Position numbers and translations under genes: made by a program
Notes under the pieces: model-generated
The model's database searches: none
Seen by the model: the letters and a program-made list of their open reading frames with translations, nothing else
What the model was told of the DNA's origin: nothing
Assembly: GCF_023701745.1 (NCBI RefSeq)
Contig: NZ_JAJOZB010000001.1
Location: 7,301,001-7,365,000 of the forward strand
DNA from: Streptomyces sp. RKAG293
GTDB lineage: Bacteria > Actinomycetota > Actinomycetes > Streptomycetales > Streptomycetaceae
Direction of reading: 5' to 3'
Length of the DNA stretch: 64,000 nt
Part shown: positions 1 to 64,000 of the stretch, one piece after another
How positions within the stretch are numbered: position 1 is the stretch's first letter
Layout: each line of letters begins with the position of its first letter

Positions 1-865
1 CCACAAGTTGACTGAGGAGAGACGAGTCTCCCCATACGCGAGCGGTCTGCAGTTGGGCGTCCACGGACACTTCTGCTTCTCGTGCCTCGACCAGCGCATT
101 GGTGATCGCCCTTCGTGCCTCATCGGCCAGATCGGTCGCAACAGGCAGGAGCACGCCGCTCTCGCCCTTGGCCAACGCCAGCAGAGCGGCTATCAAACGC
201 TCGCTCCGCTCAGTGGCCGCCAAGGCGCGACTGATGTCGGGCAGCAGATCCGACGGTATCCGTCCCTGCGACAGCGGGATCTCCAGGGCGGTCCGCTGGA
301 GCGTCAGGGGGGTACGCAGCTCGTGGGAGGCGTGAGCAGTGAAACGCCTCTGGTCGGCGAAACTGCGCTCAAGGCGGTCGAGCATGGCGTCGAACGTGTC
401 TGCCAGCTCCTTGACCTCGTCGTTCGGCCCGATCAAAGCAAGCCGTGCATCCAGGTTGCGGTCACCGATGTCCCGGGCCGCTGCAGTTACCCGGCTGATC
501 CGGGACAGTCCACCTCGGGCCATCCACCAGCTCGCGAGAAGGGAAGAAAGGCAGACAAGGGCGAAGAGGATGAGGCACCGTTTCATGAGCTCATCCATGA
601 CCTCCTGTTCGAAAGCCGCGAAACGCTGGGCGTGAGTCAGGCCTGCGTCGCTGTCGATTCCGTAGTGATAGACCGTCCCGTCCGATGCGGCGTCAACTGA
701 CGGCACCGTGTTCGACGGCGCCACTGTTGGGCCATTGTGTTCGATGATGTCCCTGACACTCGCCCAGACGTAGGCGAGGAGAACCGACCCCCCGACGGCC
801 AGCACAGCCGCATTCAGCAGGGCCAGCTGCGTCCGGATCGTCAGCCGTCCGAGGAGTCCTGTCAC
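1..865 (-). CDS. Sensor histidine kinase (3' end beyond the window)
   Basis: The reverse strand from a GTG at 865 stays open to base 1, giving about 288 residues of a membrane sensor kinase. There is an N-terminal membrane segment (about residues 13-33), an extracytoplasmic loop, a second membrane segment (about 95-115), a HAMP-like linker and a dimerisation box HASHELRTPLT (about residue 180) with the phospho-accepting His. The ATP-binding domain should lie beyond the left edge. The GTG overlaps the stop of the upstream response regulator (GTGA), so the two are translationally coupled. It presumably phosphorylates that regulator. The signal is unknown; the divergent MacAB-type exporter suggests an envelope-active compound (inference). 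Confidence 0.9.
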   Translation of the reverse strand, partial: MTGLLGRLTIRTQLALLNAAVLAVGGSVLLAYVWASVRDIIEHNGPTVAPSNTVPSVDAASDGTVYHYGIDSDAGLTHAQRFAAFEQEVMDELMKRCLILFALVCLSSLLASWWMARGGLSRISRVTAAARDIGDRNLDARLALIGPNDEVKELADTFDAMLDRLERSFADQRRFTAHASHELRTPLTLQRTALEIPLSQGRIPSDLLPDISRALAATERSERLIAALLALAKGESGVLLPVATDLADEARRAITNALVEAREAEVSVDAQLQTARVWGDSSLLSQLV

Positions 866-1515
866 AACCTGTATCCAAACCCGGGCACCGTCGTGATCAG
901 GGGCGGCGGGCCGAGCTTGCGGCGCAGTTGGTGAACGGTGACCTTGACGGTGGTGCTCTCGGGGGGCGTGTGGCAGTCCCAAACCATCTCCAGTAGGTCT
1001 GCCGGCTGTAGCGGGGCCCCATCAGCGGTCATCAGTGCCTCCAGGACGCCGAACTCCTTCGGAGTGAGCCGTAGCAGGCTCCCATCGCGCTCGGCCATAC
1101 GACGGAGGGTGTCCAGCCGTAGCCCTTGATGCTCCAACACGGTCGGGGTGCCACTCGGCCCACGCCGAGCCAGGGCCTGCAGACGGGCCACCAGTTCGAC
1201 GTACGAGAAGGGCTTGGCGAGGTAGTCATCGGCGCCCTTGCCGAGGCCGTCGACGAGGTCGCGCAGTGATCCGGCCGCGGTCAACATCAGGATGCGCGCC
1301 GGGTATCCGGCTCCGGTGAGCATGCGGCACACCGCGTCACCGTGGATGCCGGGCAGGTCACGGTCGAGGACCAGGACGTCGTAGTCGGCTGCCGCGGTCA
1401 TCTCCATGGCCTGGCCGCCGTCCAGGGCCACGTCGGCGACGATGCCCGACGAACGCAATCCCGCGGCGATCATACCCGCCAGTTCCTCCTCGTCCTCGAC
1501 AACCAGCACACGCAT
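862..1515 (-). CDS. OmpR-family response regulator
   Basis: This is a 217-residue two-domain regulator. The receiver (about 1-115) shows the acidic cluster VEDEEE, the phospho-acceptor Asp in VLVLDRDLPG and the conserved Lys in YLAKPFS. The C-terminal winged helix (about 125-217) ends with the typical PGFGYRL. It precedes and overlaps its kinase gene and is divergent from a lipoprotein/adaptor/ABC exporter operon, the usual layout when the regulator controls the exporter. Its probable binding repeats lie in the shared intergenic region at 1568-1607. Confidence 0.95.
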   Translation of the reverse strand: MRVLVVEDEEELAGMIAAGLRSSGIVADVALDGGQAMEMTAAADYDVLVLDRDLPGIHGDAVCRMLTGAGYPARILMLTAAGSLRDLVDGLGKGADDYLAKPFSYVELVARLQALARRGPSGTPTVLEHQGLRLDTLRRMAERDGSLLRLTPKEFGVLEALMTADGAPLQPADLLEMVWDCHTPPESTTVKVTVHQLRRKLGPPPLITTVPGFGYRL

Positions 1516-1567
1516 GTCTGTTCCCTTTCCACCGCTCGCTCGTCTTTCGGCATTTTGACGGACTGAT

Positions 1568-1607
1568 GGTTAAGCGGCGGTTAGCCAAACCTGACCGGCG
1601 GCTAACC
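1568..1607. promoter_or_regulatory. Probable binding site of the OmpR-type regulator
   Basis: Between the divergent regulator and exporter operon lie GGTTAAGC (1568) and GGTTAGCC (1579), an 11-bp direct repeat, followed by GGCTAACC (1600). The last two also read as CGGCGGTTAGCC and CGGCGGCTAACC, 21 bp apart. OmpR/PhoB-class regulators bind direct repeats with about 11-bp spacing, so this is the best operator candidate. Function is inferred from position and spacing only. Confidence 0.5.
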
Positions 1608-1669
1608 AGCAACCCCGTACACCTGTTTCGGCGGCGCCGGACAGCGTCGTAGGACCGGTAGGAGGAAGC

Positions 1670-2206
1670 ATGCGAAGAAGGTTCATGCCTTGGGCGGCGA
1701 TGACAGTGATGACGCTGGGAGCCGCCCTGTCGGTGACAGCCTGTGCGTCGACCAAGGACGATGCCCCCAGAGTTGCGGGAGCCAAGGACGAGCAGGAGCA
1801 GGACAAGCCGGCGAGCCAGAAGGAGATAGTTCAGGCCTACGAGAAGTGTCTGCATGAGCAGGGTTTCATCGTCTCGATCGATGAATCAGGCCGGTTCAAG
1901 GACCCAGGTCCGGACAATCCAAATCTGTTGATACAAAAAGGGCTGCCGGCGGCCGCCAATGCGTGTCGTGCGAAGGTGCCCGGCATGAAGCAGGTCATGG
2001 AGAAGGATGACAAGGAGGGCCTGGAACAAGCTCGTGGCCTGGCCAAGTGCCTTCGCGAGAACGGGATTCCCAACGTGTCCGACCCCGACCCGAAGGATGG
2101 AGGACTTTCCATCCCCGCGGACGCGGGCGATGCGTGGAACAAGGCCATGGGTATGTGCGGCAAGAAGTTCCCCAACGTCCCTCTTGACACGGCAGGGTCC
2201 CAGTGA
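1670..2206 (+). CDS. Lipoprotein of the exporter operon
   Basis: A 178-residue protein with an N-terminal signal (RRR, hydrophobic stretch) and a lipobox ending in SVTAC (Cys about residue 25), so it is predicted to be a lipoprotein on the outer face of the membrane. The mature part is charged and Lys-rich, with repeated Cys-containing helices (KCLHEQGF and KCLRENGI), which looks like an internal duplication. A strong GGAGG site precedes the ATG. The stop overlaps the GTG of the adaptor gene. Similar lipoproteins accompany MacAB-like exporters in Streptomyces. The exact role is unknown. Confidence 0.88.
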   Translation: MRRRFMPWAAMTVMTLGAALSVTACASTKDDAPRVAGAKDEQEQDKPASQKEIVQAYEKCLHEQGFIVSIDESGRFKDPGPDNPNLLIQKGLPAAANACRAKVPGMKQVMEKDDKEGLEQARGLAKCLRENGIPNVSDPDPKDGGLSIPADAGDAWNKAMGMCGKKFPNVPLDTAGSQ

Positions 2207-3375
2207 CATTTCGCACCGGCGAACCGGATGAAGAACGAGCGGCAGTTGCCTCTCGGCCAACACCCCGCCCTAGGGCACAGCGCACGCGTCGGAGGGTCTC
2301 CGACGGTGTCGTCGCCGGCGTCCTCGTGGTAGCCGGTGGAGCACTCGCCTTCAGCCAGTGGCCGGCCGGCGGAGGGAATCCCTCAGCAGAGCCCAGACGC
2401 TACTCGACGGCGACTGTGCAGCGCACCACCTTGGCTTCCGGGCTGAAGAGCAACGGCAAGTTGGGACATGCGGCGGCCGATGAGATTGCGGCACAGGGCG
2501 CAGGCACCTTCACGGACCTGCCGAAGATCGGTGATCAGGTGAGGACCGGCAAGCCGTTGTACGAAGTCGATGCGCAACCAGTTGTGCTCTTCCGTGGTTC
2601 ACGCCCCTTCTGGCGCGTAGTGGGGAAGGGCATGAGTGACGGGCCGGATGTCAGGATTCTGGAGCGCAACCTCACTGATCTCGGACACGCGAAGGCAGCT
2701 GATCTGGCCGTCGATGACCACTTCACCGATGCAACCGCCGAGGCCGTCAAACGGTGGCAGAAGACACTCGGCGTGCCGCAGACCGGCAGGGTGGAGATGG
2801 GGCGAGTCGCAGTGCTCCCGTACGGAGAGGCGCGGGTCGAGGAAGTCGGTGCCAAACTCGGCACGGCGGTAGGTTCCGGGGGACCCGTGCTGAAGGTGAC
2901 GCCACCCGACGTGTACGCCACCATCAAGCCCAACGAGGAGGAGCTTCCCCAGTTGGCTCCGGGAAGCAAAGTCTCTGTTTCCCTGGATGTCGGAGGCAGT
3001 ATCCCTGGCAAGATCACCTCCATCATCCGTGACACCGGCCCGGACGGGCTTGGCGAAAAGTCGAAGACGCCAGATGGCAGCGCCAAGCCGGCCGTGTTGA
3101 TCCTTCTCATGGATCAGAAGAGTGCTGCTGCCGCTCTGAACAGCGGACGAAGCGGCGCTACGGTCACCGTGCCGGAGAAGAAGGCGGCCGACGTGCTGGT
3201 CGTCCCGGTTACTGCGTTGCTCGCCATGTCCGGGGACGGTTATGGCGTCGAAGTCGTCGAGCCAGGAGCCACCGACCCGAAGCTGGTCCGTGTAGAGGTG
3301 GGACTCATCGTCGCCAACCAGGCCGAGGTCAGGGGGCAGCTCAAAGAGGGCGACAAGGTGGTGGTTCCCCAATGA
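2203..3375 (+). CDS. Peptidoglycan-binding, efflux-adaptor-like membrane protein
   Basis: A 390-residue protein with a cytoplasmic Arg-rich start, one membrane anchor (about 35-52) and an extracellular region. A PG_binding_1-type domain (about 143-203, with VKRWQKTLGV) sits inside a HlyD/MacA-like lipoyl and beta-barrel architecture (about 70-130 and 210-390). It corresponds to the adaptor (MacA-like) component that couples the ABC permease to the cell wall. It overlaps the lipoprotein stop by GTGA and the ATPase start by ATGA, indicating tight translational coupling of all three genes. Confidence 0.88.
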   Translation: MTFRTGEPDEERAAVASRPTPRPRAQRTRRRVSDGVVAGVLVVAGGALAFSQWPAGGGNPSAEPRRYSTATVQRTTLASGLKSNGKLGHAAADEIAAQGAGTFTDLPKIGDQVRTGKPLYEVDAQPVVLFRGSRPFWRVVGKGMSDGPDVRILERNLTDLGHAKAADLAVDDHFTDATAEAVKRWQKTLGVPQTGRVEMGRVAVLPYGEARVEEVGAKLGTAVGSGGPVLKVTPPDVYATIKPNEEELPQLAPGSKVSVSLDVGGSIPGKITSIIRDTGPDGLGEKSKTPDGSAKPAVLILLMDQKSAAAALNSGRSGATVTVPEKKAADVLVVPVTALLAMSGDGYGVEVVEPGATDPKLVRVEVGLIVANQAEVRGQLKEGDKVVVPQ

Positions 3376-4118
3376 GCGATCACGGTCAACAGCGAACGCC
3401 GGTCCTGCTGCTGGAGAAGGTGACCAAGTTGTACGAGGGTCGCCCGCCGGTGCGAGTCCTTCATGACATCGACTTGACGGTGAGCCAGGGAGAACTCATC
3501 GCCGTGGTCGGTCCTTCCGGGTCGGGCAAGAGCACCCTTCTGTCACTCGTCGGGACCCTGGACCGCCCGACGTCAGGACGAATTCACCTGGAAGGCCACG
3601 ACCTGACAGGACTGAGTGACCGACAGGTCGTGGCACTGCGTGCCCGAAGGATCGGGTTCGTCTTTCAACAGTTCTTCTTGCTGCCCGGCCTCACCACCGT
3701 GGAGAACGTCGCTACCGGCCTCCTGTACACCGGGGTGGCCGCCGGACAAAGGCGGGAACGGGCGGAGAGTGCTCTGCGCGACGTCGGCCTCGCCCACCGG
3801 CTCGGCCATCGTCCCGACCAGCTTTCCGGCGGAGAGAAGCAGCGGGTCGCCATCGCCCGGGCATTGGTCGGCAGGCCGGGACTCCTTCTGGCGGATGAAC
3901 CAACAGGCGCGTTGGACGCCGTCTCGGGCAAGGGCGTCATCGATCTGTTGCTGGAACTGAACGCACAGGGCACGACTGTTGTCGTCATTACCCACGACCG
4001 GGACCTGGCGGCGTCCTTGCCCCGTCGCATCGGTCTGCACGACGGGCGAATCGCCTTCGACATGAGCGACTCGGACGTCCACGCCGCAGGGAACGTCGTG
4101 CAGGGGAGCCCGTCATGA
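3372..4118 (+). CDS. ABC transporter ATP-binding protein (MacB/LolD type)
   Basis: A 248-residue ATPase with all canonical motifs: Walker A GPSGSGKST (about 47), the FQQFFLLP Q-loop region, signature LSGGEKQR (about 150), Walker B LLLADEPTGALD and switch His in VVVITHD. The family (LolD/MacB/FtsE-like) energises lipoprotein-, peptide- or drug-handling exporters. Both ends overlap neighbouring genes by ATGA, so ATPase and permease are translated together. Confidence 0.96.
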   Translation: MSDHGQQRTPVLLLEKVTKLYEGRPPVRVLHDIDLTVSQGELIAVVGPSGSGKSTLLSLVGTLDRPTSGRIHLEGHDLTGLSDRQVVALRARRIGFVFQQFFLLPGLTTVENVATGLLYTGVAAGQRRERAESALRDVGLAHRLGHRPDQLSGGEKQRVAIARALVGRPGLLLADEPTGALDAVSGKGVIDLLLELNAQGTTVVVITHDRDLAASLPRRIGLHDGRIAFDMSDSDVHAAGNVVQGSPS

Positions 4119-5326
4119 CCGACCTTCTGCCACGACCAGCACGCCTACGGCCCGTCGACCTGCTCAGGCTCGGATTGATCGGCCCTCGGACCCGGCGCCT
4201 GCGCTCGGCATTGTCCGCCCTCGGCATCGCGTTGGGAATAGCGGCTGTGGTGGCCGTTACCGGAATTTCGGCGTCCAACCAAGCTCACCTGCTGGAGCGC
4301 CTGGACAACCTCGGAAGCAACCTGATCATGGTGTCGCCGGGGCAGAACATCGACGGCACACCGGCCGATCTACCTGAGACAGCAGTCGCGATGCTCGGCA
4401 ACATCGCACCTGTCCAGCAGGTCAGCAGTACCGGTGATACCAAGGCGCGCATCTACCGCAGTGATCTCGTCCCGGCGAATCAGACCAACAGCCTTCGCGT
4501 ACTGTCAGCTCAGAGTGACCTGCTCGACACTCTGCGAGGCGAGCTCGACACCGGACGCTGGCTGGACCGGGCCACCGAGCATCTCCCCGTCGTCGTCCTG
4601 GGCCACAGCGCTGCCGAGCGGCTGGGGGTGACGGCTCCGGGGAAGAAGGTCTGGCTGGATGGCGAGGGGCTGGCCGGTGCCTGGTACGGAGTGATCGGCA
4701 CATTGAAGCCGAACGAACTCGTGCCGGCGATCGATGACTCCGTATTCGTGGGCGCGCCACAAGCGATCGCCTCGCTGGGGGGCGGACGCACGCCGTCCAC
4801 CGTTTACCTCCGCGTCCACCCGGAACGGGTCAGCGATGTTCAGGAGGTGGCGGCGGCCACGGCCAACCCGGCCCAGCCTTCTGTGGTTGCCGTATCCCGT
4901 CCGTCAGATCTGCTCAAGGTACGCAAGGAAACGAGCACCGCCCTTACCGGTCTCGTACTCTCCCTCGCGGGGGTCGCGTTGATCGTCGGAGGCGTCGGGA
5001 TCGCGAACACCATGGTTGTCGGTGTCATGGAGCGGCGTGGGGAGGTGGGGCTGCGGCGCGCGCTGGGGGCGCGACAGGGGCAGATCACCGTGCAGTTCTT
5101 GATCGAGGCGGTCTTGCTCGGCCTGTTCGGCGGTTTGGCCGGCGCGGCTGCGGGAGCCTCTGTGGTGTACGTGTATGCGGCCGTGCAGGGATGGCCTGCC
5201 GCAGTCCCCGCGGCCTGGGTAGTAGCGGGTCCTTCGGTTGCCGTGGTGGTGGGCACCTTGGCAGGGCTGTACCCGGCGCTGCGGGCGGCTCGAATGTCTC
5301 CTACGGAAGCACTTCGTGCGGGGTGA
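4115..5326 (+). CDS. ABC transporter permease (MacB/FtsX type)
   Basis: A 403-residue permease with the MacB layout: one N-terminal membrane helix (about 30-50), a periplasmic-core-like extracellular domain (about 55-270), then three membrane helices in an FtsX domain (about 285-400) containing GVMERRGEVGLRRALGARQG and YPALRAARMSPTEALR. Together with the upstream ATPase and adaptor it forms a mechanotransmission-type exporter rather than a classical channel (family knowledge). Last gene of the operon. Confidence 0.95.
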   Translation: MTDLLPRPARLRPVDLLRLGLIGPRTRRLRSALSALGIALGIAAVVAVTGISASNQAHLLERLDNLGSNLIMVSPGQNIDGTPADLPETAVAMLGNIAPVQQVSSTGDTKARIYRSDLVPANQTNSLRVLSAQSDLLDTLRGELDTGRWLDRATEHLPVVVLGHSAAERLGVTAPGKKVWLDGEGLAGAWYGVIGTLKPNELVPAIDDSVFVGAPQAIASLGGGRTPSTVYLRVHPERVSDVQEVAAATANPAQPSVVAVSRPSDLLKVRKETSTALTGLVLSLAGVALIVGGVGIANTMVVGVMERRGEVGLRRALGARQGQITVQFLIEAVLLGLFGGLAGAAAGASVVYVYAAVQGWPAAVPAAWVVAGPSVAVVVGTLAGLYPALRAARMSPTEALRAG

Positions 5327-5642
5327 GTACGTTCCCTTCAACTACAAGGCTGCGGCAGAGCTCAGCACCTCGAGAGCACACGTGAGGCTCGGGGCCGGGG
5401 CCGACGTATCGATCTCCTCAAGTGTCCAGCCCCAGGTGGTCGACACGGTCGCTCAGCGCTACTCGAAGTAGTTGTCCAGATACGCGCGAAGAATGGTCGG
5501 AATCCTCCCTGGTTGGTACTAGACCTGCTTCTTCTAGCGATGTAATAATGTTCCCAATCGTTTGTTCGTGTGGGTTCTTGTTCGATGTACTACTCGTCGC
5601 GATCACCTCACCGGAATCCCTGGCAACAGCCGGAGTACCGCC
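5327..5642. other. Gene-free spacer after the exporter operon
   Basis: Short open frames here have no recognisable product. I see no convincing terminator hairpin. An AT-richer patch around 5530-5580 precedes the broken kinase gene and could hold its promoter. Confidence 0.4.
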
Positions 5643-6098
5643 ATGCAAACCACCTCCCTTGTTCCTTCGTTCGTCCTGCAACCCGGTCTCGCTGGCAACG
5701 TGCAGCGAGAGCACAGGGCAGCCGAGCGCATGCTGCCGTGCCTGCTCTTTACTGTGGCCGAGGCGAGGCGGCTGATGCGAGAGCTGGCTGGCCGCTGGAA
5801 GCTCGCATCCGAAATCGCCGAAGTGGCCTGCTTGGTCATCGGCGAGATGGCGACAAATTCCGTACTCCACAGCGGGAGCCCCGGCATGACTGTTCGGGTC
5901 ACCCTTCATGAACGGCACCTTCGGGCCGAGGTCGTCGATACGGGGACTTGAAAGGCTTCAGCCGATCCCGCGGTGGACGGCATGGCCGACAACGGCCGGG
6001 GGCTGTTCCTGATAGAGGCTCTCTCGATGTCCTCCGGCTGCCATCATGACCCGCACGGAACGCGCAGTTGGGCATGCATCTCCACGGTCGGTGCCTGA
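5643..6098 (+). pseudogene. RsbW-like ATP-binding protein, interrupted by a stop codon
   Basis: From ATG 5643 the frame encodes a HATPase_c_2/RsbW-type protein: an N-box region with EMATNSVLHSGSPG, then the G1 box VVDTGT, directly followed by TGA at 5949-5951. The same frame continues to TGA 6096-6098 and supplies the missing G2 box (ADNGRGLFLIEAL). One changed base therefore splits a roughly 151-residue protein. Family members commonly have Trp or another residue at that place, so TGG to TGA is the simplest history. The family binds ATP and acts as anti-sigma or regulatory kinase. Without the second half the ATP site is incomplete. Confidence 0.75.
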
Positions 6099-6551
6099 CG
6101 GCACGCTGCCGACGCATCGCGTACGGGCACAGCCTCGGCGCGCGTCAACAGCGTAACGGTCGACCCGTGCGACGGTGAGGAGGTAGGCCACCGCTCGGGC
6201 CCAGGAGCGGTGTCGACTGTGGTTGACGTAGGTGGATTCGGGGGCCTGGTTCAGCAGTTCCGAGTGCCGACCCGGATGCGCGTGCGGCGGGACCCAGCTG
6301 CCGCACAGAGCGGCCGCGATCCCGGGGCACAGGGCGTCGGCCCCGTAGACGTTGCTCCGCAGCGCCTGCGACAACTACGCGGCAGTAATTGTTGACGCTT
6401 CAGCCTTCGCGGATATAAACATCTTCGAACATGTGTACATACGTCCACGATGGCCGACCGGCCCCGAAGCTCTTGCGAGCCAGGGGGCGGAGAAGGTCGG
6501 AACCCGTGCCGAAGTTGGCCCCCCTTCGGCCGCGACAAGGTGAGGATCTCC
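6099..6551. other. Intergenic region before the LAL regulator
   Basis: On the reverse strand a GC-rich frame (about 6374 to 6100) has coding-like third positions but matches nothing I recognise and runs into the 3' end of the broken kinase gene, so I do not call it. AT-richer sequence at about 6380-6440 (with gatataaac) is the most promoter-like segment ahead of the LuxR-family gene. Confidence 0.35.
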
Positions 6552-9425
6552 GTGATCGACAAAGCCGCTCCCGGCACGACTGTCGCCAGGCTCAGCGGCC
6601 CAGCGCCGGGTGACACGCTCCCCGTCGGCCGGGAGGCGGAGATCGGCCGGATCCTGCAATGCGTCGAGCGTGGTCGCGACCGGCCCCAGTCCCTGGTCGT
6701 GCTGGGAGAAACCGGTACCGGCAAGACCCAGCTGGTAGGGGTTGCGGTGGAGCGGGCGAGTCGGTCCGGCACGCGTGTGCTGCTTGCCCAGGGTTGTGAG
6801 ACGGAGATGCAGCAATCCTTCGCGGCGCTGCACCAACTAGTGCTCCCGTTGCTGGACGAGCTCGCGTGGATGCCGAAGCGCCAGCGTGACGCGCTCCGAG
6901 GGGCCTTCGGACTCGCGCCGGCCATCCAGCCGGCCGACCCGATGGCCTTCCGCGTCGCGGTGCTGACTCTGCTCAGGCAGGCCACGCGGACGAGCCCGGT
7001 ACTGCTGGCCGTCGACGACATCCAGAGCTGCGATCGGGACTCCCTGGACGTCCTGCTCTTCGTGGCCCGGCGCCTGAGCAGCGAACCCGTGACGGTGCTG
7101 CTCGCGGCGCGCGGTGAGGTTCCCCCGCCGGGCGTCCCCGCAGATCTGGCGGTGCTGCTGCTCGGGCCGCTGGCACCGCAGGCGGCGGCCCAGCTCCTGG
7201 ACGTGCAGCCGGGCGCGCCCACCGGAGGCGCCCGGCTGGACCTGCTCCAGCGGGCGGAGGGCAATCCGCTGGCCGTGATCGAGCTGTGCCGCGCTCTGCG
7301 CACCGATGGCGCGCAGCCACCGTCGGACGACGGCCGGCCGCAGACGTCGCGCATCCAGCAGATGTTCGCCGCCCAGCTGGACGCGCTGCCGGCGGCGACA
7401 CAGCGCGCGCTGCTGTACGCCGCCGCCGCATCGACGCACGAGGAACTCACCACGCTCATGGACGCCCTGGATGCCGGGGGCGACCTGTCCGTGTGGTCCC
7501 CGGCGGAGCGCGCGGGCCTGATCGCCGTCACGGACAGACACGTGGTCTTCCGGCACCCGTTGATCCGCACCGCCGCGTTCCACCGTGAGCCGGTACGGGC
7601 ACGGCAGCAGGCCCACCGGGACCTGGTGGCGGCGCTCGGCGAGCAACCGTCGCGTCAGGCCTGGCACTTGGCCGGCGCGGCGATCGGCCCGGACGAGTCG
7701 GTGGCCGCGGCGCTGGAAGCCACCGCCCTGCTGGCCCAGCGACGTGGTGGCCTGTACGCCACGGTGAAGGCTTTGGAGCAGGCTGCGCGCTTCAGCCCCT
7801 GCGACGACGACCGAGCCCGCCGCCTCGCCAAGGCTCTGACAGCCGCGAACGACTTCGGAGACCCGGCCTGGGTCCGCGAACTGTACGCGAGCTTCGCTGC
7901 GGTGAACCGTGACCCGGAACTGCTGGGCGTCGCCGTTTGCGCCACCGGCTGGGCACTGTCGTTGTTCTCGTTCCAGCGCGAGGCCTTCTCCCTGCTGGCC
8001 GACGCGTGGGAGCACCATCATCCACTCGACGGGACCACCGCCACCGCCATGGTCGCGATCGCCGGGGGAATCGCGCACCAGTCGGGGCTCGAGGAGCACT
8101 TGCGGGTGCTGCCGGGGATGCTTGACCAGGTCACCCGGACCGAACGGGCGCGGGAACCCAGTACCAGGACGACGGAACTGCAATGCCCCCACCTCGCCCG
8201 GGAGGATGTCGCCGCCTCTCTTCGCGCCGTCGTGCAGGCCGTGCGCGGCCCCGCCGCATACGCTTCCGACCTGTTCAAGACGTTGACCTCGCTGCCCCGG
8301 CCGGCCGATCCGCGGGACCTGGCGACGCTGCACCGGATGGTCGCGACCGGAGTAGTCGCCTACTACGCGGACGAGTCGGACCGGTGCGTGGATCTGTTGC
8401 GGCAGGCGTTCGTGCCTTTGCGGGCGGCGGGCGCCATGGGCCCCACCGCGCACGTCTTGGCCGTGCAGGTGGACGTGCTGCTGGCCACCGGGCGATGGTC
8501 CGAGGCGGAGGAACTGATCGAGGAGGCGCGGAGCTTCTCCGTCGTCCGCGGAATGACATACGCCCAGTTGGACCTCGACGCCCTGTACGTGACCCTGCGC
8601 GCGCTGCGAGGGGACAGCGAGCCGGAAGTGGAACTCACCGGACCGAACTGGCACTCCGTCAGCCTCGACGAGAACCGTGCGACGCTCGCCCGGATGCTCC
8701 GGGCCAGGGGGCTCGCCGCCCTGGCCCGAGGGGACCACGAGAGCGCCTTCCGCCACCTGCGGTCTCTGTTCGCGGACGACGGCACGCCCGTGCACAGGCT
8801 CCTCTCCAGCCGGTCCGTCGCCGACCTCGCCGCAGCCGCCCAGCGGCTCGGCCGACAGAAGGAAGCAGCACACGTCCTGGCGGCGGTGCGACAGGCCGAG
8901 GGCAGCCGGCCGACCACGCGGATCACGCTGCTGATGCACCACGCGGCAGCCCTGATGGACGAGGACGCGGACACCGAAAAGCACTTCCGCCTGGCCGTGA
9001 TCAACCCGGGAGCGGACCAGTGGCCCATGGAACGGGGCCTGGCCCGCATGAACTACGCGATCTGGCTGCGCAGGAAACGACGGTCCCTCGAGGCACGCGA
9101 GCAGTTGGCGACCGTCATCGAAGCCGCCACCCGTCTCGGCGCGCACCGGCTCGCCGCGCAGGCCGGCGCCGAACTGCGGGCGAGCGGCGCGGCGGTCGCC
9201 CCGGAGACAGCCGCTCGGGAGGCTGCCGCCCCGCTGGCAGAGTTGACCGCTCAGCAGCAGCAGATCGTCCGACTGGCCGCGAACGGCCTCTCCAACCGTG
9301 AGATCGGGGAACAGCTCTTCCTGTCCCCTCGTACCATCGGCACGCACCTGTACAACGTCTATCCCAAACTCGGCATCAGCAGCCGCCATCAGCTGCGGGA
9401 CGTGATCGAGCGAGGCCTCGGATGA
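6552..9425 (+). CDS. Large LuxR-family (LAL) transcriptional regulator
   Basis: The most likely start is GTG 6552 with GTGAGG upstream, giving 957 residues; the frame is open further upstream (to 6450) but without a good ribosome site. The N-terminal AAA/NTPase domain carries Walker A LGETGTGKTQ and a Walker-B-like LLAVDDIQSCDRDS. The long middle is helical TPR-like. The C-terminal 60 residues form a LuxR helix-turn-helix (LSNREIGEQLFLSPRTIGTH). LAL proteins are usually ATP-dependent activators of antibiotic or catabolic genes. No obvious target operon is adjacent. A near full-length antisense frame is a codon-bias artefact. Confidence 0.92.
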   Translation: MIDKAAPGTTVARLSGPAPGDTLPVGREAEIGRILQCVERGRDRPQSLVVLGETGTGKTQLVGVAVERASRSGTRVLLAQGCETEMQQSFAALHQLVLPLLDELAWMPKRQRDALRGAFGLAPAIQPADPMAFRVAVLTLLRQATRTSPVLLAVDDIQSCDRDSLDVLLFVARRLSSEPVTVLLAARGEVPPPGVPADLAVLLLGPLAPQAAAQLLDVQPGAPTGGARLDLLQRAEGNPLAVIELCRALRTDGAQPPSDDGRPQTSRIQQMFAAQLDALPAATQRALLYAAAASTHEELTTLMDALDAGGDLSVWSPAERAGLIAVTDRHVVFRHPLIRTAAFHREPVRARQQAHRDLVAALGEQPSRQAWHLAGAAIGPDESVAAALEATALLAQRRGGLYATVKALEQAARFSPCDDDRARRLAKALTAANDFGDPAWVRELYASFAAVNRDPELLGVAVCATGWALSLFSFQREAFSLLADAWEHHHPLDGTTATAMVAIAGGIAHQSGLEEHLRVLPGMLDQVTRTERAREPSTRTTELQCPHLAREDVAASLRAVVQAVRGPAAYASDLFKTLTSLPRPADPRDLATLHRMVATGVVAYYADESDRCVDLLRQAFVPLRAAGAMGPTAHVLAVQVDVLLATGRWSEAEELIEEARSFSVVRGMTYAQLDLDALYVTLRALRGDSEPEVELTGPNWHSVSLDENRATLARMLRARGLAALARGDHESAFRHLRSLFADDGTPVHRLLSSRSVADLAAAAQRLGRQKEAAHVLAAVRQAEGSRPTTRITLLMHHAAALMDEDADTEKHFRLAVINPGADQWPMERGLARMNYAIWLRRKRRSLEAREQLATVIEAATRLGAHRLAAQAGAELRASGAAVAPETAAREAAAPLAELTAQQQQIVRLAANGLSNREIGEQLFLSPRTIGTHLYNVYPKLGISSRHQLRDVIERGLG

Positions 9426-9628
9426 GATGGGACGGACGAGAGCTGAGTGGGACACTGCCGGCCCCGGAAGGGACAAACGACCGGGACGGCCCGTCGCGTG
9501 GTTCTCGATTGCCTGGCGCGACGGTTGGTCGACGGGTCCTCATGTACTCCTTGAAGCGGTTGAGGTCACCGGTGACCTGCCGCTCGACGAATCGGAGTTG
9601 GTCACGACCGAACCTCCGACTCAGGTGG

Positions 9629-10522
9629 CTATGAGGACGTGAGGGTCTCCAGCAGCCGTCGCGTGGCCGGGCCGTAGACCCCGGGCGGGTCGATTCGGAC
9701 GCGGTGCGTCGCCTGGAACTCCGCAACCGCGTCCTGCAGGTGCCGGTCGTATCGGCCGCGTTGGACCAGGTTCCAGAGGCCGATCTCCGCGAGCCGACGC
9801 TGCAGTTCCTGAACCTCGGGCCCCGTGTCGTAGCGCCGCAGTGTCGGCCTCTCGGCGGAGGGCGCCGATGTACCGGGGGATGGAGTCGTACCTGGCCCGT
9901 CCTGCTGCAGCCCCTCGGCCGGAGCGCCACTGGCAGCTGTGGTCGTGGACGGCGCAGCGTGGCCGGCATGTGTCGAGGCACCCACTGGCTTCCGCACGGT
10001 GGGCGACGCCGTCCCTGGCGTCCGGCTCGGGAGCGACCTGCGGGGTCGGGCCGGCGGGGCGGTCGTCTCCGGCGTCCCCTCCACCTGGAGGACATCGAGC
10101 CGACTCGCGGGAGGCGGCGACGACACGTCCCGGGCGTCCTGGCCCCGGGAGAGCGCGTACGTGCCCGCTATCGCCGCGGAGCCGATCAGACCGGCGAGGA
10201 CCGCGGTGATCCGGAGGGGACGCCGTCGCCTTGTGCGTCTGGGCGCCCGGTGCCCTGCCGTCCTGGACGCGCGCACGGGCGGGCCGGGAGATCGGCGTCC
10301 TGACGGCAGGTCGCTCTCGCGCCCCACCCGCGGTACGACCCACGTCAACGTGTCCGTGGTGGCCGGCGGCTTCTCGCCCGGCGCGGATTCGGGCAGCGAG
10401 AGGTACGGACGGACCCACTCCTGGTCGAACTGCGCAGCAGTGGTCCGGTCTGCGGTGGCGGCGCCGTGTGCGGCGGCACAGGCACACCGCAGGAGGTCAG
10501 CGCATCGAGGGCAGAAAGGCAT
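9629..10522 (-). CDS. Peptidoglycan-binding domain membrane protein
   Basis: Start ATG 10522 gives 297 residues beginning with a zinc-ribbon-like CPRCADLLRCAC. A GGAG lies upstream; the frame is open to 10642 but that extension is Arg/Pro-rich and unlikely. An Arg-rich segment precedes one membrane helix (LAGLIGSAAIAGTYAL, about 110-125). A long Pro/Thr/Ser linker spans the wall, and a C-terminal PG_binding_1 domain (about 235-297, with LQRRLAEIGLW and VAEFQATHRV) follows. It resembles Streptomyces peptidoglycan-binding proteins that sense or tether to the wall. It stands alone. Confidence 0.82.
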   Translation of the reverse strand: MPFCPRCADLLRCACAAAHGAATADRTTAAQFDQEWVRPYLSLPESAPGEKPPATTDTLTWVVPRVGRESDLPSGRRSPGPPVRASRTAGHRAPRRTRRRRPLRITAVLAGLIGSAAIAGTYALSRGQDARDVSSPPPASRLDVLQVEGTPETTAPPARPRRSLPSRTPGTASPTVRKPVGASTHAGHAAPSTTTAASGAPAEGLQQDGPGTTPSPGTSAPSAERPTLRRYDTGPEVQELQRRLAEIGLWNLVQRGRYDRHLQDAVAEFQATHRVRIDPPGVYGPATRRLLETLTSS

Positions 10523-10989
10523 GCTCACGGGACTCCAGTCAGCTTTTCCGGGACATGTGGCATGGCCGATCGGCGCGTAGCGCCTTGCGCAGCGGAAATG
10601 GGCGGGCCTGCATGGGGACAGGAAGTTCCGCAGCAAGTTCACTGCCGGTCGACGGTGCGGAGACGAGGGAATGAACGATGAACCTACTGCGCATTGAGCG
10701 TTCGAATCCAGCTTCCTTGTACGGCAGTTGATAACGATCAGCTAAACGCGCCGATGCGACGCCAAGGCGTCGCAGTGCGGCAGGCGTCCGATAGCCGGCG
10801 AGGAGAATCAATGGGGGCGGACCAGTCGACCGACTGATGCGTCCGCGTCCGGGTGCGGGCAGGTTGAGACACCGGCAGATCCGAGGTGCTGCCCGGCGCC
10901 CGATCAGCGGGATCCACTTCGGCAGCGCAGGCAGAGGATTCATCCACAGATCTTCCTCCGAGCGCCCACGACGTCCACGGAGGAAGCCT
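10523..10989. other. Divergent promoter region between the PG-binding and AraC genes
   Basis: No gene is recognisable. The region must carry promoters for the leftward PG-binding gene and rightward AraC gene. The AraC frame is formally open from 10837, but GGAGG immediately before GTG 10990 marks the real start. Confidence 0.4.
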
Positions 10990-11985
10990 GTGCCCACCGT
11001 CCTCTCCACAGCGCCGCTGTCCGCTGCCGACCGGGCGGAGCGCTGGCATGAAGCGGTTTCCGGGACCTTCGTGCCGATGGATGTGCATCTGCTCGAGGAG
11101 GAGCCGTCGCCCGGAACGATCGTCAGCAATCGGCTCGGCTCGGTGCAGATCTCTCGCGTCCAGGCGGGACCGCAAGTGGTGAAGCGCTCCAAGCGTCATA
11201 TCTCCCGTGACGACCGGAACTCGCTGATCGTCAGCCTGCAGCAGCGGGGCACCACGATTAAGGAGCAGGACGGGCGAGAATCCGTGATAAAGCCGGGAGA
11301 ATTCTCCATCAGCGACTCGTCCCGGCTGTTCAGAATCAAGATCGAAGAAGAATTCTCCTTCACCTCATTCCACTTCCCGCGCGAAGAGCTGCAGGTGCGG
11401 GACGAGGATCTGCGGGCACTGACCGCCACCACGTTCACCGGCGAGGAGGGCAGCGCCGCACTCGTGGCGACCTTTCTCGCGCGCATGGCGCGCGAAGCCG
11501 AGGCCTTCGACGAGGGTGTCGGCCGCCGGGTCGCCACTACCGCGCTCGATCTGCTGGTGCTGCTCATAGACGAACGGCACGGCCGCCTGGCCTCCGAGGG
11601 GCCGCCGGTTACCGCCGTCTCCCTCGATCGCGTGAAGGAGCACGTCATGCGCAACCTCGACGATCCCGATCTGTCGCCGTCCAGGATCGCCGAAGCGCAC
11701 TTCATGTCGGTCCGGTACCTCCACAAGCTGTTCCAACTCGAAGGCGCGACCGTGAGCGGCTGGATTCGGAAGCAGCGATTGGAACAGTGCCGCCGGGATC
11801 TCCTGCGGCCCATGGCCCAGGAGGTGGGGGTGGCTGCGATCGCCCGGCGGTGGGGTTTCGTCAATCCCAGTCACTTCAGCCGGGCCTTTCGCGCGGCCTA
11901 CGGCAACACGCCCCGCGAGTGGCAGCTCCACGGTCGATCCGAAGCACGCTACGGGAACACCGGCGGTGCACTGACGGACAAGTGA
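10990..11985 (+). CDS. AraC-family transcriptional regulator
   Basis: GTG 10990 with GGAGG six bases upstream gives 331 residues. The N-terminal part (about 10-190) matches the AraC_binding_2 type cupin-like domain (RAERWHEAVSGTFVPMDV). The C-terminal 100 residues carry the double helix-turn-helix (SPSRIAEAHFMSVRYLHKLF and VAAIARRWGFVNPSHFSRAF). It lies just upstream of, and in line with, the esterase/hydrolase genes, so those are the likely targets (inference). The effector is unknown. Confidence 0.93.
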   Translation: MPTVLSTAPLSAADRAERWHEAVSGTFVPMDVHLLEEEPSPGTIVSNRLGSVQISRVQAGPQVVKRSKRHISRDDRNSLIVSLQQRGTTIKEQDGRESVIKPGEFSISDSSRLFRIKIEEEFSFTSFHFPREELQVRDEDLRALTATTFTGEEGSAALVATFLARMAREAEAFDEGVGRRVATTALDLLVLLIDERHGRLASEGPPVTAVSLDRVKEHVMRNLDDPDLSPSRIAEAHFMSVRYLHKLFQLEGATVSGWIRKQRLEQCRRDLLRPMAQEVGVAAIARRWGFVNPSHFSRAFRAAYGNTPREWQLHGRSEARYGNTGGALTDK

Positions 11986-12047
11986 CCGACGGCGACAGCC
12001 CATAGCGTAGTGATCAGGAAAGCAGTTCCACCATGCAAGGAGCTCAG

Positions 12048-13019
12048 ATGTCCGACACGACGAACCTGGTCCGACCCGTCCTCGAACCCGAGGCCCAGGC
12101 GTTCGCCGAGGCCACGGCGAACCCGCCGTACCTGTTCGACCTGGATCCGGCCGAGGGCCGCAAGGCCGTGAACGAGGTCCAGACGAGTGGGGTCGAATTG
12201 CTCGCGATCGACGAGGAGTGGATCACCGTCACGGGCGGTCCAACGGGCAGCGTCCCCGCGCGGATCGTGCGGCCCGCCGGCGCCACCGGCCCGCTCCCGG
12301 TGATCCTCTACATCCACGGCGCCGGCTGGGTCTTCGGCAACGCCCACACTCACGACCGCCTGGTACGCGAGCTGGCCGTCGGCGCACACGCCGCGGTGGT
12401 CTTTCCCGAGTACGACCTGTCGCCCGAGGCCCGATACCCGGTGGCGATCGAGCAGAACTACGCCGTCGCCCAGTGGATCGTCACCCAGGGGGCCGCCAAG
12501 GACCTGGACGGCACGCGGCTGGCCGTAGTCGGCGACTCCGTCGGCGGAAACATGAGTGCCGCGCTGACCCTGATGGCCAAGGAACGCGCCGACGTGGCCC
12601 TGCTCCAGCAGGTGTTGTTCTACCCGGTCACCGACGCGAACTTCGACACCGCCTCCTACCACCAGTTCGCCACCAGCTACTTCCTGCGCCGCGACGGCAT
12701 GCAATGGTTCTGGGACCAGTACACCACCAGCGAGGAAGAGCGGGCGCAGATCACCGCTTCCCCGCTGCGCGCCACCACCGAGCAGCTCACCGGCCTGCCC
12801 CAGGCCCTGATCATCACCGGCGAGGCCGACGTCCTGCGCGACGAGGGCGAGGCCTACGCCGCCAAGCTCCGCACCGCGGGCGTCGCCGTGACCGCCGTCC
12901 GAGTCCAGGGCGTCATCCACGACTTCGTCATGCTCGACGCCCTGCGCCCCACCCACGGAGCCCAGGTCGCCATCACCTTGGCCACCGACACCCTGCGCAC
13001 CGCACTCCACCCGGCCTGA
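12048..13019 (+). CDS. HSL-type alpha/beta hydrolase (esterase)
   Basis: ATG 12048 has an excellent AAGGAG; an in-frame ATG at 12033 is less likely. The 323-residue protein has hormone-sensitive-lipase family features: oxyanion loop HGAGW (HGGGW-like), nucleophile elbow GDSVGGN, acid Asp in EADVLRDEG and His in GVIHDF. It is predicted to hydrolyse acyl esters; the substrate is unknown. It follows the AraC gene and precedes a second hydrolase by 42 bp, consistent with an operon. Confidence 0.93.
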   Translation: MSDTTNLVRPVLEPEAQAFAEATANPPYLFDLDPAEGRKAVNEVQTSGVELLAIDEEWITVTGGPTGSVPARIVRPAGATGPLPVILYIHGAGWVFGNAHTHDRLVRELAVGAHAAVVFPEYDLSPEARYPVAIEQNYAVAQWIVTQGAAKDLDGTRLAVVGDSVGGNMSAALTLMAKERADVALLQQVLFYPVTDANFDTASYHQFATSYFLRRDGMQWFWDQYTTSEEERAQITASPLRATTEQLTGLPQALIITGEADVLRDEGEAYAAKLRTAGVAVTAVRVQGVIHDFVMLDALRPTHGAQVAITLATDTLRTALHPA

Positions 13020-13061
13020 CTCACCATCACCCCCACCCCTCACCCAGCAAGGAAAGCCTCC

Positions 13062-13787
13062 GTGACCCAGCCGACCACTCCCACCATCGTCCTGGTCCAC
13101 GGCGCGTTCGCCGACGCCGCCAGCTACGCCCGGGTCATCCCGGAGCTGCTGGCCCACGGCTACAACGTGGTCGCCCCGGCCGTGCCCAACCGCAGCCTGA
13201 TCGGCGACGCCGCCTACACCGCCTCGGTCATCCGCCAGATCTCGGGCCCGGTGATCCTGGTCGGCCATTCCTACGGCGGCGCGGTGATCACCGTTGCCGG
13301 CGTGGAGGACAACGTGAAGGCCCTGGTGTACCTGGCCGGTTACGCCCTGGAGCAGGGCGAGAGCCTGGGCGAGCTTCAGGGTCGCTTCCCGGACTCCGAC
13401 CTGGCCTCGGCCCTGGTGTACACGCCCTTTCCGATCGAGGGCTCCACCGAGGGCGGTACCGACGTGACGGTGGACGTCGCGAAGTTCCCCGCGATCTTCG
13501 CTGCCGACGTCGAGCCGGAACTCGCCGCGGTGCTCGCCGTCTCCCAGCGCCCGCTGGCCGCTCAAGCCTTCGCTGACGCGGCTCCGGCCGCGGCCTGGAA
13601 GACCAAGCCCTCTTGGGGACTGGTCGCCGCCGCCGACCACACCATCAACCCCGACGTCGAGCGCTTCGGCTACCAGCGCGCCGGGATGACCACCACCGAG
13701 GTCGACTCCTCGCACCTGGTCATGCTCGCCCACCCGAAGAAGGTCGTCGAGCTCATCTGCGAGGCGGCCCAGAGCGTGGCGCACTGA
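13062..13787 (+). CDS. Alpha/beta hydrolase, small cytoplasmic
   Basis: A GTG start after AAGGAAAG gives 241 residues. The sequence begins directly with the fold: LVHGAFADAASY, then the nucleophile elbow GHSYGG and a C-terminal catalytic His in SSHLVMLAHP. It is related to the hydrolases at 14685 and 16163, which share GPIVLVGHSYGG-like cores and AWKTxPSW motifs but carry N-terminal export-like extensions. Likely a carboxylesterase/hydrolase of unknown substrate, in an operon with the upstream HSL esterase. Confidence 0.9.
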   Translation: MTQPTTPTIVLVHGAFADAASYARVIPELLAHGYNVVAPAVPNRSLIGDAAYTASVIRQISGPVILVGHSYGGAVITVAGVEDNVKALVYLAGYALEQGESLGELQGRFPDSDLASALVYTPFPIEGSTEGGTDVTVDVAKFPAIFAADVEPELAAVLAVSQRPLAAQAFADAAPAAAWKTKPSWGLVAAADHTINPDVERFGYQRAGMTTTEVDSSHLVMLAHPKKVVELICEAAQSVAH

Positions 13788-13877
13788 CCACAGAGCCGTC
13801 CCGAACTCGAACTGCTGCCGCCCGGCCTGCCCCGGCGGGGCGGCAGCAGCCCCGGCCCACCTCTTTCAGGAGTTTCC

Positions 13878-14431
13878 ATGAGCGGTCAGCCACTGCTGCA
13901 CCAAAGGGGCCACCAGGTCCGAGCGTTCGGAACCCTCAACCAGTTCCCGCTCGGGCTGTCCCACGACGCCCGGATGTACTCCTGCCAGCGTCTGAACCAG
14001 GCTCTGGCGGACAGCCAGTTCCTCTACGCGCTCTACAAGAAGCACCACTGGCTGATGCGCGGAGCCACCTTCTATCAGCTCCACCTGCTCCTCGACGCCC
14101 ACGCCGAGCAGCAGCTCGCCCTGGTCGACGCACTGGCCGAGCGAGTGCAGAGCCTGGGCGGCGTGGCCGTGGGCGACCCACGGCACGCCGCCGAGATCAC
14201 CACCATCCCCCGGCCCCCGACGGCATCGAGGAAGTACCGGCCATGCTGTCACGGCTGCTGGAGGCCCACGAGACGATCCTGGTCGACGCGCACGACGCCG
14301 CGGCCCGCGTCGCCACCCTCGGCGACGACGGCACCAACGACCTTCTCGTCTCCCAGGTCATCCGTACTGGCGAGGCCCAGACCTGGTTCCTGGCTGAGCA
14401 CCTCGTCGACACCCCGCTCGTCCGCGGCTGA
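13878..14431 (+). pseudogene. dps: Dps-family ferritin-like protein, frameshifted
   Basis: From ATG 13878 (AGGAG upstream) the frame encodes a Dps/ferritin-like protein (YALYKKHHWLMRGATFYQLH, then DAHAEQQLALVDALAERVQ) as far as about 14215. The rest (GIEEVPAMLSRLLEAHETIL to TPLVRG, stop 14429-14431) is one frame over. The break lies at a CCCCC run (14214-14218). One more C would restore continuity. Dps proteins store iron and protect DNA under oxidative stress. The break is either real or a homopolymer sequencing error. Confidence 0.82.
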
Positions 14432-14684
14432 ATTCACGGAGCAGGGCCCCTGCCCGAGCCCTCGCCCGCCCGGGTTCCCGCCCGCCCGCCACCACGGCCT
14501 GCCCCGCCGGCGACCTGCCCCGCAGTGCAGTCGGCTACCCGTGTCACACAGCAGCCTGTCCTGACGGGCAGGCAGGCACTTCCCACCGGCGATTTCACGA
14601 CGCCTCACCGAAGTGCGTGCCGCAGTGACGCCCGACGTGCCCATTCAACGATCCGTCACAGGGTCAGCAAAGGAGCAATCCACG

Positions 14685-15557
14685 ATGAACGTCCGCGGAA
14701 TACGGTTGCGCATGTCCCGCATGCTGGCCGCCGCCTGCGTCCTGGCCGCCACCGGCGCCCTCGTCCCAGCCGCCCAGGGAGCAGCACAGGCGAGTACCGA
14801 CAGGTCCGGCGCCCCCAAGCCGACCATCGTGCTGGTGCACGGCGCGTGGGCGGACGCATCCAGCTGGAACGCGGTCATCGGCCGACTGCAGCGCGACGGC
14901 TACACCGTCACCGCACCCCCCAACCCGCTGCGCGGAGTCGCCTACGACGCGCAGACCCTGAAGAACTACCTGGCCACCATCCAGGGACCGATCGTCCTGG
15001 TCGGCCACTCCTACGGCGGTATGGTCATCACCAACGCCGCCACGGGCAACCCCAACGTCAAGGCCCTGGTCTACGACGACGCCTACATTCCGGCTCAGGG
15101 CGAGACCGTGTTCCAGATCAACGCTGCCAAGCCCGGCTCCTGCGTCACGCTGGACCCCTCGATCTTCCTCAACCTGGTGCCTTACCCAGGTTCCCCCCAG
15201 GGCGACGTCGACGCCTACCTCAAGACCGCACCCAACGGCGCCTACACCGGTTTCGCCGACTGCTTCGCCAACGGCGTCCCCCGTTCCCAGGCCCAGCTCC
15301 TGGCCGCCGGACAGCGTCCCTTCGCAGTCAGCGCCGGCTCCGAGGCCTCCGGGGTGCCCGCGTGGAAGACCATCCCCTCCTGGGCCGTGGTCGGCACCGC
15401 CGACCACGTCATCCCCCCGGCCGAACAGCTCGCCATGGCCACCCGCGCCGACGCCCGCATCACCAAGGTCAAAGCCGGCCACCTCTCGCTGATCACCCGC
15501 CCCGGCACGGTCACCAACGTCATCCTCGACGCCGCGCGAGCGGCCGGCCGCGCCTGA
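14685..15557 (+). CDS. Secreted alpha/beta hydrolase
   Basis: ATG 14685 with GGAG upstream gives 290 residues beginning with a clear signal peptide (RLRMSRMLAAACVLAATGALV, cut near AQAS). The mature enzyme has LVHGAWADASSW, nucleophile elbow GHSYGG, VVGTADHVIPP (acid region) and His in KAGHLSLITRP. It resembles the hydrolases at 13062 and 16163 and is probably a tandem paralogue. It may hydrolyse esters or amides outside the cell; substrate unknown. Confidence 0.9.
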   Translation: MNVRGIRLRMSRMLAAACVLAATGALVPAAQGAAQASTDRSGAPKPTIVLVHGAWADASSWNAVIGRLQRDGYTVTAPPNPLRGVAYDAQTLKNYLATIQGPIVLVGHSYGGMVITNAATGNPNVKALVYDDAYIPAQGETVFQINAAKPGSCVTLDPSIFLNLVPYPGSPQGDVDAYLKTAPNGAYTGFADCFANGVPRSQAQLLAAGQRPFAVSAGSEASGVPAWKTIPSWAVVGTADHVIPPAEQLAMATRADARITKVKAGHLSLITRPGTVTNVILDAARAAGRA

Positions 15558-16162
15558 CGGCCACACCCCCGGCATGCCGGGGCCGGGCTGGCAAACGGGC
15601 CCTCGGCTCGCCTGTGATCCACACGGGAGACAATGGTGACAACCAATACCCTCCTCCCGCTTCCGGAATCTCGGCAGCGACGAACCAGTGCGGCCTGCCC
15701 GGGACCGGCTCCGCTGTGTTCTGCTCACCCCGCCGGTGAAGGCGGCAACGTCCCCGTCCTGGGAGCGGTAGGCCCTGCAGGTATCCATCCCGGACCTGCC
15801 TGGTGCTCGAACAGTGCGCTGCGTTTGCCCGAGGGACGATGAACGCCGCGCGTCCGGGGCAGTCTGACGGATCGGCAGCGCTACCCCACTCTCCGAGACT
15901 TCACTCACCGCAACCACCGCGGTCTGAGCGCAACCCCGGCTCACCTCATTCTCCGCCGCGCCCTGTCCGATCAAGGTCTCACCGTTGAGCACCGGCTTTC
16001 TCCTTCCACTCCATCCAACCCATCCGCCCAGACGCCTTCAGGGCGGTCTGCAGCCGGTCGCGTTGTCCCGGCCGACAGCAGTCGCTGCCCTCATCCGTGA
16101 TGCGGTGGACGACACCAGCTGACAGATCACCTCCACCGCGAACACCGTCCGACCGAAAGGGA
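15558..16162. other. Spacer between two paralogous hydrolases
   Basis: About 600 bases with no recognisable gene on either strand and no clear hairpin. Short frames have no family resemblance. Confidence 0.4.
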
Positions 16163-17032
16163 ATGCGCATCGTGAGCTCCGATATCTCCCGCCCCACCGT
16201 CACCGCCTCGCTTCCGGCAGGAGTGGCCACCCTGGGCACCAGCCGACTGGCTGCCGCCGGCCCGCAGCCGACCGCAGCTGGTACCGACCCGCAGCAGCAC
16301 CACCCGCGGCCCACAACGGTGCTGATCCACGGCGCTTTCGCCGATGCCTCCAGTTGGCAGGGCGTCGTCGAACTCCTTCAGGCCCAGGGGCACCAGATCC
16401 TGGCGCCTGCACTGCCTTTGCGCGGCCTGGCGAGTGACGCTGCGTACATCCGCAGCGTCCTGCAGAGCATCACCGGACCGATTGTCCTGGTCGGCCACTC
16501 CTACGGCGGCTCCGTCATCACCCAGGCCGCAGGTGGGCTGTCGGACGTCAAGGCTCTGGTCTACATTGCCGCCTTCGTCCCGGACATCGGCGAGAGCGCG
16601 CTGGCACTGACCGGCAAATTCCCCGGGTCGACCTTGCCCCAGGCCACCTCGACGCAGACCTACCCCCTGCCTGGCGGAGAACAGGGGGAGGAACTGGTCA
16701 TCAAGCAGGACCTGTTCCACGACCAGTTCGCAGCCGGCGTCCCCGCCCAGACGGCACGGGTGATGGCCGCCGGCCAGCGACCGATCACCTTGAGCGCGCT
16801 CCAGGAACCGGCCCAGGAGGCCGCGTGGAAGACCATTCCCAGCTGGTACCTGGTGGCCACCGAGGACCGCAACATCCCCCCGGCAGCGCAGCAGTGGATG
16901 GCCCAGCGAGCCGGCGCCCACACCGTCAGCATCCGCGCACCACACGCCGCTGCAGTGACCGACCCGGGGGCCGTCACCGACCTCATCCGGCGCGCGATCC
17001 GATCCACCACTGAGTGGCATGCCCCCCTTTGA
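16163..17032 (+). CDS. Alpha/beta hydrolase with N-terminal export-like segment
   Basis: ATG 16163 after GAAAGGGA gives 289 residues. The first 45 residues are a weakly hydrophobic, Ala/Pro-rich leader that looks like a degenerate signal. The fold follows: LIHGAFADASSW, nucleophile elbow GHSYGG, acid region ATEDRNIPP. The usual C-terminal His context (GAHTVSIRAPHAAAVTDP) is retained (His in PHAA). Third member of the local hydrolase family. Downstream sequence is insertion-sequence debris. Confidence 0.87.
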   Translation: MRIVSSDISRPTVTASLPAGVATLGTSRLAAAGPQPTAAGTDPQQHHPRPTTVLIHGAFADASSWQGVVELLQAQGHQILAPALPLRGLASDAAYIRSVLQSITGPIVLVGHSYGGSVITQAAGGLSDVKALVYIAAFVPDIGESALALTGKFPGSTLPQATSTQTYPLPGGEQGEELVIKQDLFHDQFAAGVPAQTARVMAAGQRPITLSALQEPAQEAAWKTIPSWYLVATEDRNIPPAAQQWMAQRAGAHTVSIRAPHAAAVTDPGAVTDLIRRAIRSTTEWHAPL

Positions 17033-17115
17033 GTGCCACGGAGCTGGGACGATAGGGCTTGTTTCAGGATCCTATTGGTTGCCGGGCAAAGGCACTTTCC
17101 CAATGAGCAAGTGTA

Positions 17116-17370
17116 TTGGGTCGTATCCCCGGTGGGGTCCTGCTGAGGGAGACCATCCGCAAGTGCGGCCCTGACACGGCGATATCGACGTCGCTGGCGC
17201 CGTGGCGCAGGCCGCGGGCGGTGCACGATTCGGGCAAGGCGCTGCTGGACCTCGCGCTGACGGCTGCGCCAGGTGACGATTGCTTGTCGGACGTGGTGAC
17301 TTCGGGCTGAACCCGCCCTGTCCGATCCGGTGGCGTCCGACCCGACCGCCGAGGGCGGCATGGATCCCTC
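17116..17370 (+). pseudogene. IS1380-family transposase N-terminal remnant
   Basis: The forward frame carries HDSGKALLDLALTAAPGDDC followed by LSDVV, the recognisable N-terminal block of IS1380 transposases. After a frame change it continues as EPALSDPVASDPT (family form PGVFGPVASDPT). No catalytic part remains. The fragment abuts the broken integrase on the other strand, so this is a junction of two decayed elements. A second IS1380 remnant lies at about 42940-43215. Confidence 0.6.
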
Positions 17371-17429
17371 GGACATATGGAGGTCGGTCCCCAACAATGT
17401 GACTCATCGAGCAGATCTGATGCCATCGC

Positions 17430-18477
17430 TTGTGCCCATTCTGCCAAGCGCTGAGCCTGTTCGGTGATTGGCGCGGGGAGGGGGTGCAGTGGGCGGGCGT
17501 TGGCGATGCCCTGGTGCGGCCGGTGCCCGTTGTAGAACTGCTCGAACTCGCGCAAGGCGTGGAGCAGGTGCCGGTGGTTCCAGATGAGGGTGCGGTCCAG
17601 AAGTTCGCGGCGGCAGGTACGGACCCGGCGTTCCATGATCGCGTTCATGCGCGGTACTCGTACGCCGCTGCGCACCACCTCGATCCCGGCGTCGGCGAGA
17701 ATGGCGTCGAAGAGTGCGGGGAACTTCCCGTCGCGGTCCCGGATCAGGAACTGCGCCCGGCTCTGGGCGTCTTCGAGTTCCATGACGAGTTTTTTTGGCC
17801 GCCTGCGTCATCCAGGATGCGGTGGGTTGTGCGGTGGCGCCCAGGATCCGGATGCGCCGGTTGGCGTGTTCGATCACGGCGAATACGTAGAGCCGGGTTC
17901 GGGACAGGGTGACCGTCTCGAAGAAGTCGCACGCCAGCAGTGCGTCGGCTTGGGAGCGCAGGAAGTCCGCCCAGGTTCCCGACGCTCGTTCGGGCGCTGG
18001 TGGGTTGCCGGCTTCCTTCAGGATTTCCCAGACAGTGGACGCCGCCACCTTCACCCCGAGCACCAGCAGTTCGCCGTGAAGGCGACGGTGGCCCCCGTTG
18101 GGATTCTCTCTGGCCAGGCGCAGTACCAGGGCCCGGATGGAGTGGATCGTGCGCGGTCGGCCTCCGCGGCTGGGCCGGGACTGGGCGGCGTGCCGTCGGG
18201 CTACCAGGTCCCGATGCCGGCGCAGGATCGTGTCTGGTTGCACCAGCAGCCGCATACGGCGCAGCACGTCTTTCGGGAGATGGTGCAGCAGGGCTGCCAA
18301 GAACGCTGGATCGGCCGGTGTGAGCTGGACTCGCTGCCCACCCAGTTGCCGTTCCAGCACGGTGATCTGATGGCGTAGCGCCAGGATCTCAACGTCCTTG
18401 TCGCGGTCGGTCATCGGCAGCAGGCGCAATAGCGCGAAGGCATTCGCCACGCCCAGGTAAGCGAGTTTCCACAGCAC
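17430..18477 (-). pseudogene. IS3/IS481-like integrase-core transposase, frameshifted and 3'-truncated
   Basis: From ATG 18477 the reverse strand encodes the common actinobacterial integrase-core transposase (MTDRDKDVEILALRHQITVL, HTH region, then SQADALLACDFFETVTL). It shifts frame at an A7 run (about 17790-17796 on this strand's coding sense) and continues as LVMELEDAQSRAQFLIRDRD, FPALFDAILADAGIEVV, IMERRVRTCRRELLDRTLIW and NGHRPHQGIANARPL. Six As would keep one frame. The normal C-terminal tail is replaced by antisense IS1380 remnant. Inactive unless transcription slips on the A7 run; the missing tail argues for decay. Confidence 0.8.
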
Positions 18478-18553
18478 GAACGATCATCATGCCGAAGTGA
18501 ACGTCATCCCCGCCGGAGTCCCGGATCAGCCTCCGTACCCAGCAGCTCGAAGA

Positions 18554-18694
18554 TCACGACACACTGGCTCTGACCAGGGCAGATGAGGTTGTCGGCAAGA
18601 ACAAGGCGGTGACGATGGCGGAGCCGATGCCCCCGTTGGCGCCGGTGATGAGCGCGACCTTCTGGGCGGTGTCCGCAGCCGTCGTGTCGTTCAT
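18554..18694 (-). pseudogene. SDR oxidoreductase N-terminal scrap
   Basis: A 46-codon reverse frame from ATG 18694 reads as the start of a short-chain dehydrogenase: KVALITGANGGIGSAIVTAL contains the nucleotide-binding TGxxxGIG. It then ends at TGA 18554 with unrelated residues. Truncated remnant. Confidence 0.55.
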
Positions 18695-18947
18695 GCTCAC
18701 CCCTCACTTCCTTCGCCTGATCGGGACGGCTCAGGCCGGTGACCGATCCCGGCACACCCGCCGGGACTCGTGCGGCCACAGCCATGGCCCGGCCGACAGG
18801 TGACCGTTTCCGGCACCCGCCGGGCGGAGTGGTGCAGTTGGGGCCCCGGCGAATGCGGGAATCAGCGGATTCGGAGCGGGTGGCGACCTCACGGACCCAG
18901 CCTGCGTGCGCGGGCACGCGCTGGGGCCGGATCGCTCCGGGACGGTG

Positions 18948-19643
18948 TCACTTGAGGATCTCCAGCATCCGGTCGCCCAGGACCGCGGCCGAGGCCGGGT
19001 TCTGCCCGGTGACCAGGTTGCGATCCTCGACCATGTAAGGCTTCCAGATCGGGCCGCGGCTGAAGTTGACCCCGACCTTCTCCTTCACATCGGTCTCCAG
19101 TAGCCACGGCGCCCTGGAGGCCAGCCCGACGCCTTCCTCCTCCTCGTCGGTGAAGCAGGTGATGTTGAAGCCCTTGAACGGTGACTCGCCGTGGATTCTG
19201 GTGGCCAGTATCGCGGCGGGGGCGTGACAGACGATGAACAGCGGGTTGCCCGAGGTCAGCTGCTGCGTCAGCAGCCGTCCGGCATCGGCGTCCCAGGCCA
19301 GGTCCGACATCGGACCGTGACCGCCCGGCAGGTACACCGCGTCGTAGTCCTCGAGGCGGACGTTCGACAGCTGCAGCGGCCGACGCATCACCTCCGCGGA
19401 ACGGATGATGGCCTCCAACTCGAGGGCTCTGTCGTTTCCGCCGACCATCTCGGGGCGCAGGCTCATCATGTCGACGTTGGGGGTCACGCCGTTCGGTGTC
19501 GCGACGACGACTTCGTGGCCGGCGTCCGTCAAGATCTTGTACGGGTTCGCGAACTCCTCGGCCCAGTAGCCCGTCGGGTACCTCGTGCCGTCCTTCAACA
19601 CCCAGTAGGTGGCCCCGCTCACGATGAAAAGCACCTTGGCCAT
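18948..19643 (-). CDS. DJ-1/PfpI-type class I glutamine amidotransferase-like protein
   Basis: ATG 19643 with AGGAG upstream gives 231 residues; the frame is open to 20045 but only this start has a ribosome site. The Hsp31-like fold shows the nucleophile Cys in FIVCHAPAAI, an upstream YLPGGHGP and TGQNPASA near the end. Members include chaperones, glyoxalases and deglycases protecting against carbonyl stress, in keeping with the nearby glyoxalase and MOSC/reductase genes (inference). Monocistronic. Confidence 0.9.
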   Translation of the reverse strand: MAKVLFIVSGATYWVLKDGTRYPTGYWAEEFANPYKILTDAGHEVVVATPNGVTPNVDMMSLRPEMVGGNDRALELEAIIRSAEVMRRPLQLSNVRLEDYDAVYLPGGHGPMSDLAWDADAGRLLTQQLTSGNPLFIVCHAPAAILATRIHGESPFKGFNITCFTDEEEEGVGLASRAPWLLETDVKEKVGVNFSRGPIWKPYMVEDRNLVTGQNPASAAVLGDRMLEILK

Positions 19644-20054
19644 GGCAAAGATCTCCTCTCGGCCGCGTACCAGGGTTCGGTGGGATGACCCATGAAACCG
19701 ACTCGCCGCCGCCGGATATCCCCCTTGTGTCACTCTAAGCACGCCCGCGACCATGCGCACCCGGATGCTCTCTCCGCTGCAGCTGACCGTCTGGTGGGCG
19801 TCGTCGTATTCGCCACTCAGTAGGGTTGTGCGCTCGCGAGGAGCCTCGGCTGCCTCGGATGCGTGTCGCTGTCGGCGGTGGTGCCGCCGAGCTGCGGTAG
19901 GCGCCGGCTGGGCGTTGGAGCGAGGCGCGGGCATGGCACTGCCGGCGCGGGGGCAGCCCGCGGGTCGGCCCTGATACGAGCACGGTGCCGCGCCGGGAAC
20001 GGTTACTTGCGCAGCAGCGTGACGCCCTTGGCCGCGGACGCGCACGCAAGCCGG
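19644..20054. other. Spacer upstream of the DJ-1-like gene
   Basis: No gene supported. On the reverse strand around 20003-20050 a short piece reads ASAAKGVTLLRK then stop, which could be the tail of a lost gene, but it is too short to call. Confidence 0.35.
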
Positions 20055-21824
20055 TCACATGTCCAGGACCAGGTCGGCAGGCGGTGTCGAACAGCAGATG
20101 AGGGCGCTTCCCTCGGCGGGAAGGTCCACGGGCTCGGGGGAGTAGTCGACGTGGCCCGAGAGTAGCCCCGTCTCGCAGGTGTGACAGACCCCGGTGCGGC
20201 AGGACCAGCGCACGGGCACGTCGCATGCCTCGGCGAGTTCGAGCAGCGTCCCGTAGTCGCGGTGCCAGGGGACGGTCAGCCCGCTGCGAGCGAAGGACAC
20301 GGACGGCCCCTTTTGTCCGCTGGGGAGATGGGCCGGCTGGTGCGGTGCCCGGGCGGATCCCGCCACCACACCGGGGGTGACGGCGGACGCGGCTCCGAAG
20401 ATCTCGGTGTGGATCCGCGAGGACGACAGGCCGCAGGCCTCCAGGGCTTCTGACACGTCCTGCATGAACGCGCCCGGACCGCAGATGTAGGCGTCCGCGT
20501 TCGGAGGCGGTTCGAGGGCACGGATCCGCTCGACGCCGAGCCGCCCCTCTATCGTGTAGTCGATACCGGGGCGGTCAACGCTGCGCGGACGGCTGTAGGA
20601 GACGAATGACCGGCCTGCGGGTAGCCGGGAGAGCAGCGCGTGCACTTCGTCGGCGAAGGGGTGGTTCTCGCCGTCTCGAGCCGCCTGCAGCCACCACACC
20701 GGGCGCCGTGAGGGCTTCGCCGCCAGAGCGTGCAGCATGGCCAGGACCGGAGTGGCGCCGACACCGGCGGACAGCAGCAGAACAGGACTGTCCGCGTCCG
20801 CCAGCAGGAACGTACCGCGCGGGGCCGCGACATCGAGAACATCGTCCGCTTTCACGTGCTGGGAAAGGTAGGTGCTGGCGAGGCCGTGTGGTTCCTGCTT
20901 GACACTGATGCGGTATGTCTCGGCGCCCGGTCGGCCGGACAGCGAGTAGTTCCGGATGACTGGGGAGGCTTGTGGGTCCGGCCGCAAACGGACTCCGAGG
21001 AACTGCCCCGGCAGTGCGGCTGGGAGCGGTTCACCGTCAACTGAGCCCAGGGTGAGCGAGAAAATACTCGCGCTCTCCGGTTCGATGCGGACGACCTTGA
21101 GCGGACGGAACCCGGGCCATGCCGGAGGCGGGCTGGTGGCACTGAGCCCACTGTTGCCGCCGACGGCGCCAGGGCCGCGATCCGCGTCGTCGAGCAAGGC
21201 TCGCAGCGACGTCTTCCACCCAGGGCTCAGTGCTGGGATGCGCAAGGCGCGTTCGAGCTGCGGCCGGGCGTGACCGGGCAGGTAGAGCAGCGCGTCCATC
21301 TCCGCGACCGTCATCCCCTCGGGGCCGGAGACGACTTTTACGATCTCGTCGCCGGCCTGCACCTGCCCTTCTGCCAGCACGCGCAGGTAGAAGCCCGGGC
21401 GGCGGTGGGACACGAGCAGGGCGGGCATCTGAGGTTCTCCCAGCCGCAACCCCACTCGGTAGCACGTCACCCGGGGTTGCGTGACCTCGAAGAGCGCACC
21501 GCCGATCCTGTAGCGGTCGCCGATGTACACCGCATCGTCGGCGAGTCCCTCCACGGTGAAGTTCTCGCCGAACTGGCCGTACGTGAAGTCGTCCCGCTTC
21601 ATGTGCTCCTGCCAGTGGCGGTAGGAGTCCAGCTGGTAGACCAGTACGGCACGCTGCTCGCCGCCATGCCCAGATAGGTCGCCTTGCCCGTCGCCGTCCA
21701 GATTGAGCCGCCGCGCCATCACGGGTCCGGCGACAGGGTGCTTCCAGATGCCGGTATGCGTGGTCCTGCCATGCCAGGCAACGTCTTTCGGCATGCCGAC
21801 GTTCACGGCGATCAGAGTGGCCAT
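20055..21824 (-). CDS. MOSC domain fused to ferredoxin-type oxidoreductase
   Basis: A single 589-residue protein from ATG 21824. Residues about 1-225 are a YiiM-like MOSC domain (GDLSGHGGEQRAVLVYQLDS, QFGENFTVEGL, TCYRVGLRLGEP). About 245-470 form an FAD-binding reductase domain (RNYSLSGRP for FAD, LLLSAGVGATPVLAMLHAL for NAD, YICGPGAFMQ). The C-terminus (about 500-589) is a plant-type 2Fe-2S ferredoxin (SCRTGVCHTCETG plus a late Cys in ALICCSTP). MOSC proteins handle molybdenum-cofactor chemistry such as N-hydroxylated substrate reduction. The fusion looks like a self-sufficient reductase with its own electron chain (inference). Confidence 0.93.
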   Translation of the reverse strand: MATLIAVNVGMPKDVAWHGRTTHTGIWKHPVAGPVMARRLNLDGDGQGDLSGHGGEQRAVLVYQLDSYRHWQEHMKRDDFTYGQFGENFTVEGLADDAVYIGDRYRIGGALFEVTQPRVTCYRVGLRLGEPQMPALLVSHRRPGFYLRVLAEGQVQAGDEIVKVVSGPEGMTVAEMDALLYLPGHARPQLERALRIPALSPGWKTSLRALLDDADRGPGAVGGNSGLSATSPPPAWPGFRPLKVVRIEPESASIFSLTLGSVDGEPLPAALPGQFLGVRLRPDPQASPVIRNYSLSGRPGAETYRISVKQEPHGLASTYLSQHVKADDVLDVAAPRGTFLLADADSPVLLLSAGVGATPVLAMLHALAAKPSRRPVWWLQAARDGENHPFADEVHALLSRLPAGRSFVSYSRPRSVDRPGIDYTIEGRLGVERIRALEPPPNADAYICGPGAFMQDVSEALEACGLSSSRIHTEIFGAASAVTPGVVAGSARAPHQPAHLPSGQKGPSVSFARSGLTVPWHRDYGTLLELAEACDVPVRWSCRTGVCHTCETGLLSGHVDYSPEPVDLPAEGSALICCSTPPADLVLDM

Positions 21825-22128
21825 ACGATATCCATTCCCCTTGGGCGCGGCCGCCGTACGAGCGCGAAGCCGACATTACGCCTGCTGGGCGCACACATGC
21901 GCGGGTCTCGACCGGCCCGGCCGGCGTTCGATGACCTCCAGCGGGCCCTGCTCTCTGAGGCATGGCGCACCGGTCCCTACACACCAGCGAACGCCAGCAC
22001 GTGCGTGACCACGACCGCGGATGGGCCGGACGGGTGACTCTTGAGGTAGTACTCGAGGGCAGTGACCGAGGGGCATCCACGGGCGCAGGGGCAGGGTGTC
22101 CAGGATCTTCTCGTCGAGCTCACCCTGT

Positions 22129-22200
22129 AGGTCCCCTGCCCCAGCAGATCAAGGCGCTCGAACGCGCTCTCGGCGTGCGGCTGGCGCCGAACCCACACCG
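22129..22200 (+). pseudogene. LysR-type regulator helix-turn-helix scrap
   Basis: About 24 codons read PQQIKALERALGVRL, closely like the SQQIKALERxLGVRLF block of LysR regulators, with no continuation on either side. The surrounding 21825-22390 holds no other recognisable gene. Remnant of a regulator formerly beside the reductase or glyoxalase gene. Confidence 0.45.
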
Positions 22201-22390
22201 CCCGACGCTGCAGACCCGGCCGGCGCTCGGCGGGCTGCGATCGCGACGCCGTCCGGTCCCCCCTCACCGCGGCCGGCTCGCCTTCCCTGGCCCACATCGC
22301 TCCATGCGATTCCCTGGGGGTGCCCCGGCTATCGGGCCGTGCGAGTCTCGCCATGTCGGCAGTTTCGGACGAGCGCAGGAGGCGCGGGTC

Positions 22391-23008
22391 ATGGACATGA
22401 AACTCGAAGTCGTCGTGGTGCCGGTGGCCGATGTCGACCGGGCCAAGGACTTCTACACAGGGCTGGGTTGGCGGCTCGACGCAGACCTCGCCACCGACGA
22501 GAACTTCCGGGTGGTGCAGGTGACCCCGCCCGGCTCGCCGGCGTCGGTCATCTTCGGCACCTCGGTCACGTCCCAGGCACCGGGCTCGGCTCAGGGACTC
22601 CACCTGATCGTCAACGCGATCGACGCCGCCCACGACCAACTGAAGCAACTCGGCGCCGACCCGAGCGAGGTGTTCCACGATGCAGGCGGTGTCTTCCACC
22701 ACGCAGGAACGGACGCCCGGGTACCGGGCCCGGATCCGCGACGCAGCAGCTACGGCTCGTTCCTGTCGTTCAGCGACCCGGACGGCAACGGCTGGATCCT
22801 GCAGGAGATCACCACCCGGCTCCCGGGACGAATGGACCCCTCGGCCACCACCTTCTCCTCCTCGCCGGACCTCGCGGCCGCGCTGCGCCGCGCCGCGGCC
22901 GCACACGGCGAGCACGAGGCGCGCACCGGTGCGCCGGATCCGAACTGGCCGGACTGGTACGCGGACTACATGGTGCGCGAGCAGGCCGGAACCGAGTTGC
23001 CTTCGTGA
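22391..23008 (+). CDS. Glyoxalase/VOC-family protein
   Basis: ATG 22391 with AGGAGG upstream gives 205 residues; the open frame reaches 21962 but that part is the LysR scrap and spacer. The VOC fold is clear: VVVPVADVDRAKDFYTGLGW at the start and FLSFSDPDGNGWILQEITTR at the end of the domain (about 140). A C-terminal helical extension (about 150-205, DPNWPDWYADYMVREQ) is common in Streptomyces homologues. Function could be glyoxalase, bleomycin-type resistance or dioxygenase; the metal ligands are not diagnostic. Confidence 0.9.
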   Translation: MDMKLEVVVVPVADVDRAKDFYTGLGWRLDADLATDENFRVVQVTPPGSPASVIFGTSVTSQAPGSAQGLHLIVNAIDAAHDQLKQLGADPSEVFHDAGGVFHHAGTDARVPGPDPRRSSYGSFLSFSDPDGNGWILQEITTRLPGRMDPSATTFSSSPDLAAALRRAAAAHGEHEARTGAPDPNWPDWYADYMVREQAGTELPS

Positions 23009-23330
23009 GCGCCTGCAGCGAGAAGTTCCCGATGACCGGGAGTCCAAGCGACGGCAAAGGCACCGCACGTCACGGCCGCGAAGGCGCAGGAGACAGACGG
23101 ACGAGCAGTGACTCCGACCCCATCGCGATCGGCGGCGGATCGCCTGGGCACGGTGTCCGCCGGACAACACGGATGGGGAGTGATCGAGCGCCGAGCGTGC
23201 CCTCATCGCGGGCAGTGCACCTGCCTGGATGGCGTCACCCGGTGCAGTGGCAGTCTCACCCGCTGCCGGAGGCAGTCGAAAGCACGCAGGACGAAGTGAC
23301 GAACGTTCCCAGCGGACAAGGAGGTGCGCG
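23009..23330. other. Spacer before the universal stress protein
   Basis: No gene recognised. The end contains AAGGAGGTG, the ribosome site of the next gene. Confidence 0.4.
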
Positions 23331-23786
23331 ATGAGCGACGTGGCCGTCGTAGAGGCCGCACGGATCGTGGTCGGCGTCGATGGTTCCGAGCCCTCGAAAG
23401 CTGCCCTGCGGTGGGCCGTCCGGCAGGCTGAACTGACCGGTGACGCGGTTGTGGCGGTGATCGCCTGGGACTTCCCGCGCAACTGGACCGGCTGGCCCCC
23501 GCCTGGGGACCCCTCGTTCGACTGGGAGGACAGCGCCCGCAAGATCCTCACCGAAGCCATCGATCAAGCCACTGGGCCCGATCATCCTGTCGAGATCCGT
23601 ACCCGAGTTGTCCAGGGTCACCCGGCTGCCGTGCTGCTGAACGAAGCCAGGAACGCCGCGCTGCTGGTTGTGGGGAACCGCGGGCACGGCGGGTTCTCCG
23701 AAGCCCTGCTCGGCTCCGTCGGACAGCACCTCACCCAGCACGCCACCTGCCCTGTCCTCGTCGTCCGCGGCCCGCAACCCCGCTGA
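23331..23786 (+). CDS. Universal stress protein (UspA family)
   Basis: ATG 23331 follows a perfect AAGGAGGTG and gives 151 residues. One Usp domain: IVVGVDGSEPSKAALRWA at the start, VVGNRGHGGFSEALLGSVGQ (the ATP-binding G-2x-G-9x-G(S) type motif) near residue 120, and CPVLVVRG at the end. Usp proteins bind ATP and are induced in dormancy and stress. It fits the stress block that follows. Confidence 0.95.
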   Translation: MSDVAVVEAARIVVGVDGSEPSKAALRWAVRQAELTGDAVVAVIAWDFPRNWTGWPPPGDPSFDWEDSARKILTEAIDQATGPDHPVEIRTRVVQGHPAAVLLNEARNAALLVVGNRGHGGFSEALLGSVGQHLTQHATCPVLVVRGPQPR

Positions 23787-23989
23787 GGCGGACACGCGCT
23801 GATGAGGCTCAGGACGCAGCCTGCGGAGGCCTTCCAGGCAGGGAGACGCTGTGCGGACAGGCGAGTGTTTTGAGTGACCAACGCCTGCAGGGCGTGGCGA
23901 CCAGCGGGCTGAATGCGCGGCGCCTGACCTGGCATCAAATAGGCTTGGAGCCCCTGGTAGGACTGATCTTGCGACAGTTCGACCACACC

Positions 23990-24420
23990 GAGGGACTCCA
24001 CTTGATCGCCTATTCTGCCGCCCTCGACCACCCGCGTGACGTGACACTGGACCTGGCTGCCCTGCTCCGCGAGCGCCTGGCCCGGGGCACCCGTCGGGAC
24101 CGCCGTTCGCCGGGCTGCTTCAAGCAGGCTGTACTGGCTCTACGCTGGTTTCTCGACCGCACCCGGATCTCCCAACTCGACCGTGACAGCGCCGTACCCG
24201 TCCCGACAAGGTACCGCCTGCACGAAGCCGTCGACCTCGCCGCCCAGGCCTCCGACATCCGCACCGTGATCGAATGCGCCAGGCGGCGGGCCTCACCCAG
24301 CTCCTGCTCGACGGAACCCTGGTCCGGACCGACCGCGTAGCCGCCAGAACGCTGCACACCAATGGGAGGGAGATCGACCTGCGGTTCTCCGGCAGGCACA
24401 AAGGGGGTGAGGGGTGGCCA
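23990..24420 (+). pseudogene. IS5-family transposase remnant
   Basis: The forward frame reads LIAYSAALDHPRDVTLDLAA and GCFKQAVLALRWFLDRTRIS, the helix-turn-helix part of IS5-type (DDE_4) transposases. After a frame change near 24285 it continues as LTQLLLDGTLVRTDRVAARTL and DLRFSGRHKGGEG, containing the first catalytic Asp (DGTL). The rest of the catalytic core is missing. Confidence 0.7.
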
Positions 24421-24421
24421 G

Positions 24422-24739
24422 TCAGCTGTAGGCGGGTGTGCCCAGCATCGCTACTGCGGCCTGGAGTGGCCTGAGAACAGCGGTGGCAGTCACTGCGGCG
24501 ACCGTGGGCGCGGGGCGGCAGGTGAAGCCGAGTCGGGTCATGGCCCGGGTGATCTGCTCGGCGGTGAAGTCACGCCGGTCCTGTCGGGTGAGGATCTGGC
24601 CGACCTGCTTCACGGGGTAGGTGCGGCGGCTGATGATCACAGATTCTCCGGTGACCGCTTCCGGCTTGATGCCCCGCATTCTGTCCTGGACTTCACTCTT
24701 GACCAGGTCGAACGGGAAGCCGGCGATGATGCAACGCAT
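24422..24739 (-). CDS. SCO5918-like small protein
   Basis: A 105-residue protein from ATG 24739. It has a hydrophobic start (RCIIAGFPFDLVKSEV), KPEAVTGESVIISRRTYPVK, then RRDFTAEQITRAMTRLGFTC and a C-terminal LQAAVAMLGTP. I recognise this as the conserved Streptomyces family named after SCO5918, which sits beside cold-shock protein and DEAD-box helicase genes as here (recalled, not searched). It is divergent from the csp gene. Biochemical role unknown. Confidence 0.82.
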   Translation of the reverse strand: MRCIIAGFPFDLVKSEVQDRMRGIKPEAVTGESVIISRRTYPVKQVGQILTRQDRRDFTAEQITRAMTRLGFTCRPAPTVAAVTATAVLRPLQAAVAMLGTPAYS

Positions 24740-24893
24740 AGGACCTCAGCAGAGAGAGGGATGGCGGATCCCTCAGAGTCCCACATCCGGACCTCCGGCG
24801 GGAAGATCAACCCGCCGATGGGAAATCCGGCCCGAGGGCCAGTATTCGTGCTACGTTGTTGCCAGTTGCAGTTGTGGTACCCATGAACTTTGT

Positions 24894-24935
24894 GTGCACT
24901 CGACGGGCGTGACCCGCGGGTGCATTTTTTGTTTT
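24894..24935 (+). terminator. Terminator-like hairpin with T-run in the csp leader
   Basis: TGCACTC pairs with GGGTGCA (one T-G wobble) around an inner CGGG/CCCG stem, followed by TTTTTTGTTTT at 24925-24935. This is an unusually U-rich tail for this GC-rich DNA and lies about 90 nt before the cold-shock ATG. It could insulate csp from upstream reading or act as an attenuator in the leader. Confidence 0.55.
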
Positions 24936-25024
24936 GCCGGTCATCTCCGGATGGGCTCATTGCGGCGACGCGGACTCCGCACAGTGCGGTTTTCGGTTCT
25001 GCCCCCTGTCTTAAGGAGACATAC

Positions 25025-25228
25025 ATGGCTACTGGCACCGTGAAGTGGTTCAACGCGGAAAAGGGCTTCGGCTTCATCGAGCAGGACGGCGGCGGCGCTG
25101 ACGTCTTCGCCCACTACTCGAACATCGCCGCCCAGGGCTTCCGCGAGCTGCAGGAAGGCCAGAAGGTCTCCTTCGACGTCACGCAGGGCCAGAAGGGCCC
25201 GCAGGCGGAGAACATCGTTCCCGCCTAA
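25025..25228 (+). CDS. Cold-shock protein (CspA family)
   Basis: ATG 25025 after TAAGGAGAC gives a 67-residue single cold-shock domain. RNA-binding motifs RNP1 (KGFGFIEQ) and RNP2 (VFAHYS) are intact, and it ends [12 protein letters not shown]. CspA proteins bind single-stranded RNA and DNA and melt structures. The long leader, an adjacent DEAD-box helicase and a following strong terminator fit a cold-induced RNA-remodelling pair. Confidence 0.97.
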
Positions 25229-25246
25229 GCACTGACGCGCATCACA

Positions 25247-25285
25247 CGGTCAGGGCCCGCTCCGCAAGGTCGCGGGCCCTGACCG
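25247..25285 (+). terminator. Intrinsic terminator of the cold-shock gene
   Basis: A perfect 14-bp stem (CGGTCAGGGCCCGC at 25247 with its complement at 25272) and an 11-nt loop, 18 bases after the csp stop. No U-tail, as is common in Streptomyces. Confidence 0.85.
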
Positions 25286-25604
25286 TCGCTCGCAAGTCTC
25301 CCCGCTCCTCTCATCGCGGATCGGGGCGGCTGCGGACATCAGTGCCCATGCCGCACGGCAGGCGGCTCCGCGGTCCACGACCGCGATGTGCTCACTGCCC
25401 CGGACCCGCCCTGTGCGGGTCCCGCTCCCGGCCTGCATCTTTGGCAGTGCCGCTCGTGGCGAAGTGTGTTCGCGCGGTTGATTCCGCGCCGCTTCGGTCC
25501 CGCCTCGTTCTTCTCATTCTTTCGGTTCGTTCTTGCGATGCCTTCGCGCGGCGTGTTCGCTGCTGGGGCCTCCTGGGTGCGCGCCGTATCCAGGAAGGTT
25601 CTCT
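25286..25604 (+). promoter_or_regulatory. Promoter and leader of the DEAD-box helicase
   Basis: No gene is supported. The 3' half is pyrimidine-rich and relatively AT-rich (TTCTTCTCATTCTTTCGG, about 25507-25525). It contains a GCGCGG/CCGCGC hairpin at 25472-25489. The length and composition suggest a structured 5' leader, usual for cold-regulated helicase genes (inference). Confidence 0.4.
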
Positions 25605-27175
25605 GTGAACCCCGTACGTTCCAACCGCTCGTATTCCAGTTCCAGCTCAGGTTCCAGCGGTCGCGGTGGTGCTTCGAGCGCCGGCGGCTACGGCCGTTCG
25701 GCCCCGAGCCGTTCCGGTGCGCCGAGCCGTTCCGGCGGCTACGCGGGCTCCGGTGGCTCCGGCCGTTCCGGTGGCTATGCGGGGTCGGGCCGTTCCGGCG
25801 GTTCGAGCCGGCGCCCGTCCGTCCAGGGTGAGTTCGCCCTGCCGGTCACTCTCACTCCGGCGCTGCCCGCGGTGGAGACTTTCGCCGCGCTGGACATGCC
25901 GGCCGCCCTGCTGCAGACGCTGGCGCACGAGGGCATGGCGGTGCCGTTCCCCATCCAGGGCGCGACGCTGCCCAACGCCCTGGCCGGCCGCAACGTCCTG
26001 GGCCGCGGGCGCACCGGTTCCGGCAAGACGCTCGCCTTCGGTCTGGCGCTGCTCGCCAGGACCGCCGGACAGCGCGCGGAGCCGCTGCAGCCGCTCGCCC
26101 TGGTCCTGGTCCCGACCCGTGAGCTCGCCCAGCAGGTCACCGACGCCCTGACCCCGTACGCCCGCTCGCTGCGGCTGCGGATGGCCACCGTCGTCGGCGG
26201 CATGTCCATCGGACGGCAGATCCACCTGCTGCGCGGTGGCGCCGAAGTCGTCGTCGCCACGCCGGGCCGGCTCAAGGACCTCATCGACCGTGGCTCCTGC
26301 CGCCTGGACCAGGTCGGCATCACGGTGCTCGACGAGGCCGACCAGATGGCCGACATGGGCTTCATGCCGCAGGTCACCGCGCTGCTGGACCAGGTGCGCC
26401 CGGACGGGCAGCGCATGCTGTTCTCCGCCACCTTGGACCGCAACGTCGACCTGCTCGTGCGCCGCTACCTGCACGACCCGGTCGTCCACTCCGTCGACCC
26501 GTCGGCCGGCGCGGTCACCACGATGGAGCACCACGTGCTGCACGTGCACGGCGCCGACAAGAACGCCGTGACGACGCAGATCGCCGCCCGTGACGGCCGC
26601 GTCATCATGTTCCTCGACACCAAGCACGCCGTGGACAAGCTCACCGACCACCTGCTGAACAGCGGAGTGCGCGCCGCGGCACTGCACGGCGGCAAGTCCC
26701 AGCCGCAGCGGACCCGCACCCTGGAGCAGTTCAAGACCGGACACGTCACCGTGCTGGTCGCCACGAACGTCGCCGCCCGCGGCATCCACGTCGACAACCT
26801 CGACCTGGTCGTCAACATCGACCCCCGAGCGACCACAAGGACTACCTCCACCGCGGCGGCCGCACCGCCCGCGCCGGCGAGTCCGGCAGCGTCGTCACCC
26901 TGGTCCTGCCCAACCAGCGCCGCGACATGATCCGCCTGATGCGCGACGCCGGCATCACCCCGCAGACCGCACAGGTCCGCCCCGACGAGGCCGAACTGAC
27001 CCGCATCACCGGCGCCCAGGCCCCCAGCGGCATCCCGTGCGTCATCGCCGCACCGGTCGTGGAACGCGCCAAGCGCAGCGCCTCCGCCACCCGCGGCCGC
27101 CGCAGCCGCTTCGCCCAGGCCCGCCGCTCCGGATCAGGCGAACGCCCGGCCCCCCGCGTGACCCTCGCTGCGTAA
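25605..27175 (+). pseudogene. DEAD-box RNA helicase, single frameshift near the C-terminus
   Basis: GTG 25605 follows AGGAAGG. The protein starts with a Ser/Gly/Arg repeat region (about 5-65). The helicase core follows: Q-motif region, GRGRTGSGKT (motif I), PTRELAQQ, TPGRL, DEAD box as LDEADQM and SAT. Domain 2 reads to VLVATNVAARGI and DLVVNIDP. At a CCCCC run (26822-26826) the frame shifts. One more C gives SDHKDYLHRGGRTARAGESG (motif VI) and a normal end at 27175. Unshifted, the product stops at 26930 without motif VI. Likely cold-induced; partner of csp. Confidence 0.9.
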
Positions 27176-27197
27176 CACCACAGCCCACGCCGCCGCC

Positions 27198-27239
27198 GAG
27201 AGCCGTCCCATCACCGATGCCGGGGGTGGGACAGCTCTC
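27198..27239 (+). terminator. Hairpin after the helicase gene
   Basis: GAGAGC and GTCCCA pair with TGGGAC and GCTCTC across a GC-rich loop, 23 bases after the helicase stop. It may serve both the helicase and the convergent phosphatase gene. Confidence 0.6.
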
Positions 27240-27262
27240 AGCGTCGGTCGTGGTCCATACAC

Positions 27263-28338
27263 CTAGGCTGTGGGGGAGGCGTGGGTGCTGGGGGAGGCTT
27301 CGGTGAGGTCGGCGCCATGGTCGGCGTGGCGTCGGGTGTCTTCGGTGCCGTACCAGTCCAGGCACGTCACGGTGGCGTCGTCCTGCCCGTCGTGGGCTTG
27401 GACGATGTGCTCGATCAGGACGCGGGCGGCCTCGCGCGGGTGCAGGTGGTGGGTGCTTTCGATGAGCGCGGGCAGGTCGAGGTTCGCGGCGCTGCGTTCC
27501 AGCATGCCGTCGGTGAGCATGACCAGCCGGTCCCCGGCCCGCAGGTCCAGGTGCTGGACGGTGTAGGTGTGCGGGGCCAGGAAGCCGAAGGGCATGTCGA
27601 TGGCCGGCACGATCTGCTCGACCTTCCCTGCGCGCAGGCGCAGGGCGCCGACCAGGAGAGTGGCCAGCAGGGCGGCGTCCACGTCGTGGCCCATGGCATC
27701 GGTGACGGACAGCTGGACGTGGTCGCGGTCTATGACGTAGTCGAAGGTGTCACCGCCGACGAACTCAGCCGGCTCCAGCGCGCCGGCGACCGCGAACTGG
27801 GCGGCTTCGCATGCCAGGGAAGCGGGCAGCAGCCGATGCTGGATCTCGGCAGCCAAACTCAGCGGCGCGGTGCGGCGACCCCATTGATAGAGATCGGTGA
27901 AGGGCCGGTTCGCGATGACGATCTACCCCAGGGCGTGCGCGCTGCGGCGGATCTTCTCCAGGGTGTTCGGGCCTGAGTGGTGGGGCAGGTAGAGCTCCAG
28001 CAGCCCGATGGCGTCCCCGCGGTTGGTCACCGGTGCGATCACCCGCGTCCACGCACCCTCCCCGACACGTTCCACATGCGGTTGCTGGGTGCGGATCACC
28101 TGCTGGTACACGGTCCCGGACACGGCAATCGGGTCAGCGGGACGGTTCAGGTCAATGTCGTCAGCGGCGCCAGGCGCACGACGGCGCCGCCGGTGAAGTC
28201 GGTGATCAGGAACGACACCGAACGGGCCCCGACCTGTCTTCGCAGTGCTGTGGCGATGACGTCGACGGACTCCACCGGCGGCGCGGCCTCCGCTGCGGCC
28301 AGCGCCTCACCCAGTCCGTCGGTTCCGCTGTCCCGCAT
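27263..28338 (-). pseudogene. PP2C/SpoIIE-type phosphatase with GAF-like N-terminus, multiply broken
   Basis: From ATG 28338 the reverse strand encodes the sensor part (ESVDVIATALRRQVGARSVS, FLITDFTGGAVVRLA), then a frameshift near 28165. The adjacent frame continues VSGTVYQQVIRTQQPHVERV, RVIAPVTNRGDAIGLLEL and RRSAHALG, hits a stop near 27925, and resumes as IVIANRPFTDLYQWGRR. The PP2C domain follows (AAEIQHRLLP, GGDTFDYVIDRD, DAMGHDVDAALLATLLVGAL). After that about 50 residues present in relatives are missing before VPAIDMPFGF and MLTDGMLERSA. Such phosphatases activate anti-sigma antagonists; this copy cannot make a full protein. Confidence 0.8.
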
Positions 28339-28684
28339 AAGAGCTCTCTCCCCGCTGCCGCACCTGCCCCAATGCAGACCCGGCCGAGCGACACTCCGGG
28401 CAGGCACGAAGACGCAAGCTACCCCACTGCAGGAGCGGGTTCCCACCCGGACGAGCGATACCACCGGGCCCGATCTTGTGGATAGGTGGAGGTATGCACT
28501 GTGCCCCGCACCTCCCACCACCATCCGCTGGGTTGCGTGAGTCCCCCGTCCTGAACCGTCACCGAACACCTGCTCACCGGCCATGACCCCGCGCTCGACG
28601 CACGGGCCGCCATCCGCGCCGGTCCGGCCGCCTGCACGCGCACCGTCAGCTCCCCGTACGCCGCCTGATCGGGAGGCTGCACGG

Positions 28685-28852
28685 TCACCACCGACCACCA
28701 TTCGTCAGGCGGAGGCCGTCGCGTGCCGGGTCGCGGGCGTGGATCGCGGAGGAGTCCCGGACGACGCCCAGGTGGCATCCGTCGGTGAGATGCCGGGCGC
28801 ACACGTCGCAGATGTCCATCTGCGGGAGGGGCGGTGACTGGTCGGGTCGCAT
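28685..28852 (-). CDS. Small CxxC protein, probably truncated
   Basis: ATG 28852, with AGGAG seven bases upstream, opens a 55-codon frame containing CDVCARHLTDG and VVRDSSAIHARDP. It resembles the start of a small Streptomyces zinc-binding-like protein family that is normally longer. The sequence downstream to 28340 has no clear frame, so this is probably the first part of a decayed gene. Confidence 0.45.
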   Translation of the reverse strand: MRPDQSPPLPQMDICDVCARHLTDGCHLGVVRDSSAIHARDPARDGLRLTNGGRW

Positions 28853-29011
28853 GCGGTTCTCCTGCCCTTTCCGTACCGTGTCGTGCCCCCGTGCCTGCTG
28901 GGTGGGGTCAGGATGCCTGTCGGCTGCTGCCCCGAAAATCTATCGCGTGTGAAGTAGACATTCGCTCCTGGGTGTGGGTAATGTTCCTCTCGTAGCCAAG
29001 AAGGAAGCAGG

Positions 29012-29036
29012 GCGCGGCAGACATGAACTGCCGCGC
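29012..29036. promoter_or_regulatory. Nine-bp perfect inverted repeat
   Basis: GCGCGGCAG, seven bases, then CTGCCGCGC, just before the GCAGT-rich leader. It may be an operator at the leader promoter or a hairpin ending leftward or rightward transcripts. Confidence 0.4.
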
Positions 29037-29040
29037 AGAG

Positions 29041-29721
29041 TAGGTGGCACGGTGATGGAATCCGGCGGCCAGTGCAGTGTTGGTGGGTCGCAGGGTTGAT
29101 TGCCGGGCCGGGCCGCCCCGGGAGGGGCCGCCGCGCAAGACCGCAGTACGGAATGTGCAGGTCTGACACGCAGTAACCGCAGTTCAGCAGTACCGCATCA
29201 CGCAGGACAGCAGTACCGGATGCAGTTGCAGTACCAGCAGTGGGTTCAGTGGTTTCTCGGTGAAGGCGTCGGGCTGCGGGCGCGCGTGCCGAGAGGTTCG
29301 GCAGTGGGGTTCTAAGCCAGGGCAGTTGCAGGACGGGCGACGGGGCTGGCTGCCGGACGGTGGTGCAGTCAAGGCCACCAGCAGTTCGCAGTACTCGTAG
29401 TGAGAGCAGACCAGTAGTTCGCAGTTCCGGTTCGGTCAGTGATTCGGTTCAGAGGGAACGGAGGGGTTGAGCGCCATCGGGATCGCCCGGGTCGAGTGTT
29501 GAACCCCGGGTACCGCAGGACATCGATAGTGAGGTGGTCTCCGGTCACGCATTCGCGATCCCCGCACCCCCGACCACGGTCGGCAGTGCGGACACAGTAG
29601 GCCGGCGCAGTACTAGGGCCGGCCGGTGGTGTTTTCCGTCCTTCGGGGCCCTGGCGCTACAGCGCCAGGGCCCCTCCACACGTTCGTTACTCGTCCTTCG
29701 CGTGTTTCCCAGTGAGGTGAG
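29041..29721 (+). repeat. GCAGT-rich leader upstream of the MerR-like gene
   Basis: No protein gene is supported here. The word GCAGT occurs 17 times on the forward strand (starting at 29074, 29143, 29170, 29179, 29187, 29210, 29222, 29228, 29237, 29301, 29322, 29365, 29381, 29388, 29421, 29583 and 29607). I found none in reverse orientation. Nine copies fall within 29143-29241. Several are followed by ACC or TTG. Spacing is irregular (6-23 bases in the dense part). One-strand orientation suggests the signal acts in RNA or as an oriented binding array. Confidence 0.7.
29645..29674 (+). terminator. Strong hairpin just before the MerR-like gene
   Basis: GGGGCCCTGGCG and its perfect complement around CTACAG form a 12-bp GC stem, 48 bases before the ATG at 29722. 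There is no U-tail. It either ends the GCAGT-rich transcript or attenuates the regulator gene. Confidence 0.65.
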
Positions 29722-30048
29722 ATGACAGCAGACGATTCCTTCGCCCGCCTCGATGATGACGACTACCCCGCCTACACCATCGGCCGCGCCGCCGAAATGA
29801 TCGGCGCCAGCCCGGCCTTCCTCCGCGCGATCGGCGAAGCCCGCCTGATCACCCCGCTACGTTCCGAGGGCGGACACCGCCGCTACTCCCGCTACCAACT
29901 GCGCATCGCGGCCCGAGTCCGCGAACTCGTCGACCAGGACACCGCCATCGAGGACGCGTGCCGCATCGTCGCGCTGCAGGACCAACTCGAAGAAGCCCTC
30001 GCACTCAACGAACAACTCCGCACCGACGCCCACCATCCCGCCGCCTGA
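29722..30048 (+). CDS. Short MerR-like regulator
   Basis: ATG 29722 after GAGGTGAG gives 108 residues. After an acidic start comes a MerR-type winged helix (YTIGRAAEMIGASPAFLRAI, then LRSEGGHRRYSRYQLRIA), ending in a helical coiled-coil-like tail (DQLEEALALNEQL). There is no effector domain. Such short MerR-like proteins dimerise through the helix and may act as simple repressors or activators. It follows the peculiar GCAGT leader, which is probably its own 5' region. Confidence 0.88.
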   Translation: MTADDSFARLDDDDYPAYTIGRAAEMIGASPAFLRAIGEARLITPLRSEGGHRRYSRYQLRIAARVRELVDQDTAIEDACRIVALQDQLEEALALNEQLRTDAHHPAA

Positions 30049-30262
30049 GTACGGCGACCGCACACGTCGTCTGCTGCGCACCGCATCACATTCCCGGTGC
30101 GCAAGCCGGCCCGCCGACCCGGCCGGGCTATCCGGCCAACAGGTTGCGACCACACTCCCAGCCTCACCATCGCCATAACCTCGCACCTGCGGTGGCTGTT
30201 GGGACTGTAAAAGGACGGCTCTTCCAAGACTTTCGTAGGCGTTGATCGTCTCGGTCCGGTTG

Positions 30263-30478
30263 TCAGCTGAGCAGGATCCGCTGGCGAAGGAGTGGGTGGC
30301 CGTCGCGGCCGTAGGTCTGGCGCTTGAGGAGTTTGATTTTGTTGTTGACGCCTTCAGTGCGGCCGTTGTGGTGCGGCAGGGTCAGGGCTGCATCGACGGC
30401 GGCACGGTCGCGTTCGAGGCTGTGAGCGAAGGAGTGCAGGAACGGCAGGTCAGCCGCGCGGGTGCAGGCAATCCAGCC
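30263..30478 (-). pseudogene. ISL3-family transposase C-terminal remnant
   Basis: The reverse frame LPFLHSFAHSLERDRAAVDA, LTLPHHNGRTEGVNNKIKLL and KRQTYGRDGHPLLRQRILL is the C-terminal end of ISL3 transposases, with the catalytic Glu in TEGVNNKIK. The N-terminal two thirds are absent. It is joined in frame to phosphatase-like sequence. Confidence 0.75.
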
Positions 30479-30782
30479 ACCCAGTGCCTCGCTGTGGACG
30501 AAGGTGCGTGTGCCCTCCGCGTCGATGAGAAGTGGAAGGGTGTGGCCGGCTCGCATCAAGGTGATGTCCAGGCCGTCGCCGGTGGGGGGCGTAGATCACG
30601 GTGACGAATCCGGTTCCGTGGCTTGCGGGCCGGTCGAGGAGGGCCTGGTTGAGCCGGGAGACGTCGAGAACTAGTAGCCCTCCCCGCAGGAACGGAATCT
30701 GGTCCAGTGCGGCGGCCAATACGGGAGCGGTGCGGAAGTCGAGCTCGCCCGTCAACTCAAGGCATTCCGCCGGCGCAGGCAC
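30479..30782 (-). pseudogene. STAS and PP2C gene scraps joined
   Basis: A GTG at 30782 opens a STAS-like start (CLELTGELDFRTAPVLAAAL, GGLLVLDVSRL) that would be an anti-sigma antagonist, but the phospho-Ser segment is missing. It passes directly into PP2C-like sequence (ALLDRPASHGTGFVTVIYAP), shifts frame at a G6 run near 30577-30582 and continues DITLMRAGHTLPLLIDAEG. It then merges with the ISL3 remnant. Three gene fragments fused by deletion. Confidence 0.6.
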
Positions 30783-30993
30783 AATGGAGCGGGAGTTGTG
30801 CAGACCGGGTGAGGTCGGTACTCCAAACCAGCAGGGTGCAAACAGACTCCTCGGCCGGCTGCCCGGCTGAGCCCGCCCCATCCCCGCTCGGCCATTGGCA
30901 GCGGTGCGCCCGCCGATGTTGGTGGCGCCGATTCGCGCACGCGTTTCGCGACGGGGGCGTGGGCGTGGGACCGTTCCATATTCCCCGGCCCGT

Positions 30994-31857
30994 TCAGGCG
31001 GAAGCTGTCAGGTGGTTGCGCAGGTGGGTGAGGGTGCGGTTGAGGAGCCGGGAGACGTGCATCTGGCTGACGCCGAGTTCGGCGCCGATCTGGGCCTGGG
31101 TCATTTCCTGGCCGAAGCGCATGTTCAGGATCCGGCGGTCGCGTTCGGGCAGGGCGGCGATCAGCGGCTTGAGGGCGAGGAGGTTCTCCACCCCCTCGAT
31201 GGCCGGGTCGATGTCGCCGATGCGGTCGGCCAGGATGCTGTCGTTGTCGCCGCTGTCGTCGCCGCCGAGGGGCAGGTCCAGGGTTCCGGCGGTGTAGCCG
31301 TTCGATGCGACCAGGCCCTCGGTGACCTCCTCCGGAGTGATCTCCAGGAAGGCCGCGAGCTCCGCGGTGGTCGGGTCCCGTTCCAGCCGGTCGGACAGTG
31401 TTTCGGTGGCCTTCGCGAGCTCGAGCCGCAGTTCCTGGAGTCGTCGCGGTACGTGGACGGCCCAGCTGGTGTCGCGGAAGAACCGCTTGATCTCGCCGGA
31501 GATGTAGGGGATGGCGAAGGTCGTGAACTCGACCTCACGGCTCAGCTCGAACCGGTCGATGGCCTTGATCAGGCCGATCGTGCCGACCTGGATGATGTCC
31601 TCGCGCGGCTCGGGGCGGTTGCGGAAGCGCCGCGCGACGAACGTGACCACGGCGATGTTCAGCTCGATGAGGGTGTTGCGGGCGTACTGGTACTCCCGGG
31701 TGCCCTCCTCCAGCGACTGCAACCGGTCGAAGAACAGCCTCGACAACTCCCGTGCGTCGGCTGGGGCGACTGTGCCCGCATCCTCGATCCACGGCAGCGC
31801 CCCGGTGGGCGAAGCAGGAGCGGTGATGGTGGTCTGTGCTGCCGTGGTGATCGTCAT
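30994..31857 (-). CDS. SigB/SigF-type RNA polymerase sigma factor
   Basis: A 287-residue sigma-70 family group 3 protein. Region 2 is shown by PREDIIQVGTIGLIKAIDRF and TFAIPYISGEIKRFFRD. Region 3 contains VPRRLQELRLELAKATETL and a DPTTAELAAFL helix. Region 4 reads LPERDRRILNMRFGQEMTQA then IGAELGVSQMHVSRLLNRTL. In Streptomyces such factors direct osmotic, oxidative and developmental responses and are held by RsbW-type anti-sigma factors. No intact anti-sigma or antagonist gene is present in this window. Complete and apparently functional. Confidence 0.96.
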   Translation of the reverse strand: MTITTAAQTTITAPASPTGALPWIEDAGTVAPADARELSRLFFDRLQSLEEGTREYQYARNTLIELNIAVVTFVARRFRNRPEPREDIIQVGTIGLIKAIDRFELSREVEFTTFAIPYISGEIKRFFRDTSWAVHVPRRLQELRLELAKATETLSDRLERDPTTAELAAFLEITPEEVTEGLVASNGYTAGTLDLPLGGDDSGDNDSILADRIGDIDPAIEGVENLLALKPLIAALPERDRRILNMRFGQEMTQAQIGAELGVSQMHVSRLLNRTLTHLRNHLTASA

Positions 31858-32256
31858 GACTGCTCCTCATCCTGTTGGCCGGTTCGGCAAGCGCCACATA
31901 CCCGGATGGCCAGAGCACACACCCGCAACATTCGATTCCTGCGCGCCGCACTCCAAGAGCGCTCTGTGCCGGTTGCGGTGGTCGGCTCCACGGACGGCGG
32001 TGGCCCGATGGACAGGCCGCATGCCGTGTGCCTGACCCTCGCCCGGCTTCCTTGGTTCAAACCCGTACGACCGGTCTATGCGGGTAGGGGGCCTGCATCG
32101 CGCATGGTCGCTGCCGGCGTACCCGGCTTCGCGGTGCTTGATGACGTGCAGGTGAAGGAGCACTGGGGAGGTCCATGGTTCGCACCTTTCGGAGAGCGGT
32201 CGGGCCGCCGCAGCGCCGGAGCCGGGTGGACCTGTGTTGATGCCGGACGTGGCGGG
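31858..32256. other. Spacer between sigma factor and rheA
   Basis: No supported gene. It carries the sigma-gene promoter near 31860-31960 (leftward). A long forward frame crossing the sigma gene is a codon-bias shadow. Confidence 0.4.
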
Positions 32257-32904
32257 TCAATGGTCGCCGCTGTCGCGGCGGAGTTGGTCGGTGTGGCGGG
32301 TGACGGTGTCGATGCGCGTGGCGAGATCGGTGTGGCCGGCCTGGAGGTGGGTGCGTGTTGCCGTCAGTGGGTCGAGGAGGTGGGTGGCGTCGTCGTGGGC
32401 GAGGGCGTCGGCCAATGCGGCGAGGGGGGTATCGGCGCGTGAGGGGAGGTCGGTGAGCGCGGTGATCTGTCCGGCGAGCTGGCGCAGGTCGGCGGCGTTG
32501 TCCCGGGCCCAGGTGGTGATGTTGCGGTCCGCCGCGCGGCGGTTGCGGGTGGCTTGCACGCGTTGTTCGCCGGTGGATCCGGGAGCTCCGGAGCGGACAC
32601 GCAGGTAGCGGCGTTCGGCTGCCTGGCGACTGGCGACGCCGAGAGGGTGGGCGAGTTCGGCCCAGCTCGCACCTGCGTCGCGTGCCGCTTCGATGAGGGA
32701 CGGTTCCCATCCGGCGAGCTGGTCGCGCAGCTCACGCAGCAACAGCAGGGCCGCCAGCGCTTGCCCGGAACTGGCGTCCTTGGTCTGCGGGGGCTGTCCG
32801 GGCTGAGGAGTCTGAGCGGTGTGGACGGCTTCATTGATGGCGTCCAAGGCGATCGAGGCGGCGAGGAGGGAGGCGGGGTCGGTGGGGTGTCCGGGGCCGG
32901 TCAT
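32257..32904 (-). CDS. rheA: RheA-type Hsp18 transcriptional repressor
   Basis: ATG 32904 with GAGGAACG upstream gives 215 residues. The central segment (EAARDAGASWAELAHPLGVA then SRQAAERRYLRVRSG) is the helix-turn-helix and flank typical of the Streptomyces HSP18 regulator family; the C-terminus is helical and Ala-rich. RheA is a thermosensor-repressor of hsp18 in S. albus that binds TGTCATC-N5-GATGACA. That exact operator lies in the shared divergent promoter here, which strongly supports the assignment. Confidence 0.88.
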   Translation of the reverse strand: MTGPGHPTDPASLLAASIALDAINEAVHTAQTPQPGQPPQTKDASSGQALAALLLLRELRDQLAGWEPSLIEAARDAGASWAELAHPLGVASRQAAERRYLRVRSGAPGSTGEQRVQATRNRRAADRNITTWARDNAADLRQLAGQITALTDLPSRADTPLAALADALAHDDATHLLDPLTATRTHLQAGHTDLATRIDTVTRHTDQLRRDSGDH

Positions 32905-32934
32905 GGACGTTCCTCTCGTACGTGTCACCCTTCT

Positions 32935-32967
32935 GATGACATCGTGCTTGTCATCGTTTGGATGACA
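32935..32967. promoter_or_regulatory. RheA operator with an extra half-site
   Basis: TGTCATC (32949) and GATGACA (32961) with five bases between match the published RheA operator. An additional GATGACA at 32935 makes a second dyad with seven-base spacing, giving three alternating half-sites between rheA and hsp18. Repression of both genes, relieved by heat, is expected. Confidence 0.88.
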
Positions 32968-33034
32968 TGCTACAACGGAAGCACGTTGAAGCGCATTGGC
33001 AGTTTCTGCCTGAACCAACTGGAGGTGTTTCGCG

Positions 33035-33490
33035 ATGTTGATGCGCACTGACCCGTTCCGCGAGATGGACCGGATCGTCCAGCAGCTGACGGGAACGACC
33101 GGGACCTGGTCGAAGCCGACCGCCATGCCGATGGACGCCTACCGCGCCGGCGACGAGTACGTCATCGCCTTCGATCTGCCTGGTGCGGAGAAGGACGCGA
33201 TCGACATCGACGTCGAACGGAACATGCTCACCGTACGGGCGGAGCGCCGACCGGTGGCGAAGAAGGGCGACGTGCAGATGGAGCTCTCCGAGCGTCCCCT
33301 GGGCGTCTTCTCCCGCCAGGTGATGCTCGCCGACACCCTGGACACCGAGCACATCCAGGCGGACTACGACGCGGGTGTCCTGACCCTGCGCATCCCGATC
33401 GCCGAGCGCGCCAAGCCTCGCAAGATCTCCATCGGCGGCCAGAGCACGCACCAGCAGATCCAGGCCACGCACCAGCAGATCAGCAGCTGA
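33035..33490 (+). CDS. hsp18: Small heat-shock protein Hsp18 (Hsp20 family)
   Basis: ATG 33035 after GGAGGTG gives 151 residues. An N-terminal arm ([18 protein letters not shown]) precedes the alpha-crystallin domain (about 38-132, with [32 protein letters not shown] and [16 protein letters not shown]). The C-terminal RKISIGG tail includes an I-x-I-like anchor. The tail then repeats [13 protein letters not shown]. An ATP-independent holdase made under heat, controlled by the divergent rheA. Confidence 0.96.
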
Positions 33491-33609
33491 CCCGGTCGTC
33501 CCCGACAGTCCAGCGAGCGGAGGACGGGACGCGATTCGTCCCTCCCGTCCCGTCCTCCGAATCGCCCAGTTGCACCTACACCCGTAGAAGCACCCACGCG
33601 AAGGGGGCC

Positions 33610-34008
33610 GTGGTGGTCATGCGATGGGAAGCGTTCCTCGACCAGGTCCAGGACCGCGGCGAGTACCGCACCCGCCAGGAGGCCGAACAGGCCGCACGTA
33701 TTGTTCTGGCTCTGCTGGGCGCGCACCTGGTCGGTGATGTCCGGGCCGAGCTGGCCACCCGCCTCCCGGAAACGTTCGCCGTCATCCTGCTCAATCCCTT
33801 GCAGGCAGCCGAACCGCTGTCTCCCGAGCGGTTCGTGCGGGCCGTCGCGGCCTGGATCGAGGGCGCCACGGAGCAAACAGCCGCCTGGGACGTCAGCGCG
33901 GTACTGAGCGTCAGCGCCGACGCAGCGGGCGAGGACCTCACCGCCCGTGTCCTGCTGCAACTACCTCCGGGCTACAACCTGCTGTTCGGCCGCCCCCACC
34001 ACACCTGA
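33610..34008 (+). CDS. DUF2267 protein, first of two
   Basis: A GTG start gives 132 residues. The DUF2267 pattern is clear: FLDQVQDRGEYRTRQEAEQA, ARIVLALLGAHLVGDVRAEL, ATRLPETFAVILL and a final LPPGYNLLFGRP. DUF2267 proteins are small, helical and often in stress-related loci; function unknown. It follows hsp18 and is paralogous to the next gene. Confidence 0.85.
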   Translation: MVVMRWEAFLDQVQDRGEYRTRQEAEQAARIVLALLGAHLVGDVRAELATRLPETFAVILLNPLQAAEPLSPERFVRAVAAWIEGATEQTAAWDVSAVLSVSADAAGEDLTARVLLQLPPGYNLLFGRPHHT

Positions 34009-34160
34009 CGCCCCAAGGGCGGCCCCGCACCTTCCTTGCTGAGCCGCCACGGCCGAACTGCACAGCGACAGGCCGTATTCACCCCCGAGAACGTCTCAGG
34101 ACGAGAAAGGCAAGCACCGATGTTCCACCACCCCGAACCGGGATCATCGCCGGCCCCGCC

Positions 34161-34565
34161 ATGCCCGGCACGACGTTCGACCTGATGCTGGAGCGGATCA
34201 GGTACGAAGGCGCGTACGCCACTCGGCAGCGGGCCGAGGAAACCCTGCACGCAGTGCTGACGGTCCTCGGGCAACAGCTCATCGGCGACGAACGCGTCGA
34301 CCTGGCCGCGTGCCTCCCCGTCGAGGCGGCACTCACCCTCACCGCCCAGCTCCCTACCCTCGAACCCTGTAACGGATGGGGCTTCGTCAGCAATCTCGCC
34401 GCCCTCACCGGCGGCAGCCCCGCCACCGCGCGCTGGGACGCCGGCGCCGTCCTCGCCACCGTCGCCGAACTGGCCGGCACGAACCTCCTCGACCGCATCC
34501 TCGCCCAACTCCCCCCTGGTTATGCCCTCTTGTTCGGCCGCGCAGAACTCATCCAAGCCGCTTAA
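34161..34565 (+). CDS. DUF2267 protein, second of two
   Basis: ATG 34161 gives 134 residues. It has the same layout as its neighbour: MLERIRYEGAYATRQRAEET, VLTVLGQQLIGDERVDLAAC and a matching end LPPGYALLFGRAEL. The two genes are clear tandem duplicates, diverged in the middle. Confidence 0.85.
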   Translation: MPGTTFDLMLERIRYEGAYATRQRAEETLHAVLTVLGQQLIGDERVDLAACLPVEAALTLTAQLPTLEPCNGWGFVSNLAALTGGSPATARWDAGAVLATVAELAGTNLLDRILAQLPPGYALLFGRAELIQAA

Positions 34566-35301
34566 CAGCTGGGAAATGGGGTCGTTCCTGCTCGGATCGG
34601 ATAATTCGCCGGGCATGGCGCACTGGTTGTCTCGATTGTCAGGCCCGGCAGCTGTACCTAGATCTCCACGGCGATCGGGCCTGCTGAAAGGCGGAAGTGG
34701 GCGGGTCCGGGCCGCCGGAGAGGGGACACGTCACGAGACCAGAGTGGTGCGGGGGTCTTGTCCTCGCACGCGCTGGTGTTCTCCGCGGCGGCCCAGGCGA
34801 TCTCGTGGGGGAGTGGTCAGCACTGGTAACCGTTGTGGCCGGCCCAGTCGCCGTTCTCGTTGTCGGTGTCATCATCCGCGAGCGAATGAGGGCCTAGCAG
34901 CCGCCCGACTGCGTCGGCATCGCCGTCGTCATCAGCTCTGAAGGGTTCGCAAACCCCGCACCGGGCGTGATGGTCGCGGACGGGCGCGAATGCGAGATGG
35001 TCACCGGGATCGACGACCACTCCCGGTTCGTGGTGATCCCCGGGCAACCACCGCTGTTGGCGCCGGTCATGGACCCGACGATCGAAGTGGCGTCAGGACC
35101 ATGGTCGGCGCGGCCGCGCAGTGGCTCCTGGCCGGCGCTACCGGGTAGGGCGCGGGGCGGTGCTGCGGAACAACGCTGGCCGCAACCCACGCACACCCGC
35201 GGAGCGGACTTTCCCTACTCTCGTTCCCCCGGAGCCACCGGGCTGCCACACTCCACAGGACGGGTCGTCTACGCCGACAACGCGGGCTTGGGGGAGACAA
35301 C
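34566..35301. other. Gene-poor stretch with an IS481 remnant
   Basis: At about 34955-35045 the forward strand reads GVMVADGRECEMVTGIDDHS then RFVVI, the characteristic first-Asp block of IS481-type integrases (VVTGIDDHSR), without continuation. Near 34830-34897 a short frame ends in a possible membrane helix (ALVTVVAGPVAVLVVGVII), too weak to call. Nothing else recognised. Confidence 0.5.
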
Positions 35302-36372
35302 GTGCCGGTTCCGCTTCCAGCCACCGACGCACAGCTGCGGCAGGCCGCCGAGCGTGCGGTGAAACGGTGGATCGACGAGACCGGCCGGGCACTGCGCGAC
35401 CGGTGGACCGCGCGGCCTGGCCTTGACCAGGCCCTGGCCGCCGTGCCGGAGGGACCCCGGCGGTCGTGGTGGGCAGAGGTGCTGCGGGGGTTCGCGGACC
35501 AGCGCACTCACCGTTTCCCGGAGGCCGCGGCACCTCGTCGCGCCGAGGCGACCGGCCAGGTACTGGAGATCCTGCGGAGCAGGGAACCGCGCCTGACGGG
35601 CGAGGACCTGGTCCGTCCGACGGCGGCCGGCCTGGAAGCGCTCGCCGCTCTCGCCGCCGCGACCGAAGTGGGGCAGGATCTGACCGCGCTGGCTGTGGCC
35701 GTGGATGCGGAGTTGGCCGAATTCGTCGCCCGCGCGGTCCAGCTGGAGGATCTCCGGTCCCGTAAGGTCACCGCTTTGGCGGCCGTGTGCGGCCCGCTAC
35801 TGGCCCGGATCGCCCAGGCGGACGCCTTCGAAGCCCGGATCGCAGCCGCCGACCGCCCCGCACTGCTCCTGGCGTGGACCGGCCCGGCGCTCGCGGCCCG
35901 CGCCGCCGCCCGGGCGGCGGTGGACATCCGGCGGGTCAGCGACACAGCGGACCGTGCGCTGCGCCTGGTGTCCGACGCCGCGTTTGCGGAGCGGCAGCAG
36001 GCCCTCTCCGCGCCGTTCGACGTCGCCGCCGACGCGATCGGACCGGCCGACGCGGCGTTCTCCGAAGCGTGGGACACGCTCGGTGAGGCGGTGCACATCC
36101 ATCATGTGTTCTTCCGTACCTGGGAGGACCCGGCACTCGGGTGGGCCGAACAGTTCGCCGGTGTCTACGGGTACACCGGTCTGCTGGCCATGCACGACCT
36201 GGACCCCTACCTGGTGGAGCGGGCCTTGAGGAGACTCGACGGATCCCAGGGCTGGAGTCTGTGGGCGCGCTTCCAGGAATACTGCCCCACGGACAGTCCC
36301 CGGCAGCGGATCGCCGATGCCCTCACCGAACTCAACGAAGTCCAACCGCGGTTCCCAGGCGGCCCGATGTAG
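35302..36372 (+). CDS. Unrecognised helical protein
   Basis: GTG 35302 after GGGGGAG gives 356 residues with strongly GC-biased third positions, so the gene looks real. No family comes to mind. It is Ala/Arg/Glu-rich and predicted mostly helical, with no signal peptide or membrane helix. The C-terminal part has more aromatic, conserved-looking segments (AVHIHHVFFRTWEDPALGWA, FAGVYGYTGLLAMHDLDPYL, WSLWARFQEYCPTDSPRQRI). HIHH could bind metal (speculation). It stands alone between IS scraps. Confidence 0.72.
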   Translation: MPVPLPATDAQLRQAAERAVKRWIDETGRALRDRWTARPGLDQALAAVPEGPRRSWWAEVLRGFADQRTHRFPEAAAPRRAEATGQVLEILRSREPRLTGEDLVRPTAAGLEALAALAAATEVGQDLTALAVAVDAELAEFVARAVQLEDLRSRKVTALAAVCGPLLARIAQADAFEARIAAADRPALLLAWTGPALAARAAARAAVDIRRVSDTADRALRLVSDAAFAERQQALSAPFDVAADAIGPADAAFSEAWDTLGEAVHIHHVFFRTWEDPALGWAEQFAGVYGYTGLLAMHDLDPYLVERALRRLDGSQGWSLWARFQEYCPTDSPRQRIADALTELNEVQPRFPGGPM

Positions 36373-37012
36373 TCGCCGCAGGGCCCGAGTCCCGGGCGCA
36401 CCACCGCCCCGTCGGCCAGTGAGCTGGTGGAGTTCGTTCAGCACCACATGAGTCGTCTTCCGTACCGGTTTACAGGTTCGGCTGACGGACGCCGGCCGGC
36501 TTCGGTCTGCTGTGGCCTATGGGTGACAGCAGGCTGGAGCCACTGGAACCCCGGACCGCTCAGTCGGATCAGAGGGTTGTGTCCAGGCGTGAGGACAGTC
36601 AGAAGCAGACAAGCATCTCCTGAGACGCACACCAGTACGTCGAGCGTCTCATGGCAACGAACTGTCAAGCATGTCCAGAGACTTCACACCGACACTCGCA
36701 ACACGGCGCGCAGTCTGGCGAGGCGGCTCGGCTCCGAAACGCCATCAGCCTGGAGGGCTTGCAACACGGCCCACTCATCTGCCAGAGCCGCGAACGCCAG
36801 CATCGTCATCAGCCCTGGAGGACTCGCAACAACTGGTCTCTCTTCAATGGGCGCCAGCTTGCTCGTCGTCATCAGCCCAGGGTCTCCAGAGATGGATCCC
36901 TGGGACCACTTGGGACCACGCGCTGTGCACGCAGCCGAACAGTGCCAGCTCATGGGAACAGAGCAGCGCGCATCACGTACCCGCTGACCTGCGAAAACCC
37001 TTGACTCGCCCT
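36373..37012. other. Less GC-rich stretch before the tRNA-Pro repeat, with imperfect 63-65-bp repeats
   Basis: No gene supported. Related blocks recur at about 36694, 36757 and 36820 (GCAACA at 36698, 36761 and 36826), with CATCAGCC(C)TGGAGG preceding two of them and a third CATCAGCC at about 36870. TGGGACCACT occurs twice in tandem at 36900-36919. Composition differs from neighbouring genes, compatible with foreign or decayed DNA. Confidence 0.45.
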
Positions 37013-37215
37013 CTGGGGGTCAAGGGGTCGCAGGTTCAAATCCTGTCGTCCTGACGGTGTTTGCACAGGTCAGAGGCTGTCTCCGCATTGCGGAGACGGC
37101 CTCTGGTGTCTGTATTGTCGGATTTCACATGTGAGAGCTTGTGAGAGGCGCACTGCGCCGCCGTCTTTCCGCAGGTCAGATCTCCTTAGGGTCGAGATTC
37201 ACTTGATTCGTTGCA
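37013..37215 (+). repeat. Direct repeat A: tRNA-Pro 3' end plus downstream flank (att-like)
   Basis: Bases 37013-37055 match the anticodon loop through the 3' end of a tRNA-Pro(GGG)-like gene (GGGGGTCAAGG, T-loop GGTTCAAATCC), but the 5' half is missing, so no tRNA is made. The following 160 bases include a hairpin at 37071-37105 (CAGAGGC...GCCTCTG), probably the tRNA terminator. The entire 203-bp block recurs, ungapped and about 92% identical, at 43366-43568. Confidence 0.88.
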
Positions 37216-37756
37216 AGTGACCATCACGGAACTTCTCAGCGCTGACGCTCATTGGCTGATGCCACGATCGGGTGCTGGGCGTACGGCGCCTGCGGCGTCG
37301 CGGGCGGGTGGCCAACACCGCGAGCCGGCGCCCGGGCTCTGGACCTGCAGGCCGAGGTCGGCGCGAGTGGGCGGCAACGGGTTGTGCAGCGGCGGGGGTC
37401 GACCTACCTGGCTGACAGCAAAATCGTCGAACAGCTCGACGGCGGTACGGTGCGGGCACGTTGGCCGTTCGCAAGCCAGGGGCGAGCCAACAGGTCGATG
37501 ACCGTCAGCCTTCCGGCGATTGGCGTACCCGTGAGGTGCCGCTGCGTACGGCTTCCCCCGCCACGCTGAACTTCATGCAGAGGTTCGTGCCGTGGGCGGT
37601 CTTCTTCCCACTCTTGCATTTCCACCAGCCGCGGACACCCTAGGCATAGCCGCCCCCACCGGGTTGGCATCTCTCCACCTCGTGCGTCCGGTCCGCCGAT
37701 TGCTGGCAGGCGGCCCTTGGCGTCGTGGCGGCCGAGACCGAGGAGTTGTGGGCGGG
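37216..37756. other. Gene-free end of the putative island
   Basis: Several overlapping short frames exist; none is recognisable. A forward frame with LDLQAEVGASGRQRVVQRRG may be an old gene scrap. Confidence 0.35.
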
Positions 37757-38641
37757 TCAGGGTGCCAGAGACGGTGCCGATGATTGCTTCGGTGGTGTCG
37801 TGGTGATGTCGATACCAACTGTGGACGCCTCAGTACCTACGTGAGCGAGCCCTACGCCGGCGGCCTTCGGGGGGAGGGCGTTGCGGGTGCGCCGATGGAA
37901 GGCGAGCAGGGCCAGCAGTGCGGTGGCGGTGAACCAGAGGGCCTGTAGAGCGAGGTAATCGGGGGTGTGAGTAGTGGAGAAGCCGCTGGCGGTGGCGGTC
38001 TGGATGGCTCCGTGGGAGGGCAGGAAGTGCACAAGGGGACTCCCCGCGCTGGAGCTGCGGGTGGGGTTTTGCAGGGTGATGTCGACGATGCTGGTCATCG
38101 CGACGGCGAACATGCCCTCGACCTCGCGGCGGAGCACGGATCCGAAGACGACGCCGAGGGCGCCGTAGGTCATTGCGCTACTGAAGAGTGCGGTCGCGAG
38201 TTGGAGCGGCTGCTTGGGGGACCATGCCATGCAGATGACGGCAGTGGCGTAGGCGGCGACGAGGGCCGAGGCCAGGGTGAGGGTGGCGGCTTTGGCCAGG
38301 ACGAGGTGGGGGCGGGGGTAACCCGCCAGGGCGAGGCGCTTGTCGAAGCGCCCGCCGGTGAAGGTGGCGGCGAACATCATGAACCCGGTGATGAGCGCGA
38401 CGGCGTTGAGGGCACCCGTGAGCTGGGTCATCTGGTTGCCGGCAGGTGCGAGGAGCTGCCCGGTGGCGCGCAGGCGGAAGGGGATGGGGGTCTTGGGGAT
38501 GACGAGGTAGGCCAGGACCGTCCAGGTGGGGACGAAGGCCACGACCAAGAGCATGGCGAACTTGTTGCGGGAGTGTTCGATCACGTTGTAGCGGACGGCG
38601 GTGGTGAACCAGATCAGATGCCTTCTGGCGCCGTTGCTCAT
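37757..38641 (-). CDS. ABC-2 type transporter permease
   Basis: A 294-residue protein with about six membrane helices, the first near residue 30 (FAMLLVVAFVPTWTVLAYLV). A family-typical AATFTGGRFDKRLALAGYPR loop and helices around 110-180 and 225-245 follow. It starts with ATG overlapping the ATPase stop (ATGA), so the two form one exporter. Probably exports or confers self-resistance to the product of the neighbouring P450/carrier-protein genes (inference). Confidence 0.88.
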   Translation of the reverse strand: MSNGARRHLIWFTTAVRYNVIEHSRNKFAMLLVVAFVPTWTVLAYLVIPKTPIPFRLRATGQLLAPAGNQMTQLTGALNAVALITGFMMFAATFTGGRFDKRLALAGYPRPHLVLAKAATLTLASALVAAYATAVICMAWSPKQPLQLATALFSSAMTYGALGVVFGSVLRREVEGMFAVAMTSIVDITLQNPTRSSSAGSPLVHFLPSHGAIQTATASGFSTTHTPDYLALQALWFTATALLALLAFHRRTRNALPPKAAGVGLAHVGTEASTVGIDITTTPPKQSSAPSLAP

Positions 38642-39267
38642 GCCGTTGTTCCTTCTGCGGTGTGTGCGAGGGTGGGAGTGTGGGGGTGCAGACGGCCGGC
38701 GTTCAGGCGATAGAGCAGGTCGAGACGTTCGGCGTCATAGGCCAGGTGGGAGACCACGAGCACGGAGCGGCCTGAGTCGCGCAGTTGGGTGGCGAGGTCC
38801 CAGAAGCGCTGATAGGTGTCCCAGTCGAAGCCCTGGTAGGGCTCGTCCAGCAGCAGCACCTGCGGGTCGTGCATGAGGGCGAGAGTGAGGTTCAGTTTCT
38901 GCCGGGTACCGCCGCTGAGGACCCCGGTGCGGGTGTCTGCGTACTCGTCGAGCCGCAGCGCCGCCATGATTTCCTCGGCGCGTCGCAGGTCCGCCAGCCC
39001 GTAGGCAGTCTTGAAGAACTTCAGGTGCTGGCGCACCGTCAGCGCGTCGTTGAGGACCACGTCCTGGGGGCAGTACCCGAACCGGCCGCGGTGGGTCACC
39101 GTGCCCCGCGTGGGACGCAGTTCGCCGGAGATGATTTTCAGCAGGGTCGACTTTCCCGCGCCGTTTTCCCCGACGATTCCGGCCAGGACACCGGGGGGTA
39201 GGTCCAGGTCGATGCCGTGTAGCACAGCACGTCGGCGGTAGGCGTGGGACAAGCCTCTGACCTGCAT
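38638..39267 (-). CDS. ABC transporter ATP-binding protein
   Basis: A 209-residue ATPase: Walker A GENGAGKST (about 33), Q-loop FGYCPQD, signature LSGGTRQKL (about 118), Walker B VLLLDEPYQGFD and switch His in VVSHLA. Short subtype of drug/antibiotic exporter ATPases that pair with an ABC-2 permease. Upstream gene of the pair, about 110 bases after the P450. Confidence 0.93.
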   Translation of the reverse strand: MQVRGLSHAYRRRAVLHGIDLDLPPGVLAGIVGENGAGKSTLLKIISGELRPTRGTVTHRGRFGYCPQDVVLNDALTVRQHLKFFKTAYGLADLRRAEEIMAALRLDEYADTRTGVLSGGTRQKLNLTLALMHDPQVLLLDEPYQGFDWDTYQRFWDLATQLRDSGRSVLVVSHLAYDAERLDLLYRLNAGRLHPHTPTLAHTAEGTTA

Positions 39268-39378
39268 GATGTTCCTTCCTCTGGGTGGCGCTCGGTTCGG
39301 GTCCGGGGTTCAACGGCTCCGGCATCTGCCAGGACACGCCGCGTCACCGGTGAATGCGATGGCTGCCTGGGCCTGCCG

Positions 39379-40641
39379 TCAGTGGGTGAGCACTGGGCGG
39401 GGGCGGCGGCTGACCGGGAGGGTCAGGAAGGTCCGCAGGTTGAGTCCGGGCGTGCGGGTGGCCGGTCCGTCCGTGTGCAGGGTGGGAAAGCGGCGCAGGA
39501 GCTCGGGGAGGAATTCGGCTGCGTTCAAGCGGGCGAGGGGCGCGCCGAGGCAGTAGTGGATCCCGGCGCCGAAGGCGAGGCTGCGGCGCGGGGGGCGCCG
39601 GAAGTCGAGGGTGTGGGGGTCGGGGAAGTGTGCGGGGTCGCGGTTGGCGGCGGCGATGAGGGCGTGGACGAGGGTGCCGGCAGGGACGTGGGTGCCCGCC
39701 ACCGTGGTCTCCCGGGTCGGGACACGGACGGCGTTCTGGACGGATGGGTCCCACCGGGTGAGTTCCTCGATGGCCTGGGGCAGGGCCTCGGAATGGGCAG
39801 CCAGCCACCGTGCCTGGCCGGGGTACTGCTCGAAGGCTTGGACAGCGGTGGCGAACAGGGACGAGGTGGTCTCGGCTCCGGCGCCGACGAGGAAAACGAT
39901 GTGGGCGGCCAACTCGTCGCGGGGCACCCGCTCGGTGCCGAGGCGTTCGTGTGTGAGCCATTGGGACATCAGGTCGGTGCCGGGGGTGCGCGCGCGTTCG
40001 TCGAGGAGGGCCATGACGTAGGTGTGGAACTCGGCGGCTGCCGCATCGGCGACCACGGTCTGGGCGGGGGTGGCGAAGGGTTCGGTCAGTGCTGCGGTAT
40101 CGAGGCTGTACCGGGCGACCAGGGCCCGGTCCTCGGAGGGCAGTCCGAGGATTTCGCACATGACGGCAACGGGCAGCGCGCGGGCGACCTTGCCGACGAA
40201 GTCCGCCTGGCCGTACCGGGTGAGCTCGGCGTCCAGTTGGTCGAGGTGGATGCGCACGAGCGTGCGGACGGTGGGACGGATGCGTTCCAGCGCGGCGGGG
40301 GTGAAGGGGCCGGACTGGAGGCGACGCATCCGGCCGTGCAGAGGAGGGTTGAGTCGTGGAAGGGTGATCAGGACCTTTGCGCTCAGGCCGTCGGTGTCGA
40401 GGCCCCGTGCGGCGCGCCACTTGTGATCGGGCACCTGCCAGATCCGGTCCGTGAGGATTTGGAGGCATTCGGTGTAGCCGGTGACCAGGAGCGCGTGCGG
40501 ACCGTGGCTTACGACCGGCCCGGCGCTGCGGATCTCCTCGAAGAGGGGGAAGGGGTCCTCGCGGCCCTGGCGGGACTGGAGCCGGCGGATGACGCCACGC
40601 GGAGCGGGCGGGGCGGCCGAGGGTGCGGTGGCAGTGTCCAT
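39379..40641 (-). CDS. Cytochrome P450
   Basis: A 420-residue class I bacterial P450. The I-helix oxygen-binding motif is in VGAGAETTSS (about 245), the ExxR pair in EELTR (about 290) and the haem loop FGAGIHYCLGA (about 355) with the Cys ligand. It needs ferredoxin and reductase partners from elsewhere. It lies with an acyl carrier protein and ketosynthase scrap, so it may oxidise a carrier-bound acyl chain (inference). Confidence 0.96.
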   Translation of the reverse strand: MDTATAPSAAPPAPRGVIRRLQSRQGREDPFPLFEEIRSAGPVVSHGPHALLVTGYTECLQILTDRIWQVPDHKWRAARGLDTDGLSAKVLITLPRLNPPLHGRMRRLQSGPFTPAALERIRPTVRTLVRIHLDQLDAELTRYGQADFVGKVARALPVAVMCEILGLPSEDRALVARYSLDTAALTEPFATPAQTVVADAAAAEFHTYVMALLDERARTPGTDLMSQWLTHERLGTERVPRDELAAHIVFLVGAGAETTSSLFATAVQAFEQYPGQARWLAAHSEALPQAIEELTRWDPSVQNAVRVPTRETTVAGTHVPAGTLVHALIAAANRDPAHFPDPHTLDFRRPPRRSLAFGAGIHYCLGAPLARLNAAEFLPELLRRFPTLHTDGPATRTPGLNLRTFLTLPVSRRPRPVLTH

Positions 40642-40687
40642 GAGCGGGATGCTCCTGTCGTGGGGCAGTGCCCTGAGCGGTACGGGA

Positions 40688-40936
40688 TTATGCGGTACAG
40701 AAGGCCAAGACGACGTTGTGGCCGCCGAACCCGAAAGAGTTCGACAGTGCGGCCCGCACCGGCCGGCGGGAAGCAGTCTTGGTCACGAGGTTCAGTTCGA
40801 TGCCGGGGGCGGGGTACCCGAGATTGTCCGTGCGCGGAACCATCGACTGCTGGATCGCCAGGATGCCCGTAGGTTCGGGGTGGGTGGCAGCCGCGGTGGA
40901 GTCAGTGTCGCGCACCCTGCGCCACGTCGCGTCCAC
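40688..40936 (-). pseudogene. Beta-ketoacyl synthase C-terminal scrap
   Basis: The reverse frame ends ALSNSFGFGGHN, the hallmark of FabF/KAS II C-termini, preceded by TGILAIQQSMVPRTDNLGYP, a normal FabF segment. The catalytic Cys and both His are missing, and the first about 20 residues look unrelated. Truncated ketosynthase left between P450 and acyl carrier protein genes. Confidence 0.78.
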
Positions 40937-40992
40937 TCAATACCCGGCAGGGGTGACTATCCCCAGCCCCGTGACCGCGATCTGCTTCCCCC

Positions 40993-41265
40993 TCACTGAC
41001 ATGCCGAAGCCACCGACGCCCTCTCACCGTCGATACCGCCGTCGATCACCTCGGCCACCTCGCGGAGCGTTGAGCCCTTGCCCATGTTCCGGCCGGTGAC
41101 TTTGGCCCCGAACCGGTCCTCCAAGATGGCGGCGAGCTCGGCCACATCCAGGGAGTCCAACTCCATATCGGCCAAAGTGGCGTCAGCCCGGATCATCTCC
41201 GGCTCGACCTGAAACGTCTCGTCCAGGATGCCGACCAGGGTGTCGTAGACCATGCCAGTCATCAC
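40993..41265 (-). CDS. Acyl carrier protein
   Basis: A 90-residue four-helix carrier protein. The phosphopantetheine Ser is in DMELDSLDVAEL (about residue 37), and AAILEDRFGAKV forms the recognition helix. Such stand-alone carriers belong to fatty-acid-like or type II polyketide systems. With the ketosynthase reduced to a scrap, the pathway here is incomplete. Confidence 0.93.
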   Translation of the reverse strand: MMTGMVYDTLVGILDETFQVEPEMIRADATLADMELDSLDVAELAAILEDRFGAKVTGRNMGKGSTLREVAEVIDGGIDGERASVASACQ

Positions 41266-41749
41266 TCACCTTCCGACAAGTGGCGGCATGAAGGCCGTCA
41301 CGCGCATTGCGACGTCGTCGTCACGTCACAGCAACTTCCGAAATGATCAAAGAGACACGGGCGACGGAAGAAAAACGCGGTGCGCTGGCACCCAGTCCGG
41401 TCGCAACACGACCTGCAATGACGGGCGGTGACAGCTTCCCGCTTTTGGCTGCTGCTGCGGACTGCCGACCAGGCAATGCCGTGTGTGAGCCCGCGGCCGG
41501 GCGAAGCAAGAAGCGGTCGCACGGCGGCCGCCGATCGTCTTCGGACTCACCCGTCTGCATGAGCACAACCCATTCGCGACCACACCGCCTGCTACAAAGG
41601 AGCCGCAACGACCGGCCTCGATGGCGGGTGTCACCGTCCAGGGCGACCGGGCTGCGCCGTGGTTGCCTTCGAACGGCACCAGCACCTCTCCCGAATGTGC
41701 TCCCGGCTCACCGAACCCCACGCACGACCGTTGGAGGAGCAGCGCACCC
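41266..41749. other. Divergent promoter region
   Basis: It separates the leftward carrier-protein gene from the rightward hydrolase. No gene supported. The hydrolase frame is open from 41621, but ATG 41750 has the ribosome site (GGAG). Confidence 0.4.
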
Positions 41750-42685
41750 ATGGAGCAAGGCGATGTCACCACCCGAGCGATCCGTAGCCGAGGGCTGGTC
41801 CTTCAGGTCCAGAGCCGCGCGAGCCCTTCACCGCGCACCGCCCCTGTTCTCGTCGTCCGCGCGGCCGCCGAGGGCGAGGCCACCATCCGCCCTCAGGCCA
41901 AGGCGCTGCTGCCCGTAGCGGACATCGTGGGTGTACGCATCGCCGGTGTGTCCGGCCCCGGGACGCTACCCCCGCACTGCGGCCTCGACGATCTCGCGGA
42001 CGGCCTCGCTGCTGTCGTGGACGAACTCGGCCTGCCGCGGGTGCATGTCCTGGGGACCTCCCACGGAGGAGAGATCGCCTACCGCTTCGCGGTCCGTCAC
42101 CCCGACCGCATCGATCACCTCGTCCTCACAGGCGCCAACGGACACCGCCCTCATCTGCCCCCCGACACCTCCCTCGCCGCCCTGGCGACCCGCGCAAGAA
42201 GTTCTGCCCGGCACGAGGTCGTCGACGAAATCATCTCCTCGGTGCTGTGCCTGGACCCCAGGCGTTCCGTACGCGGCCGCGCGACCATGCACTGGGCTCT
42301 CAACGACCTCTTCAACGGCGCGGACAACAGCCACATCAACCAGTGGATCCGCTGCCTGCAAATGCTCTGCGAGGCACCCCAGCCCACCGGACTGTCAGCC
42401 GCGCTCCTCGTGGTCACCGGCGAACACGACATCGCCATCCGCCCCACCGACAGCCGGGCCCTTGCCGCAATGTCGTCCCAAGCGGTGTTCGCCACCCTCC
42501 AAGAAGCCGACCATTGGGTCTTCCTCACCCGGACCCGCGAACACCTCGACCTGACCCGCAGATTCCTCCTCGACGAGCCCCTGGAACATCTGCCGTACCT
42601 CGCCGCTCTCGAACGCTTTCCCCATCCCGGCCTCGGCCGGCCCACCACCCCGGTTCCCGTAGGCGCCAACCCACAAGCAGGGTGA
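41750..42685 (+). CDS. Alpha/beta hydrolase of the island
   Basis: ATG 41750 gives 311 residues. Nucleophile elbow GTSHGG, followed by FAVRHPDRIDHLVLTGANG, acid Asp in VTGEHDIAIRP and catalytic His in EADHWVFLTR define the fold. It differs from the hydrolases at 12-17 kb. The N-terminal half is less conserved. In this setting it could act as a thioesterase-like or resistance enzyme; this is unproven. Confidence 0.85.
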   Translation: MEQGDVTTRAIRSRGLVLQVQSRASPSPRTAPVLVVRAAAEGEATIRPQAKALLPVADIVGVRIAGVSGPGTLPPHCGLDDLADGLAAVVDELGLPRVHVLGTSHGGEIAYRFAVRHPDRIDHLVLTGANGHRPHLPPDTSLAALATRARSSARHEVVDEIISSVLCLDPRRSVRGRATMHWALNDLFNGADNSHINQWIRCLQMLCEAPQPTGLSAALLVVTGEHDIAIRPTDSRALAAMSSQAVFATLQEADHWVFLTRTREHLDLTRRFLLDEPLEHLPYLAALERFPHPGLGRPTTPVPVGANPQAG

Positions 42686-42939
42686 CGACAAGGTGTTCCG
42701 GTGCGGGGAGGACGACAAGGACGGCCACTGACGGGTGAGATCGGCGCGGACTGCGCGCCTGGGCGTTGCCGGTCTCACCCTTCGGCTTGACGAGGCACGG
42801 ATTTTGGATCCAGCGGCCCAGCTCAGCCCCAGCGATGAGGGTTGTGGTGCGAGCCGTCCGGGTGGGCGATGTGATGGGCCGCCAGCTTGCGACCGAGGAC
42901 GGCCAGCGGAGATGAGGTGGCCGGGGTGGATACCGGGGA

Positions 42940-43215
42940 AGAGACATCTGGTGCGCCGGGACCAGCGCTCCGTCGATGTCCACGATTACCTCGCCGCCCG
43001 CGTCCGGAGCCTCCTCGCCGGTCAACCGTCGGGTCAGCTCACGGACTTCGGACCGCGCCCCACAGATCGCCGGAGTGCGCGAGGGCAGCCCGCGGCGAGG
43101 GCGTCGACCTGGCGGCAGACGGTTGGATCGCAGGCCGCCGGTCCGAACACGGCGGCTCCGCCTGCGGCATCGCAACGTCGGCCACGCAGTCCCAGCCAAG
43201 GGCTACGGCGAGCGC
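42940..43215 (-). pseudogene. IS1380-family transposase remnant
   Basis: The reverse strand reads VALGWDCVADVAMPQAEPP, then in the next frame AVFGPAACDPTVCRQVDALA, then again shifted LTGEEAPDAGGEVIVDIDGA, containing the first catalytic Asp block. These match successive N-terminal blocks of IS1380 transposases. At least two frameshifts; the catalytic remainder is lost. Confidence 0.65.
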
Positions 43216-43365
43216 CACATCCAGGTGTCTCTCACAGGCGTCTCACGGACGGGGCGTCATGGAGCCGGAATGGTCGTCATGGCGGCGGTCGTGCAACAGG
43301 ACCTGACCTGGGCGATCTGGACTGCACCGGACCACCAGACACAGTCCGTCAGGCTATGACGAACG

Positions 43366-43568
43366 CTGGGGGTCAAGGGGTCGCAGGTTCAAATCCTGTC
43401 GTCCCGACGGTGCTTACGCAGGTCAGAGGCCGTCTCCGCATTGCGGGGGCGGTCTCTGGTGTCTGTATTGTCGGATTTCAAATGTGAGAGCTTGTGAGAG
43501 GCGCACTGCGCCGCCGTCTTTCCGCAAGTCAGGGCCCCTTCGGGGCGGGATTCACTTGATTCGTTGCA
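43366..43568 (+). repeat. Direct repeat B: tRNA-Pro 3' end plus downstream flank (att-like)
   Basis: Second copy of the 203-bp block at 37013. The tRNA part (43366-43408) has the intact GTCCCGAC acceptor end where copy A has GTCCTGAC. Most differences in the downstream hairpin (43424-43458) keep it paired through wobble changes. The tRNA 5' half is absent. Together with copy A it bounds a 6.35-kb segment, as attachment sites of an integrative element would. Confidence 0.88.
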
Positions 43569-44227
43569 GGCAACATCGCGTGGCGATCCAAGCCATTGGA
43601 CGCTCTCAACGGCTGGTGACAGGGGGCCCGTTGGCTTTGGGGACAGAGTTTCTACTAGATCAAGGCGACTCGCTCCGCTTGCCGCTGGCCCGTCGCCTCG
43701 GGCTTCTCAGAGTCTGTAAAGCAGTCTTCTCGGGCATCGAAAGGGCCGCGCACAGCGTGGCGGCGCCGGCCGTCGCCCGGCGCGTCCTCGCCTCCACGTC
43801 TGCGCCACCGGCTGGCCGCGCCGGTCGCCGTCCGCGCCCACAAGTGGGGGAATCACAAGGTCGGGGTTGGGTCAGGGGCGGTGACGCGGTTGCCAGCCGT
43901 GAAGGCACGGCCTCCGGCGGGAGCGCTCCGACTCTGGGATGGGAGCAACTCGGCGACCTCGGGTCGTACGTGGTCGGGGTGGGGGCTGCCATGCCGCCTG
44001 CCGTCGTCCCAGGCAGAGCCGAGCAGTCGCGGCCCAGGGCGTCAAGGTCGTTCGTACAGTGGCGCGCTCCACTTTGACGCCCTGAACCACGCCCGCTCCA
44101 CAGAGTGTGGGACGACGGCAGACGGGATGGAACCGGGAGCGTAGTGGCGAGGGCGCCGGCCAGCCGCTCCACCACCCTCGTGGGTATGCTCGCCGCACCA
44201 TAGTCACCAGCGAAACGTGAGCCCGCC
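43569..44227. other. Gene-poor spacer right of the island
   Basis: Overlapping frames on both strands lack recognisable products. I see no repeat or hairpin worth naming. Confidence 0.35.
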
Positions 44228-44518
44228 GTGTCCATACCCAAGAGCTTGTCCCGCCTTTTCGAGAGGACGGGCAAGGTCCCCGGCGACACTCCGTTTGCTT
44301 CCGATCAGCCCTGCCAGTGCACTCCCGAGTGGCCCGGGCTGGAGACAACCGCCAACGGTCACATGCTGCCGGCGACACCCGCCAAGAGCTACAGCATGCT
44401 GACGAATCCAAGCATTGGCCCGTTCATCGCCCGCTGTACCGTATGCCAGGCCCGCTATCCCCACCCGTGGGTGATCCCGCAGGGTGCTCCCATGCCCTTC
44501 GACTGGGCTCAGGACTAG
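44228..44518 (+). CDS. Small hypothetical protein with two Cys pairs
   Basis: A GTG start gives 96 residues. CQC (about 30) and CTVCQARYPHPW (about 71) suggest a small zinc-binding or structural protein; no family recognised. Its stop TAG is the CTAG target in which the adjacent IS630 element inserted, so the original C-terminus may have been the same or slightly longer. Confidence 0.5.
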   Translation: MSIPKSLSRLFERTGKVPGDTPFASDQPCQCTPEWPGLETTANGHMLPATPAKSYSMLTNPSIGPFIARCTVCQARYPHPWVIPQGAPMPFDWAQD

Positions 44519-45659
44519 TGTCCTGAGTCAGTAGTTGGCCTAGTGTTCTTGTATGACTCGTCCTGGTCCGAAGCTTGCGCCGCTGAACCTGACTGATGCT
44601 GAACGTGGCGAGTTGGAGCGGTGGGTGCGGCGGCGGAAGGGGGCCCAGGACATGGCCTTTCGAGCCCGTCTCGTCCTGGCGTGTGATGCGGTGGGTGAGG
44701 GCGGGTTCCCCGTTTCGACCGCCGCGGTCGCAGATCGGATGGGGACGACGCGGGAAACGGTGGGCAAATGGCGCCGGCGATTCCTGCAGGATCGGCTGGC
44801 GGGCCTGGAGGACGAACCGCGGCCCGGCAGGCCTCGTACCGTTTCCGATGAGCAGGTTGCGGATCTGATCGCACGGACGCTGGAATCGACGCCGGAGAAC
44901 GCGACGCATTGGTCGACTCGGTCGATGGCGAAAAGGACGGGCCTTTCCCAGTCGACGGTCTCGCGTGTGTGGCGTGCTTTCGGGCTGCAGCCGCACCGCT
45001 CGGAGACGTTCTAACTGTCCACGGATCCGTTCTTCGTTGACAAGGTCCACGACGTCGTCGGTCTGTACCTTGACCCGCCGGAACGGGCGTTGGTGCTGTG
45101 CGTGGATGAGAAGTCGCAGATCCAGGCCCTGGACAGGTCCCAGCCGGTCCTCCCGATGATGCCCGGAGTGCCGGAACGGGCCACTCACGACTACGTGCGG
45201 GCCGGCACCGCCACCCTCTTCGCCGCGTTCAACACCGCCTCCGGCCAGGTCATCGGATCCCTCCACCGACGCCACCGCGCCGCAGAGTTCAAGAAGTTCC
45301 TGTCCAAGCTCGATAGAGAGCTCCCGGCCGAACTCGACGTTCATCTCGGCTGCGACAACTACGCGACCCACAAGACCGCAGACATCAAGAAATGGCTCCT
45401 GGCCCACCCCCGATTCCACCTGCACTTCACGCCCACCGGCTCCTCCTGGCTGAACCTCGTCGAGCGATGGTTCGCAGAGCTGACGAACAAACAGATACGG
45501 CGCGGAGTGCACAAATCCGTGCCGGCACTCGAGAAGGACATCCGCACCTGGATCACCACCTGGAACCAGGACCCCAAGCCCTTCGTCTGGACGAAGACAG
45601 CCGACCAGATCCTCGAATCCCTCGCCTCATACTGTCGACGAATTACCGACTCAGGACAC
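44518..45659 (+). mobile_element. IS630-family element, copy 1 (degenerate)
   Basis: Inverted ends GTGTCCTGAGTC...GACTCAGGACAC bound an 1142-bp element. The left flank is C-TA, but the right flank reads TG instead of TA, so the target duplication is damaged. The transposase carries an internal stop. Same family as the intact element at 52464-53586, with one base different in the first 12 of the ends. Confidence 0.85.
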
Positions 45660-45662
45660 TGG
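44553..45662 (+). pseudogene. IS630-family transposase, nonsense-interrupted
   Basis: ATG 44553 opens a transposase with two helix-turn-helix regions, stopped by TAA at 45012-45014 (SETF then stop). The same frame resumes LSTDPFFVDKVHDVVGLYLD and carries the DDE core (CVDEKSQIQALDR, CDNYATHK, NLVERWFAEL) to ITDSGH. The intact copy has Lys at the stop position. The final codon runs on (TGG) because the usual stop TAG is built from the TA duplication, which is mutated here. Not functional as a single protein. Confidence 0.88.
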
Positions 45663-45704
45663 GGCTCAGCAGCTGGGTCAGGTGATGCGTGGTGGTGCGG
45701 GGTG

Positions 45705-46007
45705 TCAGCCGGGCGGGGTGCGGGGAGTTTTGAGGGCGAAGTGGTTCAGCACGGTGGAGGCGATCATGAGGATCACTGAGAGGACCAGGACGGCCATCAC
45801 CGGGATGTTCACTCCCAGGCCGAAGTGCAGGGGGGAGAGGCTGAGCATGGCGGCTCCCAGGAGTTGGGCCCATCCCCACGGTTTGGGCCGCAGTACTCGG
45901 TGCCGGGCCCAGGGCACCCATATGCGGCCGGTGGCGAGAGCAGCGATGCCGCAGCTGGACTCCAGGAGTGCCAACACGCTGAGGAGAACCCATAGAGCGC
46001 CGCGCAT
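45705..46007 (-). CDS. Small membrane protein
   Basis: A 100-residue protein with three to four membrane helices (WVLLSVLALLESSCGIAALA, LLGAAMLSLSPLHFG, VMAVLVLSVILMIASTVLNH). No family recognised. Adjacent to two rightward small membrane-protein genes. Confidence 0.65.
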   Translation of the reverse strand: MRGALWVLLSVLALLESSCGIAALATGRIWVPWARHRVLRPKPWGWAQLLGAAMLSLSPLHFGLGVNIPVMAVLVLSVILMIASTVLNHFALKTPRTPPG

Positions 46008-46124
46008 GGCGATCCTTCCCCGGCGTTGAACCGACGTGCATGTCGGGGCATGATCATGCCAGGTTCCCGGGTGCTGAGGGTGCCCGGTCCTGTGGTCGGA
46101 GATGGCGGGGCTGCCCGGGGGTGG

Positions 46125-46346
46125 ATGATGTGCGTCGTGACGTCAGGGATAGTTCGTCCGCGGTGGTGGTTGGCTCTTCGAAGCGGTGGGTTCTTCTTCG
46201 TGGGGGGTGGTCTGGGCATGGTGGCGTATGGGTTGTTCGCGCACCGGCCTGTGGGGGGATTGTCCTGGGGTGGGTTGCTGTTCGGGGCGGCGGTGACGGC
46301 GACTTTCACCGCACTGCTCCCCGCCCGGGGTCGGTGCCGGCAGTGA
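46125..46346 (+). CDS. Small membrane protein, first of an overlapping pair
   Basis: ATG 46125 or 46128 gives about 73 residues with two membrane helices (SGGFFFVGGGLGMVAYGLFA and WGGLLFGAAVTATFTALL). The stop overlaps the GTG of the next gene (GTGA). Unrecognised; start uncertain, since earlier ATGs are in frame. Confidence 0.55.
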   Translation: MMCVVTSGIVRPRWWLALRSGGFFFVGGGLGMVAYGLFAHRPVGGLSWGGLLFGAAVTATFTALLPARGRCRQ

Positions 46347-46585
46347 GCCGAGTGCCTGGGTGGGTGCGCCGGGCCGGTTTGGTGTTGTGGTGGTGCGGTG
46401 CGTTGGTGTGGTTCGGCGTGCACGCGCTGCGCAGTGGCAGCGCGGGGCGGGTGGGTTCGATCGTGGTGTTCGTCCTGATCGTGGTTCAGGCGGGCCTTGC
46501 GCTGGTGGGGTACACCCGTCCCAGGACCAAGCGTCGGCGAGCACGTGAGGCGGACCGTACTGACCCCGGAACAGCCGAAGAGTGA
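46343..46585 (+). CDS. Small membrane protein, second of an overlapping pair
   Basis: GTG 46343 overlaps the preceding stop and gives 80 residues: two helices (AGLVLWWCGALVWFGVHAL and IVVFVLIVVQAGLALVGY), then a basic/acidic tail (RTKRRRAREADR). Probably co-translated with its neighbour. Function unknown. Confidence 0.6.
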   Translation: MSRVPGWVRRAGLVLWWCGALVWFGVHALRSGSAGRVGSIVVFVLIVVQAGLALVGYTRPRTKRRRAREADRTDPGTAEE

Positions 46586-46648
46586 GCTTCGGCGTTCAGC
46601 TGGCAAGGGGTGCGGCACCCTCCTGGGGCGGTACTGCCCGGGGGCGCG

Positions 46649-46876
46649 TTACCGGGGACCTCTGGCAGCGCGTGCCCGGTATCGTTCCAGAACTCCGATG
46701 GACAGCGCGGACGCGGCCATCACCCCGAAGACGGTGGCATTCCAATCGCCGAGTTGGTCGCGGTCCCAGACACGGAGCCCGGCCAGCACGACCACGACAG
46801 CGAGCAGTACGAGCTGTACCCACCGGAGGGCTGCAGTGGGCTGGCCACGTTCTGCGTTGCTGTTTGTTCTGCGCAC
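46649..46876 (-). CDS. Small two-helix membrane protein
   Basis: GTG 46876 (AGGA upstream) gives 75 residues: a polar start, helix WVQLVLLAVVVVLAGLRVWD, then ATVFGVMAASALSIGVLERY and a basic tail. Longer upstream extension lacks support. Unrecognised. Confidence 0.5.
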   Translation of the reverse strand: MRRTNSNAERGQPTAALRWVQLVLLAVVVVLAGLRVWDRDQLGDWNATVFGVMAASALSIGVLERYRARAARGPR

Positions 46877-47054
46877 CGTCGTCGGTCCTGCTCGTGCCGG
46901 ATCAGCTCGGCCTCTTGGCTGCGCCCTTGCGTGGGTCTGAGATCCAAGGGTCCCTTGGCCGGATGATATCTGCAGGCCGCAGGGAAGGGCGGCGCGGTGT
47001 CGAGGTGTGCGTCGGATGTCGGTGGCTGCCGAGCAGTGGATGTATGGGCAGCTG

Positions 47055-47477
47055 TCAGTCGAAGACACAACTGCTGATGTCGGCGGGCAGGCTCCGGTAG
47101 GAACTCGCCTTGTTCTTCCACGAGACGGGGAGGTTCACCCGGCCGTTGGGGGCGATGCGCACGTAGTTCCCTCCCAGATTCTTGTCCCAGAAGACGCAGA
47201 CGTACCTGGTGCTCATGTTCGCGACGGAGTTGGCACGGTCGTTCCAGCCGTAGCCCGGGGCCGCCAGATTCGGGTTGTACTTCACCGCGTTCTGGTCGTC
47301 GTAGATGTCCCCGCCCGCGTTGTCGTTGTCCCACATGCACCAGCCGCCGGACTCGCACTGGGCCCAGCTTCTCGCACCGGCGGGAGTCTGCTGACCGGCT
47401 GAGGCGGCCGAGGCGGCGCCGATGGTGAAGGTACTGGCCAGGACGATCGCCGTGAGCGTCCGCGAAATTTTGATCAT
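47055..47477 (-). CDS. Secreted peptidase-inhibitor I36-family protein
   Basis: ATG 47477 gives 140 residues: a signal peptide (TLTAIVLASTFTIGAASA) and a beta-gamma-crystallin-like domain with paired Cys (CESGGWCMWDNDNAGGDIYD, YVCVFWDKNLGGNYVRI). The I36 family (SMI type) includes Streptomyces metalloproteinase inhibitors. Exported small protein; monocistronic. Confidence 0.85.
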   Translation of the reverse strand: MIKISRTLTAIVLASTFTIGAASAASAGQQTPAGARSWAQCESGGWCMWDNDNAGGDIYDDQNAVKYNPNLAAPGYGWNDRANSVANMSTRYVCVFWDKNLGGNYVRIAPNGRVNLPVSWKNKASSYRSLPADISSCVFD

Positions 47478-47871
47478 CGGGTTCCCTTCCCGGGCGCAGG
47501 CATGTCCGGGCGCAATGCTCCCGCACCCGGCCGAACCCGCGCGGATCCAAGCCTGAGCCAGAATTCTTACCTGCGGACTGCTGCGTCAAGACAGCGATTC
47601 CCCCCACAGCCCGCCCGTGCACCGGCGCCTGGCCGTGCGCTGGGAACGGCGAGTTGAGCTCCACGACGCCTTCCTCGCGTTGGCCTGCAGCACTATCTGT
47701 TGGAGGCGACTCAAGAAGGCCAGATCTGATCGCGTCACGAACTCTCCGGGCTGATACGCGTTGGCCTTGCCCTCAGATCGGTCATCGTGTCGCTGTCCTT
47801 CTCCGGTCGCCACCCGTCACGTTGGCCAGGCGCTGGTCGTGGCCCAGGGCGGCGAAAGGCGATCCGGCCAT
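47478..47871. other. Gene-free spacer
   Basis: No gene recognised. It should contain the promoter of the I36 gene on the reverse strand. Confidence 0.35.
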
Positions 47872-48534
47872 TCAGGACAGTCCACGTGAAGGCCCGAAAT
47901 CCAGGATGGTCCCGGGCGGAACCGGTCCCTCACCCGCGTAGGTATTGCTCAGCGGTGCTGCTGGTGCATCGTCCTCGGCGAGTGTCAGGCTGGGCCAAGG
48001 CCCGGCGAGGGCTGCATCGTCCAGAGTGATGCCGAGGTGATCGAGTACGAGGGCCACCACCGGCGCCATCCCGGCGCCCTCACCCTCGTGTGCGGCGAGC
48101 GCCTCTTCCACTCGATCCCACCAGGGGCCGAGCGGTTCGGACCGGCTGTGCTCCATGCCGGGCTCGAAGTACTCGACGCACTCGCCGTCGCGCCAGTACT
48201 GGAAGACGTCGATTCCCTCGGTAGTCGCCACGCTGTACGTCTCAGTTCCCCGAGACAACTCCGCGAGCGTTTCTTCCCCAAAGCCGATGCCGCCGTCCTC
48301 CTCGACGCAGAAAGCCCATTCACCGATCCTGCCGGCCCGCAGCAGCGAGACCATCCCGTCACCCGATTCACCCGAGGGTAGGTCCGAGGCTGCATCCCAG
48401 CCGAGCATGCGCGCCTGCTCCGGATCGGCCCCGTAGCGGGCGAACACCTCCTCGGGGGCGAGACCGCGGGTGAAAGTAGCGCACATCCAGGCCCTCGCCC
48501 AGTCCAGCGAACCCGCGTCCGCGTCTGCTTCCAT
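47872..48534 (-). CDS. DUF6461-like protein
   Basis: ATG 48534 after GGAGG gives 220 residues. The opening WARAWMCATFTRGLAPEEVF and a later GIGFGEETLAELSRGTETYS recall the DUF6461 family common in Streptomyces. Acidic, cytoplasmic, no transmembrane segment. Function unknown. The family name is from memory and should be verified. Confidence 0.7.
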   Translation of the reverse strand: MEADADAGSLDWARAWMCATFTRGLAPEEVFARYGADPEQARMLGWDAASDLPSGESGDGMVSLLRAGRIGEWAFCVEEDGGIGFGEETLAELSRGTETYSVATTEGIDVFQYWRDGECVEYFEPGMEHSRSEPLGPWWDRVEEALAAHEGEGAGMAPVVALVLDHLGITLDDAALAGPWPSLTLAEDDAPAAPLSNTYAGEGPVPPGTILDFGPSRGLS

Positions 48535-49433
48535 GATCTGCCTCCGTCATTCACACCTGGCATCGCCTGCCAGGGGCGAGCCTTCCAGGCTCTCCGCAGT
48601 GTGCCAAGCACGGCGAGGAGCCCGGATCATGATGCCTGGTTCATCCGGTGGGATCGGTACCGGGCAGGACGCCCCGGGGGGTCTTGCCCGGTGAACTGGA
48701 TGCAAAAAGGGGCCGCGAGCGGCTGCATCAGCCCCCTGCCACGCTCGACCAGGACACCTCAACAAGATCTTGTTACGAGCCCAAAGGCGAATCCGGGGCA
48801 CGAAATGAGCGGAGAGTCGGAGTCAGCGCCAGCGGTCGCCGATGCATGCGGGGGAGGGATGCCCGTTGCTCGTTCACCGGCCCGGCCCTGGAGTTGGTCC
48901 CGGCGCCCGCCGCCGTCCAACCGAAGGCGGTGTCACGCAGCACCGACAGGCCCGTTCCGTATCTGCTCGATGGTGCCCGCCTCCAGGGGAGTTGACGGGC
49001 ATCAGGGATCTCGCATCGGTGTCTCCTACGCCGTCGGGGCGGCTCGGTAGCGCTCCACCAAGGCCTCCATGCCGGTCAGGCCAGCGTCCAGGCCGAGCTG
49101 ACGGAGCCAGTCGTCCACCTGTTCCTGGTGCTCGGCGGCGACGTGCAGGTCCAGCACCGGGTTGGCACGGAAGGTACCTCCGGCCGATGCGCCGGCCTCA
49201 CGGGGGCCTGGGCCTCGGCAGGGTGGGATATCGCTGATTGACTCTCGAAAGCTGAACGTGTTCAAATACGTGACGTCGTGGTCCTCGGCTGCCGTGAGAG
49301 GGCGAGGGTGCGGAGCAAGCGGCGCATCGGATGGCGATGGCTGCGAGGCGCGCCCATGGCCTCTGCCGTGCCCCACGCAGCATGCACTCCACTTGGAGGC
49401 CGCGGGACCGCATGCGGAAAGCAAGGGGGAAGT
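48535..49433. other. Gene-poor region with one possible gene end
   Basis: Around 49026-49200 the reverse strand reads GGTFRANPVLDLHVAAEHQE, VDDWLRQLGLDAGL and VERYRAAPTA then stop, which looks like a genuine C-terminus without an identifiable start. Forward bases near 48625-48660 read HDAWFIRWDRYRAGR, another scrap. Otherwise nothing. Confidence 0.4.
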
Positions 49434-49961
49434 GTGTCGAAGAAGAGTTTCCGGGGCGCCGGTTGTGCGATAGCAGCAGTGACTGGCCTCTCCGTGCTGC
49501 TGCTCGCGGTGCTTGCCGTGTACCTGTGGTGGGGGGATACACGTGACTACGACCGCTTCGCCATGGTGACGTACGGGGACGGCTCCCTCGAGACTGTGTT
49601 GACCCGCTACCAGGTGCGCCTGCCTGACGATGTTGCGGAACTGCGCTTCCATGACGATGAGAGCCTCGTGGGTAGTGAAGGCACGCTCTACTTGCGCTTC
49701 GAGATACCGGTGGGCGACCTGGCGGGGTTCCTTCACGGTCTGCACATGGGCGCGGACCTGAAGCGCGGCGGCCCCGCCGATTGGGGCGTCGACTACGCCT
49801 TCACCGGCGACATGGCCCGCGGATATGGCTGGCGCTTCGACCGGAGCGGCCAGACGTGGCTTTGGGGTGTCGCCGATGCCTCTCCCTCGCTGCGCTTCTC
49901 GGTCGTCATCGAGCCGCAAGGCATCAGCGATACCGTCTACCTGGTCGGCCAGATCGGATGA
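49434..49961 (+). CDS. Membrane-anchored hypothetical protein
   Basis: GTG 49434 after AAGGGGGAAG gives 175 residues: a short basic N-terminus, one membrane helix (AIAAVTGLSVLLLAVLAVYL), then an extracellular domain with regular beta-rich character (DDVAELRFHDDESLVGSEGT, LRFEIPVGDLAGFL, SPSLRFSVVIEPQ). Not recognised by family. Confidence 0.72.
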   Translation: MSKKSFRGAGCAIAAVTGLSVLLLAVLAVYLWWGDTRDYDRFAMVTYGDGSLETVLTRYQVRLPDDVAELRFHDDESLVGSEGTLYLRFEIPVGDLAGFLHGLHMGADLKRGGPADWGVDYAFTGDMARGYGWRFDRSGQTWLWGVADASPSLRFSVVIEPQGISDTVYLVGQIG

Positions 49962-50397
49962 CCGTTCGGCCTCGACGGGCCGCGCGGGGCCTCTCTCGAC
50001 GTCGGGCTTTTGGATCCCTGGCGGCCATCCCCTCCTGGTGTGCGTGAGGTCTCGCTGCCTGGCCCGGTGCCGCAGCTGGAGGCCACGGCCCACGGGTTCC
50101 ACCCGGCTCGGCCGCCGCGCGGCGGAGAGCTGGGCCGCAGACAAACGCACCGCGATCCTCGACGGACACGCCGCCGGATACCAACTCCTGCGCCACCGCA
50201 TCCTGCTCACGTGACCTCATCACGGCCACCTCGTTATGACGATCTTGCGAGACCCTCCAGATTGTCCACGGACGGCCAGTTGGGACGTCACGCCCCGCAA
50301 CTCATACCTTTGCAGCAGGGGCACTCACCTGGCTGGGGGAGGGAGATCGGTCCGGCGGCTGAAGGCACCCGCCGCGGTCGATGGGAGGTTCCGAACA
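49962..50397. other. Spacer with a possible ISL3 3' end
   Basis: Near 50170-50214 the forward strand reads GYQLLRHRILLT then stop, like the last residues of ISL3 transposases. The remainder shows no gene. Confidence 0.35.
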
Positions 50398-51190
50398 TGA
50401 CCAGTGCTGAACGGATGATGAAGGCGCTCCGGAGCGCATGGTGGCAGCGCTGGGTGGCCTGGGCGACGATGCTGTGGGCGGTGGTGTATGCCGGTTTCGG
50501 CCTGGTGTGCGCGCTGAGCGGGGACCTCCTTGCTTTACTACGGCGGTGACGCTGGGCCTCCGAGCTGGTTGGGGCGGTCATGGCGGTGGGGTGCTGGCGA
50601 CGCTGGTCAGCGGGGCGGTGGTGCGGTACGGGCTGCGGCCGGCGTTGCGGGTGCTGCTTGGGGTGGCCTGCGGGCTGGCCGGTCTCACTTCGTTCAGCCT
50701 GCTGATCGATGTGATCGCGCTGATGTTCGGTCAGGGAGTGGACAGTCGGGCTGCCGCTGCGAATAGGGCTCTGGCGGCGCTCGGGACGGTCCTGCTCGCG
50801 GCCACGGCGCGGGGTCCGACCGGCCCGTCCGCCGGTGATGCCGTACGGGTGCCGTCCGCTGCACCGCAGCTGGCCCAATACGGCGCCTGGGCAGGAACGC
50901 CGGCTTCTGTCCCGTACGTGGCGATGAAGCTGGTCTGGGCGTTGGGCGGCACGTTCGCGGGGGATCACCGGTAAGGAGATGCTCGCTGTCTCGCAGTGGA
51001 ACGGCGCCTCGGGGATCTTCCTCACCCTGGAGTCCTGGGGCCTGGACTCCACCGCGCTGCTGTCCGGGCTCGGCGTCTCCCTGCTCTGGGGCCTGGTCCG
51101 CCCATGGGGGCAGGTCTTCCCGCGCTGGACGCTGTTCCTGCACGGCCGGCCGGTGCCGCGCTGGTTCCCGCTCGCCCCCGCGCTGCCACG
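50398..51190 (+). pseudogene. Multi-pass membrane protein, several frameshifts
   Basis: ATG 50398 opens AWWQRWVAWATMLWAVVYAG, as in a common Streptomyces membrane protein. The reading then changes frame near 50525 (LLYYGGDAGPPSWLG), again near 50575 (LTSFSLLIDVIALMFGQGVD, ALAALGTVLLAATARG, AQYGAWAGTPASVPYVAMK) and at a GGGGG run near 50960 (ITGKEMLAVSQWNGASGIFL, LLWGLVRPWGQVFPRW). The C-terminal quarter seen in relatives is absent after about 51190. Decayed gene. Confidence 0.75.
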
Positions 51191-51523
51191 CTCGCCGCAG
51201 AGTGACCGTCCGCGGCCAGTTCGATCCCTGCCCACTGGCCACCCATGGGGAACTCGACTGGCGACCCAAGGGCGTGCAGACGACTGTGCACGCCCCTGGG
51301 TTGGTACGCAGACCTCCGGGCAAGGCCCTCGCCTGGCACGCCCGCACGGCGCCCGGCAGCGGGATCCGCCCGGTCTTCCCGCCCCGATGCCGTAGCTCCT
51401 GGCAAGCACCAGGTCGATCCCTGCCGCCCCAGAGTTGAACGCGTTCAATTCATCTGCCAGAGTGTTGCCCACGGCCCACCGGTACCGGTCGGCCGCTGAG
51501 GGCGGGAGCATCAGGTGCCGGGC
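51191..51523. other. Spacer with unrecognised frames
   Basis: A reverse frame near 51505-51390 (YRWAVGNTLADELNAFNSGA then GIDLVLARSYGIG) looks protein-like but has no start or end that I can support. Confidence 0.3.
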
Positions 51524-52207
51524 ATGAACAGGTGGCGCGGGTGGGGGTTCGCCCTGGGGACCCTGGCGATGGCGGTGTCCGGGCTGACGGGGTGTGCCGG
51601 CCGGTACGACGCGGGGGCCGGGCTGCACGACGCCACGGCCGCTGACGTGGCGGGGAGTTGGCACGGCACCGAGGGCACCCGGGTCGTGCTCCGTCCGGAC
51701 GGGACGGCCCTCGTCGAGCGCCTCGACGGTGAGGGCTTTGCCTTCGACGACGGCTGGCGCCTGTCAGGTACGGGAACCTGGCGACTGACCGACGATCCCG
51801 ACGGGCAGGACCTCCACCTGGCGCTGACCGCCCGCACCCGCGTCGACCGACGGATGCCCGCGACGACCCCTGCCGATGCAGTGCCCACCAGCTACACATG
51901 GGACTTCTTCGTACGCCGCGACCAGCACCACCAGGTGCAGCTGTTCTTCCTCTTCAGCGACCCCGACGCCGCGAACACCTACGTACTGGACCGCGCGCCA
52001 TCGGCGCTGCCGTCCATCGGTTCGGCTGCCCGGTCGGCGGGCTGCTGGGCCGTTCTCGCCGGGAACGAGGTGGACGGGCCACCACGCCGTCAAGGGACCA
52101 CGTCGGCAGCTGTGATGGGGGGCCGGTCGAGCCACTACTGCGCCGATCGGCGCACCTCGGGCGGCACCTTCCCGTACGCGCGCACCATGGCCGGCAGCCA
52201 CCGGTGA
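51524..52207 (+). CDS. Lipoprotein of unknown function
   Basis: ATG 51524 (GTG 51515 is an alternative) gives about 227 residues. A signal peptide with lipobox SGLTGC (Cys about 24) is followed by a beta-rich domain (VAGSWHGTEGTRVVLRPDGT, LSGTGTWRLTDDPDGQDL, HQVQLFFLFSDPDAANTYVL). After about residue 155 the sequence becomes low-complexity and unlike relatives, suggesting a 3' frameshift or fusion. Predicted surface-anchored. Confidence 0.68.
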   Translation: MNRWRGWGFALGTLAMAVSGLTGCAGRYDAGAGLHDATAADVAGSWHGTEGTRVVLRPDGTALVERLDGEGFAFDDGWRLSGTGTWRLTDDPDGQDLHLALTARTRVDRRMPATTPADAVPTSYTWDFFVRRDQHHQVQLFFLFSDPDAANTYVLDRAPSALPSIGSAARSAGCWAVLAGNEVDGPPRRQGTTSAAVMGGRSSHYCADRRTSGGTFPYARTMAGSHR

Positions 52208-52460
52208 TGGCCCGGTCCAGCGCGTACACCAGGCGGTCGAGCACGGAGGCGTGCGTGCTGGCATGGGTGGGCGGCCAGGCCGCCCTCGTATGGTGGCGGA
52301 TCGCTGCCATCCCGAATCCGGGCGGCCTGGTTCCGCCGATGTGTACGGCCGTAGCGAGTCGATGAACGCCCGGACGGGCGGCGCCTCCCCCGCCCGGTGT
52401 GGCGCGGGCCCTTGTGCTGGGGTGAGAGTGCGGCCGGTCTTGGCATACCACGATGTCCCG

Positions 52461-53552
52461 CTAGTGACCTGAGTCAGAGATTCGGTGGCAGTAGGCGGCG
52501 ACCTTGTCGAGGATCTCGTCAGCGGTCTTCGTCCAAATGAAGGGCCGGGGTTGGTCGTTCCAGTCGGCCAGCCAGGTTCGGACGTCGCGTTCGAGGGCCT
52601 GGACGGAGCGGTGGACTCCGCGCTTGAGTTTCTTCTGTGTGAGCTCGGCGAACCACCGCTCGACCAGGTTCAGCCACGACGCACTTGTGGGTGTGAAGTG
52701 CAGGTGGAAGCGCGGGTGGGCCAGCAGCCACTTCTTGATCTCGGGTGTTTTGTGGGTCGCGTAGTTGTCGAGGATCAGATGCACCTGGAGCCCGGCCGGG
52801 ACTTCCTTGTCGAGCTTGGCCAGGAACTTCTTGAACTCGATGGCCCGGTGGCGGCGGTGCAGTGATCCGATCACCTTGCCGGTCGCGACCTCGAGTGCCG
52901 CGAAGAGCGTCGTGGTGCCGGCGCGAATGTAGTCGTGGCTGCGGCGTTCTGGAACGCCGGGCATCATCGGCAGCACCGGTTGTGACCGGTCCAGGGCCTG
53001 GATCTGCGACTTCTCGTCCACGCAGAGGACCAGGGCCTTCTCCGGCGGATCGAGATAGAGGCCGACGACATCGCGGACCTTGTCGATGAAGAACGGGTCC
53101 GTCGAAAGCTTGAAGGTCTGCGAGCGGTGCGGGGCCAGGGCGAACGCCCGCCAGATCCTTGAGACCGTCGACTGCGACATGCCCGTGGCTGCGGCCATGG
53201 AACGGGTCGACCAGTGCGTTGCGTTCTTCGGCGTCTCCTCGAGCGTCCTGACGATCACTCGTTCCACATCCGCGTCGGTAATCTTCCGCGGGACACCCGG
53301 CCTGGGCTCGTCACACAGGCCGTCCAAGCCGTTCTCCAGGAAGCGCCGCCGCCAGGTGCGGACCGTGTCCGGAGCGATCCGCAGACGACGGGACACCTCC
53401 ATGATCGAGTGACCGTCCGCGCACTCCAGCACGATCCGCGACCGTTGAGCCAACGCTTGCGCGGTTGTGCGCCGACGCACCCAGCCCTCCAGCACGGCCC
53501 GCTGGGGCTCAGTCAGTAACAACGGCGGAATCTTCGGACCCGGACGGCTCAT
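52461..53552 (-). CDS. IS630-family transposase, intact
   Basis: A 363-residue transposase from ATG 53552. Helix-turn-helix regions (SIMEVSRRLRIAPDTVRTWR and MAAATGMSQSTVSRIWRAF) precede the DDE core: Asp in CVDEKSQIQALDR, Asp in LDNYATHK and Glu in NLVERWFAEL. The stop codon TAG (52463-52461) is completed by the TA target duplication outside the element. Probably active. Confidence 0.95.
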   Translation of the reverse strand: MSRPGPKIPPLLLTEPQRAVLEGWVRRRTTAQALAQRSRIVLECADGHSIMEVSRRLRIAPDTVRTWRRRFLENGLDGLCDEPRPGVPRKITDADVERVIVRTLEETPKNATHWSTRSMAAATGMSQSTVSRIWRAFALAPHRSQTFKLSTDPFFIDKVRDVVGLYLDPPEKALVLCVDEKSQIQALDRSQPVLPMMPGVPERRSHDYIRAGTTTLFAALEVATGKVIGSLHRRHRAIEFKKFLAKLDKEVPAGLQVHLILDNYATHKTPEIKKWLLAHPRFHLHFTPTSASWLNLVERWFAELTQKKLKRGVHRSVQALERDVRTWLADWNDQPRPFIWTKTADEILDKVAAYCHRISDSGH

Positions 53553-53586
53553 ACCGAACTAACGCCAAACCTCCGACTCAGGTCAC
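52464..53586 (-). mobile_element. IS630-family element, copy 2 (intact, inserted beside a MITE)
   Basis: Ends GTGACCTGAGTC...GACTCAGGTCAC bound 1123 bp with TA on both sides (52462-52463 and 53587-53588) in C-TA...TA-G context, so the target was CTAG. The right TA is also the left TA of the MITE at 53587: the element landed in the CTAG created at the MITE junction, hence after it. Confidence 0.92.
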
Positions 53587-53750
53587 TAGGGTCTGTCGTC
53601 TGGATCTCCGTGGGGGAAGGAGCGGTGTCCGGTGCGTGCAGCTGCAAGGCGGAGGAGGGAGGCGACGCGGAGCGTCGTCGACCGACGACAACGCGGCAGA
53701 TGTGCGTGCTGGACACCGCGACGCCGCGGAGATCCAGACGACAGACCCTA
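53587..53750 (+). mobile_element. MITE copy 1 (164 bp)
   Basis: Non-coding, bounded by TA and perfect inverted ends of at least 22 bp starting GGGTCTGTCGTCTGGATC. Inner inverted repeats (GCGGTGTCC and GGACACCGC; GTCGTCG and CGACGAC) let the whole unit fold. Target TA in CTAG points to mobilisation by an IS630-type transposase, but the ends differ from those of the two IS630 copies here. It is 162/164 identical to the inverted copy at 59551. Confidence 0.9.
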
Positions 53751-54506
53751 GAGCAGGACGCCCCCGGAAACCTCGATGCGTTGGGCGGTGACCCAGCGCA
53801 GTCCGTCGGAGGCGAGCGTGGCGATGGCGTCGCCGATCTCGGCGGGCTCGCCGACGCGGCCCAGAGCGGTCTGCGCCGCCAGCCCCGCTCGCAGGTCGCT
53901 GTCATCGCGCATGGCACCGCCGTTGAAATCGGTGGCGGTCGGTCCCGGGGCGATGGAGTTGACCCGGATGCCACGCGGGCCCAGTTCCAGGGCCAGGGTG
54001 CGACTGAGCACTTCGACGGCGGCCTTGGACGCCGAGTAGACGGCGGTGGCCGGGCTGGTGTGGCGGGTCAGGGAGCTGGAGACGTTGATGACGCTGGCGG
54101 GGTCGGCCATCAGCGGCAGCAGTGCCTGGATGAGGAAGAAGGTCCCACGGACGTTGGTGTCCATCATTGCGTCGAAGTCCGCGACACCGACCTGCTCCAG
54201 GGGGCTGAAGATCCCCACACCTGCGTTGTTGACCAGGATGTCCAGCCGCGTGGCGCCCCAGGACTGCAGGTGCTCGCCGAGCTCGGCCGCGAAGGGCGGG
54301 AACGAGGCGACATCGGCGATGTCCAGACGCAGCGCGAGGGCATCGGACCCGGCCGCCCGCACCGCCTCGACCGTCTCCCGCGCCCCGTCCTCATCACCCC
54401 GGTAGGTGACGATGACCTTGATGCCCCGCTGCGCCAGGGCCAGCGCCGTGCTGCGGCCCAGCCCCCGGTTGGCACCGGTCACCAGCGCGATCTTCTTGCG
54501 GTCCAT
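53748..54506 (-). CDS. Short-chain dehydrogenase/reductase
   Basis: ATG 54506 (GAGGAG upstream) gives 252 residues. NAD(P)-binding TGANRGLG at the N-terminus, NNAG (about 94), catalytic Ser in VINVSSSLTRH and Tyr/Lys in YSASK define the classical SDR family; the end VSGGVLL is normal. The stop TAG uses the TA where the MITE inserted, so the insertion left the protein intact. Divergent from a TetR gene with two operators between, so probably its regulated target. Confidence 0.95.
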   Translation of the reverse strand: MDRKKIALVTGANRGLGRSTALALAQRGIKVIVTYRGDEDGARETVEAVRAAGSDALALRLDIADVASFPPFAAELGEHLQSWGATRLDILVNNAGVGIFSPLEQVGVADFDAMMDTNVRGTFFLIQALLPLMADPASVINVSSSLTRHTSPATAVYSASKAAVEVLSRTLALELGPRGIRVNSIAPGPTATDFNGGAMRDDSDLRAGLAAQTALGRVGEPAEIGDAIATLASDGLRWVTAQRIEVSGGVLL

Positions 54507-54564
54507 GGAGCTGCTCCTCGGAAGGGAAGGGGAAAACGCTGCAGGGCTTACTGCCCGACGCGGA

Positions 54565-54633
54565 AGGCGAGTCGGTCGACTCGCCTCTTTCACCGTAGGC
54601 CCGCCCCCAGAGGCGAGTCAAGTGACTCGCCTC
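54565..54633. promoter_or_regulatory. Twin operators between SDR and TetR genes
   Basis: Two near-identical dyads: AGGCGAGTCG/CGACTCGCCT (54565-54586) and GAGGCGAGTCA/TGACTCGCCTC (54610-54633), each with a two-base centre, centres 46 bp apart. Perfect symmetry and position make them the binding sites of the adjacent TetR regulator for auto- and SDR control. Confidence 0.85.
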
Positions 54634-54656
54634 GCCGTAGCGGGCATACTGGCTCC

Positions 54657-55292
54657 ATGACAGAAGGACTCTCCGACCACCACCGACGGCTGGCGCAGCA
54701 GAAGCGGGAGGCGATCACCTCGTCCGCCACCGCCCTGTTCCTCGACCACGGCTACGCAGGGACGTCACTGGCCCGGATCGCCGAGGCGGCCGGGGTGTCG
54801 AAGTCCACGCTGTTCAAGCAGTTCCCCACGAAGGCGGCCCTGTTCGAGGCCATCGTGAGCGAGTCGTGGAAGCAGGGGTCCGGTCACGCTTCGACCCCGC
54901 CCTCGGCCGGCGACCTGCGTGCGGGGCTGACGGTTATCGGCCACCGTTACGCAGAGCTGGTCGGCCAGCCCGGGATGACGGCCCTGTTCAGGATCGTCAT
55001 CGCCGAACTGCCGCGCCTGCCCGAACTGGGCAGGATGCAGTTCCAGCTGGGCAAGCTGCCCTACTTCGACTCCGTACGGACCTACCTACAAGCCGAGCAC
55101 GAGGCCGGCACCGCGCGTGTGCCCGACGCAGAGAGCGCCGCCAACCAGTTCCTCGGCATGATCGCCAACTTCGTCCTGTGGCCCCGGATGCTGCTCACCG
55201 ACTGGAACCCGGCCGCCGACGAGACCGACCATGCCGTCGACGAGGCCGTGGAGACGATGCTCGCCCGCTACGCCACCGGTCACCAGAAGTAG
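54657..55292 (+). CDS. TetR-family transcriptional regulator
   Basis: ATG 54657 gives 211 residues. TetR helix-turn-helix at about 18-62 (ALFLDHGYAGTSLARIAEAA, GVSKSTLFKQFPTKAALFEA) and a C-terminal ligand domain of the TetR_C type (LFRIVIAELPRLPELGRMQF, MIANFVLWPRMLL). It likely represses the divergent SDR and itself via the two dyads upstream; the inducer may be the SDR substrate (inference). Confidence 0.94.
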   Translation: MTEGLSDHHRRLAQQKREAITSSATALFLDHGYAGTSLARIAEAAGVSKSTLFKQFPTKAALFEAIVSESWKQGSGHASTPPSAGDLRAGLTVIGHRYAELVGQPGMTALFRIVIAELPRLPELGRMQFQLGKLPYFDSVRTYLQAEHEAGTARVPDAESAANQFLGMIANFVLWPRMLLTDWNPAADETDHAVDEAVETMLARYATGHQK

Positions 55293-55604
55293 TCGCCCTC
55301 GCCCGCGCCCCCGATGCTTCGCACGGGCGGGAGCGCGAGCCGCAACGTGCGGTCAGCGCCGGGTGGGGCACGTGTCGTTGACCGCTTCCACCGGTCGTGG
55401 TGCGGGTCGTAGACGAAGCCGGCCTCGGTGGCCTGTCACAAGGCGCCTCCCGTCAGACCTCCCAGGACGCTACCGGTGAGCCCTCGCCCGAGACGCCTAC
55501 GGCAGCGCGCCGGCGCGGGACGTAGTCAATGATCGCCGGCTACCCCAACCGAGGTCGTGGATGGTGAGCTCGAAGTCGCGATGCGCCTTGGCGTCCAGCC
55601 CGGT
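55293..55604. other. Spacer between convergent TetR and Tat-protein genes
   Basis: No gene recognised; no strong hairpin found. Confidence 0.35.
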
Positions 55605-57182
55605 TCAGCCGGCGCGGTAGACGGCGTCGACGTTGTCGCGCGCCGGCCGGGATCGGCCTACGGGACCGGTGGCGAACGCGAGGAGCAGATTCTTCGTGGT
55701 GGTGCGTGCGAACGCGCCTGCGGCGGCGTTCATGCCGTGGTTTCCTCTGCCGCCTGGTCCCTTGGCATCCAGCGCTTCGACCCAGCGCATGGTGCCGGAT
55801 GCGAAGACGCCGGCGCCGCCGGGTGCGGAGTAGTACGCCGTATCGGAGAAGCTGGGTCGGCCTTCGCAGGTGACGGGGGAGTGGGCGAGGATCTCCAGGG
55901 GGCGTGGGGTGGGCCAGATGGTGTTCACCCGGTCGAATTCGGCCCCCACCAGGTGGGGGAAACTGTCGCCATAGGTGACATCAGTGCCGGTGAAGAGCCA
56001 GTGGCCGGGGTTGGTCACCACGTAGGCGGCGTCCACCGGGTAGTCGTCGTAGATCACGCCCAGCAGCGAACTCTCCGGGTTCGCACCTGGTGCGGCGCGG
56101 AATTTCTGGGTTGCGGCGCCGCCGGCCAGGAAACCCGGGTCCGTCCGGTAGTCGGCCTTGTAGCACGCGATGTCCCGATCGGGGCCGTACGCGGAGGCTC
56201 CGAATCTGATGCGGCGGAAGCAGCAGTTCGCTCCCAGGATCGCCAGGTTTGTTCCCGCGTCACGGGCTGCGGTGACGTGCTGGCGCTGGGAATCGGACCA
56301 GTACTCGTCGTGGCCCAGGGAGAGCAGGGCGGCAGCTCCGCGCAACAGATCCGGGTCGCGGGCGAGATCGACGCCCGTGGTGTACGCCAGCGGGATGCCG
56401 AGCTGTTCGGCGAGAGCGATCAGCGGGGCCTCGTACACCAGGAACTGCCCGGCTCCGTGGCCGTACTGGTAGGGGCGGTCAAAGGTGACTTCCAGCGACC
56501 GGTTCTTCCGGCCCCCGGCGGGGCCGTCGTAGAGGTTGTGACCGCCCCACAGGTTGTACGCCTGCCAGGTGGCGACCGCGTTGACCACGACGGTCCTGCC
56601 GGTGGTGGACGGTGAGCGAACGGTGATCGGGACGTAGCGCTGGCCGGCTCCGCCCTGTGCGTCCAGCCGGAGCAGGTAGCTGCCTTCGGGCCAGTCCGTG
56701 GTGTCGACGGTGGTGGTGCGTGCCCAGCCGGTGTGCACAGTGCGGGTCTTGGCGTCGACGGTGGCAGCGGGCTGGCGGTGGCCGGGCAGCACGGCCGAGC
56801 GCCACACCAGGCGGGCGCGGGCTCCGCCGTACCAACCCATCCGGTAGGCCGAGACGGTGAAGCCGGACGCGACGGTGGACACATGGAGGCCGAAACGTTC
56901 GCCTGCCAGGACACTGACCCGGTCGGCAAAGCCCTCGACGGCCTGCGTTGTCCCGGCCCGGATGATGGCCCAGGCCGGATCGCCTCGACGAGCGTTTTCC
57001 ACCACCACGTCCAACGGGTCGGCGGATTCTGATGCGGTCCGGGTGCGTGCGGCGTCTCGTGCTTCGGCCGGCACGCCCGCGGACCCGAGGCCCGCCAACG
57101 CACCCGCGGTCAGGGTCAGAAACCGGCGCCGTCCGGCGCCGCCCCTCATTCCAGCGGCCGGATCGATCCTTCGCGCCACCAC
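55605..57182 (-). CDS. Secreted N,N-dimethylformamidase beta-subunit-like protein
   Basis: GTG 57182 has GGAGGG nine bases upstream (525 residues); ATG 57149 is an alternative. A twin-arginine signal (GRRRFLTLTAGALAGLGSAG) indicates Tat export. The body matches the DMFase large-subunit C-terminal domain: YRMGWYGGARARLVWRS, VVVNAVATWQAYNLWGGHNL, FLVYEAPLIALAEQLGIPLA, LLSLGHDEYWSDSQRQHV and a late HGMN. The true DMFase hydrolyses dimethylformamide with a small subunit. No small subunit is seen, so the substrate is probably different. Confidence 0.88.
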   Translation of the reverse strand: MVARRIDPAAGMRGGAGRRRFLTLTAGALAGLGSAGVPAEARDAARTRTASESADPLDVVVENARRGDPAWAIIRAGTTQAVEGFADRVSVLAGERFGLHVSTVASGFTVSAYRMGWYGGARARLVWRSAVLPGHRQPAATVDAKTRTVHTGWARTTTVDTTDWPEGSYLLRLDAQGGAGQRYVPITVRSPSTTGRTVVVNAVATWQAYNLWGGHNLYDGPAGGRKNRSLEVTFDRPYQYGHGAGQFLVYEAPLIALAEQLGIPLAYTTGVDLARDPDLLRGAAALLSLGHDEYWSDSQRQHVTAARDAGTNLAILGANCCFRRIRFGASAYGPDRDIACYKADYRTDPGFLAGGAATQKFRAAPGANPESSLLGVIYDDYPVDAAYVVTNPGHWLFTGTDVTYGDSFPHLVGAEFDRVNTIWPTPRPLEILAHSPVTCEGRPSFSDTAYYSAPGGAGVFASGTMRWVEALDAKGPGGRGNHGMNAAAGAFARTTTKNLLLAFATGPVGRSRPARDNVDAVYRAG

Positions 57183-57439
57183 GCGTGCCCTCCAACGGTC
57201 GTCCCCTCGGGTGGCCCCATCGTCGCTTCCCAGTCCTGCATCTTCCTTCCGGCACGCGAGGGGCAGGCAGGAGAGTAGCCCGATAGGTGTTGGCAGATCG
57301 TTTCAGCAACGGCATTCGAGTGGCAGCGCACATTACCGGTCGTGACGACGGCAGACATGAGGGGAGGAACTGGCCGACTGACCGGTTTCACCGGGCCGGT
57401 TCGTCCGTGATGCCGGCCCCCGGCCGCCGTCCTCATGGG

Positions 57440-58297
57440 TCAGACGTAGTCCTCCAGGCGCGCCACGGTGAAGCCCTGCTCGGAGATCATGCGCAGCAGG
57501 TTGGCGGTCATCTCCGTCATGGAGGTGCCCTTGAGCTCCGAGGGGCCGCGGAAGTGGGCGAGGATGATGTCGCCGGGGTGCAGTTTCTTGTCGGCGCGCT
57601 GGTACTGCATGCCCTTGATCTGCATGGACTCGCGCCACAGGATGAGCGCCTGGAGTCCGCAGGACTTCGCGGCGGTCTTGGTGGCCTCGTTGAGGTTGCC
57701 GTAGGGCGGCCGGAGGAGGCGGGGTGTGGTGCCGTATTCGGCCTTCAGCTTCGTCTGCTGGGTGCAGATCTCGTGCCGCTGGGCGGATTCCGACTCGGTG
57801 CGCAGGTTCGGGTGCGTCAGCGTGTGGTTCATGATCGGGTTGCCGAGCTCCTGGAGGGGCTTGAAGTAGCCGTAGTCGCTCCGGATGCTGACGTCGGTCA
57901 GGAACATCGTGAAGGGGATCTTCAGTTCGCCCATCATGGTGACGAACTTCGGGTCCTTCTCCGCGCCGTCGTCGAAGGTGACGAAGACGATCTTCTCCTT
58001 GGTGGGGACGTCGCTGACCACCGGCGGCGTCCCGGAACCGGTCTTCACCGGCTTCACCTTCGGCGGCGCCGGGGGCGCCGCCAGCGGCTTGATCTTCCAC
58101 TTGTGCAGCGCGGCGGCCGTAGCAGCCGTGGACCGGATATCCCCAACTGCCCTATCGATCTGTGTAGTTGATCGGGCGGACAAGGTGGTAAGCGGTGGCT
58201 GTTCTGCGGTGGGAGCAGTGAGTGGGGACGTGATCGCTGAGCGCCCCACGACGACAACAAGGGCCGAGAGGAGCAGTCCTGTCGCTTTTCCTAGCAT
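57440..58297 (-). CDS. Secreted polysaccharide deacetylase
   Basis: A 285-residue protein from ATG 58297 with an N-terminal membrane/signal helix (ATGLLLSALVVVVG), a Pro/Lys-rich linker and a NodB domain (about 100-285). Motif 1 is FVTFDDGAEKDP with the catalytic and metal Asp, motif 2 NHTLTHPNL with two metal His, and motif 3 RPPYGNL. It is predicted to deacetylate a wall or capsule polysaccharide outside the cell. Confidence 0.93.
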   Translation of the reverse strand: MLGKATGLLLSALVVVVGRSAITSPLTAPTAEQPPLTTLSARSTTQIDRAVGDIRSTAATAAALHKWKIKPLAAPPAPPKVKPVKTGSGTPPVVSDVPTKEKIVFVTFDDGAEKDPKFVTMMGELKIPFTMFLTDVSIRSDYGYFKPLQELGNPIMNHTLTHPNLRTESESAQRHEICTQQTKLKAEYGTTPRLLRPPYGNLNEATKTAAKSCGLQALILWRESMQIKGMQYQRADKKLHPGDIILAHFRGPSELKGTSMTEMTANLLRMISEQGFTVARLEDYV

Positions 58298-58568
58298 TCG
58301 CAGACTCTATGCCGTTTGCTCCGTCCGGCATCGCCTTCCGCGGGCGGCTGGATGCGCTTTCGCCAGATGTTCCAGGTAGCCCCTGGCGGGGCGGCCACGA
58401 CCCAGTCGCCAGATCGCATCGGGCCTGGAGCGGGCTGGGCCGAATCATCGCCAGAAGCTGGTGAGTTCGAGGCGGTGAGCGTGGCGAACGGGTGAAGGTC
58501 TGTTTTGCCCGCCAGCTGTGTGGCGTGGAACGCGGAAGCCTTGCACGGCGACCTGCAAGGGTGGTCGG

Positions 58569-59534
58569 GTGCCCATTCCGACACCGCTGACGAGCGGGAA
58601 ACCGAACTCGCGAATGCCCTTGCCTCCCCTGCTGCCAGTGGTGCCGACCGGCAGCGACCCGGCGGCAAAGCTCCGCCGTGGCGGTGCCCGACGACTGACG
58701 GCCGCCCTCGGGGTGGCGCTGGCGGTTCTTCCGCTCACATCCCTGAGCAGTACCGCGCGAGCGGCGCCGCGCGCAGACCCTTCCGGCTCGGGTATCTGCC
58801 AGTCCTCCCTGTACCCGCACCTGGCGGCTGTGCTCTCGGCTGATATCGCCCGCGCACATGCGGGCCGCAAGAGCACCATCGCCTTCACGCTGTGGGACGC
58901 CGAAAAGCAGCTGTCCTGCGCGGACAACGCCAACCGTCGATTCGACTCCGCGAGCGTCGTCAAAGTGACGATCATGGGTGCACTGCTGCGCCGTGCCGAA
59001 GAGGGACACCGTCTCCTGACCGCCGCGGAGACGAAGAACCTCAAGCTGATGATCATCAAGTCGGACAACGCTGCCGCTACCACTTTGTGGAACAGCCTGG
59101 GGCCCGCCTGCTTGGGTAGTTTCCTGCGACTCGCCGGAATGCGCGACACCGTACTGTCCCCAGGGAAGACCTGGGGTCTGACCCAGATCACCGCGATCGA
59201 CGAGATGAAACAGCTCGATGTCTTCGCCTCGGAATCCACCGTCCTGTCTCCGTCGGACCAGGGATACGGACTGAAGCTGATGAGCCAAGTCCAGGCCGAC
59301 CAGCGTTGGGGCGCCCCGCACGGCGTACCTGCCGGCATCCGCGTTCAGGTGAAGAACGGCTGGGCGCCGCGTGCCACTCGCGGCTGGCGGATCCACAGCC
59401 TGGGGGTCTTCACCGGAACCGGCCGCAACTACCGGATGGCCGTCCTGACCGACAACAACGCCACGAAGGCATACGGCGTCGACACCATCCAGCGGATCGC
59501 CGCCATCGTCCACCGTGACCTCAATGTGCGGTAG
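58569..59534 (+). CDS. Secreted serine hydrolase (class A beta-lactamase fold)
   Basis: GTG 58569 (AGGGTGG upstream) gives 321 residues; ATG 58614 is an alternative. A signal-like segment (LTAALGVALAVLPLTSL) is followed by the catalytic domain: SxxK in SASVVK, SDN in KSDNAATT and a KTG-box variant KNG in QVKNGWAP. The GlnGlu motif of true class A lactamases (ExxLN) is not evident, so a DD-peptidase-like or unknown serine hydrolase is as likely. Faces the MITE at its 3' end. Confidence 0.87.
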   Translation: MPIPTPLTSGKPNSRMPLPPLLPVVPTGSDPAAKLRRGGARRLTAALGVALAVLPLTSLSSTARAAPRADPSGSGICQSSLYPHLAAVLSADIARAHAGRKSTIAFTLWDAEKQLSCADNANRRFDSASVVKVTIMGALLRRAEEGHRLLTAAETKNLKLMIIKSDNAAATTLWNSLGPACLGSFLRLAGMRDTVLSPGKTWGLTQITAIDEMKQLDVFASESTVLSPSDQGYGLKLMSQVQADQRWGAPHGVPAGIRVQVKNGWAPRATRGWRIHSLGVFTGTGRNYRMAVLTDNNATKAYGVDTIQRIAAIVHRDLNVR

Positions 59535-59550
59535 CACTGACGCAGAGTCC

Positions 59551-59714
59551 TAGGGCCTGTCGTCTGGATCTCCGCGGCGTCGCGGTGTCCAGCACGCACA
59601 TCTGCCGCGTTGTCGTCGGTCGACGACGCTCCGCGTCGCCTCCCTCCTCCGCCTTGCAGCTACACGCACCGGACACCGCTCCTTCCCCCACGGAGATCCA
59701 GACGACAGACCCTA
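59551..59714 (-). mobile_element. MITE copy 2 (164 bp, inverted)
   Basis: Same element as at 53587 in the opposite orientation, with only two base differences (one in its end, GGGCCTG instead of GGGTCTG on the left side here). TA on both sides in C-TA...TA-G context. Inserted 17 bases after the hydrolase stop. The short distance from copy 1 in sequence identity indicates recent transposition or recent duplication. Confidence 0.9.
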
Positions 59715-59814
59715 GCCCCGTTCGGCGGCAGGGCTCGAAAAGCGCATCGCCTGGCGCTGCCGACACCCGATACCTGTGTTCCGCCGTCGTCGAGCCCCCA
59801 TGAGAACGGATCCG

Positions 59815-60558
59815 ATGAACGAGTCTTTGCCCGGCAAGCCGTTGTCCACGAGGATTCCTCGCTGCCGGCCCGTGACGTCCGGGCTCGGGGTGCACGCTTC
59901 CATGACCCCCCACCTTCCGGGGCTGCTCGGTGCGGCGGCATTGGCCCTGGCGCTCCTGCTGGCACCTCCGCCCGCACCAGCGCACGCGGTGCCGCTGGCT
60001 TGTACCGATCATCTGGCCGTCGCGGAATCGGATTCTGACGCCCCGGGCACCCCCGGCGGCGGAGGCGGCAACGAGTCCGTCAAGATCACGGAGGCCGCAC
60101 GCGGTCGCGCCGTGGTGGCCGCGGCGCGGTCCTGCCTCGGGGTGCCGTATTCGTGGGGCGGCGGCACCGTTCACGGCCCGACCCTCGGATCGTGCGACAA
60201 GGTCAACGGATACCTCAAGGGTGTGTGCCAGGCCGATCACACCATCGGCTTCGACTGTAGCGGCCTGACCCTGTACGCCTGGTATCAAGCCAGCGGTGGC
60301 ACCATCAACCTTCCGCACCGCAGCCCCAAGCAACGGGACCGCGGCCGGCATCTGAAACAGAACGAACTGCTCCCCGGCGACCTGCTGTTCTTCGCCGAGC
60401 CCAAGGGCCCGGTCCACCATGTCGGGATCTACCTGGGTGGTGGAGCGATGATTCACGCGGAACACACGGGCACCCTGGTGCATACCCTCAATGACGTCTT
60501 CCACGATCCGAAGTGGGGACCGCGCTACGTCGGCGCCTCCCGGCCCACCGCGCCATGA
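59815..60558 (+). CDS. Secreted NlpC/P60 (C40) cell-wall peptidase
   Basis: The start is uncertain: ATGs at 59800, 59815 and 59902 are in frame, none with a strong ribosome site. A signal helix (LLGAAALALALLLAPP) ends in AHA. The C-terminal NlpC/P60 domain (about the last 160 residues) has the catalytic Cys in FDCSGLTLYAW, the His in VHHVGIYLGGG and the third polar residue in MIHAEH. It cleaves peptidoglycan stem peptides; likely used in growth or remodelling. Confidence 0.9.
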   Translation: MNESLPGKPLSTRIPRCRPVTSGLGVHASMTPHLPGLLGAAALALALLLAPPPAPAHAVPLACTDHLAVAESDSDAPGTPGGGGGNESVKITEAARGRAVVAAARSCLGVPYSWGGGTVHGPTLGSCDKVNGYLKGVCQADHTIGFDCSGLTLYAWYQASGGTINLPHRSPKQRDRGRHLKQNELLPGDLLFFAEPKGPVHHVGIYLGGGAMIHAEHTGTLVHTLNDVFHDPKWGPRYVGASRPTAP

Positions 60559-60666
60559 CGGAGGCAACCGACACCGTGCCGTCAGCACAGCGCACGGTGC
60601 GGCGAAGCGGCGCCAGGACCTTCCACGAACGCGAGCACAGGGTGCCATCCACGGAGCGGAAGGTGG

Positions 60667-60703
60667 CCGTTGTCATTGCCGGATCACCCGGCAATGACAA
60701 CGG
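60667..60703. terminator. Bidirectional terminator
   Basis: A perfect 16-bp stem (CCGTTGTCATTGCCGG at 60667, complement at 60688) with a five-base loop between the convergent NlpC/P60 gene and the small secreted protein gene. Symmetry lets it work in both directions. Confidence 0.88.
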
Positions 60704-60799
60704 CGATGCCCATCAGACTTCCCGTCCGTCACCCTCACGAGCAGAGCTGACCACGGAATCGCGGGTTCACTGAGGCGTCACGCAAGGAATGAGGGGGGA

Positions 60800-61282
60800 T
60801 CAGCTGCGAGTGGCGGTGAAGTTCACCAGTCCCTTGACGCCCGTGATTTCAAGATGGCCAAGGATCTTGGTCACACGGGTCGTCCCCGCCAAGCAGAACA
60901 CGTCCTTGCTGGACCCGGCTCCGTCGAGGGGAGTGGGGAAGACGAGAGTCCCCTTGCCGAGAGGGTTCTCCAGCACGCGAATGTTCCCGTATACAGAGCG
61001 GGAGTCACCGTCCGGGATATTGACGTCAACCCGGATCTGGGTGCTATTGGGAGCCACCGGGTCGATGGTGATCGTACGGACGGGGTTGGTCCCGCTGATG
61101 GTTCCGGTGAACGCACCGTCCTTCACGAGCCCCAGCGTGGTGGTGTAGTCGTTCGGCGTCCCTCCGCAGGTGTTGGTTGGCGGGGTAGCGCCCTGGGCGC
61201 CCGGTGCGGCGCACAGGGAAATCGACAGCACGGACACCACGCTGAGGGCCATCGCGGTAGCGACGGCGGTCCGACGTGACAT
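60800..61282 (-). CDS. Small secreted protein of unknown function
   Basis: ATG 61282 (GGAG upstream) gives 160 residues with a signal peptide (VATAMALSVVSVLSISLCAA) ending before GATPP. The mature part has two Cys (NTCGG, DVFCLAG) and beta-rich repeats (TIDPVAPNSTQIRVDVNIPD, VLENPLGKGTLVFPTPL). No family recognised. Confidence 0.75.
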   Translation of the reverse strand: MSRRTAVATAMALSVVSVLSISLCAAPGAQGATPPTNTCGGTPNDYTTTLGLVKDGAFTGTISGTNPVRTITIDPVAPNSTQIRVDVNIPDGDSRSVYGNIRVLENPLGKGTLVFPTPLDGAGSSKDVFCLAGTTRVTKILGHLEITGVKGLVNFTATRS

Positions 61283-61604
61283 GAGAGCTCCGTTCTTCAG
61301 GCTGCCGCGGCGGCAGCTACATGGCGAACAGAGACATATATTCGATGAATACCTCTTAGGAGAACACTATTTCGCCCACCTTCACGCATATGGCCCCACC
61401 GGATCCGCGGGTCATGCCTCAAATGGGCCCACAGCGATTTCGTGGCGTCGCGTGCATCTTGGCGTGACGGGATGGCAGGCTTGAACTGCTGTCCATGCGA
61501 GGGGAACGGGGAAATTGGATGCGCGTCGGTGCAGCGATACCTGGGGCGCTTGCGACGTATCGAGCACTATCCTGCGAACAGTCCCGCCGGGCCGGGTTGT
61601 CGGC
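61283..61604. other. AT-richer spacer
   Basis: The promoter of the leftward secreted-protein gene should be at about 61290-61380, which is AT-rich for this DNA (ATATATTCGATGAATACCTC at 61337). No gene recognised. Confidence 0.4.
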
Positions 61605-62441
61605 TTATCCGGCGACGACGGTGTCGAGTTGATTCTGGTCGATGGTCAAGCTGACGCCGCCGTGGCTCTCCTTGATCTTCCCGTGGTACTGGTGGGCCCG
61701 TCGGTGTCCGCTCCATTCGTTGTCGCGGAGCAAGCCGTCGCCGTCCGTGGCCGCTTTGTCGTTCCAGCGGGCGTACCAGAGCGCGTCCGGCATCGGAGCG
61801 GCTCCCGCGCGGCGGGCGGCCAGCAGGTCGGTGACACCCGAAAGAGTGCTGGAGTAGAAACCGGACAAGTAGCCCGCGCTGTGCAGGCCCTGGGTCCAAC
61901 CGAGGGTGAAGTCGATCACCGCTTGCGCGCAGCCGGCGCTGCCCAGCGGGTACGCCTCCAGGTCGAGATAGACCGGGGTGCCCCGCCCCAATCCGAGGTT
62001 CCGCGCGGCGGTAAAGGCCTCGGCGGCCTCTTCACGGCCCTGCTGCGTCGCGTGGGCGGGATCGATCGTCTGCTGACTGTCAGCGCGCTCGCTGCAGGGG
62101 GGCTGTCGGCCGACGTGCGTCGGCATCAGACGCCAGCCGAGCTCGCGCACCTGGCTGATCCAGTCGGCGGTGAGGTGTGTTTGCTCGCAGCCGCGCTGCC
62201 GGCCGCTGATATAGATCCCCACCGCACCGTAGGGCGAGGCCCCGTGGGCCCACGCACGCATGGCCTTCAGCGAGGGCGCGGAGCAGGCGTCGAATCCACG
62301 GCCCATGAAAACCGTCGGCTCGACGGCCGCCGACCGGGACTGCTCCAGAGGAGAAGACGCGGCCTGGGCAGGGCTGTTGGCGGCCATGAGCAGGGCAACG
62401 GCGAAAGTGATGAGCGCTGTGGATCGCGATCGAAGGACCAT
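61605..62441 (-). CDS. Secreted DUF1906 (glycoside-hydrolase-like) protein
   Basis: ATG 62441 gives 278 residues with a signal peptide (TALITFAVALLMAANSPAQA). DUF1906 features: GRGFDACSAPSLKAMRAW at the start of the domain, YGAVGIYISGRQRGC, LMPTHVGRQPPC, VYLDLEAYPLG (acidic catalytic-like pair), YLSGFYSSTLSGV and WYARWND. The family (Rv2525c-like) has a TIM-barrel lysozyme-like fold acting on the cell wall. Same direction as the GH3 gene upstream, 118 bp away. Confidence 0.9.
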   Translation of the reverse strand: MVLRSRSTALITFAVALLMAANSPAQAASSPLEQSRSAAVEPTVFMGRGFDACSAPSLKAMRAWAHGASPYGAVGIYISGRQRGCEQTHLTADWISQVRELGWRLMPTHVGRQPPCSERADSQQTIDPAHATQQGREEAAEAFTAARNLGLGRGTPVYLDLEAYPLGSAGCAQAVIDFTLGWTQGLHSAGYLSGFYSSTLSGVTDLLAARRAGAAPMPDALWYARWNDKAATDGDGLLRDNEWSGHRRAHQYHGKIKESHGGVSLTIDQNQLDTVVAG

Positions 62442-62559
62442 ACGCCATCGTGAGACGCCAGCGACGCGAGGGTCCGGAGGGCGCGCCGCCGACCTTCGGC
62501 ACCTCACTTCACCGGCCGCATACCTTTCCTGAGCAGGTGGTCATCCGCGTGCGTCGGGG

Positions 62560-63786
62560 TCAGCGCAGGGCGGCCCGTAGCGCGAGGACGCGCTCAACGG
62601 CGTCAGCGAACGTGGTGCGGTCGAGTCGCCCGGACATCAGAGCAGTGGTGAGGGCGGCGGCAGCAGCTGTGCCCTGAGAGGTGTCCTGAGCGGAACAGAG
62701 CAGCAGATCCATACCCGCAGCGGCGGCAGCGACGGCACGGTCGCCGACAGTCCCGACGCCTTTGAGCGCGCCGGCCTCCAGGGCGTCCGTAACGGTGACG
62801 CCCCGGTACCCGAGCCGGCCGCGCAACTCACCCTCCACCACCTTGCGCGACAGGCCGGCGGGATGACGGCCGTCGAGTGCCGGGTAGACGGCCCAGGACA
62901 GCATGACGAGGTCCACCCCGGCGTTGATGGCAGCGGGGTAGGGCGCCTCGTCGACGGCCCGCAGTCGGGTGAGCGGGACGCTCAGCGTGACCGCCCTCTC
63001 ATCGGTGTTCTGCCCCGCGGGCGCTGAGCCCAGACCGGGAAAGTGCTTGGCCGTCGCCGCCACGCCCGCACGCTGCTGGGCGACGATGAACGATCGGCTC
63101 GCAGCGGCGACCACCGCAGGGCTCTGACTGTAGGAGCGTTGCGGCTTGTCGATGAAGTTGTCTGCGGTGTCGTAGGCGTCCAGGACCGGTGCGAGGTTGA
63201 CATTCAGGCCGAGGCCCGAGAGGTTCTTCCCCGCTCCGGTCCCGGCCTGGGCCGCCGCAGCCGCTGGATCGGCCGCCTGCCCGATCTGCCGCTCGGACAG
63301 CAACGGTGCGCCGGGCAGCCGTCGCACCAGGCCGCCCTCCTGATCAACCATCAGCAGCAGCGGCACGTGCACGGGACTTTGCTGTTGGGCCTGCTTCAGG
63401 CGCTCGATCACCAAACGCAGTTGGGCCACCCCGGTGATGTTCGAGCGGAAGAAGACGACGCCACCCGCGCGACCCGCACGAATCGCTTGGAACAGCTCTT
63501 TCGGAGGAGTGAGACCCCGATAGGAGAAGACGATCCGTTGACCCGCCAACTGCTGGGAGGACAGTCCGGCTGCCGTAGCCACCCGCACCGTCGCGGGCAG
63601 TGAGCCGTTGGCGGTCGGCGCCGATGAACGCCGTTCCACCGTGGGCCAAGCCGGCGCCTGCCACCCGGCGGGGACGGCAACCGCCGGAGGTGCCGGAGAG
63701 GCCTGGTCCGGTGATGGCCGCGCGGCCGTGCACATGGCCAGCAGCAACACCGTGCAGGCGCTCATCCAGCGAGCGGGCGAAACCAC
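62560..63786 (-). CDS. Secreted glycoside hydrolase family 3 protein (NagZ-like)
   Basis: GTG 63786 with AAGGAG upstream gives 408 residues. A signal/lipoprotein-like start (ACTVLLLAMCTAARP) precedes a GH3 N-terminal barrel: LLLMVDQEGGLVRRLPGA, LNVNLAPVLD, ATAKHFPGLGSAP and nucleophile Asp in GVTVTDALEAGAL. NagZ's His-Asp acid/base loop (GHG...DSH) is replaced by GLGS...NTDE, common in actinobacterial homologues. Probably an exported N-acetylglucosaminidase-like enzyme acting on peptidoglycan. Confidence 0.93.
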   Translation of the reverse strand: MVSPARWMSACTVLLLAMCTAARPSPDQASPAPPAVAVPAGWQAPAWPTVERRSSAPTANGSLPATVRVATAAGLSSQQLAGQRIVFSYRGLTPPKELFQAIRAGRAGGVVFFRSNITGVAQLRLVIERLKQAQQQSPVHVPLLLMVDQEGGLVRRLPGAPLLSERQIGQAADPAAAAAQAGTGAGKNLSGLGLNVNLAPVLDAYDTADNFIDKPQRSYSQSPAVVAAASRSFIVAQQRAGVAATAKHFPGLGSAPAGQNTDERAVTLSVPLTRLRAVDEAPYPAAINAGVDLVMLSWAVYPALDGRHPAGLSRKVVEGELRGRLGYRGVTVTDALEAGALKGVGTVGDRAVAAAAAGMDLLLCSAQDTSQGTAAAAALTTALMSGRLDRTTFADAVERVLALRAALR

Positions 63787-64000
63787 GATTGCTCTCCTTC
63801 GAGCCGCATCCGTTCTGCCGGCTGGCCCAGGCTAGGTGCTGCTCGTCTCCATCGGCGGAATCTCGATCGAACGGCGTGGTCCTCGCCGAGAGTGTTGCGA
63901 CGAGGTTCGGAGCGTCGGGACAGGAAAATGGAGCCGCCCCATTCATCGACACCCAACCACGATGCGTTGAAAACGATTGGCCGGGCGGACATGTGCCGGC
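63787..64000. other. Promoter region of the GH3 gene and window end
   Basis: No gene supported. Confidence 0.35.

Follow-up and report, generated by a model that had tools for sequence, protein, structure and literature searches.

A one-strand GCAGT array before a MerR-like gene of Streptomyces sp. RKAG293 lies within a predicted, conserved structured leader RNA

Introduction

The five-base word GCAGT recurs upstream of a MerR-like gene of Streptomyces sp. RKAG293, always on the same strand. What kind of element does this array mark, and does it act as DNA or as RNA? The stretch analysed here, termed the window, comprises 64,000 nucleotides (contig NZ_JAJOZB010000001.1, positions 7,301,001 to 7,365,000), and feature coordinates are those of the window unless the host genome is named. 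A preliminary description proposed either a structured noncoding RNA or an oriented DNA-binding array. To our knowledge, few sequence-specific RNA regulators are known in streptomycetes, which are without classical sRNA chaperones; we know of neither Hfq nor CsrA in these bacteria.

The GCAGT array

Between positions 29041 and 29721, a direct count gives 17 GCAGT words on the forward strand and no ACTGC, as first claimed. The array (29074..29611, +) contains six of its words as GCAGTAC and is noncoding in relatives. Dinucleotide-preserving shuffles of the region give an expectation of about 2.5 words, with a maximum of 9 in 2000 shuffles, and in 500 shuffles every 5-mer stays below 17. Among all 680-bp stretches of the window, the array is the densest 5-mer cluster. 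The densest 100 bp holds eight words, one fewer than the nine in about 100 bases reported before. A single ACTGC lies just outside the region, at 29027, where it is the 3' arm of the 5' hairpin described below. The words sit in linker regions, except for the last two, which are inside the 3' module.

The spacing is irregular, as had been noted, with 6–162 nt between words. A simple tandem repeat was rejected on this ground and because Tandem Repeats Finder does not detect the array as one. The 9.27-Mb host genome contains 55 close GCAGT triples, 23 of which are in leaders of MerR-like paralogues. Two other clusters that were checked, near 2859444 and 4420018, are ordinary short tandem repeats. 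Three close GCAGT words also occur in the window at 23212–23276, upstream of a universal-stress-protein-like gene; they are without the RNA module and are probably there by chance. A protein-coding repeat was likewise rejected, since alignment gaps are not multiples of three and the GCAGT words share no reading frame. Leader indels between relatives are mostly not multiples of three, and the stop-free stretches of the leaders are hardly longer than in shuffles.

The predicted accessibility of GCAGU is mildly raised (0.45, compared with 0.37 for letter-matched words). Where flanks are poor, GCAGT words are identical at 0.51 versus 0.24; this conservation test has little weight, since aligning a common word biases it. 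Pairing of GCAGU with the ACUGC arm of the 5' hairpin or with GGGUACCGC of the 3' module was rejected, as the flanking letters and the variant modules disagree.

Structure of the leader RNA

The array is part of the leader of the MerR-like gene, as proposed, but a larger RNA extends around it, and the array occupies the variable linkers of that RNA. Conservation and covariation give good support to a structured noncoding RNA of about 690 nt, predicted to extend from about 28990 to 29675. This conserved RNA can exist with almost no GCAGT.

The predicted promoter TAGACA-N18-TAATGT (28955..28984, +) was identified in an alignment of 54 leaders, which places the predicted transcription start near 28990. 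An operator-like box, AATCTAT-N11-TAGACAT (28937..28961, +), overlaps the -35 element and is conserved in the same leaders. The promoter region is near-invariant in this alignment (AAATCTRT, about 11 bases, TAGACAT, about 17–18 bp from -35 to -10, TAnnGT). A pattern search of the 9.27-Mb host genome with AATCTRT-N11-TAGACAT returns exactly seven sites, all before MerR-like paralogues, and the reversed control pattern returns none.

The 5' hairpin, GCGCGGCAG-ACATGAA-CTGCCGCGC (29012..29036, +), has a 9-bp stem that covaries in 50 distinct sequences. Across leaders, the loop consensus is the heptaloop ANAYGAA. The outer pairs are compensatory, with 22 cells changed on both sides versus 6.4 in shuffles (0/500 as high). 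The linkers of many copies contain GCAGT words and repeated structured blocks around GGTTCNAAGCCAG. The multibranched 3' module (29472..29632, +) is about 161 nt long, is closed by CGCCATC/GGTGGTG and contains helices that covary in an alignment of 62 sequences. Across copies, it measures about 160–172 nt and is closed by CRCCATC/GATGGTG. Its covariance model, R1, scores 164 bits at the window locus. In a 32-pair model of the module, 96% of cells are formed, compared with 33–38% when the model is slid, and 12 pairs are changed on both sides versus 6.5 in shuffles (0/500 as high). Because the helices of both the 5' hairpin and the 3' module covary, a structured RNA is favoured over a DNA array, in line with the former of the two original proposals.

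A terminator-like G+C hairpin of 13–14 bp (29644..29675, +) precedes the regulator gene (29722..30048, +), which agrees with the earlier mention of a strong hairpin followed by such a gene. Relatives contain 77 distinct versions of this hairpin, with a median of 14 pairs and -34 kcal/mol, and it is kept through compensatory changes. It has no U tract, and its role as a terminator is therefore presumptive. The distance from the hairpin to the start of protein homology is usually 24–26 nt and is 46 nt in the window. A conserved, covarying RNA thus lies between the predicted promoter and the gene start, as in a cis-acting structured leader.

The MerR-like regulator and its paralogues

The regulator has 108 aa and consists of a DNA-binding domain only. 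It matches Pfam MerR_1 at 35.1 bits (gathering threshold, 21.6), and its nearest solved structure is BldC (6AMK, E 0.0024). It was not identified as HspR, as it scores 43.2 bits against an NCBIfam HspR equivalog cut-off of 105. The host genome contains eight close copies of the protein, including the one in the window. Five of their leaders have a strong GCAGT array on the coding strand and one or two have a weak one; the others have none. The covariance model finds the 3' module in seven host-genome copies, that is, in all but one of the eight paralogues.

The paralogue at host-genome position 8266245 (L007) has the operator-promoter box without the RNA, so the promoter can exist without the leader. 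Another, at 8633770 (L006), has an internal TGA in the MerR-like frame and a weak GCAGT array and is possibly a decaying copy. Just downstream of the MerR-like gene in the window, a reading frame on the opposite strand (30263–30559, -) resembles the C-terminal remnant of an ISL3-type transposase. An ISL3 transposase is annotated near the plasmid copy L143. A gene for a small hydrophobic protein (MGPLLLVLLLALILFGAGFALKILWWV...) recurs downstream of L247 and L252, which are copies without a MerR gene, and beside L005 in the host genome.

Distribution of the RNA

We sampled 150 leaders of homologous genes, with relatives and 80 named loci of Streptomyces and Actinacidiphila as the sources. The 3' module is present in 120 of them. 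Strand enrichment in homologous leaders had been set beforehand as a check, and it is found: the 120 leaders contain 1180 GCAGT and 158 ACTGC, with GCAGT ahead in 116. The corresponding counts in the 54 aligned leaders are 512 and 55, and GCAGT is 5.6-fold over Markov expectation. In the same leaders, GCAGTAC occurs 163 times versus 3.5 expected (47-fold), and its reverse complement occurs only twice. Most leaders have one ACTGC, located in the arm of the 5' hairpin.

Of 100 relatives, 55 contain a match to the covariance model of the 3' module; in a class-wide sample of 395 genomes the number is 82, from 20 genera. Named records with the RNA belong to Streptomyces (including linear plasmids), Embleya, Kitasatospora and Nonomuraea. 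At one locus (L294; G437 C1, 2301188 and 2304094), two near-identical RNA-MerR units are inverted and about 3 kb apart. Phage records contain no match to the RNA, and a phage origin was rejected because four IMG/VR pattern matches were also unconfirmed by the covariance model. No Rfam 15 family reaches its gathering threshold in the whole window. The best sub-threshold match, Scr6925 (22.5 bits versus 50), is essentially to the terminator hairpin of that family. A search of open papers turned up no description of the RNA, and the family is apparently new.

GCAGT number differs greatly among families. Family f20 has a short form of the entire element, which spans about 170 nt from promoter to module and contains 0–2 GCAGT, often as one GTTCGGCAGTACC. 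In the Streptomycetaceae, arrays of the same word reach 24 copies. GCAGT is expanded in at least three families (f1, f19 and f48). For example, f19 arrays contain nine, four and five words (L299, L303 and L333), and an f48 array contains nine (L295). That separate families have multiplied one word on the same strand speaks, short of proof, for a word that functions in RNA and against neutral expansion of a repeat. At L110, the linker upstream of the 3' module contains a 21-bp tandem repeat (GCAGTACCGCAGGTGAAGTAC-like, about seven copies), which shows one way in which arrays can grow.

The cold-shock and helicase neighbourhood

A cold-shock protein gene (csp; 25025..25228, +), read directly from the sequence, and a DEAD-box RNA helicase gene (25533..26930, +; Pfam DEAD, 147 bits; start codon uncertain) are near the array, and the label of a cold/stress locus is apt. 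Among 64 named loci with the RNA, a csp gene lies within 8 kb at 37, a DEAD-box helicase gene at 30, a CBS gene at 27 and an SCO5918-family gene at 24. Three arrangements recur: csp-DEAD-CBS-SCO5918-MerR without the RNA, csp-DEAD-CBS-SCO5918-RNA-MerR and, in several species, RNA-MerR-csp-DEAD-CBS-SCO5918. In the third arrangement the RNA heads a series of RNA-remodelling genes, and for this reason Csp is named as the likeliest partner. A sponge role, or Csp as the partner, is a hypothesis that gene neighbourhood alone favours; the cold-shock-protein target motifs known to us are not GCAGU. Some orthologous MerR-like genes at the end of a csp operon are without the RNA, so regulation of the gene is not always RNA-dependent.

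The Streptomyces coelicolor homologue, SCO5917, is the most polysome-enriched gene at 42 °C (9.2-fold), in a translationally induced group that also includes six csp genes (PMC6009599). This figure concerns the homologue gene only, and several species with SCO5917-type gene order are without the RNA. The top polysome recruitment of SCO5917 on heat shock makes the control of such genes a testable question.

Discussion

We give roughly even chances to a cis-acting leader or attenuator RNA in which multiple GCAGU words are docking sites for a single-strand RNA-binding protein; of the mechanisms considered, it has the best support. Transcription would start near 28990, from the promoter whose operator-like box is probably bound by the MerR-like protein in autoregulation. 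In the folded RNA, linkers rich in GCAGU(ACC) and partly single-stranded would join the 5' hairpin to the multibranched 3' module, and the strong terminator-like hairpin would form the end, about 24–46 nt before the regulator start codon. Most transcripts would probably stop at this hairpin, releasing an RNA of 400–900 nt. Stress would permit readthrough into the MerR-like gene or its translation; in several species this would extend to the downstream csp and DEAD-box genes. The protein docking on the GCAGU words would most plausibly be the cold-shock protein, an RNA chaperone that is often encoded alongside, and its level would feed back on leader folding. We infer the transcription, termination switching, binding protein and signal of this scheme from sequence. 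The missing U tract and a GCAGU accessibility only slightly above the letter-matched level stand against the attenuator model.

A purely cis role fits poorly with the RNA copies in which promoter, hairpin, array, module and terminator are all present and the MerR gene is missing. These copies favour a stand-alone, trans-acting large noncoding RNA, a protein sponge or RNP scaffold for which the MerR-like gene would be a frequent passenger or read-through product. Five genomes of family f20 have a conserved tandem arrangement, in which an RNA1 without a gene precedes RNA2; in four of the five, a MerR gene comes after RNA2 inside the examined stretch. RNA1 sequences are 0.815 alike across genomes versus 0.778 to RNA2 of the same locus, and a trans function is therefore conceivable. 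Arrays of up to 24 words, like those of protein-sequestering RNAs, and the seven copies per genome point the same way. However, the great majority of copies are directly before a MerR-like gene, several gene-less copies keep a relic of the MerR start and may therefore be truncations, and the tandem RNA1 modules are partly degenerate. We consider a trans-acting RNA of this kind rather doubtful. A riboswitch or thermosensor, with the 3' module sensing a ligand or temperature and the GCAGT linkers as flexible spacers grown by a slippage-like process, is unlikely. It would account for the many invariant bases of the module and the terminator-like hairpin that follows, for the two mutually exclusive pairings possible for GGATCGC, for a linker length that varies widely with GCAGT number (r 0.83) and for the 21-bp repeat in one relative. 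Slippage alone, however, predicts neither the irregular spacing nor the finding that at least three families, dissimilar in the rest of their linkers, have all expanded this one word in the same orientation.

An oriented array bound by the regulator on double-stranded DNA seems very improbable. The same-strand, multi-copy pattern and the adjoining gene for a DNA-binding protein suit it, but the words are inside covarying RNA structures, and a conserved promoter lies upstream of them. The putative operator is a single box of another sequence, and MerR-type sites are normally dyads. Returning to the docking-site reading, a broader version is put forward tentatively, as something short of probable. 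The RNA family would be large and widespread in actinobacteria, one RNA word would have multiplied independently in its linkers, to as many as two dozen copies, and the RNA would form a multi-site platform for a sequence-specific RNA-binding protein, working in cis and also, where copies are gene-less, in trans. The platform would couple the RNA chaperone and helicase system to the MerR-like regulator. The array noticed first is the feature by which a conserved structured RNA family shows itself most plainly. A multi-copy leader RNA that occurs on chromosomes and linear plasmids, is linked to csp and helicase genes and carries a one-strand word is a concrete bait for finding such a protein.

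Several known systems resemble parts of this RNA. The CsrB/RsmZ sponge RNAs also combine many copies of one short one-strand word with hairpins in noncoding sequence. In contrast to the CsrA word, which has GGA in hairpin loops, GCAGU(ACC) is in linkers and only mildly loop-biased, and the array comes with a conserved 3' module and with a gene downstream. Assignment to CsrB/RsmZ was rejected, as a repeated GGA-containing word in hairpin loops is not present, and we know of no CsrA in Streptomyces. TRAP/HutP-type attenuator leaders likewise have repeated short sites before a terminator and operon. TRAP sites, however, are (G/U)AG at a regular spacing of 2–3 nt; the irregular 6–162 nt found here led to rejection of a TRAP-type attenuator, and we know of no ring-forming protein. 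The cspA-type leaders with Csp feedback are similar in being long, structured and linked to RNA chaperone and helicase genes, whereas the RNA described here precedes a MerR-like gene first and, with no Rfam match, has no recognisable relation to them. A conserved multibranched module, a terminator-like hairpin and a gene start in succession recall riboswitch-like motifs of Rfam, but nothing in Rfam 15 matches. ANTAR-target RNAs are also in actinobacterial leaders, which in that case hold protein-responsive hairpins, and ANTAR genes are near one copy of the RNA. The ANTAR-target RNAs have paired hexaloops with A1/G4 (PMC8164766), whereas the 5' hairpin, the part of the leader compared with this dual motif, has the 7-nt loop ANAYGAA.

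Follow-up and report, generated by a model that had tools for sequence, protein, structure and literature searches.

Prokaryotic MITEs, in the available parts of a review devoted to them (PMC10969869), are short, non-coding elements with terminal inverted repeats (TIRs), target duplication, many copies and a strong hairpin, and the legend of Figure 2 of that review describes QMITE2 as having TIRs and a core. The repeats described here resemble them in all these respects, but differ in that one core is found under at least ten different ends and over a bacterial class; in the main text of the review, the words Streptomyces, Actinobac, Mycobacter and Frankia are absent. With the structured RNAs of Rfam the repeats have in common a covarying stem with conserved loop letters, although neither the MITEs of the window nor eight related loci match any family of Rfam 15. 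Among insertion sequences, the IS5 family members of the NF033580/DUF4096 group, which we take to be IS427-like, are similar in end sequence and in the use of TA within CTAG, whereas the MITE lacks a transposase and its ends deviate from those of the IS elements compared in at least 2 of 20 positions. A CTAG target is likewise used by IS630 and IS870, and IS870 is described as deriving its stop codon from this tetranucleotide (Fournier 1993, cited in PMC6471742); as far as that account goes, IS870 thereby completes its own gene, while the MITE preserves the stop of a host gene. Among the papers listed in our literature searches none dealt with this element, and the letters of its core appeared in none.

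Here we analyze two repeats in a 64,000-nucleotide stretch of the Streptomyces sp. RKAG293 genome (the window). They are probably young copies of a single nonautonomous element (a MITE) with ends of the IS5-family type and a core that would work as a folded single strand.

Results

A repeat search of the window identified two inverted arms of 166 nt (53586-53751 and 59550-59715, counting an outer C and G) that are 99% complementary and lie 5798 nt apart. They contain MITE copy 1 (53587-53750, plus strand) and copy 2 (59551-59714, minus strand), each 164 bp long and differing from one another at two positions. Search and alignment thus bear out the sequence-only reading in its description of two inverted 164-bp units, 162/164 identical, each placed in CTAG, and as non-coding MITEs with a TA duplication in that context. 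The setting of each unit is C-TA-unit-TA-G, where the 164 bp include both TAs, one of them belonging to the target; insertion into CTAG has duplicated the TA, as is seen in the sequence. The inverted ends had also been called perfect. TIRs of 28 nt are indeed present, in copy 1 at 53586-53613 (plus, with the flanking C) and 53724-53751 (minus, with the flanking G) and in copy 2 at 59550-59577 (plus) and 59688-59715 (minus), but at 96% and 93% complementarity they fall short of perfection. An 18-mer of the end has four matches in the window at up to 3 mismatches, with 0.11 expected.

Across the genome we counted 30 full-length copies, dispersed and nearly identical, 15 in each orientation, all short elements without a transposase. 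Nearly all of the 30 sites show the TA duplication in CTAG, the exceptions being L016 and L020. Three distant copies, at 8.40, 5.58 and 2.74 Mb, match copy 1 in every letter, and among the 26 copies with a length of 164 bp there are 11 with exactly the consensus sequence, so that the recent movement read from the near identity of the pair stands as a recent spread, albeit one that is genome-wide and not particular to these two copies. Three further copies of only 56 bp without the core also occupy CTAG sites, and the core may for this reason be dispensable for movement.

In sequence, the ends of the MITE are similar to the termini of IS5-family (NF033580) elements. An 885-bp hybrid element (L079) combines the exact type-A left end with the C-terminus of an IS5 transposase at its right end. 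The annotated IS5 element L131 (NF033580/DUF4096, with a frame-split transposase) has the ends TAGGCCGTTTCGTTTGGATCA and CTAG on both sides, a target that matches that of the MITE; the IS5 element L116 carries TAGGGTCTGTTTCTCGGATC at both ends, and the end of L112 differs from the MITE end at 2 of 20 positions. Searches of this genome, of 34 genus relatives and, by two pattern scans, of genome contigs found no autonomous element that shares these 20-bp ends, and among 30 loci examined from 394 genomes of the family one IS5 remnant was the sole occurrence of a transposase motif. A further locus with the exact end, L080, was rejected as an IS, since the region downstream contains a gene of unrelated type and, on the minus strand, a further transposase-like frame. 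As the IS5 ends found are similar rather than identical, the helper is one that we infer: the MITE was most likely moved in trans into CTAG by an IS5-family transposase.

In the window, copy 1 sits at the native stop codon of an SDR oxidoreductase gene (53748-54506, minus strand), where the CTA of the right-hand CTAG (53748-53751) forms the TAG stop on the minus strand. In three relatives the SDR homologs terminate at the same residue, and one of them has an unoccupied CTAG at its stop. Copy 2 lies 16 nt beyond the end of a gene for a beta-lactamase2-fold hydrolase (58518-59534, plus strand), between an intergenic CTAG on its left (59550-59553) and another on its right (59712-59715). By gene calls, 20 of the 30 sites in the genome coincide with the stop codon of the adjacent gene and none lies inside a gene. 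Other CTAGs are stops in 14 of 72 cases (Fisher p 8e-6); measured against the CTAGs of the flanks alone, of which 10 of 27 are at stops, the excess is weak (p 0.06). At these stops the MITE shows no preferred orientation with respect to the gene (8 same, 12 opposite). In other genomes (the set excludes the copies of this genome, apart from the old copy L038), a stop falls at the boundary of 29 of 82 elements, a count that is approximate because some boundary calls lie a few bases inside the true end, versus 1 to 11 in shifted windows, the two windows adjoining the boundary holding 11 and 9. CTAG is a rare word in this GC-rich genome and frequently consists of C plus a TAG stop. The TA duplication restores the TAG, so that the upstream protein remains unaltered with only a hairpin added behind it; this is visible directly at the SDR gene and, on the basis of gene calls, at 20/30 sites. 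Such a stop-codon rule offers a simple reason for high copy numbers in GC-rich genomes, and it makes the purpose of a MITE core directly testable.

Within each copy lies a conserved 51-nt core, detected with model R1 at 53644-53694 (plus, 83 bits) in copy 1 and at 59607-59657 (minus) in copy 2; one of its strands is named by the letters GGCGGAGGAGG. Of 200 genomes of the family, 110 contain the core, as do 67 of the 296 examined from the class, and the elements that carry it have ends of at least ten kinds. Phages gave no match. Conservation is much stronger in the core than at the ends, with the flanks GCAAGGCGGAGGAGG and GACGACAACGC conserved in sequence around a short stem in which pairing persists although the letters vary. 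Core lengths vary from 51 to 55 nt, which breaks the reading frame and led us to reject a protein-coding role.

The search expression returned 94 distinct stretches, of which 35 of other lengths, partly chance matches and partly cores with inserts, were left unaligned, and the alignment A2 comprises 55 of the 59 distinct 51-nt cores (L019, L023, L026 and L033 excluded). Columns 18-36 of the alignment form an apical hairpin with an 8-bp covarying stem and a GGA triloop (53661-53679, plus strand, in copy 1). Compensatory changes occur in 7 of the 8 pairs (87/440 cells, 94.8% paired, 0/500 shuffles), with counts inflated by related sequences. The plus strand folds better than its complement in 61 of 63 elements, and among 26 representatives it carries 110 wobbles versus 40. 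Together, the compensatory changes and the bias towards one strand suggest that selection probably acts on a single-stranded form of the core, either RNA or ssDNA.

Discussion

We tentatively propose, as a reading with a little less than even chances, a mobile hairpin common to the class: one selected single-stranded motif, a covarying C-GGA-G stem in conserved purine-rich internal-loop letters, that spreads through Actinomycetes by repeated swaps of its terminal repeats to suit different IS5-type transposases and settles harmlessly at stop codons. If this is true, the hairpin provides hundreds of genes with one common structured 3' tail. In our main explanation, which we hold to be the more probable, the folded strand, RNA or extruded ssDNA, would be bound by something widespread in Actinomycetes, and lineages of the element would adapt their ends to any IS5-type transposase at hand. 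A selected core would moreover represent a structured element outside Rfam 15 that parasites of parasites carry in a wide range of actinobacteria, some of them producers of antibiotics.

The core could instead act as DNA, the C-GGA-G hairpin extruding as ssDNA and joining both ends for the transposase. Loops of the C-GNA-G type form very stable DNA mini-hairpins, and the complete element can pair along its full length (-125 kcal/mol under RNA parameters, z -16), both in keeping with such a role; the coreless 56-bp copies at CTAG sites, on the other hand, imply that the ends alone may suffice, and we regard this explanation as rather unlikely, though the best of the alternatives.

Less probable still is a functionless core that merely reflects shared descent in a young MITE family, its palindrome kept by gene conversion from arm to arm. 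Long palindromes can undergo such conversion between their arms, and the near identity of copies within one genome fits this explanation. Across 11 further families, however, the best-conserved letters are the non-palindromic blocks of the internal loop, while ends and arms change. Conversion also predicts no strand preference, contrary to the better folding of one strand noted above and to the excess of G.T over A.C in the stem (31 vs 5).

The sequence-only reading had traced the MITEs to the IS630 family, and copy 1 in fact shares the CTAG at 53586-53589 with an IS630-family element (NF033545) of 1127 bp including both TAs (52462-53588, minus strand), which has seven near-identical copies in the genome and whose transposase gene also terminates in the target TAG. 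Derivation from and movement by this element, or another IS630/Tc1-like one, would agree with the TA duplication in CTAG common to both and with the four of seven IS630 copies that adjoin a 164-bp MITE, far above expectation (p about 1e-6 to 2e-5). The terminal repeats nevertheless differ (TAGTGACCTGAGTC in IS630, TAGGGTCTGTCGTC in the MITE), the matching ends sit on IS5-family elements, and this IS630 end is also seen in other genomes next to various IS5-type ends, with one CTAG common to both. Ends outside the IS630 family are what that reading had itself named as evidence against its proposal. We therefore reject the element as the parent and consider any IS630 origin highly improbable. Its position directly against the MITE would rather follow from the CTAG that MITE insertion leaves at both ends, as IS630 also targets CTAG.

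Equally improbable is that the pair, inverted and nearly identical as it is, bounds a composite transposon or an invertible 5.8-kb segment and is in this sense special: in a genome with 30 copies chance explains the spacing (0.56 gaps of at most 5964 bp expected), both copies have relatives elsewhere in the genome that are as close or closer, and in 35 genus genomes the block is found as a unit in no relative, its genes matching at separate places, with SDR and TetR as ordinary neighbours and the deacetylase as the duplicate of a gene elsewhere.

A genome-wide MITE family in Streptomyces sp. RKAG293

The window carries two 164-bp units in inverted orientation (copy 1, 53587-53750, + strand; copy 2, 59551-59714, - strand) that agree at 162 of 164 positions, each arranged as C-TA-unit-TA-G with the duplicated TA lying within CTAG, as the sequence-only reading had described. 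Both have terminal inverted repeats of 28 nt, and the end 18-mer occurs four times in the window with at most three mismatches (0.11 in shuffles). The 9.27-Mb genome holds 30 full-length copies, together with a single partial copy, a few solo ends and three copies of 56 bp that consist of ends only. Twenty-six copies measure 164 bp: eleven of them have exactly the consensus sequence, and four, copy 1 amongst them, share one common change; the copies at 8.40, 5.58 and 2.74 Mb are identical to copy 1, while copy 2 is one base away from eleven other copies. For 30 copies placed at random, the expected number of neighbour gaps no longer than 5964 bp is 0.56. As the pair belongs to a 30-copy family, has a spacing expected by chance and has equally near relatives elsewhere, it does not constitute the special unit that had been proposed. 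We likewise find no support for an inversion or a composite transposon formed by it, since the genes between the copies have their matches at separate places across 35 genomes of the genus.

One of these genes, encoding a polysaccharide deacetylase (57437-58120), has a 96% identical 684-bp partner on the chromosome contig (C1:5397457-5398140) and matches of 89-95% in four relatives; gene and partner are best read as a recent duplication. Behind the NlpC/P60 gene lies a near-perfect (92%) 39-nt inverted repeat (60666-60704), perhaps a terminator. The three 56-bp elements (L034, L035 and L036, at genome positions 2916430, 5111918 and 5393521) are nearly identical, consist of two MITE ends without the inner core and lie at CTAG sites; they would be either mobile themselves or internal deletions that recurred.

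Insertion at CTAG rebuilds stop codons

CTAG occurs 20 times in the window, where 190 occurrences are expected from base composition and 49 from a Markov estimate. The 30 MITE sites were closed by script and compared with the gene calls: at 20 the TAG is the stop of a neighbouring called gene (one of these sites, L020, closes to CTAA), 10 are intergenic and none lies within a gene, compared with 14 stop, 52 intergenic and 6 genic sites among 72 other CTAGs. Excluding two sites that are the stop of an IS630 transposase itself leaves 18 of 28 (p 3e-5); with only the 27 flank CTAGs for comparison, a weak excess is left (p 0.06). Because the insert lies between the C and the G of its target, the TAG predates insertion and is restored by the TA duplication. 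For the SDR gene (53748..54506, - strand), whose stop codon is the insertion site of copy 1, this is seen directly: three relatives have homologs terminating at the same residue, and one of these homologs has an empty CTAG for its stop. In other genomes a gene stop lies at the element boundary in 29 of 82 cases, as opposed to 1 to 11 when windows of equal size are moved off the boundary.

The MITE ends resemble those of IS5 elements

An IS630 element (52462-53588; NF033545 match; seven near-identical copies) adjoins copy 1 at a common CTAG, but its ends, TAGTGACCTGAGTC, differ from those of the MITE, and the earlier suggestion of an IS630 parentage is not borne out. A second IS630-type stretch at 44753-45660 is 75% identical. 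A pattern search of the genome allowing two mismatches returned 71 MITE-type ends, all assigned to MITEs, 56-bp copies or solo ends, and at none of the 17 DUF4096 (IS5) transposase loci there were they the locus's own ends. Ten of these 17 matches come from one end of the chromosome contig, its first 232 kb (C1:33957-232228).

Similar ends are found on intact or near-intact IS5 elements: on L131, annotated as IS5, with end TAGGCCGTTTCGTTTGGATCA and CTAG on both sides; on L116, with TAGGGTCTGTTTCTCGGATC at both ends; and on L112, whose end departs from that of the MITE in 2 of its 20 positions. L131 and L116 both encode proteins that match NF033580. In a relative, locus L079 pairs the exact MITE end TAGGGCCTGTCGTTTGGATCA on the left with a right side that encodes an IS5 transposase C-terminus, an unrelated open frame lying between them. 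This 885-bp element (L079 2028-2912), with its MITE-type left and IS5 right end, contains a 195-aa open frame of unassigned kind within the interrupted IS5 transposase gene. Since IS5 elements bear similar ends, the MITE is filed by its ends as an IS5-family derivative, with a putative helper from that family. An element with identical ends was not found among 34 genus relatives, in genome-contig pattern scans or among 30 loci from 394 family genomes.

Four of the seven IS630 copies meet a MITE of the 164-bp type (including a 158-bp copy, L029) at a common CTAG, for which chance amounts to about 1e-6 to 2e-5, and a fifth (L234) adjoins a different end, behind which the core begins. Across 388 family genomes, an IS630 end meets a GG..CTGTC or GTGTC-kind end at a common CTAG in 10 (one mismatch allowed). 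Each insertion into CTAG yields a CTAG at both ends, and this would make the formation of such tandems likely. On a Streptomyces plasmid (L128), an IS630-type end as in the window touches an IS5-type end at a common CTAG. IS870, going by the title of its paper, reportedly obtains a stop codon from its CTAG target, and the window IS630 transposase gene is alike, its TAG stop being supplied by the target.

A widespread core is combined with different ends

In relatives the MITE ends vary while a 51-nt inner core is kept. A structure model of the core (51 positions, 8 pairs) has matches in 110 of the 200 genomes searched from the family (6 of 17 genera) and in 67 of the 296 from the class (22 of 115 genera), the weakest matches being uncertain because the E-values come from a short calibration. 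As read from the hit table, 49 of these 67 genomes belong to other families, 11 in number. Among the distant core-bearing elements examined, many are about 160-167 bp long with inverted ends; the ends found with the core include GGGYCTGTCGTCTGGATC, GGGCCTGTCCGGCGGATC, GGGCCTGTCTTTCGGATC, GGGGGTGTCTTGTGGATC, GGGCGTGTCTCACGGATC, GAGGCCGCGCGAATAGG, CGACCTGGCGCGCGATGG, AGAGCGCCCGAGGATAGG, CTAGTGTCGCGTGTTGAAAATT and GGGCGCTTCCCATGGATC. Already known are MITEs as such, ends of the IS5 kind, CTAG as a target and, from IS870, stop codons supplied by that tetranucleotide; we found no report of the core in the openly accessible literature searched.

The core folds with a strand preference

We aligned 55 of 59 distinct 51-nt cores, which were selected on their flanking sequence without regard to pairing. 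Pairing in the apical stem reaches 94.8%, with both-sided changes in 7 of 8 pairs (87 of 440 cells); the covariation score of the stem was reached by none of 500 shuffles and slid controls collapse, the further-pair-types measure by itself being ordinary (158 of 500). The GGA loop and its closing C-G pair are almost invariant, and the stem has 31 G.T pairs and 5 A.C pairs. Over the whole element, 26 representatives show 110 wobbles on the + strand and 40 on the - strand, 20 elements leaning one way and 2 the other, and 61 of 63 distinct elements fold better on the + strand, the effective numbers in these strand and covariation counts being reduced by shared descent. Copy 1 folds at -125 kcal/mol (z -16) on the + strand and -93.9 kcal/mol (z -10) on the - strand. 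Mutation bias between strands is an unlikely cause of this preference, because the elements lie 15 on one chromosome strand and 15 on the other. We regard this as good evidence for selection acting on a single-stranded form, be it RNA or ssDNA; no Rfam family matched the window MITEs or eight related loci.

A scheme may be envisaged in which the MITE is moved by IS5 transposases, the folded core would be recognised by a widespread factor, and ends could be swapped between transposase partners. The three 56-bp copies without core count against the core being required for movement.

Five loci (L071, L078, L097, L150 and L156) carry a second GC-rich palindrome of the TGGGGGCACC... type within the GGA loop. 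In the core alignment, a C in column 17 goes with an A in column 37, after the stem, and an A with a G in most rows; the two columns possibly form a covarying non-standard pair.
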